DNA of 64,000 nt, from assembly GCA_030704425.1 (NCBI GenBank), contig JAPDHM010000002.1:1178001-1242000 (forward strand), read 5' to 3'. Under the pieces are notes generated by a model. That model saw only the letters and a program-made list of their open reading frames with translations. It was not told the origin of the DNA and did not search any database. This document shows positions 1-64,000 of the stretch, one piece after another. The stretch is from Rhodobacteraceae bacterium IMCC1909. Lineage in GTDB: Bacteria; Pseudomonadota; Alphaproteobacteria; Rhodobacterales; Rhodobacteraceae. Position 1 is the stretch's first letter; every line of letters begins with the position of its first letter. The position numbers were made by a program, and so were the translations under genes.

Positions 1-1
1 A

Positions 2-1528
2 CCTGAGGCCTCCATGCGTATTGTGGCTGATATTATCGAATTTACCGCCCGTGATATGCCGAAGTTCAACTCCATTTCGATCAGCGGTTATCACATGCAA
101 GAGGCCGGTGCGAATTTGGTGCAGGAATTGGCCTATACCATTGCAGATGGGCGCGAATATGTGCGCACGGCGATTGCACGGGGGATGGATGTGGATGCCT
201 TTGCCGGGCGTCTGTCGTTTTTCTTTGCCATTGGTATGAATTTCTTTATGGAAGCGGCGAAATTGCGGGCTGCAAGGGTTTTGTGGCACCGGGTTATGGC
301 GGAATTTGATCCGAAAAATCCCAAATCCAGCATGCTGCGGACCCATTGCCAAACCTCCGGTGTGAGTCTGCAAGAGCAAGATCCCTATAACAACATCGTG
401 CGCACGGCTTTTGAAGCGATGTCCGCGGTTTTGGGCGGCACGCAATCTCTGCATACCAATAGTTTTGATGAGGCCATTGCCCTGCCAACGGAAACCTCGG
501 CACGCATTGCGCGCAATACACAGCTTATTTTGCAAGAAGAAACTGGGGTGACCAATGTGGTTGATCCGCTGGCGGGCTCTTACTATGTGGAAAAACTTAC
601 TGCTGATCTTATTGAGGAAGCCTGGGCGCTGATCGAAGAGGTTGAGGAGATGGGCGGCATGACCAAAGCCGTGGCCAGCGGCCTGCCCAAGCTTAAAATT
701 GAAGAAAGTGCGGCGCGGCGTCAGGCGATGATTGATCGCGGGGAAGAGGTGATTGTTGGGGTCAACAAATATACCTCTGACAAACAACCCGACATTGAGG
801 TGCGCGATATTGATAACAATCAGGTGCGCGAGGCCCAGGTCGCGAAACTCCAATCCATCCGCGCGAGCCGTGATCAAACGGCCTGTGATGCGGCCCTTCT
901 TGAGCTTGGACGGCGCTGCGTTGAAGGGGGCAATCTATTAGAAGCGGCTGTTGAAGCGGCGCGTCATCGGGCGACGGTGGGGGAAATTTCATTGGCGATG
1001 GAGGGCACATTTGGCCGACATCGCGCGGAGGTGAAGACATTGGCTGGCGTGTATGGATCTGCCTATGAGGGCGACGAAAACTTTGAAGCAATTCAGAGAT
1101 CTGTGGAAGAATTTGCTAAAGAAGAGGGACGCAGGCCCAGGATGCTTGTGGTGAAAATGGGGCAAGATGGCCATGATCGGGGCGCCAAAGTGATTGCCAC
1201 GGCCTTTGCCGACATTGGTTTTGATGTGGACGTCGGACCCCTGTTTCAAACCCCTGAGGAGGCGGCGCAGGACGCGGTGGACAATGACGTGCATGTGGTA
1301 GGTATTTCCAGCCAAGCGGCAGGACACAAAACCTTGGCGCCCAAATTGGTGGAGGCATTGAAGGCAGCAGATGCGCAGGAGATTATCGTGGTCTGTGGCG
1401 GGGTTATTCCTCAGCAAGACTATGATTTCCTCAAAGCCGCTGGGGTAGCGGCGATCTTTGGCCCGGGCACAAATATCCCCGATGCGGCACAGAATGTTTT
1501 GGATTTGATCCGAAAGGCGCGGAGCTAA
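2..1528 (+). CDS. scpA: Methylmalonyl-CoA mutase large subunit, C-terminal part (5' end outside window)
   Basis: The frame is already open at base 2, so about the first 200 residues of this roughly 710-residue enzyme lie upstream of the window. It converts methylmalonyl-CoA to succinyl-CoA with adenosylcobalamin, the last step of propionyl-CoA use and part of the ethylmalonyl-CoA route in this group. The visible part begins in the substrate-binding barrel ([16 protein letters not shown], about bases 65-115). It ends in the cobalamin-binding domain, with the DxHxxG signature in [11 protein letters not shown] near base 1160 and the glycine loop [10 protein letters not shown] near base 1390. All residues expected of an active C-terminal half are present. 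It is followed 21 bases later by a glyoxalase-like gene on the same strand. Confidence 0.96.
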
Positions 1529-1549
1529 AGCGCGGCAGAGGGGGATGGT

Positions 1550-2164
1550 ATGTTAAGATTGGATCACATTGCAGTGGCGGGGGAAACCCGGCAAGCCGCA
1601 ACGGATTTTGTTCAAAATTTCATGCAAGTTGCGCCACTTGCGGCTGGCCAGCATCCACATTTCTCAACGCATAACCATCTTTGGGGCATGGGTGAGGCCT
1701 GCTATCTGGAGTCCATCGCGATTGATCCGGAGGCACCATCTTTGACCTATCCGCGGTGGTTCGGTTTGGACCGCTTTTCTGGTCCGCCGCGCATTGCTAG
1801 TTGGATTTTGGCAACCGACAATATCCAAGAGAGCCTCGCCCGGCTTAGCCCAGAGTTTGGAACGCCGGTGCGGCTTGAGCGTGGCGCCTATACTTGGGAT
1901 ATTTCCGTCTCAGATACGGGAGACTTGCCATTTGGTGGTTACGGGCCGGCGTTGATTGAGTGGCAACCGCCTGCCCATCCTTGCCAGAATTTGCCCGACA
2001 GCGGCTGTCGTCTGATCTCTTTGCAAGTTCAACACCCGCAAGCCGATCAAATGCAGGCGCTTTTGGCAGAGCTTATCGGTGATGAACGTATTTGGTTTTC
2101 AACTGGCCCTGCGCAGATTTCCGCTGAAATCCAAACGGATCACGGTTTGGTAACTCTCAAGTAG
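1550..2164 (+). CDS. Glyoxalase-like (VOC fold) protein
   Basis: A 204-residue protein starting MLRLDHIAVAG, the usual opening of the first beta-alpha-beta module of the VOC fold. It resembles the glyoxalase-like domain family (Glyoxalase_3 type) seen in many Rhodobacterales. The second half (GCRLISLQVQHPQ onward) looks like the second module. I cannot name a substrate, and the metal ligands of classical glyoxalase I are not clearly conserved. It follows scpA closely, so co-transcription is possible. A link to methylmalonyl-CoA metabolism (the epimerase is also a VOC protein) would be speculation, because the sequence does not look like methylmalonyl-CoA epimerase. Confidence 0.8.
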   Translation: MLRLDHIAVAGETRQAATDFVQNFMQVAPLAAGQHPHFSTHNHLWGMGEACYLESIAIDPEAPSLTYPRWFGLDRFSGPPRIASWILATDNIQESLARLSPEFGTPVRLERGAYTWDISVSDTGDLPFGGYGPALIEWQPPAHPCQNLPDSGCRLISLQVQHPQADQMQALLAELIGDERIWFSTGPAQISAEIQTDHGLVTLK

Positions 2165-2211
2165 AGGCTTTGCCCTTTCGTCTTGTGCGCACAGGGCATA
2201 AGATGCCACCC

Positions 2212-2892
2212 ATGTCTATTTGGACCCGCATCACCGCTGCGCTTTCCGCCCTTGCCAAGGGCGAAGGGCTTTCAGCAGTTTTCGAGAAGCTGCGCAGCCC
2301 GCCGGAAAAATCTGTCGGGTTCACCATCGCTGTGATCGCATTGAGCGCAAAGATAGCCAAAGCCGATGGCAGCGTCACCCGTGCGGAGGTGCTGGCGTTT
2401 CGGGAAGTGTTTTACATTCCCACCTCAGAAGAAAGCAGTGCGGCCAAAGTGTTTAACCTCGCGCGTCAGGATGTAGCCGGATTTGAAACCTATGCTCGGC
2501 AAATCAAATCTATGTTCGGTGCAAGGATGGACATCCTGGAAGACTTGCTCGAGGGATTGTTTCACATAGCCACCGCAGATGGATCTTATCATGCGCAAGA
2601 GGATGCGTTCTTGAGCCGGGTTTCCGGTATTTTTGGCCTGTCTGCACGGGGCTTTCGCGTGATCAAAGCCCGTTACGTCAAGGGCGCAACCGCCGATCCT
2701 TTTGATGTTTTGGGCGTATCGCCGGGCGCAAGCTTTGAAGAAATACGTTTGGCATGGCGGGCACTCGTGAAAAAGAATCACCCTGATCAGCTGGTGGCGC
2801 GCGGCGTTCCGCGCGAAGCTGTAAAATTGGCCGAAGCACGTCTGGTGGCGATCAATAAGGCGTGGGAAGAATTGGCAAAGGTCCAGGCCTAA
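2212..2892 (+). CDS. TerB / J-domain protein (DjlA-like)
   Basis: A 226-residue soluble protein with two recognisable parts. The TerB-like helical domain spans about residues 40-150 and has two acidic repeats of the type AKADGSVTRAE and ATADGSYHAQE. The C-terminal J-domain (about 160-226) has the HPD tripeptide in KKNHPDQL. J-domains stimulate DnaK-type Hsp70 ATPase. In E. coli DjlA the TerB part is preceded by a membrane segment, but here no clear N-terminal membrane helix is visible. The ATG at 2212 (MSIWTRIT) is preferred over the TTG at 2170 and the ATG at 2203 because the conserved sequence begins there. The upstream ribosome site is weak. It converges with ppx. Confidence 0.85.
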   Translation: MSIWTRITAALSALAKGEGLSAVFEKLRSPPEKSVGFTIAVIALSAKIAKADGSVTRAEVLAFREVFYIPTSEESSAAKVFNLARQDVAGFETYARQIKSMFGARMDILEDLLEGLFHIATADGSYHAQEDAFLSRVSGIFGLSARGFRVIKARYVKGATADPFDVLGVSPGASFEEIRLAWRALVKKNHPDQLVARGVPREAVKLAEARLVAINKAWEELAKVQA

Positions 2893-2923
2893 ACATCGCA
2901 TACCCCTGGGCGTGAGACAGGTT

Positions 2924-4468
2924 CTAAGTCAATCGCATATCGGTGCGAAGCTTTGCATCCAGGGATGCGGCCAAAGAACTGAGCCGGGCTTCGGCCACCT
3001 CGCCAAACAAAGGCGAGGCCTCTGCCGTGAGCGTGAGCGACAGTGTTTTTGTCTTTGCGGACCAGTGGAGCTGGGCGGTCTCATCGTCGGGATCGGCCCA
3101 GAGCATCGCGCCAAGGCGCATGGCTTTGCCTAAGATCTCGGCCTGTTTTTGGTTGGCCTCATCCAGAAGCGTCAAAAGCTCTTCAAACCGGGTGCCTGCG
3201 CGACTGTTTCGGTAGCGATGCAGCAATGCCAAGCCAAGAAAAATTCGCTCCTCATGGCTAAGCCCGCCCAAATTGGCACGGGTGGCATATTCGAAGCAAA
3301 CCTCCGCCCGGAAATCAGGGTGGGCGCGCCAGCTTACATCATGCAGCAAACACGCCGCGCGCACCAGCCGCGCACGACTGGGAGACATCTTTGAAAAGAG
3401 CGGGGAGATGAACTTGTGCAGCCGCATACCGAAGCCCGGCAGCCGCGCATCCTTGCGCTCGGCGAAATGGCAGCTTTCGATCAAAGGGTCGCGGTCGCGC
3501 ATAGCTTGCGGCATCTGTTCATAAAGAAGCCCCTCTCTAATCCCATAGCTTGAGACAGCGATGTCATGGGGCTTGAACCGTTTGAGGAGGCCTTTGAGAA
3601 TTTCTGCTGCGATTGGCACAAGTGCCATTCGGCTTAGTGTCACGCGGATGGTCTGGCGCAGCGTTTCGAGATCACAGTCTGCGATATAGCGCAAAGTGGC
3701 CTTCACATCGCGGGCTGTCATTTGATATTCGTGCATCACATGTAGCGGGTATCCGCGCCTGTGCATATCAATACGCGCCAAAGCCCGCCAAGATCCGCCA
3801 ACCAAAAAGAGCCGATTAGATTGTGGTCCCATTTGATCGCGCAGATGATCTAATGTCTCTGCGATCACCGCTTTGCGTCCCTTTTTGCCGCCCGGGACAT
3901 TGATCAGCTTCAATGGCCCCAGTGGAGAGGTCACTCTATGGCCCACCTGCCCATTGGCAATCTCTGCCAATTCCATCGAACCACCGCCAATATCGCAGAC
4001 AAGGCCATAAGAGCCGGGCCAGCCAAGCAAGACACCCTGCGCCGCCAGTCGGGCTTCTTCCTCGCCATCGATGACGTGGATTTTCAACCCGGTTTCGCTT
4101 TCGACCTGCGCGATGAAGTCGCTGCCATCGCTGGCCTCACGCACGGCGGCGGTGGCGACAGCGGTCAGGCTGGGCAGGCCGATGCCTTTGGCAATGGTGC
4201 AAAATCGTCGTAAGGCAGAGAGGGCGCGCAAGCGCCCATCGGGATTGAGCTTGCCACTTTCGGCCAAGCCTGCACCAAGTGCGCACATGACTTTTTCATT
4301 GAAAAAATAGGCCGGAGATCGGGCGGCGCCGTCAAAAACCACTAAGCGTACCGAGTTCGAGCCAATATCAACCACCCCGACGCGCGACAGATCGCGGACC
4401 TTGGGGTTATCAAATAAAGGCCGCTCAAACGGGTCCCATTTTTCAGAGGGTTTTACCAAGTCGTCCAT
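2924..4468 (-). CDS. ppx: Exopolyphosphatase / Ppx-GppA phosphatase
   Basis: A 514-residue member of the Ppx/GppA family that removes terminal phosphate from polyphosphate (possibly also pppGpp). The acetate/sugar kinase-like actin fold is shown by the phosphate-1 motif VVDIGSNSVRLVV near residue 35 and the phosphate-2 motif VCDIGGGSMELAEI near residue 160. An HD-like C-terminal region contains the pair ACLLHDVSWRAHP. The ATG at 4468 has a good AGGAG site eight bases upstream, whereas the longer frame would need a TTG at 4492. It lies 72 bases downstream of ppk on the same strand, the usual polyphosphate synthesis and breakdown pair. Confidence 0.95.
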   Translation of the reverse strand: MDDLVKPSEKWDPFERPLFDNPKVRDLSRVGVVDIGSNSVRLVVFDGAARSPAYFFNEKVMCALGAGLAESGKLNPDGRLRALSALRRFCTIAKGIGLPSLTAVATAAVREASDGSDFIAQVESETGLKIHVIDGEEEARLAAQGVLLGWPGSYGLVCDIGGGSMELAEIANGQVGHRVTSPLGPLKLINVPGGKKGRKAVIAETLDHLRDQMGPQSNRLFLVGGSWRALARIDMHRRGYPLHVMHEYQMTARDVKATLRYIADCDLETLRQTIRVTLSRMALVPIAAEILKGLLKRFKPHDIAVSSYGIREGLLYEQMPQAMRDRDPLIESCHFAERKDARLPGFGMRLHKFISPLFSKMSPSRARLVRAACLLHDVSWRAHPDFRAEVCFEYATRANLGGLSHEERIFLGLALLHRYRNSRAGTRFEELLTLLDEANQKQAEILGKAMRLGAMLWADPDDETAQLHWSAKTKTLSLTLTAEASPLFGEVAEARLSSLAASLDAKLRTDMRLT

Positions 4469-4540
4469 CTGGGCTCCTGCGGGTTTCCGCAATTGTCTTT
4501 CACTCAGCCTAGGCGATTCGACCGAGACTTCAAAGAGTGG

Positions 4541-6709
4541 TTAGGAATCATCGGTATGAGTGAGCTGCGGCACATCTTGCGCCCCGGCACTGCCACGTCC
4601 CGAGAGCGAGGGATTCTCCATGAAAAACCGGTGGCAACTGAAGGCGAAGCTGCCATCTGGCCAAGTGGCTCTTTCATAGCTGCCATTGGGTTGCATCACC
4701 CAGGATTGGGCAACATCGGCCAGATTGGCCGCCATGATCTGGCTGACAATCTGCGCCTTGACGGTTTCATTGTGAATTTCAACCAATGTTTCAACCCGGC
4801 GGTGTAAGTTGCGATCCATCCAATCGGCAGAGGAGATATAAACCCGCGCCTTGGGGCTGTTCAGATCATGGCCATTGGCAAAGCAAACGATGCGGGAATG
4901 CTCTAAGAACCGCCCAATCACGGATTTCACGCGGATATTTTCAGAAAGCCCAGCCACCCCCGGTCGCAAGCCACAAATCCCGCGAATGACGAGGCTGATT
5001 TTAACCCCCGCCTGCCCCGCGGCATAGAGTGCATTGATCACTTCTGCATCAATCAGGGAATTTAACTTAACCCAAATGGCCGCAGGCTTGCCAGCTTTGG
5101 CGTGTTCGGCCTCAGCTGCGATGCCTTGCAGAAGGGTAGTTTTCAAAGTCAGTGGCGAAATGGAGATATTTTCAAGAGTTTTGGGCTGTGCATATCCTGA
5201 CAGATAGTTGAACACTTTTGTGGCATCTCGCCCCAAAGCCGCATCGCAGGTGAACAGGCTCACATCGGTGTAAATCCTTGCGGTGATCGGGTGATAATTG
5301 CCGGTGCCATAATGGGTATAGGTGACCAAACGATTGCCTTCTTGCCGCACGATAGTGGTGATTTTTGCATGGGTTTTAAGGTTCATAAAGCCATAGACCA
5401 CATGGGCTCCAGCGCGCTCCAAGCGGCGGGATTGACGAATATTGGCGGCCTCATCAAAGCGGGCTTTCAGCTCGACCAATGCGGTTACTGATTTCCCATC
5501 TTCTGCCGCTTCGCACAAAGCCTCGACGATGGGGGAGCGTTTTGATGTGCGGTAAAGTGTTTGCTTAATGGCCAAGACATTGGGATCTCGCGCGGCTTGT
5601 TGCAACAAGCGCACGACCATATCAAAAGTCTCATAGGGGTGCTGCAGCAGCATATCTTTGTTGCGAATTGCGGCGAACATATCGCCGTCATGATCTGTGA
5701 CCCGCTCGGGCACGCGCGGTGTGAAATTGGGCCAGAGGAGGTTGGGCCGGTCTTCAATGACCAATTCTTTCAGATCGGGAAGACCCAACATGCCATCCAC
5801 TTCGATCACCTCGGTATTTGTGACGGAAAACTCGACCATAATGTCATCGCGCAAAGCTTTGGGGGCATTTGCACTTATTTTTAGGCGAATGACTTCGCCG
5901 CGCCGCCTACGTTTGAGGGCAACCTCAAATTCGCGCACCAAATCTTCGGCCTCATCTTCGACTTCCAAATCGCTGTCGCGCAGGACGGAGAAACTGCAAT
6001 GGCCTTTGAGCTCATAGCCTGGGAACAATTGCTCCAAATGCATCAAGATCAGCTCTTCGAGCGGAAGGTATCGATAACCTTTCCCGGAAAGCACCACAAA
6101 GCGGCTAATTTGCTGCGGTATGGGCACCAAGGCGCGCAGGCTGCGCTTGTCCGTCTTGCGCTCAAGCTGCAACGCGAGGGCAAAGCCAGCATTGGGGATG
6201 AACGGAAAGGGATGGGCTGGATCAATCGCCAGAGGCGAGATCACGGGAAAGACATGGGACAGGAAATATTGCAGCAGATAGGCGTGATCCTCTTTCGCCT
6301 CTGCTGCGGTCAGAATATGAATATCCTGCTCCGCCATTTCTTTGCGCAGATTGGCAAGAACCGATTGCTGTTGGCTCATCAAATCGCGCGCTTCGCTGTC
6401 GATAAGCTCCAATTGCTCAGGGATGCTGCGGCCGTCGATACCGGGTGTGATGCTGCCCGCGCGGGCCAATTCGCGCAGACCAGCTACGCGCACAGAATAA
6501 AATTCGTCCAAATTGGTGGCGGAAATTGACAAGAAGCGCAGGCGTTCGAGCAAAGGTACATTGAGGTTATCCACCTCCTCTAAGACGCGCCAGTTAAACG
6601 CCAGCCATGACAGCTCTCGGTTCAAAAATCGATCTGGTCCGGTGATATCCAGCCCACAACTTTGCGCTGCGGGGAAATCACTGTGCAGAAAGTCAGCGGG
6701 GTGCGTCAT
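4541..6709 (-). CDS. ppk1: Polyphosphate kinase 1
   Basis: At 722 residues it is full length for PPK1, which reversibly moves the gamma phosphate of ATP onto polyphosphate. The N domain opens with RFLNRELSWLAFNWRVLEE. The two phospholipase-D-like catalytic domains carry the conserved KTHAKITTIVRQEGN and THYGTGNYHPITARIYTDVS stretches, which include the autophosphorylated histidine region. The C-terminal part has SSADWMDRNLHRRVE. It is encoded between hdaA (62 bases upstream) and ppx (72 bases downstream), so the four minus-strand genes from 8491 down probably form one transcription unit. Confidence 0.97.
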   Translation of the reverse strand: MTHPADFLHSDFPAAQSCGLDITGPDRFLNRELSWLAFNWRVLEEVDNLNVPLLERLRFLSISATNLDEFYSVRVAGLRELARAGSITPGIDGRSIPEQLELIDSEARDLMSQQQSVLANLRKEMAEQDIHILTAAEAKEDHAYLLQYFLSHVFPVISPLAIDPAHPFPFIPNAGFALALQLERKTDKRSLRALVPIPQQISRFVVLSGKGYRYLPLEELILMHLEQLFPGYELKGHCSFSVLRDSDLEVEDEAEDLVREFEVALKRRRRGEVIRLKISANAPKALRDDIMVEFSVTNTEVIEVDGMLGLPDLKELVIEDRPNLLWPNFTPRVPERVTDHDGDMFAAIRNKDMLLQHPYETFDMVVRLLQQAARDPNVLAIKQTLYRTSKRSPIVEALCEAAEDGKSVTALVELKARFDEAANIRQSRRLERAGAHVVYGFMNLKTHAKITTIVRQEGNRLVTYTHYGTGNYHPITARIYTDVSLFTCDAALGRDATKVFNYLSGYAQPKTLENISISPLTLKTTLLQGIAAEAEHAKAGKPAAIWVKLNSLIDAEVINALYAAGQAGVKISLVIRGICGLRPGVAGLSENIRVKSVIGRFLEHSRIVCFANGHDLNSPKARVYISSADWMDRNLHRRVETLVEIHNETVKAQIVSQIMAANLADVAQSWVMQPNGSYERATWPDGSFAFSCHRFFMENPSLSGRGSAGAQDVPQLTHTDDS

Positions 6710-6771
6710 GGTTTATCCTATATCCAAGGCGGTAATTTATACCTCTTGAATACAAATTGTAAGGGGGCGCC

Positions 6772-7425
6772 CTAGGCCATAACCGTCGCGGCCATAGCGC
6801 GGGTGATCGGGCGCTTGGTGGACATGCTCTGACGGTCCAATTCAGCGACAATATCACTGGCCGCATCAAAACTGCGATCCATGTTTTTTAAGATATACGC
6901 CAAGACGGCTGGGGTTGGGGAGAGCTGACGATCCATGAAGGATTTGAGCAAGACCGCGTGCAGCAAGGCGTCATCGGGGCGGTCAATTTTGGCGCAACTT
7001 GTGCCTTCGAGCCGACTAAGCATGTCGGGCAGCTGGAACCCGGCTTGTCGCATGGCGATGTTGGAGGCCATAAGCAGTAGCCCGCCGCTTGATTGCAGCT
7101 GGTTGTGCAGATGAAACAAACGGGTTTCAGCAGGCAAAATGCCTGCCACCTGCTCAAGGTTGTCTACCACAACCCGCGCACTGGCCTCTGGCGGCGCAAA
7201 TTCTCGCAGGGGATCGATTTTCTGGGCGTTCTGTTCGGTGGCCCAAATTTCCAAAAGATGCGTTTTGCCGCAGGCTTTGGGGCCCAAGAGGATCAACTTG
7301 CCTTGCGGCCAACTGGCGGCGTTTTCCAGCTGCGCCACCGCCTGTTGATTGGCTTCAGATACGAAAAACGCATCGCGCTCTCGTGCCACTTTGATTGGCA
7401 GTCTGAAGCTGAGTTGCTCACTCAT
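6772..7425 (-). CDS. hdaA: DnaA-related regulatory inactivation protein (HdaA)
   Basis: A 217-residue AAA+ protein resembling domain III of DnaA without its DNA-binding domain, as in Hda. Hda with the sliding clamp promotes ATP hydrolysis by DnaA and limits re-initiation. The N-terminus MSEQLSFRLPIKV contains a QLSFRLP peptide that fits the clamp-binding motif of Hda. Walker A is GPKACGKTHLL (about residue 48) and Walker B is RVVVDNLEQV (about residue 87). The box VII/sensor 2 area is partly conserved. Its start overlaps the end of the upstream AI-2E-type transporter by eight bases, so translation is probably coupled. Confidence 0.9.
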   Translation of the reverse strand: MSEQLSFRLPIKVARERDAFFVSEANQQAVAQLENAASWPQGKLILLGPKACGKTHLLEIWATEQNAQKIDPLREFAPPEASARVVVDNLEQVAGILPAETRLFHLHNQLQSSGGLLLMASNIAMRQAGFQLPDMLSRLEGTSCAKIDRPDDALLHAVLLKSFMDRQLSPTPAVLAYILKNMDRSFDAASDIVAELDRQSMSTKRPITRAMAATVMA

Positions 7426-8491
7426 CTTTTGGCTCCGAGTGGCTTAACCCGCGGTACAATAGCCCCGCTTTATATTGTTGCATTAAAAACCGCGCGACAA
7501 CGCCGATCATAGCCGCGACCGGCACGGCGACCAACATGCCGACAAAGCCAAATATGCTGCTGAAAACCGAAAGGGCAAAGATCAGCCAGACCGGATGCAA
7601 TCCGACGGAATTTCCCACGAGTTTTGGCGTCAGCACATTGCCTTCTAAAACCTGTCCGAGCATGAAAATAACGGCAATCACACCAATGGACATCCAATCC
7701 CCCCAAAACTGGAACAGCGCCAGACCCAGCGCCAGACCACCGCCCACCAAGGCGCCGACATAGGGAATGAAAGAGATCAACCCGGCCACAAAGCCGACAA
7801 CAATGCCATAGTTCAACCCCGCCAGCATTAAGGCAATGCCGTAGTAAAGCCCTTGGATAAAGCATACCGTGCCTTGCCCGCGGATGAAGGAGGCGAGGGT
7901 GGCATCAATCTCGTGGCCCAATCCGCGCACGTTCTCAAGGTGGTCGCGCGGGATCAACTCGTCAATTTTTGCCACCAAATTGTCCCAATCGAGCAATAGA
8001 TAAAACGCGACAACGGGCACGACCACGATCAAGACCACAATATTGACGATGGAATTGAGCGAGGAGGCCAGACCATTAACCAAAGCGCCACCGCGCGCCT
8101 GTATGGTCTCGCCCAGCCCTGTCAGGGACTGCCTAATCGTGCTGTTGTTATCGAGAAGATCCGGGAAGCGGGTTGTCAGAAATGTCCAGAGATCGGCGGT
8201 AATCTGAGGCGCCGTATTGAACAAAGAAATCGCTTGCTGCACGAGCAATGGCACGATCAGCAGCATGGCTAAGACAAATACGAAAATCGCCACCAAGGTG
8301 ATCACACTCGTTGCAAGCAGGCGCGGCAGCCCCCAGCGCTCCATCCGGTCGGCAATCGGGTCGAGCAGGTAAGCAATGGCCCCGCCCAAAATGAAGGGCA
8401 GCAATGTGTCGCCCAAAAACCAAAGCACCAGGCCCAAAACGGCGGCGGCAACTCCCCAATAGCGCAGCTGTAAAGACACTGGTAAGGCCAT
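7418..8491 (-). CDS. AI-2E family (PerM-like) membrane transporter
   Basis: A 357-residue polytopic inner-membrane protein. The N-terminal helices (LRYWGVAAAVLGLVLWFLG, then a loop and a second pair), a long central soluble stretch and a C-terminal block with GFVAGLISFIPYVGALVGGG are typical of the AI-2E/PerM family. Members export varied substrates (signalling molecules, Na+/H+ exchange), so the substrate here is unknown. The ATG at 8491 has an AGGGAG site, and the upstream 48-codon extension to 8635 is highly basic and unlike the family. It is the first gene of a probable operon with hdaA, ppk1 and ppx. It is divergent from proS across 156 bases that hold both promoters. Confidence 0.9.
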   Translation of the reverse strand: MALPVSLQLRYWGVAAAVLGLVLWFLGDTLLPFILGGAIAYLLDPIADRMERWGLPRLLATSVITLVAIFVFVLAMLLIVPLLVQQAISLFNTAPQITADLWTFLTTRFPDLLDNNSTIRQSLTGLGETIQARGGALVNGLASSLNSIVNIVVLIVVVPVVAFYLLLDWDNLVAKIDELIPRDHLENVRGLGHEIDATLASFIRGQGTVCFIQGLYYGIALMLAGLNYGIVVGFVAGLISFIPYVGALVGGGLALGLALFQFWGDWMSIGVIAVIFMLGQVLEGNVLTPKLVGNSVGLHPVWLIFALSVFSSIFGFVGMLVAVPVAAMIGVVARFLMQQYKAGLLYRGLSHSEPKDE

Positions 8492-8647
8492 AATCAATCT
8501 CCCTTTGTCGTTCAACTTGCGTATTGTAGCCCAGCTTGCAAGAGGGGGAAGGGAAATATCGCGGCTATCACGCAGTTTCGACCGCTTTCGCTTGTGACGC
8601 TCGCGGGGGGGCATTAAACTGACCCCTGAAATCAATTGGAGTGTTCG

Positions 8648-9979
8648 ATGCGCCTAAGTCGCTACTTTTTGCCCGTCCTGAAAGAAAACCCCGCTGAGGC
8701 GCAGATTGTCTCGCATCGCTTGATGCTGCGTGCTGGGATGATCAAGCAATCTGCCGCGGGCATATATTCTTGGTTGCCGCTTGGTTTAAAGGTGCTCAAA
8801 AATATTGAAACTATCGTGCATGAAGAGCAGGCGAAAGCCGGGCATTTGGCGATGTTGATGCCAACCATTCAATCAGCAGATCTTTGGCGAGAATCAGGGC
8901 GCTATGACGATTACGGCGAGGAGATGCTGCGCATCAAAGATCGTCATGGGCGCGATATGCTTTTCACCCCCACCGCAGAAGAGCTGATCACAGATATTGT
9001 CCGTGGTCACGTCACGTCTTATAAGGATATGCCCCTGACCATGTATCAAATCCAATGGAAGTTCCGCGATGAGCGGCGCCCACGGTTTGGTGTGATGCGG
9101 GGCCGCGAATTCTATATGAAAGACGGGTATAATTTCGACCTAACCAAAGAAGATGCGATGCACGCCTATAACCGCCATTTGGTCAGCTATCTGCGCACAT
9201 ATGAGCGGATGGGCCTACAAGCCATCCCCATGCGGGCGGACAGCGGCCCGATAGGTGGCGATGATACCCATGAATTTTTGGTTCTGGCCGAGACAGGCGA
9301 GAGCGAAGTGTTCTACGACAGCGCAGTGACAGATCTGACCTTTGGTGATCGTGACATCAATTATGATGACAAAGCCCAGTGTCAGTCGATCATGGAAGAG
9401 TTTACGACCAAATACGCCCGCACCGATGAAACCCATGATGAGGCGCTTTTCGCTGAGGTGCCGCAAGTGCGCCGCAAAGTGGCGCGCGGGATTGAAGTGG
9501 GGCAGATTTTTTACTTTGGCACAAAATATTCTGAGGCTATGGGGGCCACGGTCCAGGACGGTGATGGTAAACAGGTGCTTGTGCATATGGGCAGCCATGG
9601 CATTGGCGTGAGCCGGCTTGTTGGGGCTATTATTGAGGCTAGCCATGACGATAAAGGCATCATTTGGCCAGAAGGTGTCACCCCATTTCATTGCGGAATT
9701 GTGAATCTCAAGCAAGGTTTTGCAGAGGCGGATGCCGCCTGCGAGGATCTTTACCACCAATTGACCAAAGCGGGACTTGAGCCGCTGTATGACGACCGCA
9801 ACGAGCGCGCCGGCGGCAAATTTGCCACGATGGATCTTATCGGCTTGCCTTGGCGCTTAACGGTTGGACCAAGGGGCTTGAAAAATGGTGTGGTTGAACT
9901 GACCTGCCGTAAAACTGGCGAGAGTGAAGAATTGACGCCTCAAGCCGCGATCGCCAAAGTTATTTCGCAATATAATTGA
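8648..9979 (+). CDS. proS: Prolyl-tRNA synthetase, short alphaproteobacterial form
   Basis: A 443-residue class II aminoacyl-tRNA synthetase that charges tRNA-Pro. Motif 2 is seen around the [20 protein letters not shown] region (residues about 140-160), and motif 3 lies in the [16 protein letters not shown] segment (about 318-333). The anticodon-binding domain follows ([10 protein letters not shown] onward). The length and the direct run from motif 2 to motif 3 show that the roughly 180-residue editing insert of E. coli ProS is absent, as expected in Alphaproteobacteria. The ATG at 8648 is chosen because TTGGAG precedes it by six bases and [10 protein letters not shown] is the family N-terminus; the TTG at 8636 is not needed. 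Confidence 0.96.
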
Positions 9980-10070
9980 CTCCAAGTGCGCATGAGGCGC
10001 AGAAAGCGGCAGAGCCCATGAGGCAAGAGGAATGGATGAATGCCCAGAGGCCAGCCACCGCGAGGCGCCT

Positions 10071-11354
10071 ATGACACGCGCTGAGCCCTTTGCCGCTTTT
10101 GAATTTCTGATTGCTTGGCGCTATCTTAGGGCCAAACGCGCCGAGGGTGGCGTCAGCGCGATGACCTGGATCAGCTTGATTGGCATCGCCCTTGCTGTGG
10201 CCGCTTTGATTATTGTGCTGGCTGTGCGCAGCGGCTTTCGCACGGAATTTGTTGATGCAATTTTGGGCGCCAATGCCCATGTGACGGTCTATGAACAGCG
10301 TTTCGACGGCCCCAGTGGTAGTTTCGACTATCGGATCGAAGCCTTCGAGGCCTTGACAGCCCAAGTGCAGGCGGTGCCAGGGGTCACGCGTGCAGCTCCG
10401 CTGATACGCGGGCAGGTCATGGCCACAGCAAACGATCAAAATCACGGGGTGATGGTTTTTGGCATCACGCTTGAGAATTTAAAAACCATCCCCAACGTGG
10501 TGAACTCCGAGCGGAGCCAAGGAGATATTGATGATTTTTCCCAAGGGGTGGCGATTGGTTCTGGCGTGGCCAAGGCACTGCGCTTGGCGATTGGGGATCG
10601 GATCAAACTGATCTCATCAAATGGCGTGCGGACGGCCTTTGGCACAAGCCCACGGGTCAAGTCTTATACGGTCGCGTACATCTTCACCGCGGGGCATTAT
10701 AACATTGATCATACCCGCCTTTATTTGCCCTTCGAGGAAGCGCAGAGTTTTTTCAACAAAGAAGGCTTTGCCGATCAGATTGAGGTTTTTGTCGACACGC
10801 CAGAGCAAGCGGACGTCATGGCGCGCAAGCTGCGTGAAGCGGCGGGCGAGTCGGCTGTGGTGGAAACTTGGCGTGATTACGCGGGCGGATTTCTGCGGGC
10901 CTTGGCGGTTGAAGACAATGTGATGTTGGTCATCATGATTGTCCTGATCTTGCTGTCCACTATGAATATCATCTCGGGCCTCATCATGTTGGTGAAAAAC
11001 AAGGGCCGCGATATCGGCATTCTGCGAACCATTGGCCTCAGCGAAGGCACGGTGTTGCGGGTGTTCTTCCTGTGCGGCGCGGGGATTGGCTTGGTCGGTA
11101 CGCTTCTGGGCGTGATTGTTGGCGTGGTTTTTGTGGTAAACATTGATGCGATTTTTAGTCTGGTGAATTACCTATCTGGTGGGCAAGTCTGGGATCCCTC
11201 GATCCGGGGTATCTACCATCTGCCCTCGGAGCTGCGCGGTGTGGATGTGCTCAAAGCCGTGGGGATTTCACTGTTTTTGTCCTTTTTTATCACCATTTTC
11301 CCCGCAAGACGGGCGGCCAGGATGAATCCGGTGGAGGCATTGCGCAATGAATGA
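10071..11354 (+). CDS. lolC: Lipoprotein-releasing ABC transporter permease LolC/E
   Basis: A 427-residue membrane protein of the MacB/LolCE fold. A first transmembrane helix (ISLIGIALAVAALIIVLAV) is followed by a large periplasmic domain, and three helices are grouped at the C-terminus (about residues 270-420). With LolD it extracts lipoproteins from the inner membrane and passes them to LolA. Only one permease gene is present beside lolD, as is common in Rhodobacterales where a single LolC/E protein forms the dimer. The ATG at 10071 is preferred because MTRAEPFAAFEFLIAWRYL matches the family start and GAGG precedes it; the ATG at 10032 has its purine site almost touching it. It overlaps lolD by eight bases. 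Confidence 0.93.
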   Translation: MTRAEPFAAFEFLIAWRYLRAKRAEGGVSAMTWISLIGIALAVAALIIVLAVRSGFRTEFVDAILGANAHVTVYEQRFDGPSGSFDYRIEAFEALTAQVQAVPGVTRAAPLIRGQVMATANDQNHGVMVFGITLENLKTIPNVVNSERSQGDIDDFSQGVAIGSGVAKALRLAIGDRIKLISSNGVRTAFGTSPRVKSYTVAYIFTAGHYNIDHTRLYLPFEEAQSFFNKEGFADQIEVFVDTPEQADVMARKLREAAGESAVVETWRDYAGGFLRALAVEDNVMLVIMIVLILLSTMNIISGLIMLVKNKGRDIGILRTIGLSEGTVLRVFFLCGAGIGLVGTLLGVIVGVVFVVNIDAIFSLVNYLSGGQVWDPSIRGIYHLPSELRGVDVLKAVGISLFLSFFITIFPARRAARMNPVEALRNE

Positions 11355-12024
11355 GCCGGTGTTGTCGCTGACGGGGATCTGTAAATCCTACAATCCGGGC
11401 CAGGCCAATGAGGTGAAGGTGCTGCAAAGCTGTGATTTGACGCTGATGCCGGGGCAGGTGACCTCGCTGGTGGCGCCATCTGGTTCGGGAAAGTCCACAT
11501 TGCTGCATATTGCCGGCTTTCTGGATACCGCCGACAGTGGTCAGTTGCAGATTGCTGGGCGCGACATGTCACGCGCCGATGATCGGCTGCGCACGGATTT
11601 GCGACGGATGGAAATTGGTTTTGTCTATCAATTTCATCATCTGCTCCCAGAATTCACGGCGGCTGAAAATATCATGCTGCCGCAGCAGGCGGCGGGCAAA
11701 GCGGTCGGTTCTGCCCGCAAACGGGCGCTGGAGCTTTTGGACCAAACGGGTTTGGCAGAGCGTGCCGATCACAGACCGAGTGAATTGTCGGGCGGGGAGC
11801 AACAAAGGGTCGCCTTTTGCCGTGCGCTGGCCAATGAACCAAAACTTCTGCTGGCCGATGAGCCGACTGGGAACCTCGACCCTGAAACCTCTGATCACGT
11901 GTTTGATGTCTTGATGGGCCTCGTGCGCAGCACCGGCATGGCGGCGTTGATTGCCACGCATAATATGGAGTTGGCTGCCCGGATGGACCGGCAAGTGCGG
12001 TTGAGCAAGGGACAGATTGTCTGA
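11347..12024 (+). CDS. lolD: Lipoprotein-releasing ABC transporter ATPase LolD
   Basis: A 225-residue ABC ATPase that powers LolC/E. Walker A is APSGSGKST (about residue 42). The Q-loop lies in [14 protein letters not shown], a LolD/MacB-specific sequence. The ABC signature is [11 protein letters not shown], and Walker B is [12 protein letters not shown]. The start codon lies inside the end of lolC (eight-base overlap), which points to translational coupling. All catalytic motifs are intact. Confidence 0.96.
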
Positions 12025-12104
12025 ATATTGTGTTGCTTAACCCGGAAAAGCCTGATTTTTTCTCCAAAACGATGACCTTTAGACCTGTTTGAATTGGAAA
12101 TGCT

Positions 12105-13094
12105 ATGCCGCGCTGCTCTGTCTTGGAAATTGAAACTGCCAGTAAATTGGCGCTTGAGGCTTTTGGCGCAAAAGACTGGATAGCCACCTCTGTGGCGCGG
12201 GCCGTTGCCGATGCGGAGGCGCATGGCAATTTGATTTGCGGGCTCTATTACCTCGAGAGCTATTGCCGCCAATTGGCCACAGGCCGGGTGAGCGGTTCGG
12301 TGGATCCAAAGGTGACGGCCTCCCGGCCGGGCTCGATCCTATCGGACGCGGGCTATGGCTTTGCGCAGCCGGCTTTCGAGGCTGCTTTGCCCATGGCGGT
12401 GGCCGCTGCGCGGGAGAATGGCACGGCCTCGCTCGCTGTGGCTCATGCGCACACCTGCACATCTTTGGGATATTTCACCGCACAATTGGCCGCTGAGGGT
12501 TTGATGGCGATTGGTTTTACCAACGCCAGCCCAGTTGTGGCGCCTCCGGGGGGCAACCAAAAGGTGATTGGCACCAATCCCATTGCCATGTCGGTTCCAG
12601 ATGGTGCCGGTGGGCTCGCGGTGCATTTTGACTTTTCCACCTCTGCCGTGGCGCTGGGCAAGATCACCATGGCAAAGGCCGCCGGGGAGGAGATTCCTTT
12701 AGGCTGGGCTGTGGATGCGCAGGGTGTGCCAACGACGAATCCAGAGGCAGCACTGGGCGGAGCTTTGGTCTCAGCCGGCGGCTATAAAGGCTGGGGTTTT
12801 GGCATATTGGCCGAGCTCCTCGCCGCTGGGATGACTGGTTCTGTCAATTCCTTGGATGTGGGTGGCTTGAAATTGCCGGACGGCCCGCCGCATGGATTGG
12901 GGCAGTTTTACCTTTTTTTGGACCCGAGTACCCATCATCATGGGTTTGCTGATCGTTTGGCGCGGCTTGCAGATGCGGTGGCTTTGCAGGAGGGCGCACG
13001 GCTTCCTGGCAGTGCCCGCAGCCCTATGGCGGAAGTTGATGTGCCTGATGCGCTCTGGGATCTGGTTGCAGAGCTGGCAAAGGGTCCGCAGTAG
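12105..13094 (+). CDS. Ldh-family (malate/L-sulfolactate/lactate-type) NAD(P)-dependent oxidoreductase
   Basis: A 329-residue protein of the Ldh_2 family, which is unrelated to classical lactate and malate dehydrogenases. Members reduce or oxidise 2-hydroxy acids, ureidoglycolate, diketogulonate or cyclic imines (delta-1-piperideine/pyrroline carboxylate). Family features are the N-terminal AHGNLICGLYYLESY segment, the His region VAHAHTCTSLGYFTAQ, GTNPIAMSVP, and the glycine-rich GGYKGWGFGILAELLAAGM. The exact substrate cannot be read from the sequence. It stands 80 bases after lolD and converges with a small DMT-type gene nine bases away. Confidence 0.85.
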   Translation: MPRCSVLEIETASKLALEAFGAKDWIATSVARAVADAEAHGNLICGLYYLESYCRQLATGRVSGSVDPKVTASRPGSILSDAGYGFAQPAFEAALPMAVAAARENGTASLAVAHAHTCTSLGYFTAQLAAEGLMAIGFTNASPVVAPPGGNQKVIGTNPIAMSVPDGAGGLAVHFDFSTSAVALGKITMAKAAGEEIPLGWAVDAQGVPTTNPEAALGGALVSAGGYKGWGFGILAELLAAGMTGSVNSLDVGGLKLPDGPPHGLGQFYLFLDPSTHHHGFADRLARLADAVALQEGARLPGSARSPMAEVDVPDALWDLVAELAKGPQ

Positions 13095-13103
13095 ACCGGT
13101 CGC

Positions 13104-13538
13104 TTAGGCTTTTTGCGTCAGCAAGACTCCGGCGGCCATGAGAAGTAATCCGCTGAGACGGGTCCAGGTCAGAGGGATTTGCTGAGCGCCAAATAATCCG
13201 AAATGATCGATCACGGCCGCGGAAATCAATTGGCCAATGAGCACAAAGAAAATGGCATTTCCAACGCCAAACTTGGGCGCAATCGCGGTTATGGACAGCA
13301 CATAAAACGCCAGCAAGGCTCCGGCAAAGAACAGATGTTTTGGTGCAGTTGCGAGTTTGACGAGAGCGCTGGGACCTTGGGTCATGGCCACCAGACTGGC
13401 GGTGAGCAAGCCCACAGCGATCAACACCACCCCGGCGAGCATGGGCGCGCCAAGAGATCGGCCGAGGGCTGCATTCATCGCGGCCAAGACCGGTATCCCA
13501 ATCCCCGCCGCAAGCATTGTAATCGCATAGAGTGGCAT
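13104..13538 (-). CDS. Small multidrug/DMT-superfamily membrane protein (YdcZ/DUF606 type)
   Basis: A 144-residue integral membrane protein with about five hydrophobic helices and almost no loops, beginning MPLYAITMLAAGIGIPVLAAMNA. Length, the early GIPVLAAMNAALG motif and the final TRLSGLLLMAAGVLLTQ resemble the YdcZ/DUF606 half-size members of the drug/metabolite transporter superfamily. These probably work as dimers of unknown substrate. It lies 24 bases downstream of the parE start-to-stop frame's neighbour on the minus strand and could be read through from parE's opposite end only as a converging unit with the Ldh-family gene. Confidence 0.75.
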   Translation of the reverse strand: MPLYAITMLAAGIGIPVLAAMNAALGRSLGAPMLAGVVLIAVGLLTASLVAMTQGPSALVKLATAPKHLFFAGALLAFYVLSITAIAPKFGVGNAIFFVLIGQLISAAVIDHFGLFGAQQIPLTWTRLSGLLLMAAGVLLTQKA

Positions 13539-13562
13539 AGATTGCGGTCCTCTTTCTGGGGT

Positions 13563-15521
13563 CTATAGATCGAGCTCTTCAACGAATTTGGCGTTGGCTT
13601 GGATATACTCAAACCGTTTTTCCGGCTTTTTGCCCATCAACCGTTCAATGAGATCTCCGGTCTCGCCCGGCGTGTCCTCATCAACGGTGACGCGAATCAA
13701 TTTGCGTGTCGATGGGTCCATTGTGGTCTCTTTGAGATCCTTGGCATCCATTTCGCCCAGACCTTTGAAACGGCTGACGTCAATTTTGCCCTTGCCGCCC
13801 AATCCTTTGGCAAGCCAGAGATCTTTCTCTGCCTCATCCAGGCAATACACCCGTTTGGCCCCCTGCGTTAGGCGAAACAGCGGAGGGCAGGCCAGATAAA
13901 GATGACCGGCATCAATCAAAGGCCGCATTTGTGAGAAAAAGAACGTCATGAGAAGGCTGGCGATATGGGCTCCATCGACATCGGCATCGGTCATGATGAT
14001 GACTTTTTCATAGCGCAGATCATCAATATTGAATTTTGTGCCAATCCCGACGCCCAGCGCCTCGCAGAGGTCGCTGATCTCAGCATTCGAGCCGAGTTTA
14101 TTTGACGCGGCGCCCAAGACGTTGAGGATTTTCCCCTTGAGGGGCAAAAGCGCTTGGTTGACGCGATTGCGCGCGCCTTTGCCTGAGCCGCCAGCGCTGT
14201 CGCCTTCAACGATAAATAATTCCGTGCCCTCGCGGGTTTTAGAGGTGCAATCGGTGAGTTTTCCCGGCAGGCGCAGTTTCTTAGTGGCAGATTTGCGCTG
14301 CGTTTCTTTTTCCTGCCGGCGGCGCAGTCGCTCCTCAGCGCGCAGGACCAAGAAATCGAGGATTGCGCCGGCGGACTTCGTATCGGCCGCAAGCCAATTG
14401 TCGAACCGGTCACGGACGGAGTTTTCGACCAATCGTTGAGCTTCGACAGTGGCCAAACGGTCTTTGGTTTGGCCGACGAATTCCGGCTCGCTGATGAAAC
14501 AAGAGACCAGCGCGCAACCGCCTGTTGTGAGGTCATCACGGGTGATATTGCTGGCTTTGCGGTTATTGACCAACTCGCCATAGGCTTTGATGCCTTTTAA
14601 GATTGCGGCCCAGAACCCGCTTTCATGGGTGCCACCTTCCGGTGTCGGTACGGTGTTACAATAGGATTGGATGAAGCCATCACGCGATGGTGTCCAATTG
14701 ACCGCCCATTCGACCTTGCCGGGCACATTGAAGCGCTCTTGAAAATCCACGGTGCCGGCGAAAGGGGCCTCGGCATAGGTGCTTGCTTTGCCCAGGGTCT
14801 CCACGAGATAGTCCGACAGGCCACCGGGAAAATGGAACGTCGCTTCACGCGGTGTTTCGCCATCATCAATCTCGGTTTTCCACCGAATTTCGACGCCGGA
14901 AAATAGATAGGCCTTGGATCGAATAGAGGCAAAGAGGCGTGCAGGTTTGAATCGATGTTTGCTGAAGATCTGTTCATCTGCATGAAAGGTGACCGAGGTG
15001 CCGCGGCGATTGGGGGCGGCGCCGATCTTGGCAATGGGACCCAGCGGGATGCCGCGGGCGAAGCGCTGCTCGTAAAGTTCCCGATTGCGGGCGACTTCGA
15101 CAACCATGGAATCGGAGAGCGCATTGACCACTGAGGCACCAACCCCATGCAGGCCTCCTGAGGTTTGATAGGCTTTGCCAGAAAATTTGCCACCGGCGTG
15201 CAAGGTGCACAGGATAACCTCAAGGGCGGATTTATCGGGAAATTTCGGATGGGGATCAACAGGAATACCGCGGCCATTGTCGCGGATGGTTACGGAATGA
15301 TCTGCGTGCAGCTCAACTTCGATGCGATTGGCATGGCCTGCAACCGCCTCATCCATTGAGTTGTCCAAAACCTCAGCCACCAGATGGTGCAAGGCCCGCT
15401 CATCGGTGCCGCCGATATACATGCCGGGTCGTTTGCGCACCGGCTCGAGACCTTCCAACACCTCAATGGAGGAGGCGTCATAATCCGTATTTGCGGCCGA
15501 AGATAATAGGTCACTTGCCAT
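13563..15521 (-). CDS. parE: DNA topoisomerase IV subunit B
   Basis: A 652-residue type IIA topoisomerase ATPase subunit; with ParC it decatenates daughter chromosomes. The GHKL ATPase has EVLDNSMDEAVAG, DNGRGIPVDPHP and TSGGLHGVGASVVNALS. The transducer domain follows, and the TOPRIM domain has LFIVEGDSAGGSGKGA and IMTDADVDGAHIASLLMT. The end lacks the GyrB-specific insert, and the N-terminal phrase SSIEVLEGLEPVRKRPGMYI fits ParE of Rhodobacterales. I use the ATG at 15521 (MASDLLSS); the longer frame to 15623 adds 34 unconserved residues. The MATE gene is divergent, 137 bases away. Confidence 0.95.
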   Translation of the reverse strand: MASDLLSSAANTDYDASSIEVLEGLEPVRKRPGMYIGGTDERALHHLVAEVLDNSMDEAVAGHANRIEVELHADHSVTIRDNGRGIPVDPHPKFPDKSALEVILCTLHAGGKFSGKAYQTSGGLHGVGASVVNALSDSMVVEVARNRELYEQRFARGIPLGPIAKIGAAPNRRGTSVTFHADEQIFSKHRFKPARLFASIRSKAYLFSGVEIRWKTEIDDGETPREATFHFPGGLSDYLVETLGKASTYAEAPFAGTVDFQERFNVPGKVEWAVNWTPSRDGFIQSYCNTVPTPEGGTHESGFWAAILKGIKAYGELVNNRKASNITRDDLTTGGCALVSCFISEPEFVGQTKDRLATVEAQRLVENSVRDRFDNWLAADTKSAGAILDFLVLRAEERLRRRQEKETQRKSATKKLRLPGKLTDCTSKTREGTELFIVEGDSAGGSGKGARNRVNQALLPLKGKILNVLGAASNKLGSNAEISDLCEALGVGIGTKFNIDDLRYEKVIIMTDADVDGAHIASLLMTFFFSQMRPLIDAGHLYLACPPLFRLTQGAKRVYCLDEAEKDLWLAKGLGGKGKIDVSRFKGLGEMDAKDLKETTMDPSTRKLIRVTVDEDTPGETGDLIERLMGKKPEKRFEYIQANAKFVEELDL

Positions 15522-15658
15522 TGGGCTGCTCTTTCTTTGATTGGCGGTATTCATGGCAGAAGTTGCCGGGCAAGAAAAGACCTGGCGCGTGGCGCGGTCC
15601 ATATTCCTTGCCGATTTCACCACTGGTCAGACTGCTGGCTTCTGCTTAAGAGAAAGAT

Positions 15659-17008
15659 ATGAAAAAAACCTCTGCGATCACATTGGAAGTGCGATCTTTG
15701 TTGATCTTGGGACTGCCTTTGGTTGGCAGCCAAGTGGCGCAATTTGCTGTGCATACAACCGATACGTTGATGCTGGGATGGTATTCCGTTCTGGCGCTGG
15801 CGCAGGTGACTTTGGGTGCCCAAGTATGCTTCATTGCCTTCATAGCAACCTCTGGTTTTGCTTTCGCAATTTTGCCGATGGTGGCCAAATCTATGGCGGA
15901 GGAGGATTCGCAATCGGCCAGGCGGGCCACACGCATGGGGCTTTGGGTGTCGACTTTGGCGGCGGCTCTATTATTTTTGCCCATGTGGCATGCCCGCCCT
16001 CTGCTTGAGGCGATGGGTCAGGATCCCACAGTGGCACAGGGCGCGCAGGACTATCTCCGCATCGCTGGTTTTGGCCTATGGCCCGCATTGTGGGGATTGG
16101 TGCTGCGCAGCTATCTTTCGGCGCTGGAACATGCCAGGATCGTGCTTTGGGTGTCCCTCTGTGTTTTGGTGGCCAATGCGCTGATCAACTATGCCTTGAT
16201 ATTTGGCAATTGGGGGCTGCCGGAATTGGGGCTGCAGGGCGCAGCGATTGCGTCGGTCATGGCGCAAACGTTGGCTCTGCTCGGATTTGTGATATACATC
16301 CAGCGCAATTTCCCCGAACAACAGATGTTCGCCCGCTTCTGGCGATTTGATGGCAGCGCCGCCCGGGCCGTCACCCGGCTTGCGGTGCCGATCTCCGCCA
16401 CGGCCCTGGCCGAAAGCGGATTGTTTGCCGCGTCCGCCTTTATGATGGGTTGGCTCGGACATTTGGAGCTGGCGGCCCATGGTATTGTATTGCAGCTGGT
16501 GGCGTTGAGTTTCATGGTGCATATGGGATTGTCACAAGCCGGCACGGTGCGCGCCGGCAAAGCCTTTGCTCGGCAGGACTGGACCGCGGTCCGGCGCACA
16601 GCCTGGGTGACAATGGGCTTGTCGAGCGTTGCGGCCATTGTGGCCATATTCTTTTTCCTGACGAGCCCGCAGCTCTTGATCCGTGCGTTTTTGGACCCGC
16701 AGGATCCTTTGACCGCTGACATTCTACGCATCGGCACGCTCTTGTTGATGCTCGCGGCATTGTTTCAATTTGTCGATGCCGCACAGGTTGTGGCCCTGAG
16801 CCTGCTGCGCGGGTTGCAAGACACCAAAGTGCCAATGTGGATCGCCGCGATATCCTATTGGTTGATCGGTCTGCCGATCAGCTATGTTTTGGGCTTTTGG
16901 TTCGGCTTCCAAGAGGCCGGCATATGGATGGGTCTGGTCGTTGGGCTCGGACTGGCCGCGGTCTTACTTTGGCTGCGGTTTCACCGTCTGGCTGGGCGTA
17001 GTCCTTAG
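15659..17008 (+). CDS. MATE family efflux transporter
   Basis: A 449-residue inner-membrane exporter with about twelve hydrophobic helices in two similar halves, typical of MATE proteins of the NorM type, which expel cationic drugs using Na+ or H+. Characteristic features are the opening LILGLPLVGSQVAQFAVHTTDTLMLG, with Asp in helix 1, and the second-half counterpart VPISATALAESGLFAASAFMMGWLG. GLQDTKVPMWIAAISYWLIGLP is a well-conserved C-terminal stretch. It is divergent from parE. Its last bases overlap a small minus-strand gene by four bases. Confidence 0.93.
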   Translation: MKKTSAITLEVRSLLILGLPLVGSQVAQFAVHTTDTLMLGWYSVLALAQVTLGAQVCFIAFIATSGFAFAILPMVAKSMAEEDSQSARRATRMGLWVSTLAAALLFLPMWHARPLLEAMGQDPTVAQGAQDYLRIAGFGLWPALWGLVLRSYLSALEHARIVLWVSLCVLVANALINYALIFGNWGLPELGLQGAAIASVMAQTLALLGFVIYIQRNFPEQQMFARFWRFDGSAARAVTRLAVPISATALAESGLFAASAFMMGWLGHLELAAHGIVLQLVALSFMVHMGLSQAGTVRAGKAFARQDWTAVRRTAWVTMGLSSVAAIVAIFFFLTSPQLLIRAFLDPQDPLTADILRIGTLLLMLAALFQFVDAAQVVALSLLRGLQDTKVPMWIAAISYWLIGLPISYVLGFWFGFQEAGIWMGLVVGLGLAAVLLWLRFHRLAGRSP

Positions 17009-17313
17009 GGCTTGGTCATGGCCCACTCGATTGTTTTGCGGCTCAGGATTTTTCGCAGATCATGCATGGACAATAAAAGCTGATCTGTGACTCGTTCTAA
17101 ATCTGCATCGCTGGCTTTTGATTGCGCCCATTGCGCGGTCAGATTGAGGTGATCAATAGTCTGTAAAATGTCATCGATTTCACACTCTTCTAGCACGGTT
17201 TTGCGCTCTCGCATCCAGTCTGTGATCAACTTGGTTTCTTCATCGGTCAGGACAGTATCGCCCAGCGGTTTCACGGTCTCGTTGCGTATGTTAATTGCCG
17301 CGATTTGGTGCAT
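17005..17313 (-). CDS. Small uncharacterised protein
   Basis: I do not recognise this 102-residue protein. It is predicted to be soluble and helical, rich in Asp, Glu, Leu and Thr, with no signal peptide or membrane helix. Codon choice resembles that of its neighbours and there are no stops, which supports a real gene. A central block TDEETKLITDWMRERKTVLEE looks like an amphipathic helix pair. The ATG at 17313 is preferred to the TTG at 17319. The stop codon overlaps the MATE gene end by four bases, tail to tail. Nothing in the context gives a function. Confidence 0.6.
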   Translation of the reverse strand: MHQIAAINIRNETVKPLGDTVLTDEETKLITDWMRERKTVLEECEIDDILQTIDHLNLTAQWAQSKASDADLERVTDQLLLSMHDLRKILSRKTIEWAMTKP

Positions 17314-17423
17314 TTCCAACCGATTTTAGCGATTATTTCCCGGAGTCTTGAACAGGACCGCACCGTTTTCGCGGGTTCGAAAAAAATACCTCGGTAGGGC
17401 AATGGTCATGGCAATAACTCAAA

Positions 17424-18650
<1,227 letters not shown>

Positions 18651-18714
18651 CTACAATTCTAGATAGATGTGCAGGGCGCTGCAAGGTGAAGTAATTGGAA
18701 AGAGAAAAACGATT

Positions 18715-19107
18715 ATGGAAAATGAATCTGATACAAACTTCGATTGGTACGGTCCCGATGCAGCCACGTTTGGGGATCGCGTTCTGGGCGCGCGCGAAAA
18801 GGCTGGCATGACCCAGGCGCAACTGTCGCGCCGTCTGGGAATTAAATTGGCCACTTTGCAGGCCTGGGAAGAGGATCGTTCCGAGCCGCAGGCCAATAAA
18901 TTGCAAATGTTGACTGGAATGCTCAACGTGTCTTTGCCTTGGCTTCTGAGCGGTGAGGGGATCGGGCCTGAAGAGCCGAACACGGCGCTGCTGTCCGACG
19001 ATATTCAAACAATTTTAATCGAAATGCGCGCAATAAAAACGGATATGAACCGTACCGCCGATCGGCTGAGTAAATTGGAAAAAAAATTAAGGTTGGCCAT
19101 GAAATGA
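18715..19107 (+). CDS. XRE-type helix-turn-helix regulator
   Basis: A 130-residue protein with a Cro/CI-type HTH at about residues 20-75 (FGDRVLGAREKAGMTQAQLS, then LGIKLATLQAWEEDRSEPQ). The C-terminal helix, about residues 95-130, is charged and may form a coiled coil (DDIQTILIEMRAIKTDMNR). It starts at the ATG at 18715, preceded by GGAAAGAG. It overlaps sdhE by four bases (ATGA), so the two proteins are made together. Its target is not known from the sequence. The intergenic region shared with aspC is a natural candidate for its operator. Confidence 0.88.
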   Translation: MENESDTNFDWYGPDAATFGDRVLGAREKAGMTQAQLSRRLGIKLATLQAWEEDRSEPQANKLQMLTGMLNVSLPWLLSGEGIGPEEPNTALLSDDIQTILIEMRAIKTDMNRTADRLSKLEKKLRLAMK

Positions 19108-19370
19108 TTGAGCTGCATGATCATAGGATCAAACGCCTGAAGATGCGTTCTATGCGCCGTGGAATCAAAGAAATGGACCTTATTTTAAGCCATTTTTCTG
19201 AAATCGCCTTGGAGCGGATGACTGAAGAAGAGCTGGTGAATTACGATTTGTTGCTGGCAGAAAATGACCACGATCTTTATTCTTGGGTAACCGGCAGTGC
19301 CGCAGCTCCCGCAGAATTTGCGCCCATGATCGGCCAAATCGTCGCTGGTTTGCAGGGTCCATCCTTTTAA
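19104..19370 (+). CDS. sdhE: Succinate dehydrogenase FAD assembly factor SdhE
   Basis: An 88-residue protein of the SdhE/Sdh5 family that helps attach FAD covalently to the flavoprotein subunit of succinate dehydrogenase. The diagnostic RGxxE motif is present as RRGIKEMDLIL (about residues 14-24), followed by the helical bundle ending NDHDLYSWVTG. Length is normal for bacterial members. It is coupled to the preceding HTH gene through a four-base overlap. No sdh genes are in this window. Confidence 0.93.
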   Translation: MIELHDHRIKRLKMRSMRRGIKEMDLILSHFSEIALERMTEEELVNYDLLLAENDHDLYSWVTGSAAAPAEFAPMIGQIVAGLQGPSF

Positions 19371-19441
19371 ACTCATCTCGTTTAGATAATATTCGCAAAT
19401 TTCCTCAATACTGCGGACCGAAGCAGTGTGAGAGGCAATCA

Positions 19442-19927
19442 ATGAGCGGCGATTCCAAAACTGGCAAGAGTTTTATGACCCATTACTTGGAGAGTTTGGC
19501 TTTGGTCGAGCGGCTCCATCGTTTGTTGTTGGATGTTATCAAAGATGAATTTGAGCGGGTTGGGGTGATTGAGATCAACCCCGTGCAGGCTTTGCTGGTA
19601 TTAAACATCGGCGACAATGAGGTCACCGCGGGCGAGCTGAAGAGCCGCGGATATTATCAGGGCTCAAATGTCAGTTACAATCTGAAAAAATTGGTGGGTA
19701 TGGGCTATATGCACCATGAACGGTGCCGGGCGGACCGGCGGTCTGTGCGCGTGAGGCTGACCGATAAGGGGCAACACATTCGTGGACTTGTGAATGACTT
19801 GTTTGAGGGCCATGCGGCTGCGCTGCAATCGGAGGGGGTTTTGCAAGGCACCGGGGCCGAGGATATCAATGCAGCGCTGCGGCGGATGGAGCAATATTGG
19901 GGCAAACAGATTCGATTTATTTATTGA
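19442..19927 (+). CDS. MarR-family winged-helix regulator (PetP/LdtR-like)
   Basis: A 161-residue winged-helix protein. The DNA-binding core runs through EINPVQALLVLNIGDNEVTA, the recognition-helix region SRGYYQGSNVSYNLKKLVG and the wing RADRRSVRVRLTDKG. The sequence is of the alphaproteobacterial group that includes PetP of Rhodobacter and LdtR. Those act on respiratory or cell-envelope genes, but the regulon here cannot be inferred. The ATG at 19442 has AGAGG six bases upstream; the frame is open further upstream but unconserved. Its last seven bases overlap the end of the DUF1194 gene on the other strand. Confidence 0.88.
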   Translation: MSGDSKTGKSFMTHYLESLALVERLHRLLLDVIKDEFERVGVIEINPVQALLVLNIGDNEVTAGELKSRGYYQGSNVSYNLKKLVGMGYMHHERCRADRRSVRVRLTDKGQHIRGLVNDLFEGHAAALQSEGVLQGTGAEDINAALRRMEQYWGKQIRFIY

Positions 19928-20658
19928 TCCGATTGGCTCATGCTCAAAAATTCCATTTCGCGAAGTAATTTTCGGCTCATGGCGCGCTCATAATCGTCAA
20001 AACCGATGGCAACTTCGGAAAACGCGTCTGGCCCCGCCAGAACGCGATGCGCAAAATAGGCGGTCAATTCGGCAATGGACAGTTCCGCATGGGACAGCCG
20101 GGAGGTGGCATCAACGCCGATGATCAATGCGTTGATGACAATATCTCCGATCTTCTCAGGGCTGTTGACGTGATGCGGTTCTGGACCCGTGTTGTTTTTC
20201 CCATCCCCCGAAATATCCAAGGTGCGCTTCCAGCAGTCTGGCTGTTGGTTTAGAAACCCAGCTCCGACCTGTATGGCTTGACCCAAAGCGGTGGTTGGTG
20301 GGGCTTGGCGGCGGGTGGTGGACCGCAGTTGCTCGGAAATAGCCTTAAGGCGCGATGGGCTTGTTATATCTGTCCACGGGATGAGGACCCGCTGATAGTC
20401 CTGACCGCTCCATTCAAAAACCAAAATCCGGACCGGTGCATCGGGCAGGCGCATGAGACTTGCGCGGACATCGTCACTGATCAAGGCGGCGGCCAGCCCC
20501 TGCAGTTGTAGCTGATATTCGGCCTCGTCGACAGATCCTGATACATCCAGGCCCAAGGCCAGGGCCTGGCGGCAGGCGACGTCAGCGCCGGCCGAGCTTG
20601 TCACCCAAAGCGTAAATGACAGAGCGGCCAGGGCTTTGCAGAGGCGACGGCTCACCAA
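19921..20658 (-). CDS. Secreted DUF1194 (von Willebrand factor A-like) protein
   Basis: A 245-residue protein with an N-terminal signal peptide (ALAALSFTLWVTSSAGADV, cleavage likely after SAGA). A single VWA-like domain of the DUF1194 family follows. The metal-ion adhesion motif is visible as LGLDVSGSVDEAEY (about residue 36), and STTRRQAPPTTALGQAIQ contributes the second loop with Thr. The mature protein would be periplasmic. Function is unknown for the family. It overlaps the glyoxalase gene upstream by seven bases (coupled) and the MarR gene tail to tail by seven. Confidence 0.87.
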   Translation of the reverse strand: MVSRRLCKALAALSFTLWVTSSAGADVACRQALALGLDVSGSVDEAEYQLQLQGLAAALISDDVRASLMRLPDAPVRILVFEWSGQDYQRVLIPWTDITSPSRLKAISEQLRSTTRRQAPPTTALGQAIQVGAGFLNQQPDCWKRTLDISGDGKNNTGPEPHHVNSPEKIGDIVINALIIGVDATSRLSHAELSIAELTAYFAHRVLAGPDAFSEVAIGFDDYERAMSRKLLREMEFLSMSQSDQ

Positions 20659-21074
20659 TGACCGATGTTTTTCATACTCGCCCAGGGTTCGGCCAAGGGC
20701 AGGTTGTCACCCTCTTGCAAGAGCTCAATCGAGATATTGTCTGGGCTGCGCACAAAAGCCATGCGGCCTTCGCGCGGCGGGCGATTGATTGTGATGCCAT
20801 TGTCCATGAGATGCTGGCAGGTGGCATAAATATCTTTCACCTCATAGGCCAAATGTCCGAAATGTCGGCTGTCTGACGGCAGGCCTTCATCACCATCCCA
20901 GTTATAGGTCAGTTCAACTGGACACTCTGGTTGGCCAGGAGGAGCCATGAAAACCAGGGTGAAACGTCCAGCTTCATTGTCCCAACGGCGCGTTTCCTCT
21001 AGCCCTAAGAGGGCAAAAAAAGCGATGGAGGCGTCTAAATCGGCCACGCGGACCATTGTGTGTAGATATTTCAT
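20652..21074 (-). CDS. gloA: Lactoylglutathione lyase (glyoxalase I)
   Basis: A 140-residue VOC enzyme that converts the methylglyoxal-glutathione hemithioacetal to S-lactoylglutathione. The four metal ligands can be placed: His5 ([10 protein letters not shown]), Glu in [10 protein letters not shown], His in [10 protein letters not shown] and Glu in [10 protein letters not shown]. Length matches Ni-type bacterial GlxI plus a short tail. The start at 21074 is chosen over the ATG at 21080 because it places the AAGG site at a workable distance. It runs into the DUF1194 gene by seven bases and is divergent from thyX. Confidence 0.92.
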
Positions 21075-21170
21075 TTGCATTCGCCTTTATATAGTAGGTT
21101 CATCCTTCAGATTACTCCATATATAGTGTTAAGGGAATCGCTCCAGATGGGATTAACTAAGGGGATAGTG

Positions 21171-22079
21171 ATGCTGCTTACACCAGAACAACAAGAAGAA
21201 ATTGACCAGCTGCGATCAAATCCCCAGCTTACCCTGCGGGCTGTCGCGCCAGGCATGGAAGAACATCTTTACAGTGCCAAGCCTGTTTTGGATCACGGGT
21301 TTGTGCGGGTGATCGATTATATGGGCGATGATGCCGCCATCTGCCAAGCGGCGCGGGTCAGCTACGGCAAAGGGACAAAATCCGTACAAAATGATGCGGG
21401 CCTCATCCGTTACTTGATGCGCCACTGGCATTCCACGCCTTTTGAGATGTGCGAAATCAAACTGCATGTGAAATTACCAGTCTTTGTGGCTCGCCAATGG
21501 ATTCGCCACCGCACGGCTAATGTAAATGAGTATTCAGCGCGCTATTCGATTTTGGATCGGGAGTTTTACATCCCGGAACCAGACTCTCTGGCTGCGCAAT
21601 CAGTGGTGAACAATCAGGGCCGTGGTCAGGTTTTGCAAGGGGCCGAAGCGGCGCGGGTTTTGGAGATTTTGAAATCGGACAGCAACCGCGCCTATGACAA
21701 TTATGAGTCGATGATCTCGGATGATGGGCAGGATGGTTTGGCCCGTGAATTGGCGCGCATGAACCTACCGGCGAATATTTACACGCAATGGTATTGGAAA
21801 GTTGATCTGCATAACCTGTTTCATTTCCTGCGTCTTCGGGCTGATTCTCATGCGCAATATGAAATTCGGGTCTATGCAGAGGCTATTTGTGAGATGGTGC
21901 GCGACTGGGTGCCGGCGGCCTATGGCGCTTTTGAAGATTACCGTTTGGGCGGCGCGGTTCTCTCGGCAAAATCGGTTGAATGTCTGAAGCGCATGCTTGC
22001 TGGCGAGCCTGTCACGCAGGAAGACTCAGGTATGAGCAAGGGTGAATGGCGAGAATTTGAAGCGGTGATCGGGCGTTAA
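21171..22079 (+). CDS. thyX: FAD-dependent thymidylate synthase ThyX
   Basis: A 302-residue flavin-dependent thymidylate synthase that makes dTMP from dUMP with methylene-tetrahydrofolate and NADPH. The ThyX motif is clear as [15 protein letters not shown] (around residue 118), with the FAD/dUMP-binding QWIRHR just before it. Further conserved parts are [19 protein letters not shown] and [17 protein letters not shown]. The ATG at 21171 follows AGGGG by seven bases; in-frame ATGs at 21075 and 21147 would add unconserved residues. The divergent gloA start lies 97 bases away. Confidence 0.95.
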
Positions 22080-22108
22080 ACCCTAAGGGCATGGCACAAA
22101 AGTAAACC

Positions 22109-22148
22109 TGTTGGGCGCGGCCCAACATATAGCGGATCACCGTCCGCT
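22109..22148. terminator. Two adjacent hairpins between convergent thyX and csp
   Basis: Bases 22109-22127 form a perfect eight-base-pair stem (TGTTGGGC / GCCCAACA) with a three-base loop. Bases 22131-22148 form a second six-pair stem (AGCGGA / TCCGCT). On the minus strand the first stem is followed by a T-rich stretch (GGTTTACTTTTG), so it can serve as the terminator of the cold-shock gene. On the plus strand there is no T run, so termination after thyX would be weaker. Confidence 0.5.
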
Positions 22149-22168
22149 CAGGCTGCGGCAAGGCGCGT

Positions 22169-22378
22169 TTAGTCGGCGTTGCTCAATTCACCAGCCATTT
22201 GACGCCCGTCGCGTCCTTCGACCAGCTCATAGTTTATTTTTTGGTTGTCAGCCAAGCTTGTCATTCCAGCGCGTTCGACTGCTGAAATATGGACAAACAC
22301 GTCATTCCCTCCACCTTCTGGCTCAATGAACCCGAAACCTTTTGTGGTGTTGAACCATTTTACTGTGCCCAAAGGCAT
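22169..22378 (-). CDS. Cold-shock-domain protein
   Basis: A 69-residue single cold-shock domain that binds single-stranded RNA or DNA. RNP1 is KGFGFIEPE and RNP2 is DVFVHISAV, with the opening MPLGTVKWFNTT. The ATG at 22378 is preceded by GGGAG; the longer frame to 22447 adds unrelated residues. It converges with thyX and diverges from an ArsC-like gene. Whether it is cold-induced cannot be told: no long structured leader of the cspA type is obvious in the 148 bases upstream. Confidence 0.94.
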   Translation of the reverse strand: MPLGTVKWFNTTKGFGFIEPEGGGNDVFVHISAVERAGMTSLADNQKINYELVEGRDGRQMAGELSNAD

Positions 22379-22526
22379 ATCATATTCTCCCAAGTCATTC
22401 CCACGCGCCCGAAGAGTTGCGGGCGGTATCACACATCTGAAGGGCAAAAAGTCTCACGAATACCCTATTTTACAGATGCCATGCCTCTACAATTATGCGA
22501 TTAAAAATAAAATCAAGGAAAATTTT

Positions 22527-22859
22527 ATGCAACTCTATGTATTAAAAGCCTGCGACAGCTGTCGCAAAGCAACAAAAGCGCTGCAAAATCAGCAGGTCGA
22601 ATATATCGATGTGCGGGAGGGGCAGGTGCCGGACGCAGTGCTTGAAGCGGCCCTCGCAAAGTTTGGGGATGCTCTGTTGAACCGTGCCTCGACCACCTGG
22701 CGCGGCTTGGATGAGGTGGCCCGTGCCGGTGATCCGTTGGCGCTGCTCAAGGCGCATCCAACGCTAATGAAGCGCCCGTTGATTGTCCACGATGGACAGA
22801 TGACGCTCGGCTGGAAGCCTGATGTGGCGGCCTATTATGCGGCTTTGCCGGGGGCATAG
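22527..22859 (+). CDS. ArsC/Spx-family thioredoxin-fold protein
   Basis: A 110-residue thioredoxin-fold protein starting MQLYVLKACDSCRKATKAL. The CDSC motif near residue 10 holds the cysteine used by arsenate reductases. The conserved Arg region of true ArsC is replaced by the MKRPLIVHDGQMTLG block shared by ArsC and the YffB branch. The YffB-like branch has no proven arsenate reductase activity, and no other ars gene is nearby. I therefore call the family but not the reaction. AAGGAA precedes the ATG. Confidence 0.85.
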   Translation: MQLYVLKACDSCRKATKALQNQQVEYIDVREGQVPDAVLEAALAKFGDALLNRASTTWRGLDEVARAGDPLALLKAHPTLMKRPLIVHDGQMTLGWKPDVAAYYAALPGA

Positions 22860-22860
22860 T

Positions 22861-22882
22861 TGCCCGATGCGATGATCGGGCA
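22861..22882. terminator. Perfect hairpin between convergent arsC-like gene and thrS
   Basis: An eight-pair stem TGCCCGAT / ATCGGGCA encloses a six-base loop. It begins two bases after the stop of the ArsC-like gene and ends 29 bases before the stop of thrS. There is no T run on either side, so if it terminates transcription it does so weakly or with help from another factor. Confidence 0.4.
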
Positions 22883-22911
22883 GGCTCTTGATGCGCAAAA
22901 GGGCTTGGGTT

Positions 22912-24858
22912 TTACAGCAAATCTGGTGGTGTGGATTCGGTTTTGAGCTCTGCCACCAGTTGATCGAGCGCCACAACTTCGCTGTTTTTGCTGCCCAAGC
23001 GGCGCATCGAGAGGGTGCGATCTGCAACCTCTTTCATCCCCACAGCGAGGATCACAGGCACTTTGGCCACGGAATGCTCGCGCACTTTATAATTGATTTT
23101 TTCATTGCGGGTATCGGATTCGGCACGAATGCCCGCGGCGCGCAGGGCCGCAACCGCCTCATGAACAAATTCATCGGCGTCCGACACGATGGAAGCTACG
23201 ACCACCTGACGCGGTGCCAGCCAAAGTGGCAAGCGACCGGCATGTTCTTCAATCAATATCCCGATGAACCGTTCAAAAGATCCCAAGCAGGCGCGATGCA
23301 GCATGACCGGCCTATGCTTATTCCCATCTTCGCCGATGTAGCTGGCGTCCAAGCTTTCAGGCAGAACGAAATCCACCTGATGGGTGCCGCATTGCCAATC
23401 CCGGCCAATGGCGTCCGTCAAAACAAACTCCAATTTTGGACCATAGAAGGCACCTTCTCCTGGGTTCATCTCCGGTTCAATGCCCGCTTTGCGGGTCGCG
23501 GCCAAAAGAGCGGATTCTGCACGATCCCAAACCTCATCAGAGCCGGAGCGCTTTTCTGGCCGATCACTGAATTTCACCCGAAAGGATTCAAAGCCGAGAT
23601 CTTTGTAAACGGAAGTTAGATAGGCGATATATAGCGCCGTTTCCTCTTCGATTTGATCTTCACGGCAGAAAATATGCCCGTCGTCTTGGGTAAAGCCGCG
23701 CACCCGCATAATGCCATGCAGTGCACCGGATGGCTCGTAGCGTGCGCAGCTGCCAAATTCTGCCATGCGCAGCGGCAGATCTCTGTAGGATTTCAAGCCA
23801 TGATTGAAAATTTGAACATGGCAGGGGCAGTTCATCGGCTTGAGCGCATTGACGGCCTTTTCGCGGGCATGTTCTTCATCCACCTCAACGATGAACATAT
23901 TCTCCTGGTATTTGTCCCAATGGCCTGAGGCCACCCAGAGCTTGCGGTCCACGACCTGCGGAGTGTTGACTTCAACATACCCGCCTGCGCGTTGTTTGCG
24001 GCGCATGTAATCTTGTAGCTCGGTGTAGATGGTCCAGCCGTTTGGATGCCAAAAGACCTGCCCTGGTGCCTCTTCTTGCATATGGTACAAATCCATTTCG
24101 CGGCCTAATTTGCGGTGGTCGCGTTTTGCGGCTTCTTCCAGCATATGCAGATGGGCTTTGAGCTTTTCCTTATTGGAAAATGCGACCCCATAGATGCGTT
24201 GCAGCATCGCTCTATCGCTGTCGCCGCGCCAATAGGCGCCGGCCACATTCATCAGTTTGAACCCATCTGCGGGCACTTGCCCTGTGTGTTGCAAATGCGG
24301 TCCACGGCAGAGGTCTTGCCAGTCACCGTGCCAGTACATCCGTAGCGGTTCGTCGCCAGGGATGGCGTCAATCAGCTCCACCTTATAGGGCTCTTTGGCA
24401 TCGGTATAATGTTGCACCGCGCGCGTACGGTCCCAAACCTCGGTACGGACGGCATCGCGTTTGTTAATGATTTCCTTCATCTTTTTCTCGATCACGCCCA
24501 AGTCTTCCGGGGTGAAAGGGTCTTTGCGATCAAAATCATAATACCAGCCGTCTTTGATCACCGGGCCTATGGTCACCTGAACATCGGGCCAAATCTCCTG
24601 AACCGCACGGGCCATGATATGGGCCAAATCATGGCGAATCAGCTCATTGGCTTGTGCCTCATCTTTCATGGTATGAATGGCGATCGTGGCGTCGGTCTCA
24701 ATGGGCCAAGCCAGATCAAAATGCGCGCCATTCACTGTGGCAGAAATCGCCTTCTTCGCCAAAGAGCTGGCGATATCAGCAGCCACTTCGGCGGCGGTGA
24801 TGCCGGCCTCATAATGGCGGATAGAATTGTCAGGAAGGGTGAGTGAGATTTGGGCCAT
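22912..24858 (-). CDS. thrS: Threonyl-tRNA synthetase
   Basis: A 648-residue class II aminoacyl-tRNA synthetase. The N-terminal TGS domain ([16 protein letters not shown]) is followed by the editing domain with zinc-type HxxxH in [15 protein letters not shown] and the SAD motif. The catalytic core has the zinc cysteine in [16 protein letters not shown] and motif 2 in [17 protein letters not shown]. Motif 3 is in [20 protein letters not shown]. The C-terminal anticodon domain starts near [12 protein letters not shown]. The ATG at 24858 has GAGGAG nine bases upstream; the GTG at 24867 would touch that site. Confidence 0.97.
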
Positions 24859-25035
24859 CACGGGCACTCCTCGTCAGTTTGGCGCCCACGGAACGCCCGG
24901 TTGCGGGTATTTGGTTCGGCAGCTGTTTGGCGGTTTTGAATTTGACTGTCAACCGCTCAAGCGGCGGGGCGCGTTGCGGCCATTATGACACAGGCCCATC
25001 AGATGGACTCGCGGGGGCGTGAAATATCATTGTAA

Positions 25036-25833
25036 GTGTCCATTGTGCAGCTAAAATTAGGATCAGACTTGGGGGCGCATGAAATTTTTAACTTTTTAAC
25101 AACGGATACAGGCCGCCAAATTGCCTATGTGCAGAGCAAGGGCATGGGGCCGGGCGTGGTGTTTTTGGGCGGGTTTATGTCCGATATGACGGGCACCAAG
25201 GCGCTGCAATTGGAGGCCTGGTGCAAGGCGGAGGGGCGTGGGTTTCTGCGATTTGACTATTCGGGGCACGGCGCGTCTTCGGAGGCCTTCACCGATGGAT
25301 GCATTGGCGATTGGGCGGAAGATGCGCAGGCGGCAATTTGTGAACTCACCCAAGGCCCACAAATTTTGGTTGGCTCGTCGATGGGAGGCTGGATTTCCCT
25401 TTTGATGGCAAAGAGAATTCCAGAGCGTATTGCCGGGCTGGTGACCATCGCCGCGGCTCCAGATTTTACGGAAGATGGGTTTTGGGCAAGTTTCAATGCG
25501 GACACGCGCAAGTTTTTGGCTCAAGAGGGGTTGGTTAATATTCCGTCGGATTACGGCGATCCCTATCCGATCACCAAACGCCTCATTGAGGACGGTCGGT
25601 TGCATCTTGTTCTGCGCAGCCCGCTGCATTTGCCCTTTCCCACGCGATTTTTGCAAGGTGATGAGGATGAGGAGGTTTCCGTTGACCTGGCTCAACGCCT
25701 TTTTGCGCTTGCGACGGGCGATGATATTCAACTGCGCTTGCTCAAGGGAGGGGATCACCGTTTTTCATCTCCCAGAGCTCTGGCCTTGACCCAAGAGGCG
25801 ATTACGGATGTGATTGGCGCGATTAGGGCATAA
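25036..25833 (+). CDS. Alpha/beta hydrolase (ABHD10-like)
   Basis: A 265-residue alpha/beta hydrolase with an intact triad. The nucleophile elbow is VGSSMGGWISLL, the acid is probably in LQGDEDEEVS, and the histidine is in GGDHRFSSPRA. The oxyanion region GVVFLGGFMSDMTGTKA and the overall length match bacterial relatives of the palmitoyl-protein thioesterase ABHD10. The natural substrate is unknown. A GTG start at 25036 is used, but later starts (GTG at 25045, TTG at 25066) are possible because conserved sequence begins only around FNFLTTDTGRQIAY. It is followed 21 bases later by a broken YCII gene. Confidence 0.85.
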   Translation: MSIVQLKLGSDLGAHEIFNFLTTDTGRQIAYVQSKGMGPGVVFLGGFMSDMTGTKALQLEAWCKAEGRGFLRFDYSGHGASSEAFTDGCIGDWAEDAQAAICELTQGPQILVGSSMGGWISLLMAKRIPERIAGLVTIAAAPDFTEDGFWASFNADTRKFLAQEGLVNIPSDYGDPYPITKRLIEDGRLHLVLRSPLHLPFPTRFLQGDEDEEVSVDLAQRLFALATGDDIQLRLLKGGDHRFSSPRALALTQEAITDVIGAIRA

Positions 25834-25854
25834 TGAATTTTAGGAGATTATCCC

Positions 25855-26161
25855 GTGGCACAATTTTTATTAACTTATTTAGAGCAACCTCAGATGACGT
25901 CGCCAGAAGAAGGCAAGGCGCATATGGGCAAATGGATGAACTGGTTGACGGGCTTGGGTAGGCCGTGGTTTATCACGCCTCACCGGTGAAACGCTCCAAA
26001 GTGGTTGGCCCGGATGGAGTCAGTGATGAGCCTGTGGCCATCACCGGGTTTTGATCGTTGAGGCAGACGATATGGAGGCCGCTGTGAAAATCGCGCAGTC
26101 CGACCCGTTTTCAGATCATGCCAAAATGGTCGTTTCAGAGTTGATGGTCATGGGCGGTTGA
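25855..26161 (+). pseudogene. YCII-domain protein gene broken by two frameshifts
   Basis: Three frames read in turn give one YCII-related protein of about 102 residues. Frame one starts at a GTG at 25855 after AGGAG and reads MAQFLLTYLEQPQMTSPEEG, then KAHMGKWMNWLTGLG. Near 25960 it must shift to continue AVVYHASPVKRSK and on to AITGF. It meets TGA at 26052 and must shift again to read IVEADDMEAAVKIAQSDPFS through to VSELMVMGG and a stop at 26161. Each break equals the loss of one base. Small YCII proteins (DGPF/YCII dimers) are of unknown role here. As given, translation stops at about residue 44. Confidence 0.82.
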
Positions 26162-26287
26162 GATTTACTTTATAGCACGCTCAAACCGCATGTGTTGTGC
26201 GAAGATCTTTTTAAGATTTGGGACTATTAAGGTTAACTCTGCACGCGAGAACTTGGCAAACGGTTCAATAATTGCAAGTAATACACC

Positions 26288-26983
26288 ATGAAGTTTGAAA
26301 CGCTTGTCGTCCTACCTGACATGATGTGCGATGCGCGTCTTTTTGCGCCACAAATTGATGGGCTCTCTCATGAACGGGCGGTGATGATTGCACCCGTGCA
26401 TTTGGGTGAACGGGTCGAAGAGATCGCCAGCATGATTTTAGACATGACGCCGCATCGCTTCGCTCTGTGCGGGCATGCTTTCGGTGGCAATGTTGCTTTG
26501 GAGATAATGAGGCGTGCGCCCAATCGCGTGAGTCGCCTATGTCTGATTGCTACCAATCCCATGGCCGAAACTCCCATTCGGGCGGCTGAGAGGGAGCCCC
26601 AGATCATTGCGGCACGCACCGGGCGTTTGGAACAGGTCATCCGCGAGGAAATGGTGCCGGAACTTCTCGCGGAGACGCCATTTAAAGCCCATATTTTTGA
26701 GATGATGGTGGATATGGCGCTGTCGCTTGGACCGGATGTCTTCCTGCGCCAATCGCGGGCCTTGCAAAAACGTCGGGACTATCAACGGTCCTTGTCCTTA
26801 ATTAAATGCCCCAGTTTGGTGCTCTGTGGTGCGGAAGATCAGATAACCACGGTCCAAAGGCAAGAGTTTATCGCTGAATTGACGGAGCCTGCGAAGCTTG
26901 TTGTCATTGAAAATGCTGGGCATATTCCAACATTGGAGCAACCCGAGGCGACCATTGCCGCCCTGCGTGATTGGCTCAGTTGA
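26288..26983 (+). CDS. Alpha/beta hydrolase fold protein lacking the nucleophile serine
   Basis: A 231-residue alpha/beta hydrolase-fold protein beginning MKFETLVVLPDMMCDARLF. The acid (CGAEDQITTV) and histidine (ENAGHIPTLEQP) of the triad are in place. However, the nucleophile elbow reads ALCGHAFGGNVALE: residue 64, normally Ser in GHSxGG, is Ala (codon GCT at 26477-26479). The frame is otherwise full length with no stops, so the gene is maintained but probably not a serine hydrolase. It may be a binding protein, or it may be drifting like the broken YCII gene just upstream. It converges with rsgA six bases away. Confidence 0.85.
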   Translation: MKFETLVVLPDMMCDARLFAPQIDGLSHERAVMIAPVHLGERVEEIASMILDMTPHRFALCGHAFGGNVALEIMRRAPNRVSRLCLIATNPMAETPIRAAEREPQIIAARTGRLEQVIREEMVPELLAETPFKAHIFEMMVDMALSLGPDVFLRQSRALQKRRDYQRSLSLIKCPSLVLCGAEDQITTVQRQEFIAELTEPAKLVVIENAGHIPTLEQPEATIAALRDWLS

Positions 26984-26989
26984 CGGAGA

Positions 26990-28066
26990 TTATTTCTTTG
27001 AGCTGTGTTTTGTAACTGATTTTTCAGGTTTGGTTTTTGCCCGATCGCGCCGCTTTCGGTCGGCCAAGAATTTGGTATTTTTGGCATCTTCCGCGACAAG
27101 TTTGAGCCACCTTTGCAGGCGGGGCACATCAACAGCTCCTGAGGCGATGGCCGCTTGCACGGCGCAACCGGGTTCGGTGTTGTGGGCGCAGTCATTGAAG
27201 CGGCAATTTTGTTGCAGCGCGTGCAGGTCTGCAAAGGTTTCTTCCAAGCCGATGGAGACATCGGTCAGTTGAATTTCGCGCATCCCGGGCGTATCCAGAA
27301 CGGCGCAACCGCTGGGCAGAATATGCAGTTGCCGCCCGGTGGTGGTGTGGCGACCCTTGTCGTCACTTGCGCGGACATCTTGGGTGGCGATGGCCTCATT
27401 GCCGGCCAGAGAATTGGTCAGGGTCGATTTGCCCACCCCAGATGAGCCAAGAAAAGCGACGGTTTGCCCGGCTTCGCACCAAGGGCTTAGGAGGCCAATG
27501 GCCTCGGGACTGCGGGCGTCGAGGCAGACCACGGCGATCTGTGGAGAAATACTTTGTGCTTGCTCTGCGAAGGCGCTGGCCTCGCGGGTCATATCGATTT
27601 TACTCAAAACGATCACCGGGGTCACACCAGCCTCATGGGCCATGGCAACATAGCGTTCCAGCCGCGCCAGGCTGAAGTCATTATTGCAAGAGGTCACAAT
27701 AAAAGCCGTGTCAAGATTGGCAGCGATGAGCTGTTCTTTGCGATCATGGCCCGGTGCCCGCCGTTTGATCAGGCTTTTACGGCGCAACAATTGACTGTTG
27801 CGCGGTGCGTTTGCGTCAAAGAGGAGCCAGTCCCCAACGGTGACGCCATTCAGGCCCGGAATGATCGTATCGAGATCAACGCCTTGGATATGCAGCGTGT
27901 TGCGATGTACCTGTGTGATACGCACGGGCGGGGTCTGGGAGAGGGTGGCTGAGGTGGCTTGATCGGCAAAATAGTCTGACCAGCCCAGCGCACGCAATTG
28001 GCCTGCGACGTCTCTTTGGCCATTTGGGGCGGTTTGAGATTTGGTTCGCGGATCGTGGAGCAGCAT
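26990..28066 (-). CDS. rsgA: Ribosome small-subunit-dependent GTPase RsgA
   Basis: A 358-residue circularly permuted GTPase that acts in late 30S subunit maturation. An N-terminal OB domain is followed by motifs in permuted order: G4 (VIVLSKIDM), G1 (FLGSSGVGKSTLTNSLAG), G2 with the KGRHTTTGRQ switch, and G3 (VLDTPGMREI). The C-terminal zinc finger is seen as NCRFNDCAHNTEPGC. The tail is lysine- and arginine-rich. All motifs are intact. Confidence 0.95.
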   Translation of the reverse strand: MLLHDPRTKSQTAPNGQRDVAGQLRALGWSDYFADQATSATLSQTPPVRITQVHRNTLHIQGVDLDTIIPGLNGVTVGDWLLFDANAPRNSQLLRRKSLIKRRAPGHDRKEQLIAANLDTAFIVTSCNNDFSLARLERYVAMAHEAGVTPVIVLSKIDMTREASAFAEQAQSISPQIAVVCLDARSPEAIGLLSPWCEAGQTVAFLGSSGVGKSTLTNSLAGNEAIATQDVRASDDKGRHTTTGRQLHILPSGCAVLDTPGMREIQLTDVSIGLEETFADLHALQQNCRFNDCAHNTEPGCAVQAAIASGAVDVPRLQRWLKLVAEDAKNTKFLADRKRRDRAKTKPEKSVTKHSSKK

Positions 28067-28155
28067 GGTTCCCTATGTCCTGAGTGCGCAGTGCGCTGGG
28101 GCGATTATGCCACGGTTTTGCCCGGCAGGGCCAGAGCGGATCAGTTGGCGCGGGC

Positions 28156-29415
28156 TCAAGCTTTCGATGGTTTCGACTTTCTGCGCTGTTGTTTGCCAGC
28201 GATGAAATCAAGCACCAGGGGGCGGATATTATTACGCCAACTTTTACCAGCGAAAATTCCATAGTGGCCGGCGCCGGGTTCGAGATGTGAAGCTTTCAAA
28301 GATTGCGGCAAGCCGGTGAGCAGGTCCAGCGCGGCCAAACATTGTCCTGGAGCGGAGATATCATCATTTTCCCCCTCTACCACAATGACGGGAACAGATG
28401 TGATTTTCGAGATATCCGCATGGATCCCTTGCACGTAAAAAGCATTGCGGGCCACTTCACGTTGCTTGAAAATTCGGTGCACTGTTGAGAGGTAAAATTC
28501 CGCTGTCATATCCATCACGGCGAGGTATTCATCGTAAAAGCGGTTGTGTTTATCATTGTCGCGCGCTTCGCCTTGAGCTGTACGGATGATTTGATCCGTG
28601 AAAGCCTTGCTATGGGTGTCGCTGTTCATGGCTATGAAGCTCATCAATTGCAGCAGCCCCGGATAGACTTTCCGACCGACGCCGGCGTGTTGGAATCCAA
28701 CTTGTTGGATCATCGTTTCTTCCAACTGCCCCATTTGAACGCGATTGCCAAAGTCGGTGACGTCGCTTGGATTGGCATCTGGATCAATCGGGCCGCCAAT
28801 CAAAGTGAGGCTCGCGGGCTGCGCCTCGGGGGTTGTGGCGGCCAGATAGGCTGTAGCGACAAGCGCAATGGGTCCGGGCTGGCACACAGCGATGACATGG
28901 GTGTCCGCTCCAAGCTCCCTTATGAATTCTGCGATATAGAGTGTGTAGTCTTCCACGTCGAACTTACCGGCGCTGACGGGAATATCGCGGGCATTATGCC
29001 AATCTGTGATATAGACTTCACAATCGGGCAGCAGGCTGCGCACCGTAGAGCGCAGGAGCGTGGCGTAATGTCCACTCATGGGAGCCACCAGGAGGACTTT
29101 GCGGTCACGTGGTGTGCGGCCAGGTACCGCGAAATGGATCAAGTCGCCAAAAGGCTTGGCCAATAAGGTTTCAACTTCAACCAAATGATCTTTGCCATCT
29201 TCGGTTGAGACAAAATCCAAACGCCAGCCGGGCTTGACCACCATGCGTGCATAGGCCCGTTCGGTGACTTCCCCCCAAGCCGACATCCATTGAAAAGCTG
29301 GGTTTGGAAGCATGGAAAACATAGGATAAGAGGCCATCGCTTTCGCAGTTGCACCCATCCATTGATTGGTGTTCCGCAGTGTTTCCATCATATCATAAGT
29401 GGACATATAGCGCAT
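28156..29415 (-). CDS. phaZ: Intracellular polyhydroxyalkanoate depolymerase
   Basis: A 419-residue intracellular PHA depolymerase that releases 3-hydroxyacids from storage granules. The family uses a cysteine nucleophile, and here it is in HVIAVCQPGPIALVATAY (about residue 165). The early YPMFSMLPNPAFQWMSAWGE and the C-terminal EPGAGHYGIFAGKSWRNNI, with the catalytic His, are also characteristic. There is no signal peptide, consistent with acting on native granules inside the cell. The ATG at 29415 follows AGGAGAG. It is divergent from phaC across 100 bases containing TGC-rich repeats. Confidence 0.94.
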   Translation of the reverse strand: MRYMSTYDMMETLRNTNQWMGATAKAMASYPMFSMLPNPAFQWMSAWGEVTERAYARMVVKPGWRLDFVSTEDGKDHLVEVETLLAKPFGDLIHFAVPGRTPRDRKVLLVAPMSGHYATLLRSTVRSLLPDCEVYITDWHNARDIPVSAGKFDVEDYTLYIAEFIRELGADTHVIAVCQPGPIALVATAYLAATTPEAQPASLTLIGGPIDPDANPSDVTDFGNRVQMGQLEETMIQQVGFQHAGVGRKVYPGLLQLMSFIAMNSDTHSKAFTDQIIRTAQGEARDNDKHNRFYDEYLAVMDMTAEFYLSTVHRIFKQREVARNAFYVQGIHADISKITSVPVIVVEGENDDISAPGQCLAALDLLTGLPQSLKASHLEPGAGHYGIFAGKSWRNNIRPLVLDFIAGKQQRRKSKPSKA

Positions 29416-29480
29416 TGACGTTTCTCTCCTAGCATGGCGGCTATGCAACTTTATATTTTGATAATTCTAAAGTTTCATTT

Positions 29481-29496
29481 ATGCTGCAACTGCAAA
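29481..29496 (+). promoter_or_regulatory. TGC-rich motif upstream of phaC (possible PhaR site)
   Basis: The phaZ-phaC intergenic region holds ATGCTGCAACTGCAAA, two TGC steps four to seven bases apart. It is similar to but not identical with the CTGC-N3-GCAG element of PhaR in Rhodobacter and Paracoccus. It lies 20-36 bases before the phaC start codon. The assignment is by resemblance only. Confidence 0.4.
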
Positions 29497-29515
29497 CTAG
29501 GGGGCTTTTGCCGAC

Positions 29516-31258
29516 ATGACAACTGATAACGGCAGCACTGAGCTTGGATTAGAGCGATTGACCGAAAATTTACAACGTGTCGAAGCGTTGACCCAGCGGC
29601 TTTTGGCAGCAGTGTCTCATAAAAAGCCTGTCAGACCCGCGCTTCAGGGGCCGGGCCACGATCTGTTTACCAAGGCCGCAACGGCCTATGTCACAGAGAT
29701 GATGAGCAACCCATCCCGTATGATCGAGCAGCAAATTGCCTATTGGGGGCAATCTTTGCAGCATTTCGTCGACAGTCAAAGCGCACCCGCAGATCGCAGA
29801 TTTTCGGATCCGATGTGGAATGAGCACCCTTATTTTAATTTTATTAGACAGCAATATTTGCTCAATACGAAGGCTATGGAAACAGCCGTCGCGCAAATGG
29901 ATAATCTCGACACGCGTGAGCGGCAAAAGCTTGATTTCTTTAGTCGACAGATTTTGGACATGTTCAGCCCGAGCAATTTTCTCGGCACCAACCCGCAGGC
30001 CTTAGCCCGGGCTGTCGAGACCGATGGGGAAAGCCTCGTGCGTGGGCTGGAAAACCTTGTGCGAGATATTGAGGCCAATAATGGCGATCTTATGGTGACC
30101 CTGGCCGATCAAGGCGCTTTTGATGTTGGCAGCAATATCGCGACGACGCCGGGTAAAGTCGTGTTTCGCAATTACCTGTTTGAGTTGATTCAATATAGCC
30201 CAACCACGCAAACAGTGCAGGAGGTGCCTTTGGTCATCTTCCCGCCTTGGATCAACAAATTTTACATTATGGATCTAAGGCCAGAGAATAGTTTGGTGAA
30301 ATGGATCGTCGAGCAAGGCTTCACGCTTTTTGTGGTCAGCTGGATCAATCCAGATGCTGCTATGCGTGATACGGGTGTCGATACCTATATTGAAGATGGT
30401 TTTATAGCTGCCATTGAGCAGGTTAAAAAGATTTGCGATGTGCCGCAGGTCAATACCATGGGCTATTGTATCGGGGGAACAACCCTGTCTCTGACTTTGG
30501 CGCTTTTGGCGCAGCGCGGCGACACATCGGTGAAATCCGCCACCCTTCTCACCACTCTGACGGACTTTTCCGACCAGGGAGAGATGTCCGTGTTTTTGGA
30601 CGATGATTTCGTGGATGGAATCGCGGCTGAGGTGGAGGAGAATGGTGTCTTAAACAAATTTTTTATGTCGCGAACTTTTTCCTTCTTGCGCTCAAATGAT
30701 TTGATTTATGGTCCCGCCATTCGACATTATATGATGGGGGAGACGCCTCCAGCCTTTGATCTTCTGTATTGGAATGGCGATGGCACCAATCTGCCGGGAC
30801 GTATGGCGATTGAGTATCTGCGCGGGCTTTGTCAAAGGAATCAATTTGCCGACGGCGGGTTCGAGGTCTGCGGCGCGCGGTTGCAATTGAGCGATATTGG
30901 TGTGCCGGTCTGCGCTGTGGCCTGTGAGACAGATCATATTGCCGCCTGGGCACAATCCTACCGGGGCGTCCAGCAAATGACCGGCGCTGATCGCCACTTC
31001 ATCTTGGCTGAATCTGGACATGTTGCGGGCATTATCAATCCACCGCAGCGCAATAAATATGGCTTCTATACTCAAAAGTCATTGGTCGAGAGCCCAGAAG
31101 ATTGGCAATCTTCGGCCGCTTACACCGCAGGAAGTTGGTGGCCTGCCTGGAAAGACTGGTTAATGCTGCAAAGCGACAATAGCATTAAGGCGCGCAAGCC
31201 AAAATCTCCTAAAGGACTGAAGTTGGCCAATGCACCTGGGCAGTATGTGTTGAAATAA
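29516..31258 (+). CDS. phaC: Class I poly(3-hydroxyalkanoate) polymerase
   Basis: A 580-residue class I PHA synthase that polymerises (R)-3-hydroxyacyl-CoA on the granule surface. The lipase-like box with the catalytic Cys is NTMGYCIGGTTLSL (about residue 320). The Asp is in VACETDHIAAWAQ and the His in LAESGHVAGIINPP. The N-terminal domain (about 1-200) is the less conserved granule and dimer domain. It begins the group phaC-phaP-phaR, with phaZ divergent. Confidence 0.96.
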   Translation: MTTDNGSTELGLERLTENLQRVEALTQRLLAAVSHKKPVRPALQGPGHDLFTKAATAYVTEMMSNPSRMIEQQIAYWGQSLQHFVDSQSAPADRRFSDPMWNEHPYFNFIRQQYLLNTKAMETAVAQMDNLDTRERQKLDFFSRQILDMFSPSNFLGTNPQALARAVETDGESLVRGLENLVRDIEANNGDLMVTLADQGAFDVGSNIATTPGKVVFRNYLFELIQYSPTTQTVQEVPLVIFPPWINKFYIMDLRPENSLVKWIVEQGFTLFVVSWINPDAAMRDTGVDTYIEDGFIAAIEQVKKICDVPQVNTMGYCIGGTTLSLTLALLAQRGDTSVKSATLLTTLTDFSDQGEMSVFLDDDFVDGIAAEVEENGVLNKFFMSRTFSFLRSNDLIYGPAIRHYMMGETPPAFDLLYWNGDGTNLPGRMAIEYLRGLCQRNQFADGGFEVCGARLQLSDIGVPVCAVACETDHIAAWAQSYRGVQQMTGADRHFILAESGHVAGIINPPQRNKYGFYTQKSLVESPEDWQSSAAYTAGSWWPAWKDWLMLQSDNSIKARKPKSPKGLKLANAPGQYVLK

Positions 31259-31264
31259 TTTATG

Positions 31265-31275
31265 CTGCAGTGCAG
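31265..31275 (+). promoter_or_regulatory. PhaR operator CTGC-N3-GCAG upstream of phaP
   Basis: CTGCAGTGCAG is an exact match to the palindrome CTGC-N3-GCAG reported as the PhaR-binding site upstream of phaP in Rhodobacter sphaeroides. It lies 73-83 bases before the phaP start codon, seven bases after the phaC stop. A second TGC-rich run (TTGCAATGCCGCAACGCAGC, 31283-31302) follows and could be an auxiliary site. Occupancy by PhaR would repress phaP until granules titrate the repressor. Confidence 0.7.
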
Positions 31276-31347
31276 AAAATACTTGCAATGCCGCAACGCA
31301 GCATTTATGTAGGTTCCAGAGAGACACCAGGCTTGAGGATTAAGCAC

Positions 31348-31770
31348 ATGACAAAGACACCTGATTACACCGCGATGTTCAAAGACATGATGGGTAAATA
31401 CCCTGTAGATATGTCTGCTTTTGAAGATGCCTATAAAGCGCAAGTGGCTTTTGGCGAAAAAATGTCTGCCGTGGCTTTGGAAGCTGCGATGAAATCGGCC
31501 GAAATTTCTTCTGCTTGGACAAAGGCTTCTTTGGAAAAAGTAGCGGACTTGTCAAAAGGCACTGCAGATCCAGCCGCTGCCGCCCAAACATTGACAGATT
31601 TTGCATCTTCTTCCGCTGAAATGGCTGCTGAAAATATGGCTGCGATGGCCGGTGTTGCGAAAAAAGTGCAACTCGACTCCGCTGAGTTGATGATGGCTGC
31701 TGGTAAAGAAGTGAGCGCTGAAGCAGCTGCTGCTGTGAAAAAAGCCGGCAAAGCTGCAAAAGCTGCCTAA
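31348..31770 (+). CDS. phaP: Phasin
   Basis: A 140-residue, Ala- and Lys-rich, all-helical protein that coats polyhydroxyalkanoate granules. It begins MTKTPDYTAMFKDMMGKYPVD and ends in an alanine/lysine repeat (AAAAVKKAGKAAKAA) typical of phasins. There are no cysteines or membrane helices. The ATG at 31348 follows GAGGA at eight bases. It stands between phaC and phaR, with a PhaR operator in front and a hairpin with T run behind. Confidence 0.93.
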   Translation: MTKTPDYTAMFKDMMGKYPVDMSAFEDAYKAQVAFGEKMSAVALEAAMKSAEISSAWTKASLEKVADLSKGTADPAAAAQTLTDFASSSAEMAAENMAAMAGVAKKVQLDSAELMMAAGKEVSAEAAAAVKKAGKAAKAA

Positions 31771-31827
31771 TTGACGACGAAAATTCAGGTTTATCAGTCC
31801 TCCCACAGTCAGATGAACCGGTATTGA

Positions 31828-31859
31828 AGGGTGCAGCACATGCTGCGCCCTTTCTTTTT
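31828..31859 (+). terminator. Intrinsic terminator between phaP and phaR
   Basis: An eleven-position stem (AGGGTGCAGCA against TGCTGCGCCCT, one G-T pair) with a two-base loop is followed by TTCTTTTT. It lies 57 bases after the phaP stop and should separate high phasin expression from phaR. Confidence 0.75.
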
Positions 31860-31860
31860 G

Positions 31861-31906
31861 TGCTGCGTTTGCATAGCATTGCCGCAGTGCCGCGCAAAGG
31901 CGGTGA
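31861..31906 (+). promoter_or_regulatory. TGC-rich region in front of phaR (possible autoregulatory site)
   Basis: The bases between the phaP terminator and phaR include CTGCGTTTGCA and GCCGCAGTGCCGCGC, imperfect versions of the CTGC-N3-GCAG operator. PhaR is known to repress its own gene in Paracoccus. No perfect copy is present here, so this is a resemblance only. Confidence 0.4.
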
Positions 31907-31927
31907 GTCGCTGCAAAGGGCTGGGAT

Positions 31928-32476
31928 ATGAGCAAAAAAACACAACCGCTTCTGATTAAGCGTTATGCGAGTCGGCGTTTATACAACACCGAATCTAGCG
32001 ATTATGTGACTTTGGATGATATCGCCGGGTTCATTCGCGGCGGGCGCGGGGTGCAAATCATCGATCTTAAGTCGGGCGATGATCTGACTCGGCAATATTT
32101 GCTGCAAATCATTGCCGAGCATGAAAGCCGTGGTGAAAATGTTTTGCCGGTGGATGTGCTGACCGATTTGGTGCGTTCCTATGCGTCTCAAGCCACATCG
32201 GTTGTGCCACAATTTCTTGCGGCCAGCTTTGAGATGCTGCGCGATGGGCAATCTAAAGCAATGGAAAATCTCACAGTGGTCAATCCAATGGCAGCCATGC
32301 CAGGCTTTGAGATGATGAAGGCGCAGCAAGAAGCATTTATGAAGGCCATGACCGGCGGCCTGTCGGGCTCAACTCCGGCCAGCCATGCAGAGCAGACCGC
32401 CAGTGAGAGCGCCGATGAGCTGAATGACATCAAATCACAATTGGCCGAGCTGCAAGAGAAATTGTCGAAATTATAA
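31928..32476 (+). CDS. phaR: Polyhydroxyalkanoate synthesis repressor PhaR
   Basis: A 182-residue regulator. The N-terminal PHB/PHA accumulation regulator DNA-binding domain is seen as LIKRYASRRLYNTESSDYVT followed by a central segment with YLLQIIAEHESRGENVLPVD. The C-terminal half is helical and may bind the polymer surface, ending in a possible coiled coil (SADELNDIKSQLAELQEKL). PhaR binds TGC-rich operators and is released when it binds nascent granules. It is transcribed after the phaP terminator, so it likely has its own promoter. Confidence 0.95.
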   Translation: MSKKTQPLLIKRYASRRLYNTESSDYVTLDDIAGFIRGGRGVQIIDLKSGDDLTRQYLLQIIAEHESRGENVLPVDVLTDLVRSYASQATSVVPQFLAASFEMLRDGQSKAMENLTVVNPMAAMPGFEMMKAQQEAFMKAMTGGLSGSTPASHAEQTASESADELNDIKSQLAELQEKLSKL

Positions 32477-32483
32477 GGCTATG

Positions 32484-32505
32484 TCGGGCGGAAGACACCG
32501 TCCGA
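32484..32505. terminator. Hairpin between convergent phaR and aminotransferase
   Basis: An eight-position stem TCGGGCGG / CCGTCCGA (one G-T pair) surrounds a six-base loop, between the stops of two converging genes. No T run follows in either direction, so this is a weak call. Confidence 0.4.
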
Positions 32506-32513
32506 TGCCGGCA

Positions 32514-33881
32514 CTAGGCCACTTCACTGAACACTTTTTTCAAAGAAGCTTCCAACTTTTCAAACATCTCATCGATATGGCTCTCGGTAAAGATGAACGC
32601 CGGGCACAGCACGATAGATTGTCCCAAAGGCCGACAGATCAACCCGTGATCGGTACAGGTGTTCGCTATTCGCTCACTGACAGACAACTCTGAGGCGAAG
32701 GGAGTTTTGCTGTCTTTGTCTTGCACTGCCTCCAAAGCCCCCATCAAGCCCTTGCCTCTTGCCTCACCGATATTTGGGTTTTCAAGGAGCCTTTGCATAT
32801 GAGCTTCGAAATAGGGGGTCAGGCGGCGCACATTCTCAGCAAGCCCTTGATTCATTATGACATCAATAGCTTTCAGCGCAATTGCGGAGCCAACCGGATG
32901 GCCGGATGCTGTGAACCCATGCGGGAATTCCTCAATCGCTTCCGAAGCCGCTTGCAAACGCTGGGTCAATTGCGGCCCAAGAATGACCGCCCCCATGGGG
33001 AAATATCCAGCTGTGAGGTTTTTGGAGCTGATGATGGCATCCGGAACAAACCCATAGGCCTCGCAACCCCAGGTATGGCCTGTGCGACCGAATCCGCAAA
33101 TGACCTCATCGGAAATCAATGGGATGCCATATTTTTTCAAAATGGGTTTTAATGCCTGAAAATAGCCTTCCGACGGTGGAATGACCCCGCCTGCGCCCAG
33201 CACGGGCTCTGCAAAGAAACCGGCAATGGTGTCTGCGCCCTCGCGGACGATCATGTCTTCCAATTCCGCCGCGAGTCGGGCGGTGAATTGAGCCTCTGTC
33301 TCGCCTGGCTGGCCTTCTCGCCAATAATGCGGACAGGTCAGATGTAAAAAGCCCGGCAATGGAAGGCCGAAGACAGAGTTATAGGGCTTGCCGGTCATCG
33401 AGGCTGAAACCGCCGTGACCCCGTGGTAGGCATTTTTGCGCGTAATAATTTTGCGCCTCTGACCATGGCCCTCGGACCCGTGTAAAAACCAGAGCATTTT
33501 GACCATCGTGTCATTGGCTTCGGAGCCAGAGTTGGTGTAAAATACCTTGCCGCTCTCAAAGGGTGAGACTTCAACGAGCTTTTCGGACAGCATCACAGTT
33601 TGATCCGACATCCGGCCAAAAAAGGCGTGATAGCCAGGAAAGCGATCATATTGATCCTTGGCAGCCTGCGCGAGACCGGCGTGATCAAATCCGGCCACCA
33701 TATTCCAAAGTCCCGAGTTGGCATCCAAAAATTGTCGGCCATGCACGTCGAAAACATAGGGACCGCTGCCATGGGTGAGTACAGTTGCGCCGCGATTTTC
33801 AATCGTCGGCAGATCGGTGAAGCCGTAGAAGGAATGGGCGTCTGCCCGTGCTTCCCAGCTGTTGGGGGATTGGTCTTTCAT
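32514..33881 (-). CDS. Class III (omega) aminotransferase, probably amine:pyruvate
   Basis: A 455-residue PLP aminotransferase of class III. Features are FYTNSGSEANDTMVKMLW (cofactor phosphate site), the Asp in LISDEVICGFGRTG, and the PLP lysine in IISSKNLTAGYFPMGA. The family includes putrescine-, taurine- and beta-alanine-pyruvate transaminases. The neighbours (gamma-glutamylamine oxidase-like and glutamine-synthetase-like genes) favour an amine or omega-amino acid such as GABA or putrescine. It is the last gene of the minus-strand run, separated by 197 bases from the oxidase gene, so it may have its own promoter. Confidence 0.9.
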   Translation of the reverse strand: MKDQSPNSWEARADAHSFYGFTDLPTIENRGATVLTHGSGPYVFDVHGRQFLDANSGLWNMVAGFDHAGLAQAAKDQYDRFPGYHAFFGRMSDQTVMLSEKLVEVSPFESGKVFYTNSGSEANDTMVKMLWFLHGSEGHGQRRKIITRKNAYHGVTAVSASMTGKPYNSVFGLPLPGFLHLTCPHYWREGQPGETEAQFTARLAAELEDMIVREGADTIAGFFAEPVLGAGGVIPPSEGYFQALKPILKKYGIPLISDEVICGFGRTGHTWGCEAYGFVPDAIISSKNLTAGYFPMGAVILGPQLTQRLQAASEAIEEFPHGFTASGHPVGSAIALKAIDVIMNQGLAENVRRLTPYFEAHMQRLLENPNIGEARGKGLMGALEAVQDKDSKTPFASELSVSERIANTCTDHGLICRPLGQSIVLCPAFIFTESHIDEMFEKLEASLKKVFSEVA

Positions 33882-33978
33882 AAGGGGACCTTCGTCTGGA
33901 GGGGCCGGGGCTTGGGCGCCGGCTCGAAAACATGAGGCCTCAAAAATTTAGGGCCGGATGAGAACAGTGCCGCGATTT

Positions 33979-33999
33979 TTGGGCGGCGCACCCGCCCAA
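33979..33999. repeat. Inverted repeat in the 197-base gap between oxidase and aminotransferase genes
   Basis: A perfect eight-base inverted repeat TTGGGCGG / CCGCCCAA with a five-base loop. It sits about 80 bases after the oxidase stop in the minus-strand direction. There is no T run, so it may be a processing or attenuation hairpin, or an operator. Nothing else is recognisable in this gap. Confidence 0.4.
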
Positions 34000-34078
34000 G
34001 CCCATGTGCCATTGGCCACGGCAAACCAGCCGGCGGCGGGCACGGATCTTGTGGTAAAATTGCAAGGGGCAACCTGTG

Positions 34079-35383
34079 TCATAGGCCCAGCCTATCGCGC
34101 AAAGCAAACCATGTCATTGCCAAAGTCATGATTGGGCTGCGCAGGCTTTGCCCACCCGGAAAGGAGGGGGTCGGAAGCTGAGACAAAAGGTCAAAGCGCT
34201 CTGCATCTCCTGCAATGGTTTCTGCTAAGACCTGCCCGGCGAATCCAGCCAGTGCCACCCCATGCCCGGAATATCCCGAGGCGGTGAGCTGTTGCGGCCC
34301 AACACGGGCAAAAAGTGGCAGACGCCGTGTGGTGATCCCAAGGGTTCCGCCCCAAGCATGGGTCAGTGGCACCTCGGCCAATTGCGGGAAAATTTCCCGC
34401 AGCGGCTTGCGGACCTTGGCAAAAATATCCTTTGGGAACCGGGCGCCATAGCTTTCGCCACCGCCAAAAATCAGTCGATTGTCGTGGCTGAGGCGATAGT
34501 AATTGAGTACGAAACGGTTATCGGCAACAGCGATAGGTTTGCCCAAAACCTCTTGCGGCCGCTCCAGCGGCGCGGTTGCCACGAGAAAGTTATTGATCGG
34601 CATGACCTTGGCGGCTTGGCTCGGATTGAGGCTGCTGTGATAGCCGTTGGTGGCATGGATAACATAGTCGGCGCGCAGTTGACCCTGAGCGGTACGCACA
34701 AGGTTTGGCGGGCCGTCTTGCACAGAAACTGCGGCGCTGTTTTCAAAAATACGCGCGCCGGCTGCCTCAGCGGCATTGGCTAGACCCAACGCGTAGCGCA
34801 GCGGATGAAGATGCCCCGCGCCCCAATCAACGACCCCGCCCGCATAGCGCGGGGATTTGATGAGATCTGCGATATCTGTTTTGTTGAGGCATGCAATGTC
34901 TTCATAGCCATAATTCTGGGCCAGATAATCCGCTTTTGCGTGACTGCTGGCCCGGTCCTTTACGCTGAAGTCTGCTTCGGCGACTCCGGATTGATAGCCA
35001 GCCTCGGGCGCGTGGTGGGCCACCAGGTCCCGTGTAAAAGACTTGGCGGCCTGTGTCATATCCCAAAGCTGATGCGCCGCATCATGGCCCAGCATCTTCT
35101 CAAGCGTCTGTTGACTTTGGTTGTACCCCGAGCCGACCTGCCCACCGTTACGACCAGAGGCGCCAAAGCCAACCCGATGAGCATCCAACACGATGACACG
35201 ATAGCCCTTTTGCGCCAAATGCAGCGCGCTCGACAAACCGGTGAAGCCCGCACCAATGACGCAGACATCGCAGGATATCACATCGTTCAGTGCCGGTCGT
35301 GCCGGCTGCTCTGGGATGCTGTGGGCATACCAACTGGCGGGATAGCTGCCTGATTGATCGTTGGCGTAAAGAAAATCAGACAT
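34079..35383 (-). CDS. FAD-dependent amine oxidoreductase (gamma-glutamylputrescine oxidase-like)
   Basis: A 434-residue DAO-fold flavoprotein. The Rossmann dinucleotide motif is CVIGAGFTGLSSALHLAQKG (about residue 40), followed by the FAD-contacting GASGRNGGQVGSGYNQSQ, the signature of the PuuB/OrdL group. The C-terminal GYSGHGVALAGFAGQVLAE closes the FAD site. PuuB oxidises gamma-glutamylputrescine. The context (two glutamine-synthetase-like ligases and an amidotransferase) fits that role, but the substrate is inferred. Its start overlaps the upstream ligase by eight bases. Confidence 0.9.
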   Translation of the reverse strand: MSDFLYANDQSGSYPASWYAHSIPEQPARPALNDVISCDVCVIGAGFTGLSSALHLAQKGYRVIVLDAHRVGFGASGRNGGQVGSGYNQSQQTLEKMLGHDAAHQLWDMTQAAKSFTRDLVAHHAPEAGYQSGVAEADFSVKDRASSHAKADYLAQNYGYEDIACLNKTDIADLIKSPRYAGGVVDWGAGHLHPLRYALGLANAAEAAGARIFENSAAVSVQDGPPNLVRTAQGQLRADYVIHATNGYHSSLNPSQAAKVMPINNFLVATAPLERPQEVLGKPIAVADNRFVLNYYRLSHDNRLIFGGGESYGARFPKDIFAKVRKPLREIFPQLAEVPLTHAWGGTLGITTRRLPLFARVGPQQLTASGYSGHGVALAGFAGQVLAETIAGDAERFDLLSQLPTPSFPGGQSLRSPIMTLAMTWFALRDRLGL

Positions 35384-36728
35384 TCAATAACAGATGCTCG
35401 CGCTCCCAAGTGGATATGACCTGCAAAAACTCGCTATATTCCGTGCGCTTGACGATCGAATAGACTCGGGCAAATTCGGGATGGAGCACCTCATGCAGGC
35501 GCTTGGCGTCATCAAAAATATCCATTGCGGTGAAGAGGTCATAAGGGATCGCCTCTTCGCTGTCATAGGCATCACCACGATACTGCTTGTCGGGGCGCTC
35601 CTGGTCTTCAACCCCCAAATAACAGCAGGCCAGGGAGGCGGCAATTCCAAGATAGGGATTACAATCCATACCAGCGAGGCGGTTTTCGATCCGACGTGAC
35701 TTGGGTGACGAGAGGGGGATGCGAATTCCTGTGGTGCGATTGTCGCGGGCCCATTCGAGGTTGATTGGGGCTGCGTGATCTTTGACGTAGCGCCGATAGC
35801 TGTTCACATAGGGCGCCAGCATGGCAATGACCGATGGCAGATGATTTTGCAGCCCGGCGATCATATGGTAAAACACATCGGTCTCGCCGCCCTGTGGCCC
35901 GACAAAAATATTATTGCCCTCTGCGTCCAAAAAAGAGTGGTGAATGTGCATGGCTGAACCGGGTTCATCGGCAATGGGTTTGGCCATGAATGTCGCGAAA
36001 CAATCGTGTTTTAAGGCCGCTTCGCGGATCAGGCGTTTGAAAAAGAATACCTCATCGGCGAGTTTTACCGGATCGCCGTGGCGCAGATTTATCTCAACCT
36101 GGCCTGCACCGCCCTCTTGAGTGATTCCATCAATTTCAAAGCCTTGGGCCTCTGCAAAATCATAAATGTCATCGATCACTGGGCCATATTCGTCCACAGC
36201 TGACAGGGAGTAGGCTTGATGCGCCGCTGCGGGCCGCCCGGAGCGCCCCATCATGGGCACAATCGGTTGCGCCGGATCTGTGTTGCGGGCGACAAGAAAA
36301 AATTCCATCTCTGGCGCAACCACAGGCTCTAGCCCTTTGTCGCGGAACAATTGAACCACGCGCTTGAGGACATTGCGCGGTGCGGTGGCGATCGGCGCAC
36401 CATCGCGATCATAGGCGTCATGAATGACCTGTAAGGTGGCATCCGCTGTCCAGGGCGCTGCGGTGGCGGTGTCGAGGTCGGGGTGCAGCGTCATATCAGG
36501 CTCCACCCAACCTTCCTCGCCGGCTGCCTCCGCCCATTCGCCAGTGAGCGTTTGTAGGAAAATAGAGTTGGGCAGGTAGAAATGCTTTTGCCTGGCAAAT
36601 TTTGATGCTGGTACCGCTTTTCCGCGGGCCACGCCCGGAAAATCGGAAATGATGCATTCGACTTCGTCTAATTGCCGTTCGCCAATATAGGCTTTGGCGC
36701 TGGCGGGTAGGTTGTCTTGCCAACTCAT
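35376..36728 (-). CDS. Glutamine synthetase-like gamma-glutamyl ligase (PuuA-like), copy 1
   Basis: A 450-residue member of the glutamine synthetase superfamily but not GlnA. The N-terminal ISDFPGVARGKAVPASKFA is typical of PuuA-type gamma-glutamylpolyamine synthetases. Catalytic parts include EMEFFLVARN, GAGQVEINLRHGDPV, GSAMHIHHSFLD and the NRTTGIRIPLSSPKSRRIENR block. Reaction expected for the group: glutamate plus amine plus ATP. There is no adenylylation tyrosine segment of GlnA. It overlaps the amidotransferase gene by four bases upstream and the oxidase by eight downstream. Confidence 0.9.
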   Translation of the reverse strand: MSWQDNLPASAKAYIGERQLDEVECIISDFPGVARGKAVPASKFARQKHFYLPNSIFLQTLTGEWAEAAGEEGWVEPDMTLHPDLDTATAAPWTADATLQVIHDAYDRDGAPIATAPRNVLKRVVQLFRDKGLEPVVAPEMEFFLVARNTDPAQPIVPMMGRSGRPAAAHQAYSLSAVDEYGPVIDDIYDFAEAQGFEIDGITQEGGAGQVEINLRHGDPVKLADEVFFFKRLIREAALKHDCFATFMAKPIADEPGSAMHIHHSFLDAEGNNIFVGPQGGETDVFYHMIAGLQNHLPSVIAMLAPYVNSYRRYVKDHAAPINLEWARDNRTTGIRIPLSSPKSRRIENRLAGMDCNPYLGIAASLACCYLGVEDQERPDKQYRGDAYDSEEAIPYDLFTAMDIFDDAKRLHEVLHPEFARVYSIVKRTEYSEFLQVISTWEREHLLLNV

Positions 36729-37426
36729 ATGCGTGCCTCCAGACGATATTTGCCCTTCAGGAAGGTGGCTATATCCTCTGCAATTGCAGAGTTTTGGATC
36801 GGTACGCCGCGCAATTGATCGGCGCGTTCCATGAAAGCAGCTGGATAGACCGGGCTTGAGCGTCGCGATTTTACATAATCGTCGAAGACTGAATTGCTAA
36901 ACTCAGGATGCGGCTGCACCGTGAAGGCTTTTTGCCCATAGACCAGCGCAGCGAATTGACAAAATGGGCTGCTGGCGATGACTTGAGCGTCTGGAGGTAG
37001 GACTTTGATTTGATCTTGGTGCCAAGCATTTAACGTCACATCACCATGACCTTTAAAGCTGTAGTCATGTCGACCAATAGCCCAGCCCCCGCCAAATTTT
37101 TCCACACGCCCCCCCAGCGCTTGCGCAATGATCTGGTGACCAAAGCAAATGCCAACCATGGGGCGCGCGCTGGCATAAATCTCACGGATCAAATCGCTTA
37201 AAGGGGGAATAAAAGCGTGATCCTCATAGGCGCCATGTTTGGAGCCGGAAATCAGCCATCCGTCGGCCGCGTCAATGGTTTCGGGAAAATCTCCATCCAC
37301 CACGTTCCAGGTTTGGAAAGTGAAGTCATAGATTTGAAACAAAGTGGCAAACATAGCGTCGAAATCGCCGTGCTGGGTACGTACCTCATCCGGCGCGTGG
37401 CCACATTGTAAAATGCCGATTAGCAT
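36725..37426 (-). CDS. Class I glutamine amidotransferase-like protein (possible PuuD role)
   Basis: A 233-residue stand-alone class I amidotransferase. The nucleophile Cys is in MVGICFGHQIIAQALGG (about residue 97) and the His/Glu pair in TVQPHPEFSNSVF. It resembles GMP synthase-type amidotransferase domains rather than the longer E. coli PuuD. In this setting it may hydrolyse a gamma-glutamyl amide (such as gamma-glutamyl-GABA) to recover glutamate; that is inference. It overlaps the next ligase gene by four bases. Confidence 0.88.
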   Translation of the reverse strand: MLIGILQCGHAPDEVRTQHGDFDAMFATLFQIYDFTFQTWNVVDGDFPETIDAADGWLISGSKHGAYEDHAFIPPLSDLIREIYASARPMVGICFGHQIIAQALGGRVEKFGGGWAIGRHDYSFKGHGDVTLNAWHQDQIKVLPPDAQVIASSPFCQFAALVYGQKAFTVQPHPEFSNSVFDDYVKSRRSSPVYPAAFMERADQLRGVPIQNSAIAEDIATFLKGKYRLEARI

Positions 37427-37486
37427 TGGAACCTCTTGTAGATTATGCGTACCCTATGCAGGTTCCGCAGGTTTGAAAAGACTTGT

Positions 37487-38764
37487 TTAGGCCGTATCAA
37501 TTAGGGCCATAAGTGCATCATGATCCGAAAGCTTATCAAAGAGATCGCGCTCTTGTGACTTTGTAGCTGCGAGATTTTCCAAAATGAGCGGCGGCATGAA
37601 GTGCTCAAGAAGTGGTGCTTCGAGCCCTTCAATCGCCGCCGAAAGATCTGGCAACAGTCCGGGAAGCTGTGCGGTGTGCTCATAAGCGTTGCCCTCAATG
37701 GGTGCGGGCGGCACGGCATTGCGTTCGATACCCTCGAGAGCGGCGCCGAAAATGGCGGCAAAAAGCAAATAAGGATTGGCGTCGCCGCCCGCAACGCGAT
37801 GTTCAATCCGTGTGGCTGCCTTTGGCCCACTGGGAATGCGCACTGCCACGGTACGGTTTTCATAGCCCCAGGTGGCGGAGGTCGGAGCATGGGCACCAGC
37901 TACGAAGCGTTCGAAACTATTGGCATAGGGCGCGAAGAACAGCGTGCTGGCCTCGAAGGCCTCCAGGCAGCCTGCAATTGCGGACAGCAAATTGTTCTGG
38001 CTGCAGAAGATGTTTTCACCCGCCTGATTGATAACTGAGAAATGCGTATGTAGCCCGTTGCCGCTCTCATGGGAAAAAGGTTTGGCCATGAAGGTTGCGG
38101 CCATGCCGTGATTGCGTGCGGTGCCTTTGATCAATTCTTTCAGCAAAATCACGTTATCGGCGATGTGAAGCGCTGGGCCATGGGTCATCGTGACTTCGAA
38201 TTGTCCAACGCCAGCTTCTGTGGTGATGGTCAAATCACCGATTCCCATCAGCTTTGCGCCTTCGGACACATCGTTGAAGAAGTGATCGAAACCATCCAAC
38301 TCTCGCAGGGATAAAATTTCGGTTCCACTCAACCGGCGGCCAGTTTTGGGGTTCAGGGGGGGCGCAAGGTTGCCGCCATCTTCGAGTAAGAAAAATTCAA
38401 GTTCACAGGCTGCAATGACCTGCCAACCATGACCGGCATAACGGTCCAAAACATCACGCAACGCGATACGCGGGTCGCCCTCAAAGGGGGAACCGTCTTC
38501 GTTATGCATCACCCGCAGATCCAACTCGGCTTCGCCCGCCACCCAAGGCAGAGGCAAAGGATCGCGGCCCGCCGGCTCCAAAATGCCATCTTGATCGCCG
38601 GTTTCGAACACCAGCGGAGAATCTTGGATATCCGCCCCGAAGACGTCAATATTCAGGACGGACAACGGCATACGCATTTGTTTGCCGTTCATGCCTTTTG
38701 GGACGCGTTTGCCACGTAATTGACCATTGAGATCAACCGCCGCGACACGAATAGATTTGCTCAT
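37487..38764 (-). CDS. Glutamine synthetase-like gamma-glutamyl ligase (PuuA-like), copy 2
   Basis: A 425-residue second ligase of the same superfamily, clearly diverged from copy 1. Here the active-site blocks are CELEFFLLEDGG, GVGQFEVTMTHGPAL, SGNGLHTHFSVINQ and the NRTVAVRIPSGPKAATRIEHR region. It begins MSKSIRVAAVDLNGQLRGKR. Having two such ligases suggests two acceptor amines or a heteromeric enzyme. It overlaps the upstream permease by four bases, tying it to the transporter. Confidence 0.9.
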   Translation of the reverse strand: MSKSIRVAAVDLNGQLRGKRVPKGMNGKQMRMPLSVLNIDVFGADIQDSPLVFETGDQDGILEPAGRDPLPLPWVAGEAELDLRVMHNEDGSPFEGDPRIALRDVLDRYAGHGWQVIAACELEFFLLEDGGNLAPPLNPKTGRRLSGTEILSLRELDGFDHFFNDVSEGAKLMGIGDLTITTEAGVGQFEVTMTHGPALHIADNVILLKELIKGTARNHGMAATFMAKPFSHESGNGLHTHFSVINQAGENIFCSQNNLLSAIAGCLEAFEASTLFFAPYANSFERFVAGAHAPTSATWGYENRTVAVRIPSGPKAATRIEHRVAGGDANPYLLFAAIFGAALEGIERNAVPPAPIEGNAYEHTAQLPGLLPDLSAAIEGLEAPLLEHFMPPLILENLAATKSQERDLFDKLSDHDALMALIDTA

Positions 38765-39564
38765 CTTATGACCTGTGGCCTATAGCGCAGTTTCGGGCGC
38801 GCTTGATTTGGAAGATGTCGATTGAGCCGTGCGTTGACAAGTCCAAAAATACCGATGATCACAAAAGTGAGCAGGATAAAATAAAAGGCCAAAATTGGAT
38901 AGGCGACGAAGGGATTAAAAGTCTTATCTGCGAAATAGCTGGCATAATAGAGGGCATCTCCGCGCTGTTGCCAGGCTGGAAAGCCTGAGAAGAACACCAA
39001 GGTGGTCGCATGGAACAGAAAAATTGCCTCATTGGTATAGGCAGGCCATGCCAGGCGCATGCTGGTCGGCCAGATCACGTGGCGGAAACGCGACCAGCCC
39101 GAAAGGCCATAGGCATCGGCGGCCTCAACCTCTCCTTTTGGCACGGACCGCAACGCGCCGTAGAAAATTTCGGCAGAATAGGCGGCTGTGTTGAGGATCA
39201 GCACCAAGAGCGCCCCAAATTGTGCTGCGGTGAGCCAAGGCAGAAGACCTTGCTGTTTGAGGCGAAGAAAGATGAAATAGGCCAAGAAAAATTGGATAAA
39301 CAGCGGGGATCCGCGGAAAATCAAAATAAACCATTCTGCCGGCTGGCGCAGGATAGCGTGGGGGCTGGCCTTGGCGAGCGCCATCGCATTGGCAATGAAA
39401 AATCCGATCAACAGCGCCAAGGTTCCGAAATAGATATTCCAAATCAGGCCCGAGCCAATCAGCGTGAAATGCTGGCAGAGGGTGAAATCTGACTTGGGCA
39501 GCAGGCGTTCACCATAGCCCAGAGCGCGCAGGCCATAGTCTAAAATGGTTTGCTGGCAACTCAT
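38761..39564 (-). CDS. Polar amino acid-type ABC transporter permease (HisM-like)
   Basis: A 267-residue inner-membrane permease of the His/Glu/Gln/Arg family. It has about five helices and the cytoplasmic EAA loop VPKGEVEAADAYGLSGWSRF, followed by FRHVIWPTSMRLAWPAYTNE. Pairing with the next permease gives a heterodimer as in HisQM. It overlaps that gene by four bases and the ligase by four. Confidence 0.92.
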   Translation of the reverse strand: MSCQQTILDYGLRALGYGERLLPKSDFTLCQHFTLIGSGLIWNIYFGTLALLIGFFIANAMALAKASPHAILRQPAEWFILIFRGSPLFIQFFLAYFIFLRLKQQGLLPWLTAAQFGALLVLILNTAAYSAEIFYGALRSVPKGEVEAADAYGLSGWSRFRHVIWPTSMRLAWPAYTNEAIFLFHATTLVFFSGFPAWQQRGDALYYASYFADKTFNPFVAYPILAFYFILLTFVIIGIFGLVNARLNRHLPNQARPKLRYRPQVIR

Positions 39565-40427
39565 GACGGTGCTCCCAATGTGCCCTGGCCATGGGTGAGG
39601 CGTTGCATCACGCGTTCAAGCACCACTTCTGAGAGTTTGGTGAAGGCGAGGTAAAAGACCAGCAGAAACAAAAAATACTGCATGCGCCAGTCACCATGGG
39701 GGTAGTCGGAGAATTTTGCCTGTTTCGTGCCGCCCAATTCGCGGGCCCAGTAGACAACGTCTTCGACGCCAAGCAAAAATAGCAGTGGTGTGGCTTTAAT
39801 CAAAACCATCCAAAGATTAGACAGTCCCGGCAGGGCATAGACCCACATTTGCGGCACCAAAATGCGCCAAAACACCTGCGCTGGGCGCATTCCATAGGCC
39901 TGCGCCGTTTCTATCTGTGCTTGGGGTACAGCGCGCATGGCGCCATATAGAACATTTGCAGCAAAGGCTCCAAAGACGATAGCGAACGTCAGAACCGCTG
40001 TGAAAAACCCGTAAATCTCATGCACATATTGTGGGGCAGTGCCCAGGGGTAGCTTGGCAGCCGCGCAAACGACAAAATCATTGCCCCGGCGAATAGGTTC
40101 GTTCCAATCAGGGCAAAGCGCTTGATGGCGTAGCCATTCGAAACCCTGATCGAGCGCGATGACGAAAAATAAGAAAAAAGCGATATCGGGCACGCCGCGC
40201 ACAGCGGAGATATAGGTTTTACCGACAAGGCGTAATGGCAAGAGCCGGGCGCGGGCCAGGGTGGCGCCGCCAAAGCCAAATGCGAGCGCCGTTGGGGCAG
40301 TGACAGCCAAGAGGATCAGCACAGTTGCGAAGGATTGATAGAACAACAGGTGTTTGCCCGTGGTCAGATAGCAGCTGAGCCAGGGAAGGCTGGTAAGGAG
40401 GCTTGGATCTGAACAAAAGCTAAAAAT
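39561..40427 (-). CDS. Polar amino acid-type ABC transporter permease (HisQ-like), probable ATT start
   Basis: A permease of about 288 residues, with the EAA loop VPQAQIETAQAYGMRPAQVF and the segment AVRGVPDIAFFLFFVIALDQ. The first usual start codon in frame is a TTG at 40346. Clearly protein-like sequence continues upstream of it for 27 codons (FSFCSDPSLLTSLPWLSCYL then TTGKHLL). This resembles the N-terminus of related Rhodobacterales permeases, which begin about MFxFCxDP. The codon at the matching place is ATT (40425-40427), with AAGG about ten bases before it. There is no ATG, GTG or TTG in that stretch. An ATT start is therefore proposed; CTG at 40367 or TTG at 40346 are the alternatives. 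Confidence 0.72.
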   Translation of the reverse strand: MFSFCSDPSLLTSLPWLSCYLTTGKHLLFYQSFATVLILLAVTAPTALAFGFGGATLARARLLPLRLVGKTYISAVRGVPDIAFFLFFVIALDQGFEWLRHQALCPDWNEPIRRGNDFVVCAAAKLPLGTAPQYVHEIYGFFTAVLTFAIVFGAFAANVLYGAMRAVPQAQIETAQAYGMRPAQVFWRILVPQMWVYALPGLSNLWMVLIKATPLLFLLGVEDVVYWARELGGTKQAKFSDYPHGDWRMQYFLFLLVFYLAFTKLSEVVLERVMQRLTHGQGTLGAPS

Positions 40428-40525
40428 AGGACTGGGACCTTCGGTTTGGCGTCGGCTGGCCTTTTTCGGTGATTGTTTGGTTTAAAGTTATAAATGCGCC
40501 AAATGCGGCGGAATTGTGGGAAAAT

Positions 40526-40550
40526 GGGGGCGCGGGCGAACCTCGCCCCC
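40526..40550 (-). terminator. GC-rich hairpin between the binding-protein and permease genes
   Basis: A ten-position stem (GGGGGCG plus GG against CC plus CGCCCCC, one mismatch) with a five-base loop. On the minus strand it is followed by ATTTT. It sits 13-38 bases after the binding-protein stop. Such hairpins commonly stabilise or attenuate transcripts so that the periplasmic protein is made in excess of the permeases. Confidence 0.6.
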
Positions 40551-40563
40551 AAAGGTTTGTTAT

Positions 40564-41277
40564 TTAGAACTGTTCACCAACGTCCCATTTGGCGATCAAG
40601 GCGTTCAATGACCCATCTGCTTTCATTGAGGCGATCGCTGCGTCAAATTTGCCGCGCAGCTCTGCATCAGATTCGCGCAGCCCCATGCCAACGCCGCCAC
40701 CGATCAACTCTTGCTGCGCGAGGAGCACCAAATCGGCATCGCCCTCTGCCACGGGGTTGAGATAGGATTTATCCGCCAACACCGCATCGGCTTCGCCATT
40801 TTTCACGGCAGCAACAGTTTCTTCCGGTGTTGCAAATTCCACAAGTGTGGCGCCTGAGGCGGCGATAAAGCTGGCTTGAATGGTATTGGTTTGCGCAGCA
40901 ATCACAGCACCCGAGAGATCCACATCAGCCGAGAGGGCCATATAAGCAGACGGATCAGGTTGGGTATAGTTTTGCGTGAAATCGATCACCTCATCACGCT
41001 CGGCTGTGATCGACATACCGGCGATGATGGTGTCGTAGTTGCCGGACACCAAGTTTGGAATAATGCTGTCCCAGTCGTTTACGACCCATTCGCAGGTCAA
41101 CTCGGCACGCGTGCAGAGTTCATCGCCCAATTCACGCTCGAAACCGTCAACTTCGCCAGCATCGTTGATGAAGTTATAGGGGGGATAGGCACCTTCGGTG
41201 CCCATCCGGATTGTATCGGCAAAGGACATGCCAGCGGTCAGTGCCAAAGCGGCGGTGGTCAAGATTAGTTTGCTCAT
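40564..41277 (-). CDS. Periplasmic amino acid/amine-binding protein (SBP_bac_3)
   Basis: A 237-residue substrate-binding protein with a signal peptide (MSKLILTTAALALTAGMSFA, cleavage after SFA). The family 3 fold begins TIRMGTEGAYPPYNFIN and includes ERDEVIDFTQNYTQPDPSAY. The mature protein is small for the family. The ligand cannot be fixed from sequence. The ligases and oxidase in the same operon suggest an amine or basic amino acid rather than simple histidine. Confidence 0.92.
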   Translation of the reverse strand: MSKLILTTAALALTAGMSFADTIRMGTEGAYPPYNFINDAGEVDGFERELGDELCTRAELTCEWVVNDWDSIIPNLVSGNYDTIIAGMSITAERDEVIDFTQNYTQPDPSAYMALSADVDLSGAVIAAQTNTIQASFIAASGATLVEFATPEETVAAVKNGEADAVLADKSYLNPVAEGDADLVLLAQQELIGGGVGMGLRESDAELRGKFDAAIASMKADGSLNALIAKWDVGEQF

Positions 41278-41310
41278 ATGTATCTCCCTAAGATATGTGG
41301 TTGAGTCTGT

Positions 41311-42084
41311 TTAAGCGACGGCAGAAAGAAACTGCTGAAGCCGTTGTGATTTCGGTGCACCAAAGAGGGTCTCAGGGGGACCTTGTTCCTCAATCACCCC
41401 TTGGTGCAAGAAAATAACGTGATTGGCCACATCGCGTGCCATGGCCATATCATGGGTCACGATGAGCATGGTGCGCCCTTCCGCGGCGAGATCCTTGATG
41501 ACGCCGATCACCTCCTGCTCCAATTCTGGATCAAGAGCGGACGTGGGCTCATCGAATAAAAGTGCTTCCGGCTCCATAGCCAAGGCGCGGGCGATGGCAG
41601 CCCTTTGTTGTTGCCCGCCAGACAGCTGGGCAGGGTAGACATCACATTTTTCGCCAATACCCACTTTGTCCAAAAGCTTGCGGGCGCGGGCTTCTACTTT
41701 GGATTTATCCTGCTTGAGTGCGGTTACCGGAGCTTCCATGACATTTTGTAAGATGGTCATATGCGCCCAAAGGTTGAATTGCTGAAAGACCATCGACAGG
41801 TTGGTGCGCAGCCGGGTAACTTGTGCGGCATCTGCGGGACGTCGGTTGTGGCCCTCAGAGCTCCAGCGGACTGCCTCACCTTGAAACAAAATCGCGCCTT
41901 CTTGGCTGATCTCCAGCATATTGCAGCAGCGCAGCAGAGTGGATTTTCCCGATCCAGACGAGCCAATCAGCGCCACCACATCGCCACGTTTGGCAGTGAT
42001 GTCGATGCCCTTCAGAACTTTAAGATCACCATAGGCTTTATGGAGGTCTCTGATTTCAATCACGGGTATATTTTGGTCACTCAC
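41311..42084 (-). CDS. Polar amino acid-type ABC transporter ATPase (HisP-like)
   Basis: A 257-residue ABC ATPase. Walker A is [17 protein letters not shown], the Q-loop is MVFQQFNLWAHMTILQNV, the signature is LSGGQQQRAAIARA, Walker B is ALLFDEPTSALDPE, and the H-loop is IVTHDMAMARDV. The GTG at 42084 (VSDQNIPVIEIRDLHKAYG) lines up with the usual family start; the ATG four codons earlier (42096) is an alternative. It is the first gene of the transporter-catabolism run. Confidence 0.93.
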   Translation of the reverse strand: MSDQNIPVIEIRDLHKAYGDLKVLKGIDITAKRGDVVALIGSSGSGKSTLLRCCNMLEISQEGAILFQGEAVRWSSEGHNRRPADAAQVTRLRTNLSMVFQQFNLWAHMTILQNVMEAPVTALKQDKSKVEARARKLLDKVGIGEKCDVYPAQLSGGQQQRAAIARALAMEPEALLFDEPTSALDPELEQEVIGVIKDLAAEGRTMLIVTHDMAMARDVANHVIFLHQGVIEEQGPPETLFGAPKSQRLQQFLSAVA

Positions 42085-42162
42085 GACAGCCCCCATCCTA
42101 CCAGAAAATATATTAGGCGAGGAAGGGTGCGGCTCGCAATCTAAAAGCGGCATCCGGTGAAA

Positions 42163-42879
42163 TTAAGGGGCCGGAGGCAGTGAAAATTGCAGATATGTCT
42201 CTGCGCTGATCTCGATGAGGTCAAATATTTGGAGTGTTTGCCGGTCTTTTGGACCAATTGAGAGAATCGCTTGCCGTAGAGCAACACGCAGGGCGGCTGC
42301 GTTTTCTCCCAATGCGGTAATATAGGGCAGAGTTGGCGTGGCCGGAGTGGTGGCGCAGATCTCTAACCTGGAAGCTTTATCCCAATCGCGCGTCAGAAAA
42401 TGCCAGGTCAACGCATCCACGGAAGCCAGATCAGCCTGTCCTTGCAAAACAGCGCGGGCTGAGGCTGCGTGCCCGCCCGTTTGCAGCCGTTTGGCGCCGG
42501 TCAGGCCGATAGATTGGGGTGCGGCCCAGCCCGATTGTGACAGCGGTTCATTGTAGGCCAAGGTAAAGTCATTGGCTGCAAGGTTTGGAGTGGCGCCTTT
42601 GCGGGCCAGGAGCACCGAGCAGTAGTATCCCGGCGGACAATTTGAAATTTGGTTGTCTGGCGTGGCGATCAGCTGCACCTGGCCATGCAGCGCCGCGCGA
42701 TAGGGCAGGCCGCAGGTTTGGGACATATAGAGCTCTGGGCTGAGCCAATCGACCATGAGATTTTCGCTCGGTGGTGTGAGGTCTGGCGCATCTGGTAAGT
42801 GGTCTTGCATGGCCTGCCATAGGCGCCGGTGTGCGGCGCGATTGGCCAGAACATCATACATGGGCAGATGCGCGATCAT
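42163..42879 (-). CDS. PhnD/SsuA-type substrate-binding-like protein without signal peptide
   Basis: A 238-residue protein that looks like the phosphate/phosphonate-binding periplasmic fold (MSQTCGLPYRAALHGQVQLI, CPPGYYCSVLLARKG, GQADLASVDALTWHFL). It opens MIAHLPMYDVLANRAAHRRL and has no signal peptide, so it is probably cytoplasmic or uses its fold for another purpose. The ATG at 42879 avoids overlap with the TerB gene; an upstream ATG at 42921 exists. It lies between TerB and the ABC operon on the same strand, 78 bases before the ATPase gene. Confidence 0.78.
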   Translation of the reverse strand: MIAHLPMYDVLANRAAHRRLWQAMQDHLPDAPDLTPPSENLMVDWLSPELYMSQTCGLPYRAALHGQVQLIATPDNQISNCPPGYYCSVLLARKGATPNLAANDFTLAYNEPLSQSGWAAPQSIGLTGAKRLQTGGHAASARAVLQGQADLASVDALTWHFLTRDWDKASRLEICATTPATPTLPYITALGENAAALRVALRQAILSIGPKDRQTLQIFDLIEISAETYLQFSLPPAP

Positions 42880-42883
42880 GGGC

Positions 42884-43303
42884 CTAGGCCTGTTTGCGGG
42901 CCAGGGCGCTGTCGCGATCATTGACGCCGAGCAGGCTTGCCAAAAGGCGCATCAGCGCATCTTCTTCTGAATCGCGGGCCCCGTCGGCCAAAACAACATG
43001 CCACAGCGCGCGCACGACATCAAAGCGCTCTTCATAGGGCACCTCTTCCTTAATCGCACGGGTGAATCGCACAGTGTCGGGCGCTTCAGCCTCAAGCGCC
43101 TCAGCAGTCTGGCGCAGCTTGGCGGCTTGATCGGCGGATAATTGATACAGCAAGCCAAGCACGGCATCGATCCTTGCTATTTCCGTTGCGGAATAGTCAT
43201 CGTCAGATTTGGCGATCCGCACCATGAGGGCAGCCATGGCTTCAGAGGCGCTGATATCTCGCTCACTGCCTGGGGATTTGGACGAAAACAATGATGCAAA
43301 CAT
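42884..43303 (-). CDS. TerB-domain protein
   Basis: A 139-residue all-helical acidic protein of the TerB family. It shows the paired repeats IAKSDDDYSATEIARI and VLADGARDSEEDALM, metal-ligand-like acidic turns as in TerB of Klebsiella. The family name refers to tellurite resistance, but isolated TerB proteins such as this have no known specific role. No other ter genes are near. The PhnD-like gene starts five bases after its stop. Confidence 0.82.
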   Translation of the reverse strand: MFASLFSSKSPGSERDISASEAMAALMVRIAKSDDDYSATEIARIDAVLGLLYQLSADQAAKLRQTAEALEAEAPDTVRFTRAIKEEVPYEERFDVVRALWHVVLADGARDSEEDALMRLLASLLGVNDRDSALARKQA

Positions 43304-43336
43304 GAGGAGCCTCCAGGGTTGGGGTTGCGGCGATGA

Positions 43337-43630
43337 TTAGCCGTCATATCCTTCGACAATCACCATATCCCCAATCGAAACTGGAGTGCGTAGGGCTTTT
43401 GCGGCTTGATAAGTCGCGCTGTTATAGCAATCTTGTGCCGCTTGCAGGTTTGGAAACTCAATTACAATCGTTCGCGCGCGCAGCTGGCCTTCGGGAAATT
43501 CAGCGGCGCCCGCCCGCACAAGAAATTTGCCCTCATAGGCGCGTAGGGCTGGCGCGGCGGCGATTTTATAGGCCTCATAGGCCTCAGCATCACTGATCTG
43601 ATTGTGGGCGATCCAATATCCTTTGGCCAT
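43337..43630 (-). CDS. DUF1330 protein
   Basis: A 97-residue ferredoxin-like alpha/beta-barrel protein: MAKGYWIAHNQISDAEAYEA at the N-terminus and TIVIEFPNLQAAQDCYNSAT in the second half, as in DUF1330 family members. Function is unknown. It follows pyrG by 18 bases on the same strand and may be read through from it. Confidence 0.88.
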   Translation of the reverse strand: MAKGYWIAHNQISDAEAYEAYKIAAAPALRAYEGKFLVRAGAAEFPEGQLRARTIVIEFPNLQAAQDCYNSATYQAAKALRTPVSIGDMVIVEGYDG

Positions 43631-43648
43631 AGGGCCCTCCTTTGTGTG

Positions 43649-45292
43649 TTAAACCAAACGGCTCATTTCCTTAGCAGCGCGGACAAAATCGCGGAACAAA
43701 GGATGCGGCGCAAATGGTTTGGACTTCAACTCTGGATGAAATTGAACGCCAATAAACCAAGGGTGATCTTTAACCTCAACAATCTCCGGCAAGCGGCCGT
43801 CTGGCGACATGCCTGAGAAGAGCAGCCCTTTTTCTTCGAGCTGCTTGCGAAATTGGATGTCGACTTCATAGCGGTGACGATGACGCTCTTCGATGGCCGT
43901 GCTGCCATAGATTTTTGCCACCAATGAATCTGGGTTCAAAGTGGCATTATAGGCGCCAAGGCGCATGGTGCCGCCCTTGTCGTCATCTTCGTTGCGCCGC
44001 ACCCGATGATTGCCCTGCACCCATTCTTTCAAGTGGTAGACCACGGGGGTGAAACGCTTCTTGCCGGCCTCATGATCAAATTCTTCCGATCCCGCATCTG
44101 CAACGTTGGACAGGTTGCGGGCGGCCTCAATCACCGCCATTTGCATGCCAAGGCATATCCCGAGGTAGGGCACTTTGCGCTCACGCGCGAATTGCGCCGC
44201 TTTGATTTTGCCTTCCGTGCCGCGCTCGCCAAAACCGCCGGGAACCAAAATAGCGTGATACCCGTCGAGATGTGGCGCGGCGTCTTCGTGATCAAAGACT
44301 TCGGCATCAACCCATTCGACATTAACCTTTACCCGATTGGACATGCCGCCATGGGTGAGTGCCTCTTTGATTGACTTATAGGCGTCTTCTAGCTGTGTGT
44401 ATTTGCCGACAATCGCCACATTAACTGCACCCTCTGGATTGTTGACACGGTCCTGCACGTCCTCCCATTTGCTCAGGTCAGGCTGTGGCGCGGGGGAGAT
44501 ATTGAATGCATCTAAAACGGCTTGGTCAAGCCCCTGGGCGTGATAGGCCAAGGGGGCTTCGTAGATGGAATTGAGATCATAGGCGGCGACCACCGCATCG
44601 GGGCGTACATTGCAAAACAGGGCGATTTTCTCCCGCTCTTTGTCGGGAATCGGATGCTCGGAGCGGCAGACCAAAATATCTGGGGCAATGCCAATGGATT
44701 GCAATTCTTTAACGCTGTGCTGCGTGGGTTTCGTTTTCAGCTCGCCGCTGGCCGCGAGATAAGGCAACAGCGTGAGATGCATGAAAATACAGTCCCCGCG
44801 TGGCTTGTCGTGGGAGAATTGGCGAATGGCTTCAAAAAATGGCAGGCCTTCAATATCGCCCACTGTTCCGCCAATTTCGCAGAGCATAAAATCGACTTCA
44901 TCGTCACCGACTTTCAAAAACTCTTTAATTTCGTTGGTGACATGGGGCACCACCTGAATGGTTTTGCCCAAATAATCGCCGCGGCGTTCTTTTTCCAGCA
45001 CGGTTGAGTAGATTCGACCCGAAGAGACAGAATCAGTCATCCGTGCTGCCACACCGGTGAAGCGTTCATAGTGGCCCAAATCCAGATCCGTTTCCGCGCC
45101 ATCATCCGTTACGAAGACCTCCCCATGCTCAAAGGGGGACATCGTGCCGGGATCAACGTTGAGATAGGGATCAAGTTTCCGCAGTCGTACGGAAAATCCA
45201 CGGGCCTGCAGGAGAGCGCCTAGGGCTGCAGAAGCCAAGCCTTTGCCAAGAGAAGACACAACACCACCAGTGATAAATACATAACGCGCCAT
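43649..45292 (-). CDS. pyrG: CTP synthase
   Basis: A 547-residue enzyme that aminates UTP to CTP with glutamine and ATP. The amidoligase domain begins [20 protein letters not shown] and has the metal/UTP region [20 protein letters not shown]. The C-terminal class I amidotransferase has the nucleophile Cys in [18 protein letters not shown] and the His/Glu pair in [12 protein letters not shown]. Full length with all catalytic residues. It is downstream of secG on the same strand, across 152 bases in which I see no gene. Confidence 0.97.
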
Positions 45293-45444
45293 AAATAGAG
45301 AGATCCCCGTCGTTTCGAATTTTCGGCAAGAAAAACGCGCCTCACCACGGGATTAAAGCAGTAACAGCTCCGTGATGATTCTGCAATCTGATGATACAAG
45401 ATAAGGCGACAAAATTTACCGATGCCGCCATATTTAGGGGTGGA

Positions 45445-45798
45445 TTAGTCAGCAACCGGCAAAAGTGGCGCGGAATCCTCGACCGAAGGCGGCAATAGGG
45501 CATCGCCATCAACCGGTGTTTCTTGCTCGGTGGCCGGCATCAATTGATCCAAAACTGAGCTGCCAGAGGATTTTTGAACCTGTAGAATCGTTAGGGCCAG
45601 AGAGGTGCAAATAAAGGCAATCGCCAGACCCCAGGTCAGCTTGGTCAAAGCTGAGGACGCCGCGCGACCGGACATCGCCCCACCGCCAGCACCGCCGCCA
45701 CCCATACCCAGGCCGCCACCTTCAGAGCGTTGCAATAGAACCAGGCCAATCAACGAGATGGCCAGAAGAAGGTGGATGATCAAGACGACGTTTTGCAT
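45445..45798 (-). CDS. secG: Preprotein translocase subunit SecG
   Basis: A 117-residue inner-membrane protein of the SecYEG channel. Two hydrophobic helices (NVVLIIHLLLAISLIGLVLL and TWGLAIAFICTSLALTILQ) flank the glycine-rich cytoplasmic loop RSEGGGLGMGGGGAGGGAMS. The C-terminal acidic, proline-rich tail is normal for alphaproteobacteria. It is divergent from purA across 241 bases. Confidence 0.94.
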   Translation of the reverse strand: MQNVVLIIHLLLAISLIGLVLLQRSEGGGLGMGGGGAGGGAMSGRAASSALTKLTWGLAIAFICTSLALTILQVQKSSGSSVLDQLMPATEQETPVDGDALLPPSVEDSAPLLPVAD

Positions 45799-46039
45799 AA
45801 GTATTTCCCAGTTCAGGTCAGAGGCTATCTAAGCAAGGATAACCCATTTGCCAAGTCAAAACTGGGGCATCGGCCCCTATATGCCGCTTCACCGGGCTTG
45901 GGTTGCGCCAGTGGCGGGGTTTGCGCTCGAATTTGCATCAAAACGCAGCTTGGCCCTCCCGCGGCAAGTTAGCAGTTTCCCTTGCCCTTGATCCCCGCTA
46001 TACGGCCCACGTTTTGATCCGATCGAAAGAGGATAAGTT

Positions 46040-47332
46040 ATGGCCAATGTTGTTGTGGTGGGCACCCAATGGGGTGACGAAGGCAAAGGCAAGATTGTGG
46101 ATTGGCTTTCCGAACGCGCCGATGTGATCGCGCGTTTTCAAGGCGGCCATAATGCCGGTCATACGCTCGTGATCGGGGAGGCTGTCTATAAACTACATGC
46201 GCTGCCCTCTGGCGTTGTGCGCGGCGGCAAATTATCTGTCATTGGCAATGGTGTGGTGCTCGATCCGTGGCATTTGATCAAAGAAATTGAGGGCATCCGC
46301 AGTCAAGGCGTCGATATCACGCCAGAGAATCTAATGGTCGCGGAAAACACCCCTTTGATTATGCCCTACCATGGTGAGCTGGATCGGGCGCGCGAAGGGC
46401 AGGTATCGGTAGCGAAGATTGGCACCACGGGTCGCGGCATTGGTCCGTGTTACGAAGATAAGGTCGGTCGCCGGGTGATCCGCGTCGCAGATTTGGCGGA
46501 TACTGCCACTTTGGAACTGCGCGTCGATCGTGCCTTGCTGCATCACAACCCGTTGCGCAAAGGTCTTGGCCTTGAGCCTGTAGACCGGGCGGACTTGCTG
46601 GCGCAGTTGCGTGAAATCGCGGTACAGATATTGCCCTATGCAGGGCCGGTCTGGAAAGTGTTGAATCAAAAACGTAAGGCTGGGAAGCGGATCTTGTTCG
46701 AAGGTGCGCAGGGTGCTTTGCTGGATATTGACTTTGGCACCTATCCTTTCGTGACCTCCTCAAATGTGATTGCTGGCCAAGCGGCCACAGGTACGGGCAT
46801 TGGTCCAGGTGCAATTGATTATGTCTTGGGCATCACCAAAGCCTATACCACCCGGGTCGGGGAAGGCCCTTTCCCCACGGAACTGGAGGATGGTGATGGT
46901 CAGCAACTTGGCGAAAGAGGGCATGAATTTGGCACCACCACAGGGCGTAAGCGCCGCTGCGGTTGGTTCGACGCCTGTCTGGTGCGGCAAACCTGCGCCA
47001 CCTCCGGCGTGAATGGCATTTCATTGACCAAATTGGATGTGTTGGATGGATTTGAAGAGCTAAAAATCTGTGTGGCGTATGATTTGGATGGCGAGCGTTT
47101 GGATTACCTGCCCACCGCCGCCGATAGGCAAGCGCGCGTGACACCAATCTATGAAACCATCGAAGGGTGGTCCGGCAGTACAGCTGGCGCGCGCTCTTGG
47201 GCCGAGCTGCCTGCGCAGGCGATTAAATATGTTCGGCGCATTGAGGAACTGATTGATTGCCCGGTGGCGTTGGTCTCGACGTCGCCTGAGCGCGAAGACA
47301 CCATTCTAGTTACAGATCCGTTTGCAGACTGA
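46040..47332 (+). CDS. purA: Adenylosuccinate synthetase
   Basis: A 430-residue enzyme joining IMP and aspartate with GTP hydrolysis, the first committed step to AMP. The signature [18 protein letters not shown] has the catalytic Asp, [10 protein letters not shown] gives the catalytic His, and the GTP-binding C-terminal part has [25 protein letters not shown] precedes the ATG. In the 241 bases upstream I see no RNA gene or riboswitch. It overlaps the DUF2842 gene by one base. Confidence 0.97.
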
Positions 47333-47559
47333 TGGCCCTGAGTTACAAAGCCCGCCGCCGTTGGTCGCTGCTGATTTTGGTTATTGGCTTGCCGTTCTAC
47401 GCCGTTCTGGCGGTAAATTTCGTGGCGCTGCTGCCCGTATTACCAAAGGCCTTGGAATTTATACTTTATGTGGTGCTCGGCACCGCTTGGGCGTTCCCGT
47501 TGAAATTTGTTTTTAAAGGCGTCGGTCAAGTGGATCCGGATGCGGATGAAGACTCCTAA
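47332..47559 (+). CDS. DUF2842 small membrane protein
   Basis: A 75-residue inner-membrane protein with two hydrophobic helices (WSLLILVIGLPFYAVLAVNF and ALEFILYVVLGTAWAFPLKF) and an acidic tail. It is of the DUF2842 family, which is confined to Alphaproteobacteria and often follows purA. Its ATG shares one base with the purA stop (TGATG), so it is translated by re-initiation. Function unknown. Confidence 0.9.
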   Translation: MALSYKARRRWSLLILVIGLPFYAVLAVNFVALLPVLPKALEFILYVVLGTAWAFPLKFVFKGVGQVDPDADEDS

Positions 47560-47564
47560 GCCGC

Positions 47565-48017
47565 TTAAAGCAGTTTACTGTGAGAAATGAAGACGGCGCT
47601 CTCTGACGAAAACCATGCTAATGGACCTGCCGACTCTCCTGCCGAGGCGTGTTTGCGGCGCCGTCCGGAGGTCAGGTCGCAAAATTCCAGGGTCGGCGCG
47701 GCTGCGGGTGAGTCTTCGTTGGTCATGCTTCGTGATTGTGCCGCCTCGGCCTCCACGCGCTGGGCGGATGGAGACGGCTCGGGTGTGGGTGCGGCTGGTG
47801 GTGGGTTGAATTGCGCAAATTTCGGCATTATCCCGGTCAAATTGTGTAACTGATCTATCAAATTTGCATCTTCCGTTAAGCAGAGTGTGATTTTCGGATC
47901 CGGTTTGCGCAGCAGACCTTCGAGCTCGTGCAAATCGGCAGAGGTCGCAGGGGTCACGCCCAGAGGTTCTAAGGGCGGTGGCGCTTCGGTCTTGACCTCT
48001 GGACCTGTGCCATCCAT
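47565..48017 (-). CDS. Uncharacterised Pro/Ala-rich protein, possibly frameshifted at its start
   Basis: I do not recognise this 150-residue frame. Codon use is like that of real genes here. The first half looks folded (TSADLHELEGLLRKPDPKI, LTEDANLIDQLHNLTGIMP); the middle is rich in Pro and Ala. A neighbouring frame begins at an ATG at 48072 (MLTKRPASFLLTPRRRVMDG) and would join this one if a single CCAT unit were lost. There are three tandem CCAT copies at 48010-48021, exactly where the frames cross. So the gene may be longer (about 167 residues) and off by one repeat unit. It is convergent with DUF2842. Confidence 0.4.
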   Translation of the reverse strand: MDGTGPEVKTEAPPPLEPLGVTPATSADLHELEGLLRKPDPKITLCLTEDANLIDQLHNLTGIMPKFAQFNPPPAAPTPEPSPSAQRVEAEAAQSRSMTNEDSPAAAPTLEFCDLTSGRRRKHASAGESAGPLAWFSSESAVFISHSKLL

Positions 48018-48205
48018 CCATAACGCGTCGACGCGGTGTGAGGAGAAATGAGGCAGGCCGCTTGGTTAGCATGAAAAAATTCCTATGAAAATCTGTTTGA
48101 TACCTTGTTACGCTAGCTATCCTTCAAAAATAGCAATACTCTCCCGTTTGTATTTCGCACGTGTTGCCCTTAAATCGAGCTGCTCAAAGGAAGTAAGGTG
48201 ACGAA

Positions 48206-48880
48206 ATGGTCCATAAAAAATACTTATGTTGCGCACCTAAAATTTTGCTGATTGGTGCGGGCCCTTCAGCCCCAGAGTTAGTCGCAGAACTTTCGTTAAA
48301 TTTTGACGCGATTGTGGCTGCAGATGGGGGATTCGATTCTGCGCAACGAGCCAAGCTTGAAGTGGCATTGGTGGTTGGCGATATGGATTCGCAACAAGAC
48401 CTGCCGGCCAGTCAGGCTGCGGCGCATATCACAGATCAGGAGACCACGGATTTCCAAAAATGCCTCGCAGTTTGTGATGCAGACATTTTTTTAGGTGTGG
48501 GGTTTCTCGGCGGGCGTTTGGATCATCAGTTGGCAGCTTTCTCTGCCCTTTTAAATGAACCGCGACCGGTGATCTTGATTGATGAGGCACAGTTGGTTTT
48601 TGTTGTACCGCAAAAATTTTCCATAGATCTGGAAGCCGAAACACCCGTGGGGTTTTATCCCATGGAACCTATTGAAGCAAGTTTGCGCGGGGTGCGCTGG
48701 CCGCTTTCAAATGCGGCCATGAGCCCAACGGGAAAAATTGCGACTTCAAACGTCGCCCTAGGTGGCGCGCTGGAAATTACTGTGGATCGGCCAGGTTTGC
48801 TGGCGATCCTGCCGCGCCGCGACCTTGAAACTGTTCTAGCAGCATTAGACAGAGGTTTTGGTAAAGCGCACCACCAATAG
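48206..48880 (+). CDS. thiN: Thiamine pyrophosphokinase
   Basis: A 224-residue enzyme that transfers pyrophosphate from ATP to thiamine. Conserved parts are AADGGFDSAQ, the Asp-rich VVGDMDSQQDLP, ETTDFQKCLAVCDAD and the GFLGGRLDHQLAAFSALL region. It is slightly short at the C-terminus compared with family members but has the full nucleotide-binding half. No TPP riboswitch is evident in the 133 bases upstream. The last 36 bases overlap the 3' end of the EamA gene on the other strand. Confidence 0.9.
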   Translation: MVHKKYLCCAPKILLIGAGPSAPELVAELSLNFDAIVAADGGFDSAQRAKLEVALVVGDMDSQQDLPASQAAAHITDQETTDFQKCLAVCDADIFLGVGFLGGRLDHQLAAFSALLNEPRPVILIDEAQLVFVVPQKFSIDLEAETPVGFYPMEPIEASLRGVRWPLSNAAMSPTGKIATSNVALGGALEITVDRPGLLAILPRRDLETVLAALDRGFGKAHHQ

Positions 48881-49729
48881 CCCCGCGGTCACAGTCACGA
48901 TGATACCAACCGCCGCAATGCCATTGGGCAGATCGCTGAAGAGCACCAGGCCATAGAGTGCTCCAAACGGGATTTCGAGATATTGCACTGGGGCCACTGT
49001 GGGCGCTGAAGCATAGCGCAGCGCCCAAGTCATGCACAAATGTGCCAAGGTGCCCAAGATCCCAAGGCCAAGCAATGCAGAAAATTCAAATCCGGTGACT
49101 GGGACCATCGTCGCAAGTGGTATGTCCAAGGCCGAGCCGAAAGTGGCAATGGGCAAGAGGATCACCATGGCGCATACGCCATTAGCCGCTTGTAGATCAA
49201 TGGGGTCGATATGTTTTGAAATCTTGCGGGTGATGAACATAAAGCCAGTGAATAAAACGGCCACGACCAGCGGCAAAAGCGCAGGCCAACCGACCTCGGC
49301 AAAACTGGGCTGAACCACCATCAAAGTGCCGATGAAACCAAGCAGGCAGAGTCCAAGGCTCAAAGGGCTTGCCCGATCTCCGGTCATCCATCCAACGCCC
49401 AAGATCAGGAAGGGCAGGACATAGGCAATGGCAATGGCATCGGCGAGGGGCAGGTAGCGGAGCGACAGAAACAAAAAAGAAATTGCCACCAGATGGAGAA
49501 CCGAGCGCAGAATGACGTAGCCAATCCGATCCGCCCGCATCCAAGTATCGTGGCGACTTGTCCAAAGGTTGCGGCGCACCAAAAGAAGCTGGGTGATGAA
49601 CCGAGCAATGACCACCTGTAGCAAAGGAATTCCATCGCCTAAAATTTTAACCAAAGCATCACTGGCCGGCGCCAGAACACAAAAGCCAATCATCAGCAAT
49701 AGGCCTAAACGGTTGTTATCCTGAGCCAT
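48845..49729 (-). CDS. EamA-type (DMT superfamily) transporter
   Basis: A 294-residue inner-membrane protein with ten hydrophobic helices in two EamA repeats (first starting NRLGLLLMIGFCVLAPASDA, second near WPALLPLVVAVLFTGFMFIT). The end of repeat two, PVQYLEIPFGALYGLVLFSD, is typical. Members export or import small metabolites; the substrate is unknown. It lies 30 bases downstream in orientation from sdaA's neighbour start region and its 3' end overlaps thiN by 36 bases. Confidence 0.88.
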   Translation of the reverse strand: MAQDNNRLGLLLMIGFCVLAPASDALVKILGDGIPLLQVVIARFITQLLLVRRNLWTSRHDTWMRADRIGYVILRSVLHLVAISFLFLSLRYLPLADAIAIAYVLPFLILGVGWMTGDRASPLSLGLCLLGFIGTLMVVQPSFAEVGWPALLPLVVAVLFTGFMFITRKISKHIDPIDLQAANGVCAMVILLPIATFGSALDIPLATMVPVTGFEFSALLGLGILGTLAHLCMTWALRYASAPTVAPVQYLEIPFGALYGLVLFSDLPNGIAAVGIIVTVTAGLLVVRFTKTSV

Positions 49730-49759
49730 GGAGCACTTTCATATCAAGGTTTGGAATGG

Positions 49760-51133
49760 TCAACAGTTGGGCACATTTACCGCCAAGCCACCGAGTGAAG
49801 TTTCCTTGTATTTTTCATGCATGTCCAGGCCGGTTTGTCGCATTGTTTCGACGCAGGCATCCAATGACACCAAATGCGTGCCATCGCCACGCATCGACAG
49901 GCTGGCGGCGGAAACTGCTTTAATGCAGCCCAGCCCATTGCGCTCGATACAAGGGACTTGCACGAGGCCTTTGACCGGATCGCAGGTCATGCCCAAGTGA
50001 TGCTCTAATGCTATTTCTGCGGCGTTTTCCACCTGCGCGGGACTGCCGCCCAAGACGGCGCAGAGACCGGCGGCGGCCATAGCAGACGCACTGCCCACTT
50101 CCGCCTGGCAACCGCATTCCGCGCCGGAGATGCTGGCGTTGAATTTGATCAGCCCGCCGATTGCGGCGGCGGTGAGTAAAAATTCTGGGATGCGCTTTGG
50201 CGTGGAGCCTGGCACATGATCGAGCCAATAGCGCAGGGTGGCAGGGACCACACCGGCCGCGCCATTGGTCGGTGCGGTCACGACCTGACCACCGGCGGCA
50301 TTCTCTTCATTGACTGCCATGGCGTAAACGCTCATCCAATCATTGATCGTATGTGGGGCGGACATATTCAGTCCGCGTTCGGCCATCAAAGCTTCGTGAA
50401 TGGGTTTGGCTCTGCGTTTCACATTCAGACCGCCGGGCAGTATGCCGCCCCGCTCCAGTCCACGATTGATGCAATCGTTCATCACGTCCCAGATTTTGGT
50501 CAAGCCGCGGTCGAGCACGGCGGCGCTGCGGCGGCTTAATTCATTCTCACGTTTTATCTCTGCTATGGATTTTCCCTGGGCGGCGCAAAGGGCCAGCAAT
50601 TCATTGGCCGTATTGAACTGATGCGGGTAGGCGGCCATGTCGCCGATGGACACGCCACTGGCCAATTCTTCGGCTGTCACCACAAAACCACCGCCGATCG
50701 AATAATAAGTCTGCTGCAAGATCACATCGTCCTGTGCATCCGTCGCCATGAGGACCATGCCATTGGCATGGCCCTCTAGGGAGGGGCCGAAGTCAAATAC
50801 GATGTCACTGGCCGGATCAAGTTTAAGTGTTCCGAGCCCATCCGGGTCGACCGTTTTGTTGCGCGTCATGGCCTCTAGCGCAGTTTCAGCCTTGGTGGCG
50901 TCGTAGGTTTCGGGGGAAAACCCGGCCAATCCAAGAAGTGTGGCACGATCTGTCGCATGCCCCACACCGGTGAAGGCTAAGGAGCCATGCAACCGGGCTT
51001 TTAGGCCTGCGGCCTCAAATGGGCTGGCGCGCAGCAGATCCAAAAACATGCCCGCCGCAACCATTGGTCCCATCGTATGCGATGAGCTTGGCCCAATGCC
51101 GACTTTAAACATATCAAAAACAGATAGAAACAT
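49760..51133 (-). CDS. sdaA: L-serine ammonia-lyase (iron-sulfur, single chain)
   Basis: A 457-residue serine dehydratase giving pyruvate and ammonia. The beta domain opens MFLSVFDMFKVGIGPSSSHT. The catalytic alpha domain carries the cysteines that bind the 4Fe-4S cluster (in AECGCQAEVGSASAM and GMTCDPVKGLVQVPCIERN) and the conserved TAPTNGAAGVVPATLRYW. The ATG at 51133 follows AGAGG by six bases; the frame continues upstream but is unlike the family. It is the minus-strand gene before the EamA transporter (30-base gap), so the two may be co-transcribed. Confidence 0.95.
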   Translation of the reverse strand: MFLSVFDMFKVGIGPSSSHTMGPMVAAGMFLDLLRASPFEAAGLKARLHGSLAFTGVGHATDRATLLGLAGFSPETYDATKAETALEAMTRNKTVDPDGLGTLKLDPASDIVFDFGPSLEGHANGMVLMATDAQDDVILQQTYYSIGGGFVVTAEELASGVSIGDMAAYPHQFNTANELLALCAAQGKSIAEIKRENELSRRSAAVLDRGLTKIWDVMNDCINRGLERGGILPGGLNVKRRAKPIHEALMAERGLNMSAPHTINDWMSVYAMAVNEENAAGGQVVTAPTNGAAGVVPATLRYWLDHVPGSTPKRIPEFLLTAAAIGGLIKFNASISGAECGCQAEVGSASAMAAAGLCAVLGGSPAQVENAAEIALEHHLGMTCDPVKGLVQVPCIERNGLGCIKAVSAASLSMRGDGTHLVSLDACVETMRQTGLDMHEKYKETSLGGLAVNVPNC

Positions 51134-51369
51134 TGAAGACCTCTTAGAAGTGCATGGCTTGGGTTGATCATGGTTTGACAGGCCGTGTCGGTGTAAATAC
51201 GACGCTTTCATCTAGGTCTACGTCTGCGCCTCTCGCACAGCAAGAGAATATGCGGCGCAGTGCCCATGCGAAGCCCGGTCGATGCTGGGCTTGAAAGATG
51301 AAATCGGGCCTCGCGCATTGGGGGGACTTCGGTCTATATAGGGGCGCAAATCATCAGGAGCCACGTTAC

Positions 51370-52089
51370 ATGTTTGCCGATTTATCCCCCGCCGATCAGG
51401 CAAAATACGTTGCGGCCAAACGGGCTGTCGAATTGGTTGAAGATGGTATGAAGCTCGGGCTTGGAACCGGCTCAACGGCGGCTTGGATGGTGCGGTGTTT
51501 GGCGGAGCGGGTTAAGACTGAAGGGCTGCGCATTCAAGGCGTGCCCACTTCGACCCGCACAGCAGATCTGGCCCGTGATCTGGGCTTGGAAGTGGTGACC
51601 CTGGATCAAACTGGGCATTTGGACATCACCATTGATGGTACGGATGAATTCGATTCCGTTTTGTCTCTCATCAAAGGTGGGGGTGGGGCGCTTTTGCAAG
51701 AGAAGATCGTCGCCTCCGCCTCGGATCAGATGATTGTGATTGCTGATTTTGATAAACATGTCCCTCAGCTCGGTAAATTCCCTTTGCCTGTGGAGGTTTT
51801 GGGATTTGGTTTGGCTTCGTCGCGCGACCATATTGCCCGCCTTTTAGCCGATCACGGATTGGCTGGGCGCGATATCACAATGCGCATGCAGGACGACACT
51901 CCCTTTGTGACCGACGAAGGCAACTTCATTCTTGATTTGCATTTGGAACACATCCCGGATGCGCCCGCCCTGGCCATTGTGCTCAATCAAGTGCCGGGCG
52001 TGGTTGAAAATGGCCTGTTTATAAATATTTGTGATCGCGTGATTTTGGGTGCTAGCGATGGGCGCATCGAGGAGCACCTTCGGCCGTAA
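51370..52089 (+). CDS. rpiA: Ribose-5-phosphate isomerase A
   Basis: A 239-residue enzyme of the pentose phosphate pathway. Family motifs are LGLGTGSTAAWMVR, TIDGTDEFDSVLSLIKGGG, the catalytic Glu/Lys region GALLQEKIVASASDQM and the C-terminal NQVPGVVENGLFINICDRV. The ATG at 51370 follows AGGAG by eight bases. The 236 bases upstream, shared with sdaA, contain no gene I can see. It is followed by gor 42 bases later, which may connect NADPH supply with glutathione reduction. Confidence 0.95.
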   Translation: MFADLSPADQAKYVAAKRAVELVEDGMKLGLGTGSTAAWMVRCLAERVKTEGLRIQGVPTSTRTADLARDLGLEVVTLDQTGHLDITIDGTDEFDSVLSLIKGGGGALLQEKIVASASDQMIVIADFDKHVPQLGKFPLPVEVLGFGLASSRDHIARLLADHGLAGRDITMRMQDDTPFVTDEGNFILDLHLEHIPDAPALAIVLNQVPGVVENGLFINICDRVILGASDGRIEEHLRP

Positions 52090-52131
52090 CACGCTAGGCG
52101 GTTGGGCTTCTGACTTCAATAGGGGACGAAT

Positions 52132-53490
52132 ATGTCTTATGATTATGATCTTTTTGTAATTGGCGGTGGTTCGGGTGGTGTACGCGCGGCGCGCGTTGCA
52201 GCTTCGGACACCGGGGCCAAAGTCGGATTGGCTGAAGAAAGCCGCTATGGCGGCACCTGCGTCATCCGGGGCTGCGTTCCGAAAAAGTTGATGGTGTTTG
52301 CTTCAACCTATGCGCCTGCTATCGAGCAGGCTGCCGCCTATGGCTGGGACGTGCGGATGGGCGGTTTCAACTGGTCGGGATTTCGGAGCAATCTGGAAGG
52401 TGAGCTCGATCGGCTGGAAGGCATTTATCGCCGCCTGTTGCACAACTCGGGAGTTGAGACCTTCGACATGCGCGCGACAGTCGACAGTCCGCATGCGGTG
52501 CGTTTGGCCGATGGCCGGGTCGTCACGGCCAAGGTGATTTTGCTGGCCACGGGCGGCTGGCCCTCGGTGCCCGATGTTCCCGGAGCCGAATATGCCATCA
52601 CCTCTAATGAGGTTTTTCATCTGGAAACTTTGCCCAAGCGGATATTGATCGTGGGAGGCGGTTATATTGCGTGTGAATTTGCCGGAATTCTCAATGGACT
52701 TGGGGTGCAAACCCATCTTTGGTATCGGGGCGAGGCGGTATTGCGCGGCTTTGATAAAGAGGCTCGCGATGTGATTGTGCAGGGCATGCAAGAGCGTGGT
52801 GTCCAAATGCAGATGCACACCAATGTGGCCCGAATCGACCGGCAAGGCGCCGGCTACAGCGTGACAGATGCCCAAGGCGCGCGCCATGACTTTGATGTTG
52901 TGATGTATGCCACAGGCCGCAAGCCTAAAAGCACCGGCTTGGGACTTGAGGCGCTGGGCATTGGTCTGGATGACGCGGGCGCGGTTCAGGTCGATGAGTT
53001 TTCTCAGACTTCATTGCCGTCGATCTATGCGGTCGGAGATGTGACCAACCGTGTCAATCTGACGCCCGTGGCGATCCGCGAAGGCATGGCTTTTGTTGAG
53101 ACCGCCCTGAAAGGCAATCCGACCCCTGTGGATCACGCATTGATCCCAACGGCCGTATTCACCCAACCGGAATTTGGCACAATTGGCCTTAGCGAAGAGC
53201 AAGCTCGTGCACAAGAGCCGATCGAAGTTTATGCAACTGCCTTTCGCCCAATGAATATTTCCTTTATTGATGCGCCGAACAAAGTGCTAATGAAATTGGT
53301 TGTGAGCCAAAAGACCCGCAAAATTTTGGGCTGTCACATCGTCGCAGATGGTGCCGGTGAAATGATCCAAATGGTAGGGATAGCGGCGAAAATGGGGGCA
53401 ACAAAAGAAGATTTTGACCGTGTGTGTGCCGTGCATCCAACGGTTTCAGAGGAACTTGTTACAATGAAAACTCCGGTGCGGAGTGCTTGA
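52132..53490 (+). CDS. gor: Glutathione-disulfide reductase
   Basis: A 452-residue flavoprotein reducing glutathione disulfide with NADPH. FAD motif VIGGGSGGVRAARVAA; redox-active disulfide in GGTCVIRGCVPKKLM; NADPH motif RILIVGGGYIACEFAGI, followed by the basic LWYRGEAVLRGFDKEARD; FAD-contact IYAVGDVTNRVNLTPVAI; and the catalytic His/Glu pair in CAVHPTVSEELVTM at the C-terminus. All are intact. Confidence 0.95.
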   Translation: MSYDYDLFVIGGGSGGVRAARVAASDTGAKVGLAEESRYGGTCVIRGCVPKKLMVFASTYAPAIEQAAAYGWDVRMGGFNWSGFRSNLEGELDRLEGIYRRLLHNSGVETFDMRATVDSPHAVRLADGRVVTAKVILLATGGWPSVPDVPGAEYAITSNEVFHLETLPKRILIVGGGYIACEFAGILNGLGVQTHLWYRGEAVLRGFDKEARDVIVQGMQERGVQMQMHTNVARIDRQGAGYSVTDAQGARHDFDVVMYATGRKPKSTGLGLEALGIGLDDAGAVQVDEFSQTSLPSIYAVGDVTNRVNLTPVAIREGMAFVETALKGNPTPVDHALIPTAVFTQPEFGTIGLSEEQARAQEPIEVYATAFRPMNISFIDAPNKVLMKLVVSQKTRKILGCHIVADGAGEMIQMVGIAAKMGATKEDFDRVCAVHPTVSEELVTMKTPVRSA

Positions 53491-53553
53491 AATATACAAA
53501 GCAGAGCACAGATAGAACAGAGACTCAGAATGACTGTGAAGGGAAACAGCTGA

Positions 53554-54735
53554 ATGTCGGATAATAACGGTGGACCTTGGGGCGGCGGCGGAAGCGGCGG
53601 CAATCGAGGTAACAAAGGCAATGGCGGTGGGAATGATCGGGGTCCAGACGGACCGCAAATCCCAGAAATTGACGAGTTGATGCGCAAAGGCCAAGAGCAA
53701 TTGCGCGTGTTGATGGGAGGTAAAGGCAGCGGTGGCACCGGTGGTGGCAGCGGAGCTGGCGGTGGAGACGCAGGCATTCCGCGCAGCACTTTCGTGCTGG
53801 CTGGGCTTGCTGCTGTTGGCATGTGGCTGTTCGCGTCCTTTTATACGGTCAAGCCAGAGGAGCAATCTGTTGAGCTCTTCCTCGGCGAATTCAATGAAAT
53901 TGGCACCAACGGTCTCAATTTCGCGCCTTGGCCTTTTGTGACCTATGAGAAGTTCAATGTCACCACCAACAGAACCGAATCCCTTGGGCTCAATGACAGC
54001 CGTGACAGTGGTTTGGGCTTGATGCTAACCACGGATGAAAACATCGTGGACATTGACTTTCAGGTGGTTTGGAACATTAAAAACTCGGCGGATTTTTTGT
54101 TTAGTCTGAAGGCACCTGAGCAATCTATCCGGGCTATTTCGGAAGCTGCGATGCGCGAAGTGATTGCGCAATCGGAATTGGCGCCAATTTTGAACCGAGA
54201 TCGTGCTGCGATTGAGGCGAATGTGCGGCAATTGATCCAAAAAACTTTGGATGAGCGCAAAACTGGCATTTCTGTTGTCCGGGTCAACTTTAACAAAGTG
54301 GATCCGCCCAGCCGTCAGGTGATCGTGACCGCTGCTGATGGGTCGCAAAAACGCGTTTCGGTGATTGACGCCTTCCGCGATGTGCAAGCCGCAGAGCAAG
54401 AGCGCGATCAGCGCGAGCGCCAAGCGGATGCCTATGCCAACCAACGTCTTGCTGAAGCGCGGGGTGCTGCGGCGCAGTTGTTAGAGGCAGCAGAAGGCTA
54501 CCGTGCCTCTGTCGTAAATGCCGCTTTGGGGGAGGCCAGCCAATTCTCAGCTGTTTTGACCGAATATAAAGAAGCGCCAGAGGTGACGCGTCGTCGCCTA
54601 TATATCGAGACTTTGGAAAAAGTCTTGAGCAATGTGGATAAGATTATCATGGACAATGGCGAAGGCGGCCAGGGTGTTGTACCTTACTTGCCATTGAATG
54701 AATTGCGTAAATCTTCACAAGGAGGGTCAAACTAA
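53554..54735 (+). CDS. hflK: FtsH protease modulator HflK
   Basis: A 393-residue membrane protein that with HflC forms the periplasmic cage around FtsH. A long Gly-rich cytoplasmic N-terminus (about residues 1-72) is followed by one membrane helix (TFVLAGLAAVGMWLFASFYT), then the SPFH/prohibitin domain and a helical coiled-coil region (AAEQERDQRERQADAYANQR). Its stop overlaps the hflC start by one base. Confidence 0.95.
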   Translation: MSDNNGGPWGGGGSGGNRGNKGNGGGNDRGPDGPQIPEIDELMRKGQEQLRVLMGGKGSGGTGGGSGAGGGDAGIPRSTFVLAGLAAVGMWLFASFYTVKPEEQSVELFLGEFNEIGTNGLNFAPWPFVTYEKFNVTTNRTESLGLNDSRDSGLGLMLTTDENIVDIDFQVVWNIKNSADFLFSLKAPEQSIRAISEAAMREVIAQSELAPILNRDRAAIEANVRQLIQKTLDERKTGISVVRVNFNKVDPPSRQVIVTAADGSQKRVSVIDAFRDVQAAEQERDQRERQADAYANQRLAEARGAAAQLLEAAEGYRASVVNAALGEASQFSAVLTEYKEAPEVTRRRLYIETLEKVLSNVDKIIMDNGEGGQGVVPYLPLNELRKSSQGGSN

Positions 54736-55622
54736 TGTCTATGAGATCTCGTATTGCAGTGATCATAGCCGCCGTGATTGCGGTTGGTGGGTTGATGTCC
54801 TTGTTCATCGTGGATGAGCGCGAAAAAGTGCTAGTGCTGCGGTTTGGTCAAATCAAACAGGTCAAAACAGACCCTGGTTTGGGCTTTAAGATCCCTTGGC
54901 TGGATCAAGTTGTACGCTTTGATGACCGAATTTTGTCTTTGGAAACCCCGGTGATCGAGGTGACGCCAGCTGATGACCGTCGCCTCGAGGTGGATGCCTT
55001 TGTTATGTACCGCATCGCAGATATTGTGAAATTCCGTCAGGCTTTGGGCGCGGGCGGTGAGCGCGAAGCCAGTATTCAGCTCAATGATATTCTCGACGGT
55101 CAGATCCGGGCGGTTCTTGGAGCTGATGGGGTGACGTCAAATGCCATTCTGTCGCCGGAACGGTCCCGTTTGATGGAGCTGATCCGCGCTGAGGCTCAAA
55201 CCCGTGCTAAGGATTTGGGGTTGGATGTAGTTGATGTGCGTCTGCGTCAAACCAACTTGCCAGAGCAAAACTTCGATGCAACTTTGCAGCGTATGATCGC
55301 AGAGCGGGAACGCGAAGCGACCGATGAACGCGCCCGGGGCCGTGAGGCGGCGCAGCGAGTCACAGCTGTTGCGGATCGGACCCATGAGGAAACGCTCTCC
55401 GCTGCGAAGCGGGATGCTTTGATCATCGAAGGGGAAGCGGATGCGGAACGGACCCGTATTTTGGCCGATGCCTTCAGTGCAGATCCAGAATTTTTCGACT
55501 TCTATCGTTCGCTTGCGGCTTATCAGGCTTCCATACTTGGTGAAAATTCAACTTTGGTGATCCCACCAGATCATGAATTTTTAACCTACATGAAATCCGC
55601 AACGCCGCGTGTTTCTGAGTGA
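54735..55622 (+). CDS. hflC: FtsH protease modulator HflC
   Basis: A 295-residue partner of HflK. An N-terminal membrane anchor (RIAVIIAAVIAVGGLMSLFI) precedes the SPFH domain (REKVLVLRFGQIKQVKTDPG). A helical stretch with RMIAEREREATDERARGREA and the C-terminal DAFSADPEFFDFYRSLAAYQ follow. Overlaps on both sides (hflK by one base, DUF2065 by four) show a tight operon. Confidence 0.95.
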   Translation: MSMRSRIAVIIAAVIAVGGLMSLFIVDEREKVLVLRFGQIKQVKTDPGLGFKIPWLDQVVRFDDRILSLETPVIEVTPADDRRLEVDAFVMYRIADIVKFRQALGAGGEREASIQLNDILDGQIRAVLGADGVTSNAILSPERSRLMELIRAEAQTRAKDLGLDVVDVRLRQTNLPEQNFDATLQRMIAEREREATDERARGREAAQRVTAVADRTHEETLSAAKRDALIIEGEADAERTRILADAFSADPEFFDFYRSLAAYQASILGENSTLVIPPDHEFLTYMKSATPRVSE

Positions 55623-55804
55623 TTGACAAGATCGTATTCGGCCTTGCGGCTGTTATGATTGCTGAGGGGCTGGTTTATCTACTGGCCCCTCATGCCCTTG
55701 AGACCCTGCTGAAAGCGCTTAAATCTCTGTCGATCTCTGCGCGCCGTCAAATGGGGGCTCTGCTTTGTCTGGCTGGGTACATTCTATTGGGGTTGAGCCT
55801 ATAG
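55619..55804 (+). CDS. DUF2065 small membrane protein
   Basis: A 61-residue inner-membrane protein with two helices (FGLAAVMIAEGLVYLLAP and MGALLCLAGYILLGLSL) starting from a GTG that overlaps the hflC stop (GTGA). DUF2065 proteins commonly follow hflC in proteobacteria; their role in the FtsH-HflKC complex is not established. Confidence 0.9.
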   Translation: MIDKIVFGLAAVMIAEGLVYLLAPHALETLLKALKSLSISARRQMGALLCLAGYILLGLSL

Positions 55805-55971
55805 GCGGCCCGGCGTTCAAAATGAGTGTTTTTCCGCCGAAATTGGCCTTCACGAGATGGTGACTGGGCCTGACCGGTCATTGCGTTGAAAATTTGCTGA
55901 ACTACATTAAGTTAATCAAGACAACAGGCGCCCGATCTGCGTGATGCAGATGGGCATGAATGGAGATAAAG

Positions 55972-57447
55972 ATGAATTCGATTGCCTTATCTAAGCGCAA
56001 GGATTTTGCAGTTTACCGCGCCACTTGGGTTTTTGCGGCGGCGCTTTGTCTGCTGATCTTACAAGCTCTACAGGCCACAGCTCAAATGCTGCCAAATACA
56101 TTTGCCGATCTTGCCGATGAGATCAGCCCCTCTGTGGTGAATATCACCACAACAACCGTGATTGCTGGTCGTGCCGATCAAATGCCGCGTGGCATTGTAC
56201 CCAAGGGCTCGCCTTTTGAAGAGTTCTTTCGGGAGTTCGAAGATCGTCGCCGTGGCGGCAATGGTGGAGCCAGCCGCTCCTCTGCCTTGGGGTCGGGGTT
56301 TGTGATCTCTGCCGATGGGTTCATCGTCACCAACAATCACGTGATCGAAGGGGCCGATGAGATTGAAGTAGAATTTTTCTCCGGTGAAAGACTGGCCGCT
56401 AAGGTCATCGGCACCGATAAGAATACGGATATCGCAGTGCTGAAGGTCACGTCGGATGCACCGCTGCCTTTCGTCAGTTTCGGCGATAGTGACACAGCGC
56501 GCGTGGGCGATTGGGTGGTGGCGATGGGCAATCCTTTGGGACAGGGGTTCTCGGTGTCTGCGGGAATCGTTTCAGCCCGAAACCGGGCATTGTCTGGGAT
56601 TTATGACGACTATATTCAAACGGATGCCGCAATTAACCGGGGCAATTCTGGTGGGCCTTTGTTCAATCTGGATGGTGAAGTTGTCGGTGTGAACACCGCA
56701 ATTTTGTCGCCCAATGGCGGCTCTATCGGCATTGGCTTTTCTATGGCCTCCAATGTGGTCAGCCGGGTCGTTGATCAATTGACGGAATACGGCGAAATTC
56801 GCCGGGGCTGGCTGGGCGTGCGGATCCAAGATGTCGATGAAGACATTGCCGAAAGCATTGACGGTTTGGACCGGGCCGCCGGGGCCGTTGTGACAGGCGT
56901 GCCAGAGGGCCCCTCGAAAGATGCCGGAATATTACAGGGCGATGTGATCGTGATCTTTGATGGTCATGAGGTCGAGGACGTGCGCGATTTGGTGCAAACT
57001 GTCGGCAACACAGAAGTTGGCAAAGCGGTTGATGTGGTTGTGGTGCGCGATGGTGCGCAGGTGACATTGAGCGTCACCCTTGGCCTGCGCGACGACGAAA
57101 AACTGGCCCGCGCAGATGAGCCAGCGGTTAATGAAGATGCGCCAAAAGACTATGAGGACCTTGGGATCACCCTGTCGAACCTGACCGATGAAATTCGTGA
57201 GGGTTTGGACCTTACGGCTGGATTGGAAGGCGTTGTCGTTGTGGATGTTGTGGAAACCTCTGAGGCCTTTGAAAAAGGTTTGAAATCAGGGGATGTGATT
57301 GTGGAGGCCGGCCAAGAGAAGGTCACCTCACTTGCTGAGTTTGAAGAGCAAGTGAGCGCGACCAATGAGAGCGGCCGTAAAACGATGCTTTTGCTCGTGC
57401 GCCGCGGCGGCGATCCCCGGTTTTTGGCCCTCACTGTACAGCAATAA
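55972..57447 (+). CDS. degP: Do-family periplasmic serine protease (DegP/HtrA)
   Basis: A 491-residue HtrA protease/chaperone. The N-terminal signal sequence (WVFAAALCLLILQALQATAQ) leads to a trypsin-like domain with the triad His in VTNNHVIEGADE, Asp in KNTDIAVLKVTS and Ser in INRGNSGGPLFNL. Two PDZ domains follow (from about residue 270 and about residue 385). The ATG at 55972 is used because GGAG precedes it by six bases; the ATG at 55960 is the alternative. The 167-base gap after DUF2065 suggests its own promoter, but no clear consensus was found. Confidence 0.94.
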   Translation: MNSIALSKRKDFAVYRATWVFAAALCLLILQALQATAQMLPNTFADLADEISPSVVNITTTTVIAGRADQMPRGIVPKGSPFEEFFREFEDRRRGGNGGASRSSALGSGFVISADGFIVTNNHVIEGADEIEVEFFSGERLAAKVIGTDKNTDIAVLKVTSDAPLPFVSFGDSDTARVGDWVVAMGNPLGQGFSVSAGIVSARNRALSGIYDDYIQTDAAINRGNSGGPLFNLDGEVVGVNTAILSPNGGSIGIGFSMASNVVSRVVDQLTEYGEIRRGWLGVRIQDVDEDIAESIDGLDRAAGAVVTGVPEGPSKDAGILQGDVIVIFDGHEVEDVRDLVQTVGNTEVGKAVDVVVVRDGAQVTLSVTLGLRDDEKLARADEPAVNEDAPKDYEDLGITLSNLTDEIREGLDLTAGLEGVVVVDVVETSEAFEKGLKSGDVIVEAGQEKVTSLAEFEEQVSATNESGRKTMLLLVRRGGDPRFLALTVQQ

Positions 57448-57469
57448 ATGCAGCGGTACGGTGGTGAAA

Positions 57470-57495
57470 GGGGCGGCTCTAGGGCCGCCCTTTTT
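57470..57495 (+). terminator. Intrinsic terminator after degP
   Basis: A seven-pair GC stem GGGCGGC / GCCGCCC with a six-base loop, followed by TTTTT, 24 bases after the degP stop. It also lies just beyond the 3' end of the minus-strand OB-fold gene. Confidence 0.85.
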
Positions 57496-57508
57496 GGGCT
57501 CAGCGCGG

Positions 57509-57883
57509 TTATGGCTGCTCGGTGGCGCGGCTGGCCTCTGGCAGCAAGAGATCATCCAGCATGAAAGATATATCTTCCACATGCTCGGCGATCACATGAC
57601 ACACAGCGCCTTCGCGTTGAATGCGCCCTGTGATTCGCAACATACGCCCCGCGATTACGGCGCGGCGGTACTGCTCATAGAGTTTGCGCCAGACGATCAC
57701 ATTGCAAACTCCGGTCTCATCCTCCAGCGTGATGAAAATGACTCCATTGGCCGTGCCGGGTCTTTGGCGCACCAGGACCAGACCCGCCACAGTAACCCTT
57801 GCTCCATTTGGTGGCAGCTCCAGCATAGCATGGGGCAGGGCGGCGGGGGGCTTGGGCCAAGTGTTGGGAGAGTCGAATGACAT
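57509..57883 (-). CDS. Orphan OB-fold protein matching the C-terminus of error-prone polymerase DnaE2
   Basis: A 124-residue protein whose central part ([20 protein letters not shown], then [20 protein letters not shown]) is the OB-fold nucleic-acid-binding end of DnaE2 (ImuC), the SOS mutagenesis polymerase. The roughly 950 residues of polymerase domain are absent. Upstream on this strand there is no imuA, imuB or dnaE2; the ferredoxin gene starts 121 bases away on the opposite strand. The first 30 residues do not look like DnaE2. The ATG at 57883 lies right behind a perfect LexA box and about one promoter turn from a -10 element, so the mRNA may be leaderless. It may be a deletion relic of an imuA-imuB-dnaE2 cassette or a small SOS gene in its own right. 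Confidence 0.8.
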
Positions 57884-57917
57884 AGAACAAAAATAGAACA
57901 TTTGAGCAATATCGCAA
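57884..57917 (-). promoter_or_regulatory. Promoter of the OB-fold gene with overlapping LexA box
   Basis: On the minus strand a -35-like TTGCGA (57912-57917) and a -10-like TATTTT (57890-57895) are 16 bases apart. The start ATG begins six bases after the -10, which predicts transcription beginning at or next to the AUG. The LexA box covers the -10, the expected position for repression. Confidence 0.55.
57885..57899 (-). promoter_or_regulatory. LexA box GTTC-N7-GTTC
   Basis: On the minus strand GTTCTATTTTTGTTC is a perfect direct repeat GTTC-N7-GTTC, the alphaproteobacterial LexA-binding site. It ends one base before the ATG of the OB-fold gene. The orientation and position point to the OB-fold gene rather than the ferredoxin gene, which begins 106 bases away on the other strand. 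Confidence 0.85.
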
Positions 57918-57947
57918 GTGGCATTATTCCACCCTCATGGGGGGTAG

Positions 57948-58328
<381 letters not shown>

Positions 58329-58383
58329 ACTCCTGTCGACACTGAAGTGGCCGCAATGTTCTGAACTGCGGCCACAGGCGCTT

Positions 58384-59646
58384 TTAAAGCGCGCGCCAGC
58401 CGATATCGCGGCGGCAAAACCCTTCAGGCCAGTCTATTTGATCGACCATGTCATAGGCCATGGTCCGTGCCTCGCTCAGGCTTGCAGCGCGCGCCGTGAC
58501 ATTCAAGACCCGCCCGCCCTGTGCGGTGAGATTTGCGCCAATTTGCGCGGTTCCGGCATGAAAACAGGTGGCTGAAGAGCTTTCTGGCAAGGCGTTCACC
58601 CCGGAAATCACTGTGCCCTTTTTATAAGCGCGGGGATAGCCCTTGGCGGCCATGACAACCGTCAAAGCATGGTCTGCGGCCCAATTGACCTGAACCTTTG
58701 ACAGCCGTTCTTCAGCACAGGCCAGCAGCAGATCCAACGCCTGTGCACCGAGCCGCATCATTAGCACTTGGCATTCTGGATCGCCAAAGCGAGCATTATA
58801 TTCCACCAAGCGGGCCTTGCCGTCTTTAATCATCAAACCGGCATAAAGCACCCCTTGGTAAGGCGTGCCCCGCCGGGCCATTTCCGCCATCGTGGGTTTG
58901 ATAATTTCGCGCATAGCCTGCTCTGCAATCTCATCTGTCAAAACCGGCGCGGGGCTATAGGCGCCCATGCCGCCGGTGTTGGGGCCGGTGTCTCCCTCGC
59001 CCACGGGCTTGTGATCCTGTGCGGTGCCAATGGCCAAAACATCACGGCCATCACAGAGAGTGAAATATGAGGCCTCTTCGCCCTCCATAAACTCTTCAAT
59101 CACCACTTCTGCGCCTGCACTGCCAAATTCGCCGCTGAACATATCATCCAAAGCCTCAAGAGCTTCTTGCTCGCTCATAGCGACAATGACGCCTTTGCCC
59201 GCCGCCAGCCCATCGGCTTTGACCACAATCGGCGCGCCCATTTTGCGCACATAGTCCGCGGCGCTTGGCTGGTCGGTAAAATGGCCATATCCGGCAGTGG
59301 GCGCACCTGCAGCATCACAGATCGATTTGGTAAAGAATTTTGAGGTTTCCAGCTGCGCCGCCGCCTGACTGGGGCCAAAGCAGAGCACATCTGCGGCCCG
59401 CAAGACGTCGGCGACACCGGCAGCCAAAGGGGCTTCTGGACCAATGATCACAAAATCAATTGCCTGACTGCGGACAAAGGCGAGAACAGCGGCGCCGTCC
59501 AAAATATTCAGATCCACACAATCAGCAATTTTGGCGATGCCAGTATTGCCTGGGGCAACCATCAACCGATCGCATTTTGGGTTTTGCGCGACGGCCCAGG
59601 CCAATGAATGCTCGCGGCCTCCACTGCCTAAAATTAAGATATTCAT
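58384..59646 (-). CDS. purD: Phosphoribosylamine-glycine ligase
   Basis: A 420-residue ATP-grasp enzyme making glycinamide ribonucleotide in purine synthesis. Opening MNILILGSGGREHSLAWAVA; ATP-grasp parts VKADGLAAGKGVIVAMSEQE and EEFMEGEEASYFTLCDG; metal-binding LVEYNARFGDPECQVLMMRL; and C-terminal GYPRAYKKGTVISG. Full length. It converges with the ferredoxin gene and is divergent from xseA across 70 bases. Confidence 0.96.
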   Translation of the reverse strand: MNILILGSGGREHSLAWAVAQNPKCDRLMVAPGNTGIAKIADCVDLNILDGAAVLAFVRSQAIDFVIIGPEAPLAAGVADVLRAADVLCFGPSQAAAQLETSKFFTKSICDAAGAPTAGYGHFTDQPSAADYVRKMGAPIVVKADGLAAGKGVIVAMSEQEALEALDDMFSGEFGSAGAEVVIEEFMEGEEASYFTLCDGRDVLAIGTAQDHKPVGEGDTGPNTGGMGAYSPAPVLTDEIAEQAMREIIKPTMAEMARRGTPYQGVLYAGLMIKDGKARLVEYNARFGDPECQVLMMRLGAQALDLLLACAEERLSKVQVNWAADHALTVVMAAKGYPRAYKKGTVISGVNALPESSSATCFHAGTAQIGANLTAQGGRVLNVTARAASLSEARTMAYDMVDQIDWPEGFCRRDIGWRAL

Positions 59647-59716
59647 GACACGCGCTCCCCTTGGCCTTTGCTTGCCCGCGTTCTAAGCTGCATCAACTCT
59701 GGTCACAAGGTGCACT

Positions 59717-61270
59717 ATGTCTGATCTTATTGACGATCCCCGTCTTGGCGAGAATGCCCCAGAATTTACGGTTTCAGAAATCTCGGGTGCCGTAAAACGT
59801 ACTCTGGAGGCGGAATTTGGCCGCATAAGGGTGAAGGGCGAAGTGGGGCGTGTGGTTCAGGCCCGTTCGGGGCATATGTATTTCGATGTAAAAGATGAAC
59901 GCAACGCCTTGGCCTGCACCACTTGGAAAGGTCAGGTGTCAAAACTCTCTGTCCTCCCCCAGGAGGGGATGGAGGTGGTTGTCAGTGGCAAAATGACCTC
60001 CTTCGGCGGGCAGTCCAAATACAACTTGAATGTCGATGATGTGGCTGTTGCCGGGGTGGGGGCATTGATGGCCATGTTGGAAAAGCGAAAGACCGCTTTG
60101 GCCGCCGAAGGGTTGTTTGATCCGGCACGCAAACAGGCTTTGCCCTTTTTGCCCGACGTGATTGGGGTCGTCACCTCTCCCACTGGCGCTGTGATTCGCG
60201 ATATTTTGCACCGCCTGCGCGACCGTTTCCCACGGAAAGTCTTGGTTTGGCCGGTTGCGGTGCAAGGGGCCAATTGCGCCGCCGAAGTGGCGCGCGCGAT
60301 TACTGGGTTCAATGCCATGACCCCGGGTGGGGCTCTGCCGAGGCCAGATTTGCTGATCGTGGCGCGCGGCGGGGGCTCTATTGAGGATCTTTGGGGGTTC
60401 AACGAAGAAATTGTTGCACGCGCCGCGGCGGCTTCTGAGATTCCCCTAATTTCCGCTGTGGGCCATGAGACCGATACCACATTGATTGATTTCGTCTCTG
60501 ATATGCGCGCGCCCACCCCCAGCGCCGCCGCTGAATTGGCGGTGCCGGTACGCTTGGACCTTTTGGCCGAAACCCGTGCTAAGGGCGCCCGGGCGGCGCA
60601 GGGCTTGGCCAATATCATGGCGCGGCGCAAACAAAGATTGGCCGATGTATCCCGCGCTTTGCCGCGTCCAGACAGCCTGACGCAGACGGCGCAGCAGCGT
60701 TTGGACCATTGGGAGGGGCGTTTGCCATTGGCGCTGCGCAGCTTGGTGCAAAAACAACAGCTGCGCCTGACCACTTCTGCGGGGCAGATTAAGCCCTCTG
60801 CATTAGGGCGGATAGTGGTGCAGGAGGCGCGGCAATTGCAGGCCTTGGGGCAGCGCCTACCGGCAGGCTTGGACCGGGCTGCGCTCTCGGCCCGGCAGAT
60901 GCTACGGGTCTGCGCATCGCGTCTGCGTCCGGCACCTCTGGCGGAGCGGGTTGCGCGGTTGCGCAAAGATCTTGATGATCTTGAAACGCGGTTGGAGCAA
61001 ACGTTTGAACGGCAATTGCAAAGACGCCGTGAGCAGCTGGTAGCCTGTGATCGGCTGCGCGAAACACTGGGGTACCGCGAGACTCTGCGCCGCGGCTATG
61101 CGGTGGTGCGGTCTGGGCAGGCTTTGATCACCAATGTGGCGAAGGCTGAGGCAGCGAAATCTCTGGAGATCGAGTTTGCCGATGGACGCTTTACGGTGGG
61201 GCAAAGCGCCGCCGCCCGTCCCGTAGGCCGCGCCAAGCCGACCCCACCTGAGCAGGGACAATTGTTCTGA
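59717..61270 (+). CDS. xseA: Exodeoxyribonuclease VII large subunit
   Basis: A 517-residue nuclease subunit. N-terminal OB domain (FTVSEISGAVKRTLEAEFGR, then GEVGRVVQARSGHMYFDVKD); catalytic domain with IGVVTSPTGAVIRDILHRL, LIVARGGGSIEDLWGFNEE and AVGHETDTTLIDFVSDMRAP; then a long helical region and the C-terminal LRRGYAVVRSGQ. Partner XseB is not in the window. A long open frame on the opposite strand (59932-60966) is only its shadow. Confidence 0.96.
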   Translation: MSDLIDDPRLGENAPEFTVSEISGAVKRTLEAEFGRIRVKGEVGRVVQARSGHMYFDVKDERNALACTTWKGQVSKLSVLPQEGMEVVVSGKMTSFGGQSKYNLNVDDVAVAGVGALMAMLEKRKTALAAEGLFDPARKQALPFLPDVIGVVTSPTGAVIRDILHRLRDRFPRKVLVWPVAVQGANCAAEVARAITGFNAMTPGGALPRPDLLIVARGGGSIEDLWGFNEEIVARAAAASEIPLISAVGHETDTTLIDFVSDMRAPTPSAAAELAVPVRLDLLAETRAKGARAAQGLANIMARRKQRLADVSRALPRPDSLTQTAQQRLDHWEGRLPLALRSLVQKQQLRLTTSAGQIKPSALGRIVVQEARQLQALGQRLPAGLDRAALSARQMLRVCASRLRPAPLAERVARLRKDLDDLETRLEQTFERQLQRRREQLVACDRLRETLGYRETLRRGYAVVRSGQALITNVAKAEAAKSLEIEFADGRFTVGQSAAARPVGRAKPTPPEQGQLF

Positions 61271-61394
61271 TTGTGGTCAGGTGATGTCTATTGAGGCATG
61301 AGAAAACGCATCTGTTGCAAGTGGTGTCGTATTTCGACCTATGCCAGGGCTGCGTTGCGGGTTAAATCAGCCACAATGAATTGAGGAACAGATC

Positions 61395-63080
61395 ATGTCT
61401 ATCGAATCGTCAAAAGGTGTTTGGATATCTGGACCGGGCAGAGGCCGGGTGCGACCAAAAGGGCGTCAGCTCGACGATTTGGCATGGTCACAGGTGCAAG
61501 ACTTGCTTGGGCAACGGCCGCGTCGGCGCGATCTTCTGATCGAATTTTTACATCTTATTCAAGATGCTTTTGGCCATCTCTCGGCGGCGCATTTGCGCGC
61601 TTTGGCCGAAGAAATGCGTTTGAGCCAGGCTGAGGTTTATGAGGTTGCGACGTTCTATGCGCATTTTGATCTGGTCAAAGAGGGGGAAACTCCACCGCCG
61701 GCCTTAACCGTGCGGGTCTGCGATAGCTTGTCGTGCGAATTGGCCGGGGCGGCTCAATTGCAAGAGGCTTTGCAGCAGGGGTTAGATTCCAAATCTGTGC
61801 GGGTTGTCCGCGCGCCCTGCATGGGGCGCTGTGATACCGCCCCAGTGCTTGAGTTTGGCCACCACCACATTGATCATGCAACTCCCGAAAAGGTTTTGGC
61901 AGCAATTGCCGCCGGCCATACCCATGCTGAGATTCCCGATTATGAAGACCTCGCAACCTATCGTTCTGCCGGTGGCTATGCGCGGCTTGAAGAGCTGCGC
62001 GCCGGTGGTGATTGGCAAGAAGTTCAGGCGCAGATAAAGCAAAGCGGTCTGCGCGGCTTGGGTGGTGCGGGGTTTCCATCAGGCACAAAATGGGGCTTCG
62101 TGCGCAGCAATGCGGGGCCGCGCTATTTGGCGGTGAATGGAGATGAGGGCGAGCCTGGAACGTTCAAGGATCGCTACTATCTCGAGCGCACACCGCATCT
62201 GTTTCTCGAAGGCATGTTGATTGCCGCTTGGGCAGTTGAGACGGAAACCTGTTTTATCTACATGCGCGACGAATACCCGGCGGTTCTGCACATTCTGGCC
62301 CAAGAGATTGCCGCTTTGGAAGCGGCGGGGCTCGTGCCTGCGGGCTATATTGATCTGCGGCGCGGGGCTGGGGCCTATATCTGCGGTGAAGAAAGCGCGA
62401 TGATCGAAAGCATTGAAGGCAAGCGCGGCTTGCCGCGCCATCGCCCTCCCTTTGTGGCGGCGGTGGGGATCCACAATCGCCCCACGTTGGTGCATAATGT
62501 TGAAACTTTGCTCTGGGTTGCGCGCGTGGTGCGCGAAGGGCCGGAGTGCCTGAACGCGGTGGAACACAATGGCCGTACGGGTCTGCGCAGTTACTCGGTT
62601 TCTGGTCGCGTGAAAAACCCTGGTGTGCATCTGTTGCCTGCGGGATCCACGATTACCGATATCATTGCCGCCTGTGGCGGGATGTTGGAGGGCCATATCT
62701 TTTCAGCTTACCAACCTGGTGGCCCGTCTTCAGGGCTTCTGCCGGCATCCATCCATGACGTGCCCTTAGATTTTGACACATTGCAGCCGCTTGGAACCTT
62801 CATTGGTTCGGCCGCTGTGGTGGTTCTGTCGGATCAGGACAGCCCTCGGGCTGCGGCCTTGAATATGTTGCGATTCTTTGAGGACGAAAGCTGTGGTCAG
62901 TGCACCCCTTGCAGGGTTGGTTGTGAAAAGGCGGTAAAATTGATGCAGGCAGAGACCTGGGATCAGCCGCTTTTAGAGGATTTGACTACGGCGATGGTGG
63001 AGGCTTCGATCTGCGGGCTTGGGCAAGCGGCGCCCAATCCGATCAAATCGGTCATCAAATATTTCCCAAGCGAAATTTAG
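61395..63080 (+). CDS. Fused NuoE/NuoF-type NAD-linked diaphorase (FdsG-FdsB-like)
   Basis: A 561-residue fusion. Residues about 30-180 are the NuoE/FdsG [2Fe-2S] domain with the ligand pairs in RVCDSLSCELAGA and APCMGRCDTAP. Residues about 200-560 are NuoF/FdsB: the FMN/NADH site (GLRGLGGAGFPSGTKWGF, NGDEGEPGTFKDRY, ICGEESAMIESIEGKRGLPR), an SLBB part (HLLPAGSTITDIIAACGG) and the 4Fe-4S site (ESCGQCTPCRVGC plus Cys in EASICGLGQAA). Such proteins pass electrons from NAD-dependent formate dehydrogenases or related molybdoenzymes. Here no catalytic subunit follows: ftsY starts 96 bases downstream and xseA is upstream. The true partner must be elsewhere. Confidence 0.9.
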   Translation: MSIESSKGVWISGPGRGRVRPKGRQLDDLAWSQVQDLLGQRPRRRDLLIEFLHLIQDAFGHLSAAHLRALAEEMRLSQAEVYEVATFYAHFDLVKEGETPPPALTVRVCDSLSCELAGAAQLQEALQQGLDSKSVRVVRAPCMGRCDTAPVLEFGHHHIDHATPEKVLAAIAAGHTHAEIPDYEDLATYRSAGGYARLEELRAGGDWQEVQAQIKQSGLRGLGGAGFPSGTKWGFVRSNAGPRYLAVNGDEGEPGTFKDRYYLERTPHLFLEGMLIAAWAVETETCFIYMRDEYPAVLHILAQEIAALEAAGLVPAGYIDLRRGAGAYICGEESAMIESIEGKRGLPRHRPPFVAAVGIHNRPTLVHNVETLLWVARVVREGPECLNAVEHNGRTGLRSYSVSGRVKNPGVHLLPAGSTITDIIAACGGMLEGHIFSAYQPGGPSSGLLPASIHDVPLDFDTLQPLGTFIGSAAVVVLSDQDSPRAAALNMLRFFEDESCGQCTPCRVGCEKAVKLMQAETWDQPLLEDLTTAMVEASICGLGQAAPNPIKSVIKYFPSEI

Positions 63081-63176
63081 CGCGCGGCTACCATTGGCAT
63101 TGCCGGGGGCTAGGATTACATTCGCGTCACCGTTTGCGGCGACTTTGAAGCCCGTGGCGAACAATGGAGCGTGTTG

Positions 63177-64000
63177 ATGTCCTTTTTTGGTAAGTTGAAA
63201 TCCAAACTGTTTAAATCCTCTGCCAAGCTTGAAGAGGGTCTGGATGCGATTGTCCAAGAAGATATTGCGCCCGAGGAGGAGCCTTCAGATCTGGTCATCA
63301 AGGATGTGGCCGCGCAGGTGGCGCAGCCCGAGGTTTTGCGCGCGCCTGACCCTGTAGGAGACAGCCCGCTAGAGCAAAAGCGCGCGCAGGTAGCGCCGCC
63401 AGAAGCAGAGGCAGAGCCAGGCGTCAGCGCGCCAAAGGTTGCAATTGACCCTTTGGAAGTGGACACAAAGCCGGTGGATCTCTTGCCTCAGAAAACTGGG
63501 GTTTTCGGGCGTGCGCCACGCCGCCTGCTGGATGATGATATGCTTGAACAACTCGAAGAGCTGTTGATCTCCTCGGATATGGGGGTGGATACGGCTGTGC
63601 GTATCACTGCGAATTTGGCCGAAGGGCGTTTTGGTCGGAAACTCTCCACGGCGGAAATCAAATCAGCCTTGGCCGAAGAAATTGCCCGCGTGATGGAACC
63701 TGTGGCCCGGCCCCTGCCGATCTATAATAAGAAACCACAAGTGATTTTGGTGGTGGGTGTGAACGGTTCGGGGAAAACCACAACGATCGGCAAGCTCGCA
63801 AGCCAGTTTAAGAAGGCCGGGAAATCTGTTGTAATCGCGGCTGGCGACACGTTTCGCGCCGCTGCGGTGGGGCAATTGCAAGTTTGGGGGGAGCGGGCCG
63901 GGGTGCCGGTGATGACCGCAGCTGAGGGGTCCGATCCGGCAAGCCTGGCCTTTGACGCCATGACGCAGGCGGAAAAAGATGGCGCGGACCTGTTGATGAT
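63177..64000 (+). CDS. ftsY: Signal recognition particle receptor FtsY (3' end outside window)
   Basis: The frame is open from the ATG at 63177 (GGAG eight bases upstream) to the window end, 274 residues. An acidic, proline-rich A domain of about 120 residues precedes the N domain (RRLLDDDMLEQLEELLISSD). The start of the SRP GTPase follows, with G1 GVNGSGKTTTIGKLA and the DTFRAAAVGQLQVWGERAG block. FtsY docks the ribosome-SRP complex to the membrane. The remaining G motifs lie beyond the window. Confidence 0.95.
   Translation, partial: MSFFGKLKSKLFKSSAKLEEGLDAIVQEDIAPEEEPSDLVIKDVAAQVAQPEVLRAPDPVGDSPLEQKRAQVAPPEAEAEPGVSAPKVAIDPLEVDTKPVDLLPQKTGVFGRAPRRLLDDDMLEQLEELLISSDMGVDTAVRITANLAEGRFGRKLSTAEIKSALAEEIARVMEPVARPLPIYNKKPQVILVVGVNGSGKTTTIGKLASQFKKAGKSVVIAAGDTFRAAAVGQLQVWGERAGVPVMTAAEGSDPASLAFDAMTQAEKDGADLLM

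Follow-up and report, generated by a model that had tools for sequence, protein, structure and literature searches.

The DNA analysed here, a stretch of 64,000 nucleotides from Rhodobacteraceae bacterium IMCC1909 (the window), carries a short gene for the C-terminal OB domain of the error-prone DNA polymerase DnaE2, and the rest of DnaE2 is encoded by a separate gene of the same genome. We propose, with a probability of about 70%, that the short gene codes for one half of an error-prone DNA polymerase split in two, and that its OB protein, separately SOS-induced, would rejoin the mutasome in trans. The direct basis of this proposal is the anatomy of the two genes, their co-occurrence, the single group formed by the polymerase cores, purifying selection and the conservation of the operators. 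The genome of the window (3.27 Mb in 9 contigs, listed as 99.97% complete) belongs to the genus Planktomarina. The features concerned, all on the minus strand, are as follows.

57509..57883, minus strand: dnaE2-OB, the proposed second half of the split DnaE2 (124 amino acids plus stop; matches PF01336 and NF004225).
57881..57883, minus strand: ATG start, 1 base past the operator and 6 nt past the −10.
57885..57899, minus strand: LexA-type operator GTTCTATTTTTGTTC, an exact GTTC-N7-GTTC whose half-sites are invariant in 16/16 carriers of the genus.
57890..57895, minus strand: −10-like TATTTT within the operator, identified by sequence; a similar hexamer occurs in most of 80 loci (the best 80 of 537).
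57912..57917, minus strand: −35-like TTGCGA, 16 nt from the −10; its CTTG is invariant in 16/16 carriers of the genus.

The frame is intact over its 124 codons. Its product matches the OB fold in Pfam (PF01336, E 7.1e-12) and positions 948-1039 of the 1047 of the NCBIfam model NF004225, 'error-prone DNA polymerase' (E 1.2e-30), with 106 bits for this model versus 34 bits for the best DNA polymerase III alpha model; by these matches the domain is an OB domain of the DnaE2 type. Neither Pfam nor NCBIfam found PHP, polymerase or (HhH)2 domains in the window gene, which holds the OB part only. The alignment of 45 OB proteins contains 40 invariant positions, and the proteins begin with M...WPRPP (also given as M..WPKPP). 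A conserved C-terminal motif was considered and dropped, because even a loose ending is shared by just 25 of 80 proteins (best 80 of 537). The open reading frame 57365-57880 on the plus strand, which has no Pfam match, was discarded as spurious.

The missing part of the polymerase lies about 370 kb away on the same contig (C2:860914-863799) and spans only positions 5-938 of NF004225. The two halves are complementary: cores stop at about 938 and OB proteins begin at about 948 of the 1047 model positions. The border is a linker, which reads LRAHPMELLRP... in full-length enzymes, and most cores end soon past LRAHPvALLRhxLTP, with a variable C-terminal tail just after the LTP motif. In Pfam the core gene matches DNA_pol3_alpha, the finger domain and HHH_6, with PHP below the cut-off. 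The catalytic PDIDxD is present in 28/28 cores and the LPLF clamp motif in 26/28. No intein family was found by Pfam in either the OB or the core piece, so protein splicing is not expected. The sequence SRDF[HR] terminates 15 of the 16 full-length DnaE2 examined and none of the split products (0/28 cores; 0/80 OB proteins among the best 80 of 537); the accessible part of PMC3919608 describes it as a putative interaction motif, C-terminal in about 77% of DnaE2.

The partners of the polymerase are also encoded in this genome, imuB at C2:432335-433987 and an ImuA homologue at C1:1752988-1753512. ImuA, ImuB and a DnaE2 with an intact active-site motif are thus all present, and no contiguous imuA-imuB-dnaE2 cassette exists in this genome: the mutasome is dispersed over four loci, with its polymerase in two pieces. 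The sequence-only reading had called the gene an orphan, which does not hold, since a truncated DnaE2 ending at the domain border, imuA and imuB all lie elsewhere in the genome; the complete imuA-imuB-dnaE2 set that it had thought of looking for is there in its components and not as a cassette. Among the 62 genomes of the family sample described below that have a stand-alone OB gene by frame length, ImuB was found in all 62 and ImuA in 61 (G136 lacks it). A loss of ImuA in the split genomes had been suspected from the lack of an imuA adjoining the core or imuB, and was ruled out by the diverged ImuA at a separate locus in 61/62.

No imuA, imuB or polymerase gene adjoins the OB gene of the window, as the sequence-only reading had noticed, and none of core, imuB and imuA was found near it in 80 named loci, the best 80 of 537 (phmmer, E 1e-5, flanks of up to 6 kb, some shorter; the imuA queries were of the cassette type, which a diverged imuA could escape). 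The OB gene often occupies a common site, with degP in 44/80, hflC in 40/80, purD in 36/80 and xseA in 33/80 of these loci (best 80 of 537). All 80 of these best matches among the 537 are short frames. Just downstream of the OB gene we also observed a predicted small lipoprotein with a PF01471 peptidoglycan-binding domain (for example L142:3158-3697), with matches in 38/80 loci (best 80 of 537); it occurs in many other genera and has no match in the Planktomarina loci.

In Alphaproteobacteria, GTTC-N7-GTTC is the LexA site and imuA-imuB-dnaE2 is a classic LexA target. Exact copies of this motif number 2 in the 64-kb window versus 1.51 expected by chance, so that a single box is not significant and the case for the operator rests on conservation. 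In the 16 carriers of the genus, the window's own genome included, all 8 half-site bases, the CTTG of the −35 (57915-57918) and the ATG are invariant, against a background upstream of the OB gene of 9 invariant columns in 70, 4 of which are the CTTG itself. An exact box was present in 78 of the 80 named OB loci, which are the best 80 of 537 relatives from a search with the window protein and were thus chosen for likeness (about 14 are Planktomarina, some from the same genomes as the genus set); in 75 of these 78 exact-box loci (from the best 80 of 537) the first in-frame ATG lies 1-3 nt past the box. A generic sigma-70 scan reported no promoter at the OB gene, the hexamer pair matching 8/12 by our own count with a scan threshold of 9. 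The sequence-only reading had described a perfect repeat, a −35/−10 pair over it, an ATG six bases on and hence an SOS-type promoter; the first three were confirmed as such, and the conserved box, CTTG and ATG argue for the last. The OB gene thus carries at its promoter the operator of the LexA (SOS) regulon, and lexA is present in the genome. LexA would be expected to bind this operator and DNA damage to induce the gene. Moreover, the position of the −10-like hexamer within the box, with the ATG 6 nt on, suggests that the mRNA is likely leaderless. The second exact box of the window (23464-23478), probably a chance site, lies within the long frame 22912-24867 on the minus strand, presumably a threonyl-tRNA synthetase by resemblance.

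The other genes of the system carry boxes too. Those of the core, imuB and imuA in the window's genome are each exact; along these genes they read GAAC-N7-GAAC, which is the motif as seen from the opposite strand. In split genomes boxes were found at 8/8 imuA loci fetched and at 7/8 imuB loci, the remaining imuB having none in the stretch scanned. At the core genes the box is exact in 10/28 and has one mismatch in 16/28 (mostly GAACAAAA[C/G]GTGAAT), a one-mismatch box arising in 6-18% of shuffles; 2/28 cores showed no box in the stretch scanned, although for one of these two, G157, an exact box does lie just within the end of that stretch.

We then asked how widely the two halves occur together. 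Among 20 Planktomarina genomes, the short OB gene is present in 16, the window's own included, and 15 of these 16 have a truncated core, reported in two pieces in G001, G003 and G014; the sixteenth (G011, 77% complete) has the OB gene with no core found. Three others (G008, G009 and G010) have a frame of 1110-1143 codons instead of the short gene, and G007 (86% complete) has a core and no OB match. The family was sampled with 150 genomes from 149 genera (148 others plus two Planktomarina) of at least 95 completeness, counted by hand. A stand-alone OB gene was found by frame length in 62/150, 61 of which also have a truncated core; adding G094, where inspection revealed a stand-alone OB of diverged sequence behind the usual promoter and also a core, brings these numbers to 63/150 and 62. 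Truncated cores occur in 68/150 (those of G145 and G162 are only fragments, each at the start of a contig), full-length DnaE2 in 71/150, and neither full-length enzyme, core nor OB in 11/150. The short OB piece of G162 was left uncounted, being the 3' end of a full-length enzyme that ends in SRDFH, and the OB pieces of G027, G095 and G099, near contig ends, are doubtful. With five doubtful genomes set aside, 61 genomes have both OB and truncated core, 1 has OB only, 4 have the core only and 79 have neither, a co-occurrence that is inflated by kinship. G062 (7 contigs, listed as 100% complete) keeps OB, an ImuB with the insert described below and ImuA, with no core seen (loci L153, L154). Conversely, G056, G074, G148 and G164 have a core, yet a profile search as permissive as E 10 gave no OB in them; three of these four are fragmented assemblies of 320-490 contigs, and G056, with 100 contigs and 99% completeness, is less fragmented. 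Outside the family, a class-wide search of 193 genomes, of which 4 belong to the same family, gave no convincing stand-alone OB at E 1e-12; the short frames that G336 and G348 show in this sample are at the start of a contig or span only part of the domain.

This distribution bears on the possibility that the OB protein acts outside the mutasome, as a small SOS-induced factor binding single-stranded DNA or the replisome and acting on DnaE1, RecA or SSB, for example as a brake on replication or mutagenesis. The AlphaFold2 model of the protein shows an OB fold followed by C-terminal helices (mean pLDDT 84), and its nearest neighbours among solved structures are generic OB domains, with tRNA-synthetase and RPA/CST-type domains ranking top; such domains often bind nucleic acid. 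A PDB sequence search with the OB profile gave 0 matches. The gene also has a site to itself, often a conserved one, apart from the core. However, its sequence is nearest to the OB domain of DnaE2 and it co-occurs with the truncated core, and we consider a role outside the mutasome unlikely.

An adaptor role, in which the OB protein would mainly dock on ImuB (or on the clamp) and be able to work without the DnaE2 core, has to be weighed with a peculiarity of ImuB. An insert of about 45 residues, containing GDAIDQEAxATRSRAxKRR and placed before the LPVAALRL segment, was found in 28/29 ImuBs of the split lineage (24 by pattern and 4 by eye; G090 lacks it) versus 0/16 cassette ImuBs; split-lineage imuB genes with the insert are among loci L136, L151, L154, L220-L239 and others. 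This contrast would suit a docking site, and G062, keeping the OB gene and its ImuB partner where no core was seen, also favours an adaptor. Against it, G056, G074 and G164 retain the insert without an OB gene, so that the insert tracks the lineage and not strictly the OB gene; G090, the deepest branch, is split and has no insert; and the core is kept in nearly every genome with the OB gene. We regard a mainly adaptor role as quite improbable.

The idea that the OB gene is a functionless relic of dnaE2, to which its being a fragment of a larger known gene and the premature stop that trims its final few residues in G002 might point, is barely credible in view of dN/dS ratios with a median of 0.063 and a maximum of 0.41 (29 usable of 120 Planktomarina pairs), of the promoter conserved in 16 genus carriers and of the presence of the gene in 62/150 family genomes by frame length. 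The gene is under purifying selection. A decaying copy among full-length relatives, as the sequence-only reading envisaged for a relic, is not what we found: the short gene is shared by 16/20 genus genomes. The deletion that would have fused the cassette promoter to its far end is rejected for the same reasons, and also because the rest of DnaE2 is a separate gene. That reading was thus right about the promoter, the OB fold and a small protein kept in use, and is not supported on the orphan and the fusion.

If the OB gene is half of a split polymerase, the origin of the split can be sought in the trees of both halves. In the tree of the polymerase part, 29 truncated cores (28 of the 68 from the 150-genome sample plus G007) lie on one side of a branch and 16 full-length enzymes on the other, with support of 100/97 and in 100% of 200 bootstrap trees; with G090 removed (28 rows) the support is 100/99, again in 100% of 200 bootstrap trees. 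In the OB tree (108 columns) the stand-alone OBs do not form one group, requiring 3 changes and grouping in 0% of bootstrap trees, so that the OB gene tree appears partly against a single origin. By these comparisons of sequences, the split of DnaE2 is old and kept across dozens of Rhodobacteraceae genera. G090, which branches off deepest in the split group, looks like an early or intermediate stage of the same split: its OB protein has 372 amino acids, its own box and the sequence HPRDQSKLLF but no SRDF (loci L241-L243), and HPRDQSKLLF, a leftover of the C-terminal tail of one-piece enzymes, resembles the HPREQAKxLF that these have ahead of SRDFH. Since this genome is split without an ImuB insert, the split preceded the insert or does not need it. 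The full-length copies of the Planktomarina genomes G008 and G009 group among the cassette enzymes, in an imuB-dnaE2 cassette of another lineage (G009 at L149, G008 at L150) with no stand-alone OB found in these genomes, which suggests replacement by horizontal transfer. Dinoroseobacter shibae (G047) has the split pair on its chromosome. Its plasmid pDSHI03 bears a full-length cassette, already in print (PMC9426580, accessible part), and the two systems could interact. The plasmid with the one-piece cassette is predicted to be conjugative (loci L137, L138, L147, L148, L151).

The scenario that we propose is the following. A large Rhodobacteraceae lineage, which we take to be the Roseobacter group, would descend from an ancestor whose dnaE2 was cut in the linker that joins the (HhH)2 region to the OB domain at the C-terminus. 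The PHP-Pol-HhH part and the OB part would have become two unlinked genes, each with a LexA-type operator, with imuA and imuB separate too. Cleavage of LexA after DNA damage would free all four genes for expression. ImuA, ImuB and the DnaE2 core would come together on the clamp, with the OB protein physically rejoining the core in trans and regaining the clamp or ssDNA contacts of the one-piece enzymes for what is probably a role in lesion bypass. Georgescu 2009 is said to have given ssDNA binding as the role of the OB domain in C-family polymerases. In a published AlphaFold model of ImuA-ImuB-DnaE2, ImuB touches PHP and (HhH)2 of DnaE2 (PMC12926913, accessible part); for the OB domain of E. 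coli Pol III, ssDNA binding was proposed, and clamp contact and bridging of fingers, thumb and exonuclease were seen (PMC4703070, accessible part). Because PHP and (HhH)2 stay on the core and such contacts have been proposed or seen for the OB domain, a free OB protein would probably restore them in trans. A different role of the OB protein is conceivable in view of G062, which keeps OB, ImuB and ImuA although no core was seen there. We further speculate, as a doubtful extension, that the free OB protein is a separately dosed subunit recruited by its WPRPP arm and later also by the ImuB insert, and that the split itself gates induced mutation, since both polymerase halves, each released independently, would be required for mutagenic synthesis; G090, split without the insert, weakens the insert as a docking site.

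The role of the OB domain in C-family polymerases is debated, between ssDNA binding on the one hand and clamp contact and bridging on the other (PMC4703070, accessible part). A natural enzyme with this domain as a separate gene would allow the domain to be removed, titrated and re-added without cutting the polymerase. Our results also suggest that a DnaE2 without OB domain in Rhodobacteraceae need not be broken, and mutasome counts made by gene neighbourhood may miss the split lineage. We found no description of a DnaE2 with its OB domain as a separate gene in the accessible literature, a scope that excluded supplements and closed-access papers: the main text of PMC6473078 on D. shibae does not mention dnaE, imu, polymerase, OB fold or translesion, PMC10421592 does not mention the OB-fold, and the accessible main text of PMC12926913 contains neither 'OB domain' nor 'OB-fold', the single mention of OB being in the legend of a figure, which counts it in the usual architecture. 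Provisionally, the split DnaE2 with a separate OB gene is new to the literature.

Compared with the ImuA-ImuB-DnaE2 (ImuC) cassette of Proteobacteria, the system shares the protein families, the LexA-type boxes, the catalytic residues of DnaE2 and the LPLF motif, and differs in its four loci, a DnaE2 made of two polypeptides, the lack of the SRDF[HR] end and the ImuB insert in 28/29. Several DnaE2 without OB domain are known (Timinskas et al. 2013, PMC3919608), whereas here the domain exists as a separate gene, an arrangement that the accessible part of that paper does not mention. The intein-split DnaE of cyanobacteria, mentioned in the same part of PMC3919608, is likewise a C-family polymerase in two pieces, but no intein family is found by Pfam in the present case. 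In the DnaE2X systems, ImuB is split into iPolY and a stand-alone ImuB-C (Timinskas et al. 2026, PMC12926913, accessible part). There too a mutasome subunit is encoded by two genes and was recognised through their association; it is ImuB that is divided in those systems, and DnaE2 in the one described here.
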